A stretch of 8,222 bases of DNA from Thermoplasmata archaeon. GTDB lineage: Archaea > Thermoplasmatota > Thermoplasmata > Thermoplasmatales > Thermoplasmataceae. Position numbers and translations under genes: made by a program. This document shows positions 1 to 8,222 of the stretch, in pieces. The stretch spans positions 1 to 8,222 of the forward strand of contig JAJZYV010000065.1 of assembly GCA_021797955.1 (NCBI GenBank). Direction: 5' to 3'. The stretch's first letter is position 1. Every line of letters begins with the position of its first letter. The notes under the pieces were generated by a model that saw nothing but the letters and a program-made list of their open reading frames with translations, was not told the origin of the DNA and searched no databases.

Positions 1-10
1 TCTCGCAAAT

Positions 11-20
11 GTTAAATAAA
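11..20 (+). promoter_or_regulatory. Possible TATA box of the tRNA-Phe gene
   Basis: The AT-rich element GTTAAATAAA resembles an archaeal box A. A transcript starting about 25 bases downstream would begin shortly before the mature tRNA 5' end. It also lies in the loop of a 6-bp inverted repeat (TCTCGC at 1-6 and GCGAGA at 21-26), which could be the end of an upstream unit. The call rests on position and composition only. Confidence 0.3.
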
Positions 21-33
21 GCGAGAGTATTTG

Positions 34-131
34 GAGACTATTCCCATATCAGCCGTGATAGCTCAGTAGGGAGAGCGCCAGACTGAAGATCTGGAGGTCG
101 CTGGTTCAATCCCGGCTCACGGCATAGTCTC
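34..131. repeat. 8-bp inverted repeat flanking the tRNA
   Basis: GAGACTAT at 34-41 is the exact reverse complement of ATAGTCTC at 124-131, which includes the discriminator base of the tRNA. In the precursor RNA the leader and trailer could pair and extend the acceptor stem, with the leader bases 42-51 left as a one-sided bulge. This is seen directly in the sequence. A role in tRNA end processing is inference. Confidence 0.5.
52..124 (+). tRNA. tRNA-Phe (anticodon GAA)
   Basis: This 73-base gene folds into a standard cloverleaf. The acceptor stem pairs GCCGTGA with TCACGGC and leaves discriminator A. The D stem is GCTC/GAGC, the anticodon stem is CCAGA/TCTGG around loop CTGAAGA, and the T stem is GCTGG/CCGGC around TTCAATC. 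The anticodon GAA (85-87) reads phenylalanine codons UUU and UUC. There is no intron, and the 3' CCA is not encoded, as is usual in archaea. It is the only clearly housekeeping gene in the window and marks the left edge of the accessory region. tRNA genes are common integration sites, but I found no duplicated tRNA 3' end elsewhere in the window. Confidence 0.97.
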
Positions 132-263
132 AAAAGTTTAGTGATATACAATTTCTTGAATTATATATTGGTTAATATTAAAATAGCCATAGATGCAATA
201 TTTTACATTTGCCAAAGCTATTTAATTTTATATTATTATATTAAAACAAAGTTTGGAGGCCTG

Positions 264-844
264 TCACTTCGAAGTTTTCTTCGGAAGAAGCTTGGTGGAT
301 GTCGTATTGAGATATAAGCCTTGTAAAAGTGGATCAGATCTCCAATCACACCTTTGAATCACACTCATATCTGCCTTTAAGTCTATAAGCATGTATCCTT
401 TCCATTCGTTAGAAAAAATAAGAACCAAAATGAGATTCTTATCTATGCTTTGTTGTACCGTCTTGATTTTCTCCTTCAATCCGGAATTACTAAACCGCCT
501 TACCAGAAGAGCACCTGTATCCTCGTCATGGGATTGCGAAAGTATATCTAATAGAAGTCAAATCTATTCGGGCCATGAGTCCAAAAACTCAACAAAATCA
601 GCAGAAATACCCTCATCCACAAAAAAATATCCAAAATTAGTAACTGAGCCTAGGACCCTAGTATCATAGCGATACCTCCCCCATAGATTATCTTTCACCG
701 TTTTATTCCCAAGCAGGTTAGAAATGAATGCAGATTGTCCTTTAGTTGCCGCAGGATTTCAAAGTCTTCCATTTCATCGGTTTCTTATTCGATGAATTTA
801 TAGTGACCCCCGTTCCCTCTCTTGTATGATAAGGCACTTATCAT
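264..844 (-). pseudogene. Decayed gene of unknown family, about 193 codons
   Basis: Reading the minus strand from ATG at 844-842 gives protein-like sequence (MISALSYKRGNGGHYKFIE, a TAA stop at 787-785, then ETDEMEDFEILRQLKDNLHSF). A one-base frameshift near 720-735 leads into another protein-like frame (ISNLLGNKTVKDNLWGRYRY and DTRVLGSVTNFGYFFVDEG). That frame is broken by TAG (566-564) and TGA (560-558), then continues as SQSHDEDTGALLVRRFSNSG to a final TGA at 266-264. The 581-base span is two bases over a multiple of three, which fits one net frameshift. The start overlaps the stop of the upstream decayed gene by ATGA, so the pair was once an operon. I do not recognise the family. A plus-strand open stretch at 391-669 is its shadow. 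Confidence 0.6.
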
Positions 845-1074
845 GTTGTTACCTTTACTGGATCGGAATTACCCAGCTATAACCTCCTCTCTCTTCTAAT
901 AAGATCGTCTAAGAAACTGTTCATAAGAATCCTGGCAATAATAGGTCAGTGTTCAAGAGCAATAAAAGAAACGCTTTTTCTTAAAAGGGACTACAAATCG
1001 AGGTTGTTTCCAGGTTAAATGCAAAATTATTGTTTGTAAACATACCGTTATTTTCATTGCCAAAAGCCGGACAT
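841..1074 (-). pseudogene. Decayed small gene of unknown function
   Basis: The minus strand from ATG at 1074-1072 gives a few codons. One frame over it reads GNENNGMFTNNNFAFNLETT, and a third frame continues as PGNNLDL, RKSVSFIALEH and NSFLDDLIRRERRL to PVKVTT and a TGA at 843-841. Several in-frame stops and at least two frame changes are needed to join these pieces. The TGA overlaps the ATG of the next decayed gene (ATGA, 844-841), a normal operon junction. An original protein of roughly 75-80 residues is implied. The family is not recognised. The evidence is the protein-like composition and the operon-style junction; the exact path between frames is uncertain. Confidence 0.4.
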
Positions 1075-1113
1075 TTTATAAATAAAGTAGAATTTATTCA
1101 AACTTAAATTTTA

Positions 1114-1804
1114 TTAACCTAACTTTAGATCTATTACTCGCTTCAAAGCAGTTAAAATCAAAAGATATGGTAAAAGTTCTTTGAGAAATTCTCTTATGGA
1201 ATGGACTCTTCGCGTTGAACATCTATCTCACTTTTTTCCAGTTGCTTCATAACCTATTCGTTCTCAAGAATTTCGATGGTGACCTCAAAGCTATATAGTA
1301 CGATTAGAATATGTTCACAAGTCCGGAGTTAGTTGTGGTCAGTATGAACATCATGTGCCTCCAGATTTTAATGCCTTTTACTATGTTTCAGCTCAAATTC
1401 ACCCCAGACTTCAATTACATCTCTTTGTGCCTTCGCCTATTACTATGTGCCCTCCAATCACCTGCACGCCGAGCACATGACCCCATGTTTTGCTTCCAAT
1501 CAAAATTCACCCAGTCTTGCTTCTCAATTCACCACTCTTTTGATTTAGGGCTCGCTTCGAGCACATTATTCCCTCCAGCAAAATCAAATTGAGGAGACAG
1601 GAAATAGTATTTCTTGACAGCACATTTTTGCAGCACTCAGTATGAATTTACAATGATATGAAGGAATTCCTGTGCTTTTAATTTTTCATCGATCTCTGTG
1701 ACATGATCTGAATATGCTTATCTCCATGTACCGTGAACCGATGCTCTTGATTCCGGAATGGAATTCATCTCTCATTTCTTCGTTCAAATGATGTTTGGGC
1801 GCAT
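1114..1804 (-). pseudogene. Decayed gene of unknown family, about 230 codons
   Basis: On the minus strand an ATG at 1804-1802 starts a chain of protein-like segments joined by frameshifts and stops. In order they include HLNEEMRDEFHSGIKSIGSR, HVTEIDEKLKAQEFLHIIVN, AVKKYYFLSPQFDFAGGNNV, IEKQDWVNFDWKQNMG, GHVLGVQVIGGHIVIGEGT, RDVIEVWGEFELKHSKRH, VMKQLEKSEIDVQREES and a helical tail IREFLKELLPYLLILTALKR, ending at TAA (1116-1114). The segments keep the same strand and order, which chance open frames would not do. I do not recognise the family. The 282-base plus-strand open frame at 1311-1592 is an antisense shadow. The gene sits directly upstream of the next decayed gene in the same direction. 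Confidence 0.5.
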
Positions 1805-1865
1805 ATTTTTTTATTTATTTTAGATAGTCAATCACAATTAGAGTCTTTATTTTTAAAGCTGACAA

Positions 1866-2100
1866 TTACATTCTGAGGTCTGATAAATTGTTGAATATCC
1901 ATTTAACAGAATAATAAAAATGCTCAAGCTCAGAATTCAAACCGACTTTTTCTGCTTTAGTTATTTCAAAAAAAATAAATTTCGCTTGAGGTTTTTTTCG
2001 GCAACGTTACGTCTCCATTACATATCTTTATTCGACTTTTAGGGTATTCTTACTCGCACACGAACTATAGTCCGTAATTATCATATTAAAGTACCTTAGT
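1866..2100 (-). pseudogene. Decayed gene fragment of unknown function
   Basis: The minus strand ends in a clear coding-like stretch: QAKFIFFEITKAEKVGLNSE then LEHFYYSVKWIFNNLSDLRM, with TAA at 1868-1866. It is preceded in a second frame by KSRIKICNGDVTLPKKTSSE and further upstream by ELRYFNMIITDYSSCASKNT. At least one frameshift separates the frames, and stops occur between them. The left limit of the reading is firm. The 5' end (near 2100 or beyond) is not, because protein-like composition fades into AT-rich sequence. It lies 61 bases upstream of the next decayed minus-strand gene, so it was probably the first gene of the same unit. The family is not recognised. Confidence 0.4.
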
Positions 2101-2298
2101 TCTTTTGATATACCATATCCTAAATATAAACTAATAATAGTAAAATATCCACTTTTTTTCAACGAAGCCATTGTTGATCTGAATAAAGATGAAAAATGTA
2201 GACCTTAGTTTTCAAGGGTTTATACGGACTTCTGAGCACAAATAGGATATTTTATACGGCTAAGCCAAGCATTGAATGTGAATGGAACTAGTACTAGG

Positions 2299-2309
2299 AA
2301 AATTTAATA
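2299..2309 (+). promoter_or_regulatory. Possible BRE/TATA promoter of the defence operon
   Basis: GAAAATTTAATAA around 2298-2310 looks like an archaeal BRE plus TATA box. A start site about 25 bases downstream, near 2333, would leave a leader of about 20 bases before the first operon gene. No other clear TATA box lies closer to that gene. The call is based on sequence pattern only. Confidence 0.35.
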
Positions 2310-2351
2310 ATCTCCATTGATTATAGCCCATAATAAGAGAGATGGGATCTA

Positions 2352-2936
2352 ATGCGGAATGGCCAGGTTAGTTTACTTTTAAGTGGTGGAATAGATTCTA
2401 CGGCAGTTCTAGCATACTATTTAGAAAATGGCTTTGACACGAGAGCATACTTTATTCATTACGGGCATGCAGCAAATGATATTGAATATAAACATGCACA
2501 AATTGTTAGTGAGCACTATAATACTTCATTGACGTTACTTAGATTCACCGGAGCAACATATACTGGAAAATGGGAGATAACTGGGAGAAATGCATTTCTA
2601 ATTCTTTCAGTTATAATAGCGAGTCAATCTTACTCGGGAATCATATCTGCCGGAATACACAAAGGATCCTCGTATTATGACTGCAACGAAAATTTTATAA
2701 ACACGATGAAAAAGCTTATTAGTGGATATTCGGAAGGTGCTGTTCAACTAGATTTTCCGTTATTTGAAATGACAAAGGATGAGATTATCACTTATTCCAA
2801 GTTGCATAACGTTCCGATCGAAAGTACTTATAGTTGTCAAATTGGCACGGATAAGCCCTGCGGAAAATGTCCGTCCTGTATAGAAAGAAGTGTGGCAATG
2901 CGGTATGTCTATAATAAAGACAGGGTGGATAAATAA
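2352..2936 (+). CDS. cap9: QueC-like 7-deazaguanine enzyme (Cap9-like)
   Basis: This 194-residue protein belongs to the QueC family, ATP-dependent enzymes that convert 7-carboxy-7-deazaguanine to preQ0. The PP-loop SGGIDS is at residues 11-16, the QueC-like TGRN motif at 77-80, and YYDCNENFI at 108-115 matches the QueC YPDCR region. The zinc site is Cys162, Cys170, Cys173 and Cys176 (C-x7-CGKCPSC). It is shorter than typical QueC (about 220-230 residues), and the usual YGQRH motif reads YGHAA. No queE, queD or arcS lies nearby, so it does not serve a local archaeosine pathway. It sits one base before the CD-NTase gene, whose product begins MGGG. This suggests it is a Cap9 that activates the deazaguanine acid and joins it to the CD-NTase N-terminus, using a host archaeosine precursor. 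Family assignment is firm; the protein-modifying role is inferred. Confidence 0.88.
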   Translation: MRNGQVSLLLSGGIDSTAVLAYYLENGFDTRAYFIHYGHAANDIEYKHAQIVSEHYNTSLTLLRFTGATYTGKWEITGRNAFLILSVIIASQSYSGIISAGIHKGSSYYDCNENFINTMKKLISGYSEGAVQLDFPLFEMTKDEIITYSKLHNVPIESTYSCQIGTDKPCGKCPSCIERSVAMRYVYNKDRVDK

Positions 2937-2937
2937 A

Positions 2938-3891
2938 ATGGGTGGTGGAACCCCTATAGGGAATTCAAGTTGGTCTTCTGGAGGGCCGATGACAGATGAA
3001 AAAGTACAAAGTGAAATTGATAGTGCACTTGAGAACACTAAGAGATTAGAATTCGAAACGGAGGTAAATGTGAGGCTCAAGGAAGCATTATCAAGCTATA
3101 ATGAAAAAGATACTGAACTCGTCAATGAAAGATTAAGTGAAATTAAAGAATTGTTGTCCAAATATCTGGAGACTTCTATAGATATAAGGCGTGGGGGCTC
3201 GTGGAAAAAGCATACTTACATTGATGGTCTGAGTGATGTTGACTGCTTGTTCATACTAAATTCGCCCGAGTTTTCTGGGGAATCCCCAAAACACCTCAAT
3301 GATGAGTTAAAAACGCTTCTTCAAGAGAAACTCGGAAACAGGGCAAAAGTTGAAAGAGGTAATCTATCATTAAAAATAACCTACGAAAATGTGCCAGATT
3401 TACAAATTTTGCTAGCACTTAGGAACGATAAAGGTTTACGAATCCCATCAGGTGATCAGGATAGCTGGTCTGGGGTTATAAATCCTGAGAAATTTGCTAA
3501 ACAGCTTACTGAAACTAACAAAAGTTTAAATGGGAACGTTATCCCAGTGATTAAAATCGTGAAAGGGGCAGTTATTGGAACGGGGATAAATCCAGACATG
3601 AAAGGATATCATGTAGAGGCATTAGCTGTAGAAATTTTTCAAGGTTATCAAGGAGAACAAACTAAAAAGGCTATGCTGGAATATTTTTTCTTGAAGGCAT
3701 CTGAAATGGTAAGAAAGCCTATTAAAGAGATATCAGGTCAGTCCCAGTACGTTGATGATTATCTCGGCGATTCTGGTAGCGCGGAACGGGAAAATGTTTC
3801 AAGAGAGCTAAAACGCAGAAGTGATGGGTTAGCTAGGGCTGACTACAAATTCTCAGTAGATGATTGGTTTAACAATATTGGTTTATCATGA
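2938..3891 (+). CDS. CD-NTase (cyclic oligonucleotide synthase)
   Basis: This is a 317-residue cGAS/DncV-like nucleotidyltransferase, the alarm-signal synthase of CBASS. The polymerase-beta motif GGS is at residues 86-88, followed by the catalytic pair Asp100 and Asp102 (SDVD). The third acid is probably Asp154 in VPDLQIL. RIPSGDQDSW and NPEKFAKQL then follow, as is typical of the family. I chose ATG 2938 rather than the in-frame ATG at 2890, which would overlap the upstream gene by 47 bases. GGGTG at 2923-2927 may serve as ribosome site. The chosen start gives a flexible N-terminus MGGGTPIGNSSWSSGGPM, rich in Gly and Ser; Met removal would expose Gly2, a suitable acceptor for the neighbouring QueC-like enzyme. 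The residues above indicate an active enzyme. Its product cannot be told from sequence. Confidence 0.92.
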   Translation: MGGGTPIGNSSWSSGGPMTDEKVQSEIDSALENTKRLEFETEVNVRLKEALSSYNEKDTELVNERLSEIKELLSKYLETSIDIRRGGSWKKHTYIDGLSDVDCLFILNSPEFSGESPKHLNDELKTLLQEKLGNRAKVERGNLSLKITYENVPDLQILLALRNDKGLRIPSGDQDSWSGVINPEKFAKQLTETNKSLNGNVIPVIKIVKGAVIGTGINPDMKGYHVEALAVEIFQGYQGEQTKKAMLEYFFLKASEMVRKPIKEISGQSQYVDDYLGDSGSAERENVSRELKRRSDGLARADYKFSVDDWFNNIGLS

Positions 3892-3922
3892 GTGTGACAG
3901 TGGTGTAGATAAATAGAATTTA

Positions 3923-3927
3923 GGGTG
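3923..3927 (+). promoter_or_regulatory. Ribosome binding site deciding the TTG start at 3936
   Basis: GGGTG matches the archaeal anti-Shine-Dalgarno and lies 8 bases before TTG at 3936. The longer reading would start at GTG 3927, which overlaps this element and has no site of its own. This favours 3936. Confidence 0.55.
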
Positions 3928-3935
3928 TGAGAAAT

Positions 3936-5132
3936 TTGAAAATAATAGGTGGTATTTATCGGGAAATCTGTATCGACCCTCAATCTGATAATCTATATGG
4001 ATCGGCAATGAGGTCAGCGGTTGCTGTCTCTAAAGGATGCGAAGATCTAAGTTTAGTTGGAATGGTGGAACCGGAACTGAAGGAGAATATTGCGTCATTA
4101 GCCAAGACTTTTAATTTTAAAATCGAAATCAAAGACCGGAGAAACGAAATTGAATTTATTTATGATACTCCTCTCAGTTCGCCTAGAATTTATGGTCTCA
4201 AGACCAATACTATCTCAACAATTGAGGCTTCAGCTAACAATATCCTTTGCTTCGCAATGGTAGAAGCCAATATAAAAGTAAGCGCACATCATTTAGTTGT
4301 TGATCCACAAGGGTTATCCAAAATAGATGGGAGGATATTATGGTCTGCGGATCATCTTGCAATAGTTGCTAACAAGTGGGAAGTCACACGACTTTTGGGT
4401 GTGGAAGAAAATTTAGACATGGAAACTCTTGCAGAAAAATTGCGAGATAAATACGATGCGGAAATAGCTGTTGTTAAGTGTGGAGCTCTTGGTGCTGTAG
4501 TTTTAGATTCTTGTGGTTTGCAACGAGTTCCTGCATATCGTACTAAGAGAGTGAACCCAATAGGATCAGGGGACATTTTTAGCAGCGTTTTTGCTTTTTA
4601 TTGGGCTGAAATGCGTACTACACCCAAGATTGCAGCTGAGAACGCATCAAAGGCAACTGCAGAATGGGTAATGAACGGACCTTTGCAGGTTATAAGTGGT
4701 AATAAAAATGTTACCGCTCCAAATGCTGAAGTGCCGATCTCAGGCCAATCATCAACAGTTTATCTAGCTGCTCCTTTCTTTACAGTATCAGAGCGTTGGT
4801 TGGTCGACTTATGCAAAAGTGCACTTACAAATTTAGGAGCAACAGTCTTTTCACCTATGCATGATGTGGGAGTTGGAAATACAGGTAATATTGCATTTAG
4901 AGATTTGGAGGGCCTAAAATCGTCTAATGCCGTATTTGCAGTATTAGATGGAATGGATCCTGGTACATTGTTTGAAGTTGGATATGGTACCGCCATAAAT
5001 AAGCCTATAGTGATTTATGTTAACGATAGGAAAAACAATAATCTCACAATGTTTAAAACAAATAATACCAATATACATGAAGATCTGTCTAGTGCAATTT
5101 ATGATGCTGTTTGGTTGGGCATCTATACTTAA
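3936..5132 (+). CDS. PfkB-like kinase fused to nucleoside 2-deoxyribosyltransferase domain
   Basis: This 398-residue two-domain protein starts at TTG (GTG 3927 is possible and adds three residues). Residues 1 to about 255 resemble PfkB-family sugar/nucleoside kinases. The signature is PIGSGDIF, with the anion-hole Gly-Ser-Gly and putative catalytic Asp213, preceded by VVKCGALGAVVL. The N-terminal half is short and lacks the usual glycine-rich first PfkB signature, so it may bind rather than phosphorylate a nucleoside. Residues from about 275 form an NDT domain: VYLAAPFF, MHDVG (308-312), LDGMD with Asp338 and Asp341, and GTLFEVGYG with the expected nucleophile Glu347. NDT enzymes swap or hydrolyse the base of deoxynucleosides. 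In this operon it may exchange or remove a base, possibly a deazapurine. It starts 44 bases after the CD-NTase gene. Domain calls are strong; the role is inferred. Confidence 0.85.
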   Translation: MKIIGGIYREICIDPQSDNLYGSAMRSAVAVSKGCEDLSLVGMVEPELKENIASLAKTFNFKIEIKDRRNEIEFIYDTPLSSPRIYGLKTNTISTIEASANNILCFAMVEANIKVSAHHLVVDPQGLSKIDGRILWSADHLAIVANKWEVTRLLGVEENLDMETLAEKLRDKYDAEIAVVKCGALGAVVLDSCGLQRVPAYRTKRVNPIGSGDIFSSVFAFYWAEMRTTPKIAAENASKATAEWVMNGPLQVISGNKNVTAPNAEVPISGQSSTVYLAAPFFTVSERWLVDLCKSALTNLGATVFSPMHDVGVGNTGNIAFRDLEGLKSSNAVFAVLDGMDPGTLFEVGYGTAINKPIVIYVNDRKNNNLTMFKTNNTNIHEDLSSAIYDAVWLGIYT

Positions 5133-5141
5133 TCCATTAAC

Positions 5142-5149
5142 TTAAATAT
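5142..5149 (+). promoter_or_regulatory. Possible internal TATA box before the effector gene
   Basis: TTAAATAT lies in the 90-base gap after the PfkB-NDT stop, the largest gap in the operon. A start about 25 bases downstream would fall just before the leader ORF at 5179. It could allow separate expression of the last three genes. Confidence 0.35.
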
Positions 5150-5178
5150 CTCAAGATTAATAAAATGTGAGGGAAGAT

Positions 5179-5226
5179 ATGAAAACTAAAGAAACACAAC
5201 ATGAAGAAAAGGAGGTTAATGGTTGA
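5179..5226 (+). CDS. 15-codon leader ORF coupled to the effector gene
   Basis: ATG at 5179 opens a 15-codon frame, MKTKETQHEEKEVNG, rich in Lys and Glu. GAGGGA about 7 bases upstream could act as ribosome site. Its TGA (5224-5226) overlaps the TTG start of the downstream gene (TTGA), and its last codons contain the GGAGG site of that gene. Ribosomes ending here would be placed to restart at TTG, so translational coupling is likely if the frame is translated. It is too short for family recognition and could be chance. Confidence 0.35.
   Translation: MKTKETQHEEKEVNG
5211..5215 (+). promoter_or_regulatory. Strong ribosome binding site for the TTG start at 5223
   Basis: GGAGG, within AAAAGGAGGTTAAT, lies 7 bases before TTG 5223. 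The nearest ATG (5219) is in another frame that soon stops, and the next in-frame Met is residue 33. The TTG start is therefore well supported. Confidence 0.75.
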
Positions 5227-6389
5227 AATTAGACGGAAAAATTGTTCACATATCTGGTAGCGCCTCTGTTAATACAGAATCAAAGCTAATTGAATATGGG
5301 CACGGATTGATTAGGTCAATGGTCAATAAGCTTCTAAGAAGAGGAGCAAGGTTTTTAATACAAGTTGGCAAGGAAGATCACAAAACAACAAACGGTTCTG
5401 ATGTCCCATTAATATTTGATTGGACAGTAATGTCTGAAATAAACAACTATATTATAGAAAACGGTCAGGAGTTCAAAAATTGTTCAAGAAAACCAATAGT
5501 CACCGTGGTGAAGCAAGATTTTATAACTTCAATACCTCCAGTTAAACTAAATCTTTGGAGATCTCTAATGGAAAGGGGAGCCCTTCAAATAGAATTCTTG
5601 GAGGAGGGTTGGTCATCAGGGGCTATTAGGAGAATCAGAATGTCAGAACTAGGAGATATATTAATAATAATAAGTGGTGGGGAGGGAGTAGAACACCTTG
5701 CAGAGGAATATAATCGGCAGTTCAAACCAATTATTCCACTAGATCTTGATCTTGGTTCAAGCAAAGGAGATGGCAATGGCGGTGGATCAAAATTATTCAA
5801 GAAAATGTTGGCAAGATATGATTCATTTATTAGTTTGGAAAAACCTATATCGGCCGGCGAGCTATTCCTAAATATAAAAACTGATAATGGAGTAAGGCCC
5901 TTTAAAGATGTAACTGAGGGAATAACAAAGTTGATCGATAACATAACTCCTCCTATGGCTTTTTATGTTAGACTGTTGTCAACATATGAAGCAGAATATA
6001 AGGAAGTGGAAAATTTCTTTCGGCAAGTTGTAGATCCCTTAATGAAAGAAAATGGATATTCAATAAAAGAGATGGGGATTCAAAAACCAAATGATGCATG
6101 GATGAACGTTGAAATTTTCGAGAATTTGCACAAGGCTGCCTTAGTGGTTGTAGATTTGACAGGATTAAGACCAAATTGCTTAATTGAACTTGGATATGCT
6201 CTTGGTAGACCTTCAAAGGTAATACTTACTGCAAAGAAAGATACTATACTACCATTTGATGCCAAAATGTACGAATGTTGCTTTTGGGACACTAAAGAGC
6301 AAATAGAATTAACTGCCAAAAAACTCAAGGATTACTTTGAAAGGAATTTTAATCGTCCGTCGGTCATAAGGTATAAGGATGTGCTATGA
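5223..6389 (+). CDS. SLOG-domain protein with TIR/NDT-like C-terminus, likely CBASS effector
   Basis: This 388-residue protein starts at TTG after a strong GGAGG site. The N-terminal half (about 5-200) looks like a SLOG (Smf/DprA-LOG) Rossmann domain: KIVHISGSAS near the start, RRGARFLIQVG at 39-49, ILIIISGGEGVEHLAEEY at 146-163, and KPIIPLDLDLG followed by a glycine-rich GDGNGGGSK. SLOG domains bind nucleotide-derived ligands; the SLOG of ThsA in Thoeris senses a cyclic ADP-ribose signal. The C-terminal half (about 245-350) is TIR/NDT-like: Asp311 in VVVDLTG, RPNCLIELGYA with candidate catalytic Glu322, then LPFDAK. This arrangement fits a sensor coupled to a nucleotide-degrading enzyme, such as an NADase. 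No transmembrane segment is seen. It overlaps the next gene by ATGA. Effector status is inferred from domains and from the lack of a better candidate. Confidence 0.82.
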   Translation: MKLDGKIVHISGSASVNTESKLIEYGHGLIRSMVNKLLRRGARFLIQVGKEDHKTTNGSDVPLIFDWTVMSEINNYIIENGQEFKNCSRKPIVTVVKQDFITSIPPVKLNLWRSLMERGALQIEFLEEGWSSGAIRRIRMSELGDILIIISGGEGVEHLAEEYNRQFKPIIPLDLDLGSSKGDGNGGGSKLFKKMLARYDSFISLEKPISAGELFLNIKTDNGVRPFKDVTEGITKLIDNITPPMAFYVRLLSTYEAEYKEVENFFRQVVDPLMKENGYSIKEMGIQKPNDAWMNVEIFENLHKAALVVVDLTGLRPNCLIELGYALGRPSKVILTAKKDTILPFDAKMYECCFWDTKEQIELTAKKLKDYFERNFNRPSVIRYKDVL

Positions 6390-6958
6390 AATCACCTAAA
6401 CAGAATGTTAACAATACAAGCGAGATCTACATATCAGTAGACATAGAAGCCTCTGGTCCAATTCCATGTAAATATAGCATGCTCTCGCTCGGGGCGTGTG
6501 TAGTCGGCGATACCAGTAGTAACTTTTATTCTGAGATTAAACCAATCAACGATTCATTTGTTCCACAAGCAATTGAAATTAGTGGTTTTAATCTTGACCA
6601 TCTAAAATCCGCTGGACTTGAGCCAGAAACAGCTCTTAAATCCTTTGCTGAATGGATTGAGCGTATTTCAAACAATAAAATTCCGATTTTTGTAGGTTTT
6701 AATGCTCCGTTCGACTGGCAATTTATAAATTGGTATTTTCATATTTATACTGGTTCTAATCCCTTTGGAATAAATGCAATTGATATTAAAGCTTACTTTA
6801 TGGGTGCGGCAGGTATAGCGTGGAGCAAGACCTCCTCCAGCAATCTACCCGAATGGCTAAAAGCGGAGAATAAAGAGAAGCATAACGCATTGAATGATGC
6901 GATTTCACAGTCTATTATTTTCGAGCGATTACTTAAATGGAACCGTGATAAGCGATGA
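6386..6958 (+). CDS. DEDDh-type 3'-5' exonuclease (DnaQ/RNase T-like)
   Basis: This 190-residue stand-alone exonuclease has every residue of the DEDDh site. Exo I is ISVDIEASGP with Asp19 and Glu21, Exo II is GFNAPFDWQF with Asp110, and Exo III is KHNALNDA with His166 and Asp171. Such enzymes use two metal ions to remove nucleotides from 3' ends of DNA or RNA. AGGATG at 6376-6381 may serve as ribosome site, and the ATG overlaps the upstream stop (ATGA), so it is translationally coupled to the effector gene. The stop in turn overlaps the next gene. There is no fused polymerase or helicase domain. In a CBASS setting it could degrade phage or damaged nucleic acid or trim ends made by the glycosylase. 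It could also break down linear signal products. The substrate cannot be read from sequence. Confidence 0.9.
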   Translation: MKSPKQNVNNTSEIYISVDIEASGPIPCKYSMLSLGACVVGDTSSNFYSEIKPINDSFVPQAIEISGFNLDHLKSAGLEPETALKSFAEWIERISNNKIPIFVGFNAPFDWQFINWYFHIYTGSNPFGINAIDIKAYFMGAAGIAWSKTSSSNLPEWLKAENKEKHNALNDAISQSIIFERLLKWNRDKR

Positions 6959-7710
6959 CTTCTGATTTGTCTGTTGTTCGTGTAAAGAGGGATAAATGGC
7001 AAGATGGCGATGATGGCTCTTTGATAAAATCAAACATATCCAACATAGATAATTACGAATCACCTATTATTTGCGGACTAGACATAGTGGAAGGGTATAA
7101 AAAATGTAAAAAGTTAGTCATAGACGCAGGTTTCAAAACTGAAATAGAATGGCAAAGCAATATAGACATAGACCAGCTTACTGAAAGTACCTTTCTTCGT
7201 GAGCATGCATGGGTAACTTTATCTTCAGGTATGAAAGAAAAAGTTGTTCGTACTATATTCCAAAGATTTTCTCAAATATTTTACAATTGGAAATCAGCAG
7301 AAGTTATTATGAAAAACGAACATCTTTGCAGAGATGCAGCGTTTGCAATCTTTGCCAACAATAAAAAGATTGAGGCCATCTTGCAAACTTCCCGCATAAT
7401 CTCTACTGATGGTTTTGAGGAAGTAAAGAGATCAATAATGGAGAATCCTGAAAAGATATTGATGGAATTCCCATATATTGGGCCAGTCACATATTATCAT
7501 TTAGCTAAGAATATCGGGCTACATGTTGCAAAACCAGATAGACATCTATCTAAACTTGCCAGAGAGCTTAATATTTCAAGTGTCCAAACACTATGTAGCT
7601 ATATAGGGAAAAGAACTGGCGATATTATTCCTGTGGTTGACATTGTGCTTTGGAGATATGCAACAATAACAGAAGACTTTGTGATTAAATTTATTGAATT
7701 ATCTAAATAA
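6955..7710 (+). CDS. cap11: HhH-GPD DNA glycosylase, OGG-like (Cap11-like)
   Basis: This 251-residue protein has a helical N-terminal part (FLREHAWVTLSSGMKEKVVR at 80-99) and a helix-hairpin-helix at about 172-186 (FPYIGPVTYYHLAKN). The catalytic-Asp region follows as KPDRHLSKLA, with Asp195. In OGG1 and endonuclease III a lysine in the hairpin attacks C1'. Aligned by eye, that position is Val178 here, so it would act as an AlkA-like monofunctional glycosylase or use another residue. The C-terminal segment VVDIVLWRYA fits the family. Type IV CBASS carries an OGG-like ancillary protein, Cap11, and this is the counterpart. It starts within the upstream stop (ATGA), with GTGAT 5 bases ahead, and closes the operon. 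The target base is unknown; a deazaguanine-type or damaged base is a possibility. Confidence 0.85.
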   Translation: MTSDLSVVRVKRDKWQDGDDGSLIKSNISNIDNYESPIICGLDIVEGYKKCKKLVIDAGFKTEIEWQSNIDIDQLTESTFLREHAWVTLSSGMKEKVVRTIFQRFSQIFYNWKSAEVIMKNEHLCRDAAFAIFANNKKIEAILQTSRIISTDGFEEVKRSIMENPEKILMEFPYIGPVTYYHLAKNIGLHVAKPDRHLSKLARELNISSVQTLCSYIGKRTGDIIPVVDIVLWRYATITEDFVIKFIELSK

Positions 7711-7729
7711 TTGTGAATTATGCTCACAA
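7711..7729 (+). terminator. Hairpin just after the operon, possible terminator
   Basis: TTGTGA and TCACAA form a 6-bp stem with a 7-base loop, beginning directly after the TAA stop at 7710. No long T-run follows at once, so termination is uncertain. It could instead be mRNA end protection or chance. Confidence 0.25.
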
Positions 7730-7790
7730 GTTCAAACAAACTATTAAAATTGATGTGTCTGGTGTATCCTATCTTTGCCCTATTTTAACA

Positions 7791-8222
7791 CTACAGTTCA
7801 ATTGAAAGTTTTTCAATGAGAGTTTCTTGGTCTTTTGTGTGTTCAATGGTACTGTGCTAACCGCTGTTGTAAAAAAACTCCTTGATGTCTGCCATGATCT
7901 CCACAGCACGGTTGTATGTCAATCCGCACCTGTTGACGATAATTGCGATGATTGCATACCCGGGAATGAGAGGAACACCCTCGCCCGCGTTCCCTCTTCT
8001 GTATGCTCATAAAAGAGTTCCATTATGTATTTTGAATACATGAATTCCTTCCCAACCACATCCCATTTCCTGTATATTTTCAGAATGTCCTCCACGGAAA
8101 TGCAACTGGTATTTCCCTTTCTGAGATTACCTATTCTACTTTAGGAATGTCAACTGGCGCAATGCTTTCTTTTCTGAGAACTAAGTTTAACCTTAAGCAC
8201 TCCTATATTTTTATGCTTATTT
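7791..8222 (-). pseudogene. Decayed IS1634/IS4-type transposase, C-terminal part
   Basis: Minus-strand translation gives ISVEDILKIYRKWDVVGKEF, MYSKYIMELFYEHTEEG, TRARVFLSF, a frameshift near 7960, then GYAIIAIIVNRCGLTYNRAV and EIMADIKEFFYNSG. An in-frame TAG follows, then HSTIEHTKDQETLIEKLSIE and a final stop at 7793-7791. Upstream, LRKESIAPVDIPKVE lies in another frame and reaches the window edge. The pattern of a tyrosine-arginine-lysine region, a Glu-containing helix, a hydrophobic FLSF block and a short tail matches the C-terminal end of IS1634-like DDE transposases. The frame break and stops show it is inactive. It lies downstream of and opposite to the defence operon. The plus-strand open frame at 7827-8012 is its shadow. 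The element's outer end should lie within 7730-7790, but no target duplication is visible. Confidence 0.6.

Follow-up and report, generated by a model that had tools for sequence, protein, structure and literature searches.

The window, that is, the whole stretch of 8,222 nucleotides that was analyzed, lies within an 8,919-base contig of the 2.08 Mb genome of a Thermoplasmata archaeon (G000, 86% complete). Based on the ORF list, Pfam and PADLOC, positions 2352–7710 carry six genes arranged head to tail on the + strand in the order Cap9/QueC-like gene, CD-NTase, PfkB-NDT fusion, Cap17-like gene, exonuclease and OGG. The first gene (2352–2936) encodes a Cap9-like QueC-family enzyme of 194 aa (Pfam QueC 1.1e-25, PADLOC QueC 1.4e-60, best PDB relative Cap9 in 9nto at 5.1e-36) and the second (2938–3891) a CdnD-like CD-NTase of 317 aa (PADLOC cyclase 6.4e-93, NCBIfam CBASS_cyclase_b above cut-off, best PDB relative CdnD in 9ntn/9nto at 1.1e-51). 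The third (3927–5132, GTG start as listed) encodes a 401 aa fusion of a PfkB (ribokinase-fold) kinase and a nucleoside 2-deoxyribosyltransferase (NDT). Two probable effectors follow, a Cap17-like ATP-nucleosidase-type protein (5223–6389, TTG start as listed, Pfam Cap17-like_N 1.2e-38, PADLOC “Effector, TIR” 3.8e-78) and a DnaQ-type 3′–5′ exonuclease (6386–6958, PADLOC “Effector, Exonuclease” 2.1e-75, Pfam RNase_T 8.9e-7). PADLOC labels the whole Cap17-like protein as a TIR effector, and its C-terminal half has no Pfam match. The last gene (6955–7710) encodes the OGG-type DNA glycosylase of type IV CBASS (PADLOC OGG 1.4e-82, 2e-84 with an HMM derived from the OGG genes of other loci) and is presumably a type IV CBASS gene. 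Upstream of the operon, a tRNA-Phe gene (gaa, 52–124, + strand) is separated from the Cap9 gene by approximately 2.2 kb, and the ORFs at 391–669 and 1311–1592 matched no Pfam family. The nearest named relative of the CD-NTase (65% identity) is found in another Thermoplasmata MAG (locus L011), on a contig that belongs to a genome assigned to the same order (G313, 93% complete) and that shows the gene order of the window. A scan of viral contigs with the CD-NTase as query gave no match.

The PP-loop (SGGIDS) and the four zinc-type cysteines that an earlier note on this DNA ascribed to the QueC-like enzyme are both present. Cap9 corresponds to QueC Cluster 9, for which the accessible part of PMC13329287 gives signature motifs. 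The window enzyme satisfies LxSGGxDS (LLSGGIDS), RN (GRN) and H(x)4YxDCxxxF (HKGSSYYDCNENF), the last of which includes the CDG-recognition motif YxDC. It carries YGH(x)5E for Y/FxQ(x)5E, PLFEMTK for PF(x)4K and, within CE(x)6CxxCxxCxD, CQ for CE and CIE for CxD; all four single replacements are shared with L011. The earlier note stated that the QueC-like Cap9 of type IV CBASS joins a 7-deazaguanine to the N-terminus of the CD-NTase, and this is supported by the accessible text of two reports in which Cap9 attaches 7-carboxy-7-deazaguanine (CDG) to the type IV CBASS CD-NTase at its N-terminal glycine, the motif being MGGS (PMC11996544, PMC13279940). N-terminal deazaguanylation of a CD-NTase is thus already in print and holds no novelty by itself; for the CD-NTase of the window it is supported by analogy with these systems. 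The host probably makes the CDG itself, because its genome contains a separate canonical QueC that passes the NCBIfam cut-off, a QueD-like gene next to this QueC and a QueE-like gene (2.4e-54), both of which score below their cut-offs, and a TGT. The TGT carries C2 and PUA domains like the archaeosine enzyme, in keeping with an archaeal genome. A QueE gene was also observed near type IV CBASS genes in 6 out of 79 loci, five of them distinct (L054, L055, L063, L066, L068, and L082; L054 and L068 over the cut-off and L063, L066, and L082 below it), which fits a need for CDG.

The TAA stop codon of the Cap9 gene (2934–2936) and the ATG of the CD-NTase (2938) are separated by the single base 2937, as had been described, and the stop codon of the CD-NTase ends at 3891. 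Direct reading likewise agrees with the proposed MGGG start and the Gly/Ser tail up to residue 17: codons 1–17 (2938–2988, + strand) encode MGGGTPIGNSSWSSGGP, the presumed acceptor, and are followed by Met18. Alternative starts are mechanically possible upstream (entry P0002, the CD-NTase of the window read from the upstream start, 328 aa) and at Met18. Among the first 26 homologues listed, the only entries with Met18 are P0001 and P0002, both of them the CD-NTase of the window, and the Gly-rich tail is kept in the remaining homologues (P0006 is a fragment without the tail region). MGGG at 2938 is therefore the likely start, and Met18, which the earlier note had raised as an objection to its own proposal, was rejected as unconserved. 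The sequence alone leaves Met18 some room because a GGAGG lies four bases 5′ of it.

The check suggested in the earlier note was whether Gly2-Gly3 is conserved in CD-NTases beside QueC-like genes and not in others. When the start was assigned blind to the motif, as the start codon nearest to the Cap10 stop in 71 loci with a Cap10 cluster gene, residue 2 was Gly in 62 out of 71 and Gly, Ala, Ser or Cys in 69 out of 71, and residue 3 was Gly in 63 out of 71; L022 and L066, which lack a small residue 2, regain Gly2 when read from an ATG located one or two codons downstream. When starts were taken as listed, the 95 homologues that are 280 aa or longer contain Gly (69), Ser (14), Ala (6) or another residue (6) at position 2 and Gly at position 3 in 81 cases. 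Closer to the window, the 15 homologues at 60% identity or more (290 aa, starts as listed) contain Ser (9), Gly (4), Ala (1) or Leu (1) at position 2. Upstream starts in this set belong to P0002 and P0003; with P0002 left out and P0003 read from its inner Met, the nearest clade shows Ser2 in 9, Gly2 in 4 (window included) and Ala2 in 1 of 14 members. Ser2 does not strictly track the NDT, since the members of the clade at 44–50% identity all have Gly2 (10 out of 10). These alignments point to a small residue 2, mostly followed by Gly3, as the conserved feature, and strict Gly2 is not kept. A small residue 2 permits removal of the initiator Met by methionine aminopeptidase, and because Gly2 is replaced by Ser2 or Ala2 in close relatives the presumed acceptor is better defined as a small residue after Met removal. 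Conservation beside QueC-like genes thus holds for a small residue 2 and, mostly, for Gly3 and fails for strict Gly2, Ser2 being the commoner residue among close relatives. The loss of Gly in close relatives, which the earlier note had named as a ground for refutation, is therefore partly seen, but it leaves modification of the N-terminal amine unrefuted.

The contrast with other CD-NTases is 62 out of 71 with Gly2 against none with a Gly tail in a small control of three SMODS-matching proteins with author-chosen starts and no QueC found in the surrounding 2.1–3.5 kb (L260, L233, and L242). A SMODS search of the 389 genomes of the phylum returned mostly open frames of approximately 445 aa, which were taken for CCA-adding enzymes and are of little use as a control, and a search of 41 genomes behind other loci at E 1e-12 gave two matches, one of which is a type IV CD-NTase accompanied by both Cap9 and Cap10. 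A Lokiarchaeal CD-NTase (L038, 6874–8979) starts with MGDSRTKG and has no Gly-rich tail; Cap9 and Cap10 were not found at this locus, and an upstream protein of 388 aa has no PADLOC family match.

Cap10 was reported to be essential in the system studied in PMC11996544, as far as its accessible text goes. According to the Cap10 HMM it is absent from the contig of the window, a point that the earlier note did not see, and Cap10 was found neither elsewhere in the 86% complete genome, archaeosine TGT aside, nor in G313. The Pfam TGT model was rejected as a test for Cap10 after it missed the Cap10 protein on which it was tried; PADLOC TGT and a Cap10 alignment were used instead. A genome scan yielded 79 loci, 78 of them distinct (L054 and L055 are identical), and in the HMM tally Cap10 is present in 72, Cap9 in 71 and both in 70. 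The 79 loci divide into 70 that combine Cap9 with Cap10 and contain no full PfkB-NDT, one with Cap9 and PfkB-NDT and no Cap10, two with Cap10 only (L059 and L084, where Cap10 adjoins the contig end) and six with neither. Three of these six (L069, L086, and L089) are cut by a contig end before or within the CD-NTase; of the others, L088 has its CD-NTase in pieces, and L081, a short contig, and L038 include 3.5 kb and 8 kb of upstream sequence, respectively. The single Cap9 locus without Cap10 among the 71 is L011, which carries PfkB-NDT. Within the phylum, 3 out of 389 genomes match the CD-NTase: G000 and G313, each with a full-length PfkB-NDT and no Cap10 found, and G088, with Cap10 (6.8e-118) and no PfkB-NDT match. 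The other 33 of the 389 genomes that match the PfkB-NDT query do so in one domain only or weakly. The two genes occupy different slots, with Cap10 preceding the CD-NTase and PfkB-NDT following it.

The Cap10-less state was seen directly at two loci, the window and L011. In addition, eight CD-NTase entries (P0008, P0012, P0015, P0019, P0021, P0025, P0026, and P0028) pair with a PfkB-NDT entry by a longest contig of equal size, from which we infer that the two genes are co-located. None of the other 89 CD-NTase entries is so paired and all eight fall within the 28 closest CD-NTases; the pairing used 117 of the best 120 of 704 PfkB-NDT homologues. In a tree of 95 rows, 19 clade CD-NTases form one split with 100/100 support, and a PfkB-NDT neighbor was seen or inferred for nine of them. 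Because the Cap10-less state is confined to this one clade, the change from Cap10 to PfkB-NDT is best read as one evolutionary event. The kinase half of the fusion has a ribokinase fold (VIA-align table, kinase part only). Residues N149, E152, G213, G215, D216, D344, and E350 are invariant in 28 aligned PfkB-NDT sequences, and the NxxE and GxGD motifs of PfkB and the Asp and Glu of NDT, which we take to be active-site residues, are all kept in the fusion of the window.

Outside CBASS, PfkB-NDT belongs to a three-gene unit with a different tailed protein. All 26 full-length loci that were read (L126–L150 and L224, from plasmids, viral contigs and E. coli) contain a small HIRAN-like gene directly upstream and a QueC-like gene directly downstream of PfkB-NDT; they represent 25 distinct loci, since L224 repeats L130 (100% DNA identity over a 3 kb query). 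The plasmid search matched 75 records (39 with at least 80% coverage), of which 20 were read, 18 entering the count and two (H25 and H35) kept apart, and the viral loci read were the seven with a full-length match among 80 of 198 relatives. More distant PfkB-NDT members may have other partners, because the sampling followed similarity to the window and few records were read. The CD-NTase HMM found no CD-NTase beside the 26 loci, save a weak match in L136 (8e-4). The HIRAN-like protein starts with Met, then Ser, Gly or Cys, then Gly in 24 out of 26 loci, with MSSG in L139 and no such start in L133; the start is an inner ATG in L145, L147, and L150, and in L126, L129, L132, L134, L137, and L138 it is unannotated and the first ATG of the frame was chosen. 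The 81 homologues of this protein in the database have Gly at position 3 in 74 cases; at position 2, Ser is found in 53, Cys in 14 and Gly in 5. The folded part of the HIRAN-like protein P0242 resembles a HIRAN domain in Foldseek, with high probability and a weak E-value of 0.04. The HIRAN domain of human HLTF binds DNA 3′ ends. The neighbors of these units include restriction, dGTPase, TIR and mobile-element genes, and some of the loci have an Ogg-HhH glycosylase, DNA adenine methylase or dGTPase nearby. We assign the QueC partner to QueC Cluster 4 on the basis of its PfkB neighbor and the motif CH(x)5CxxCxGCxK. It has no YxDC motif, so its base may differ from CDG.

A third QueC-containing operon was observed at L228 (3995–8357) and L229 (4004–8398), which encode a PfkB protein with a decayed NDT, a TIR-TGT fusion, Ogg-HhH, QueC and a ThsB-like TIR protein. 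Pfam gives no NDT match for the PfkB protein of either locus; both proteins carry substitutions at the positions corresponding to Y279 and D344, whereas E350 is replaced in L229 and kept in L228. The TGT-like part of the fusion is matched by Pfam TGT at 1.1e-9 in L229 and at only 0.0014 in L228. The ThsB-like TIR protein adjoining QueC starts with MGGGSSGSW or MGGGGGGNW and is a possible further target of modification. A stand-alone PfkB kinase occurs in 3 out of 79 CBASS loci, each of which also has Cap9 and Cap10 (L053, 11627–12493; L062, 8993–10372; L087, 10985–12433). In the loci examined, an intact NDT is fused to PfkB where no TGT-like protein was seen, and the NDT is decayed or absent where a TGT-like protein is present. 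Mainly because the two exclude each other in this way, we read TGT and NDT as potentially interchangeable handlers of protein-linked nucleobases.

The reading that we consider probable is that the window encodes a type IV-like CBASS in which Cap9 puts CDG on the tail of the CD-NTase and PfkB-NDT takes the role of Cap10. After Met removal, Cap9 would activate host-made CDG with ATP and attach it to the tail at its free N-terminal amine, a step demonstrated for related proteins. In known type IV CBASS the modified tail is bound by Cap10, a TGT-family protein; here PfkB-NDT may bind, and possibly process, the protein-linked deazaguanine and so control signaling by the CD-NTase, as its place among these genes suggests. 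The cyclic nucleotide would then switch on the Cap17-like nucleosidase, the exonuclease or both, judging by their families. PfkB and NDT families handle nucleobases and sugars. A wider reading, which can be put forward only tentatively, is a family of defense systems in which a QueC-type ligase adds a nucleobase to a Gly-tailed N-terminus and a base-sugar enzyme then acts on it. The tailed protein would be a CD-NTase, a HIRAN-like protein or a ThsB-like TIR protein, and the base-sugar enzyme TGT-like (Cap10, TIR-TGT) or an NDT; NDT-PfkB would add (deoxy)ribose and phosphate, so that the protein ends in a nucleotide.

Other explanations of the operon give PfkB-NDT or the tail a different part. 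PfkB-NDT could be one more effector that is activated by the cyclic nucleotide and drains nucleotides, the loss of Cap10 being unrelated. Its position downstream of the CD-NTase beside two probable effectors agrees with this, as does the shared activity of NDT and Cap17-like enzymes on bonds of the nucleoside type, but such a role is unlikely given that every one of the full-length homologues read outside CBASS sits with QueC and a HIRAN-like protein and, apart from the weak L136 match, without a CD-NTase. Cap10 could also be supplied from elsewhere in the genome or be missing from the assembly, with PfkB-NDT as an added helper. The 86% completeness of G000 speaks for this, as does the stand-alone PfkB of L053, L062, and L087, which occurs in loci that do carry Cap10. 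That L011 repeats the gene order in a 93% complete genome in which Cap10 was not found, and that 70 out of 71 Cap9 loci carry Cap10 within the stretch examined, makes this account quite improbable.

The PfkB neighbor of QueC Cluster 4 has been noted before and assigned to purine salvage in the accessible part of PMC13329287, and PfkB-NDT might accordingly be a salvage enzyme here as well. This is very improbable: the constant third gene of the unit is a HIRAN-like gene with a Gly-tailed product in 24 out of 26 loci, the surrounding genes include those of restriction, dGTPase, TIR and mobile elements, and the place of PfkB-NDT in CBASS would be left unexplained. If the real start of the CD-NTase were Met18 or upstream, there would be no free Gly terminus and the QueC-like protein would make a free nucleobase. 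The GGAGG and the upstream start of one database entry (P0002) speak for such a start, but with Met18 missing from the others of the first 26 homologues listed (P0006 being a fragment), the tail conserved and a separate canonical QueC in the genome it is improbable in the extreme.

Compared with type IV CBASS (Wassarman et al. 2025, PMC11996544, as described in its accessible text), the window shares the homologous adjacent Cap9 and CD-NTase, the Gly-rich tail, OGG and CBASS effectors. It differs in that no Cap10/TGT was found and a PfkB-NDT fusion is present instead, and in that Ser2 is common in the close relatives of its CD-NTase. A 2TM effector is found in 55 out of 79 type IV loci by PADLOC, whereas the window has the Cap17-like protein and the exonuclease; the Cap17-like effector occurs in 15 of the 79 and the exonuclease, by BLAST, only in L011. 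We therefore file the window as a type IV-like variant and not as a full member, because it has a CdnD-kind CD-NTase, Cap9 and OGG and lacks the TGT-like Cap10. What is new here is this Cap10-less, PfkB-NDT-bearing type IV-like CBASS; apart from the PfkB neighbor of Cluster 4 in PMC13329287, none of the papers found in the open literature was recognized as connecting PfkB-NDT with either CBASS or a tailed HIRAN protein.

The qatABCD system (Gao et al. 2026, PMC13279940, accessible text) also contains an enzyme of the QueC family, and the partner of this enzyme carries on a flexible tail an N-terminal Gly motif (MGTS) that is essential. Unlike the tailed partner in the window, QatB is no CD-NTase, and QatC as described there is approximately 20 kDa larger, has N- and C-terminal extensions and carries Thr/Thr for the CDG-recognition Tyr/Asp, in contrast to the 194 aa enzyme with YxDC found here, which matches NCBIfam QatC at only 0.0014 and misses the cut-off. 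QueC Cluster 4 shares with the window the same PfkB-NDT family and a short QueC-like protein, but outside CBASS the QueC lacks YxDC and the tailed partner is HIRAN-like rather than a CD-NTase; the accessible part of PMC13329287, which proposes purine salvage, does not mention the tailed protein. The Cap10-less variant links CBASS to two other types of QueC-containing operons with Gly-tailed partners.

The accessible text of the published accounts offers no explanation for the purpose of the protein-linked base. If an unrelated family of nucleobase/sugar enzymes can replace Cap10, the handling step is important and open to testing through two protein families that are independent of each other. 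The same reading, if true, also predicts the modified proteins of QueC Cluster 4 operons. This prediction is easy to test because a 3 kb piece of the three-gene unit has a match in 22 out of 5,426 E. coli genomes, and in 18 of these the match covers at least 80% of the piece.
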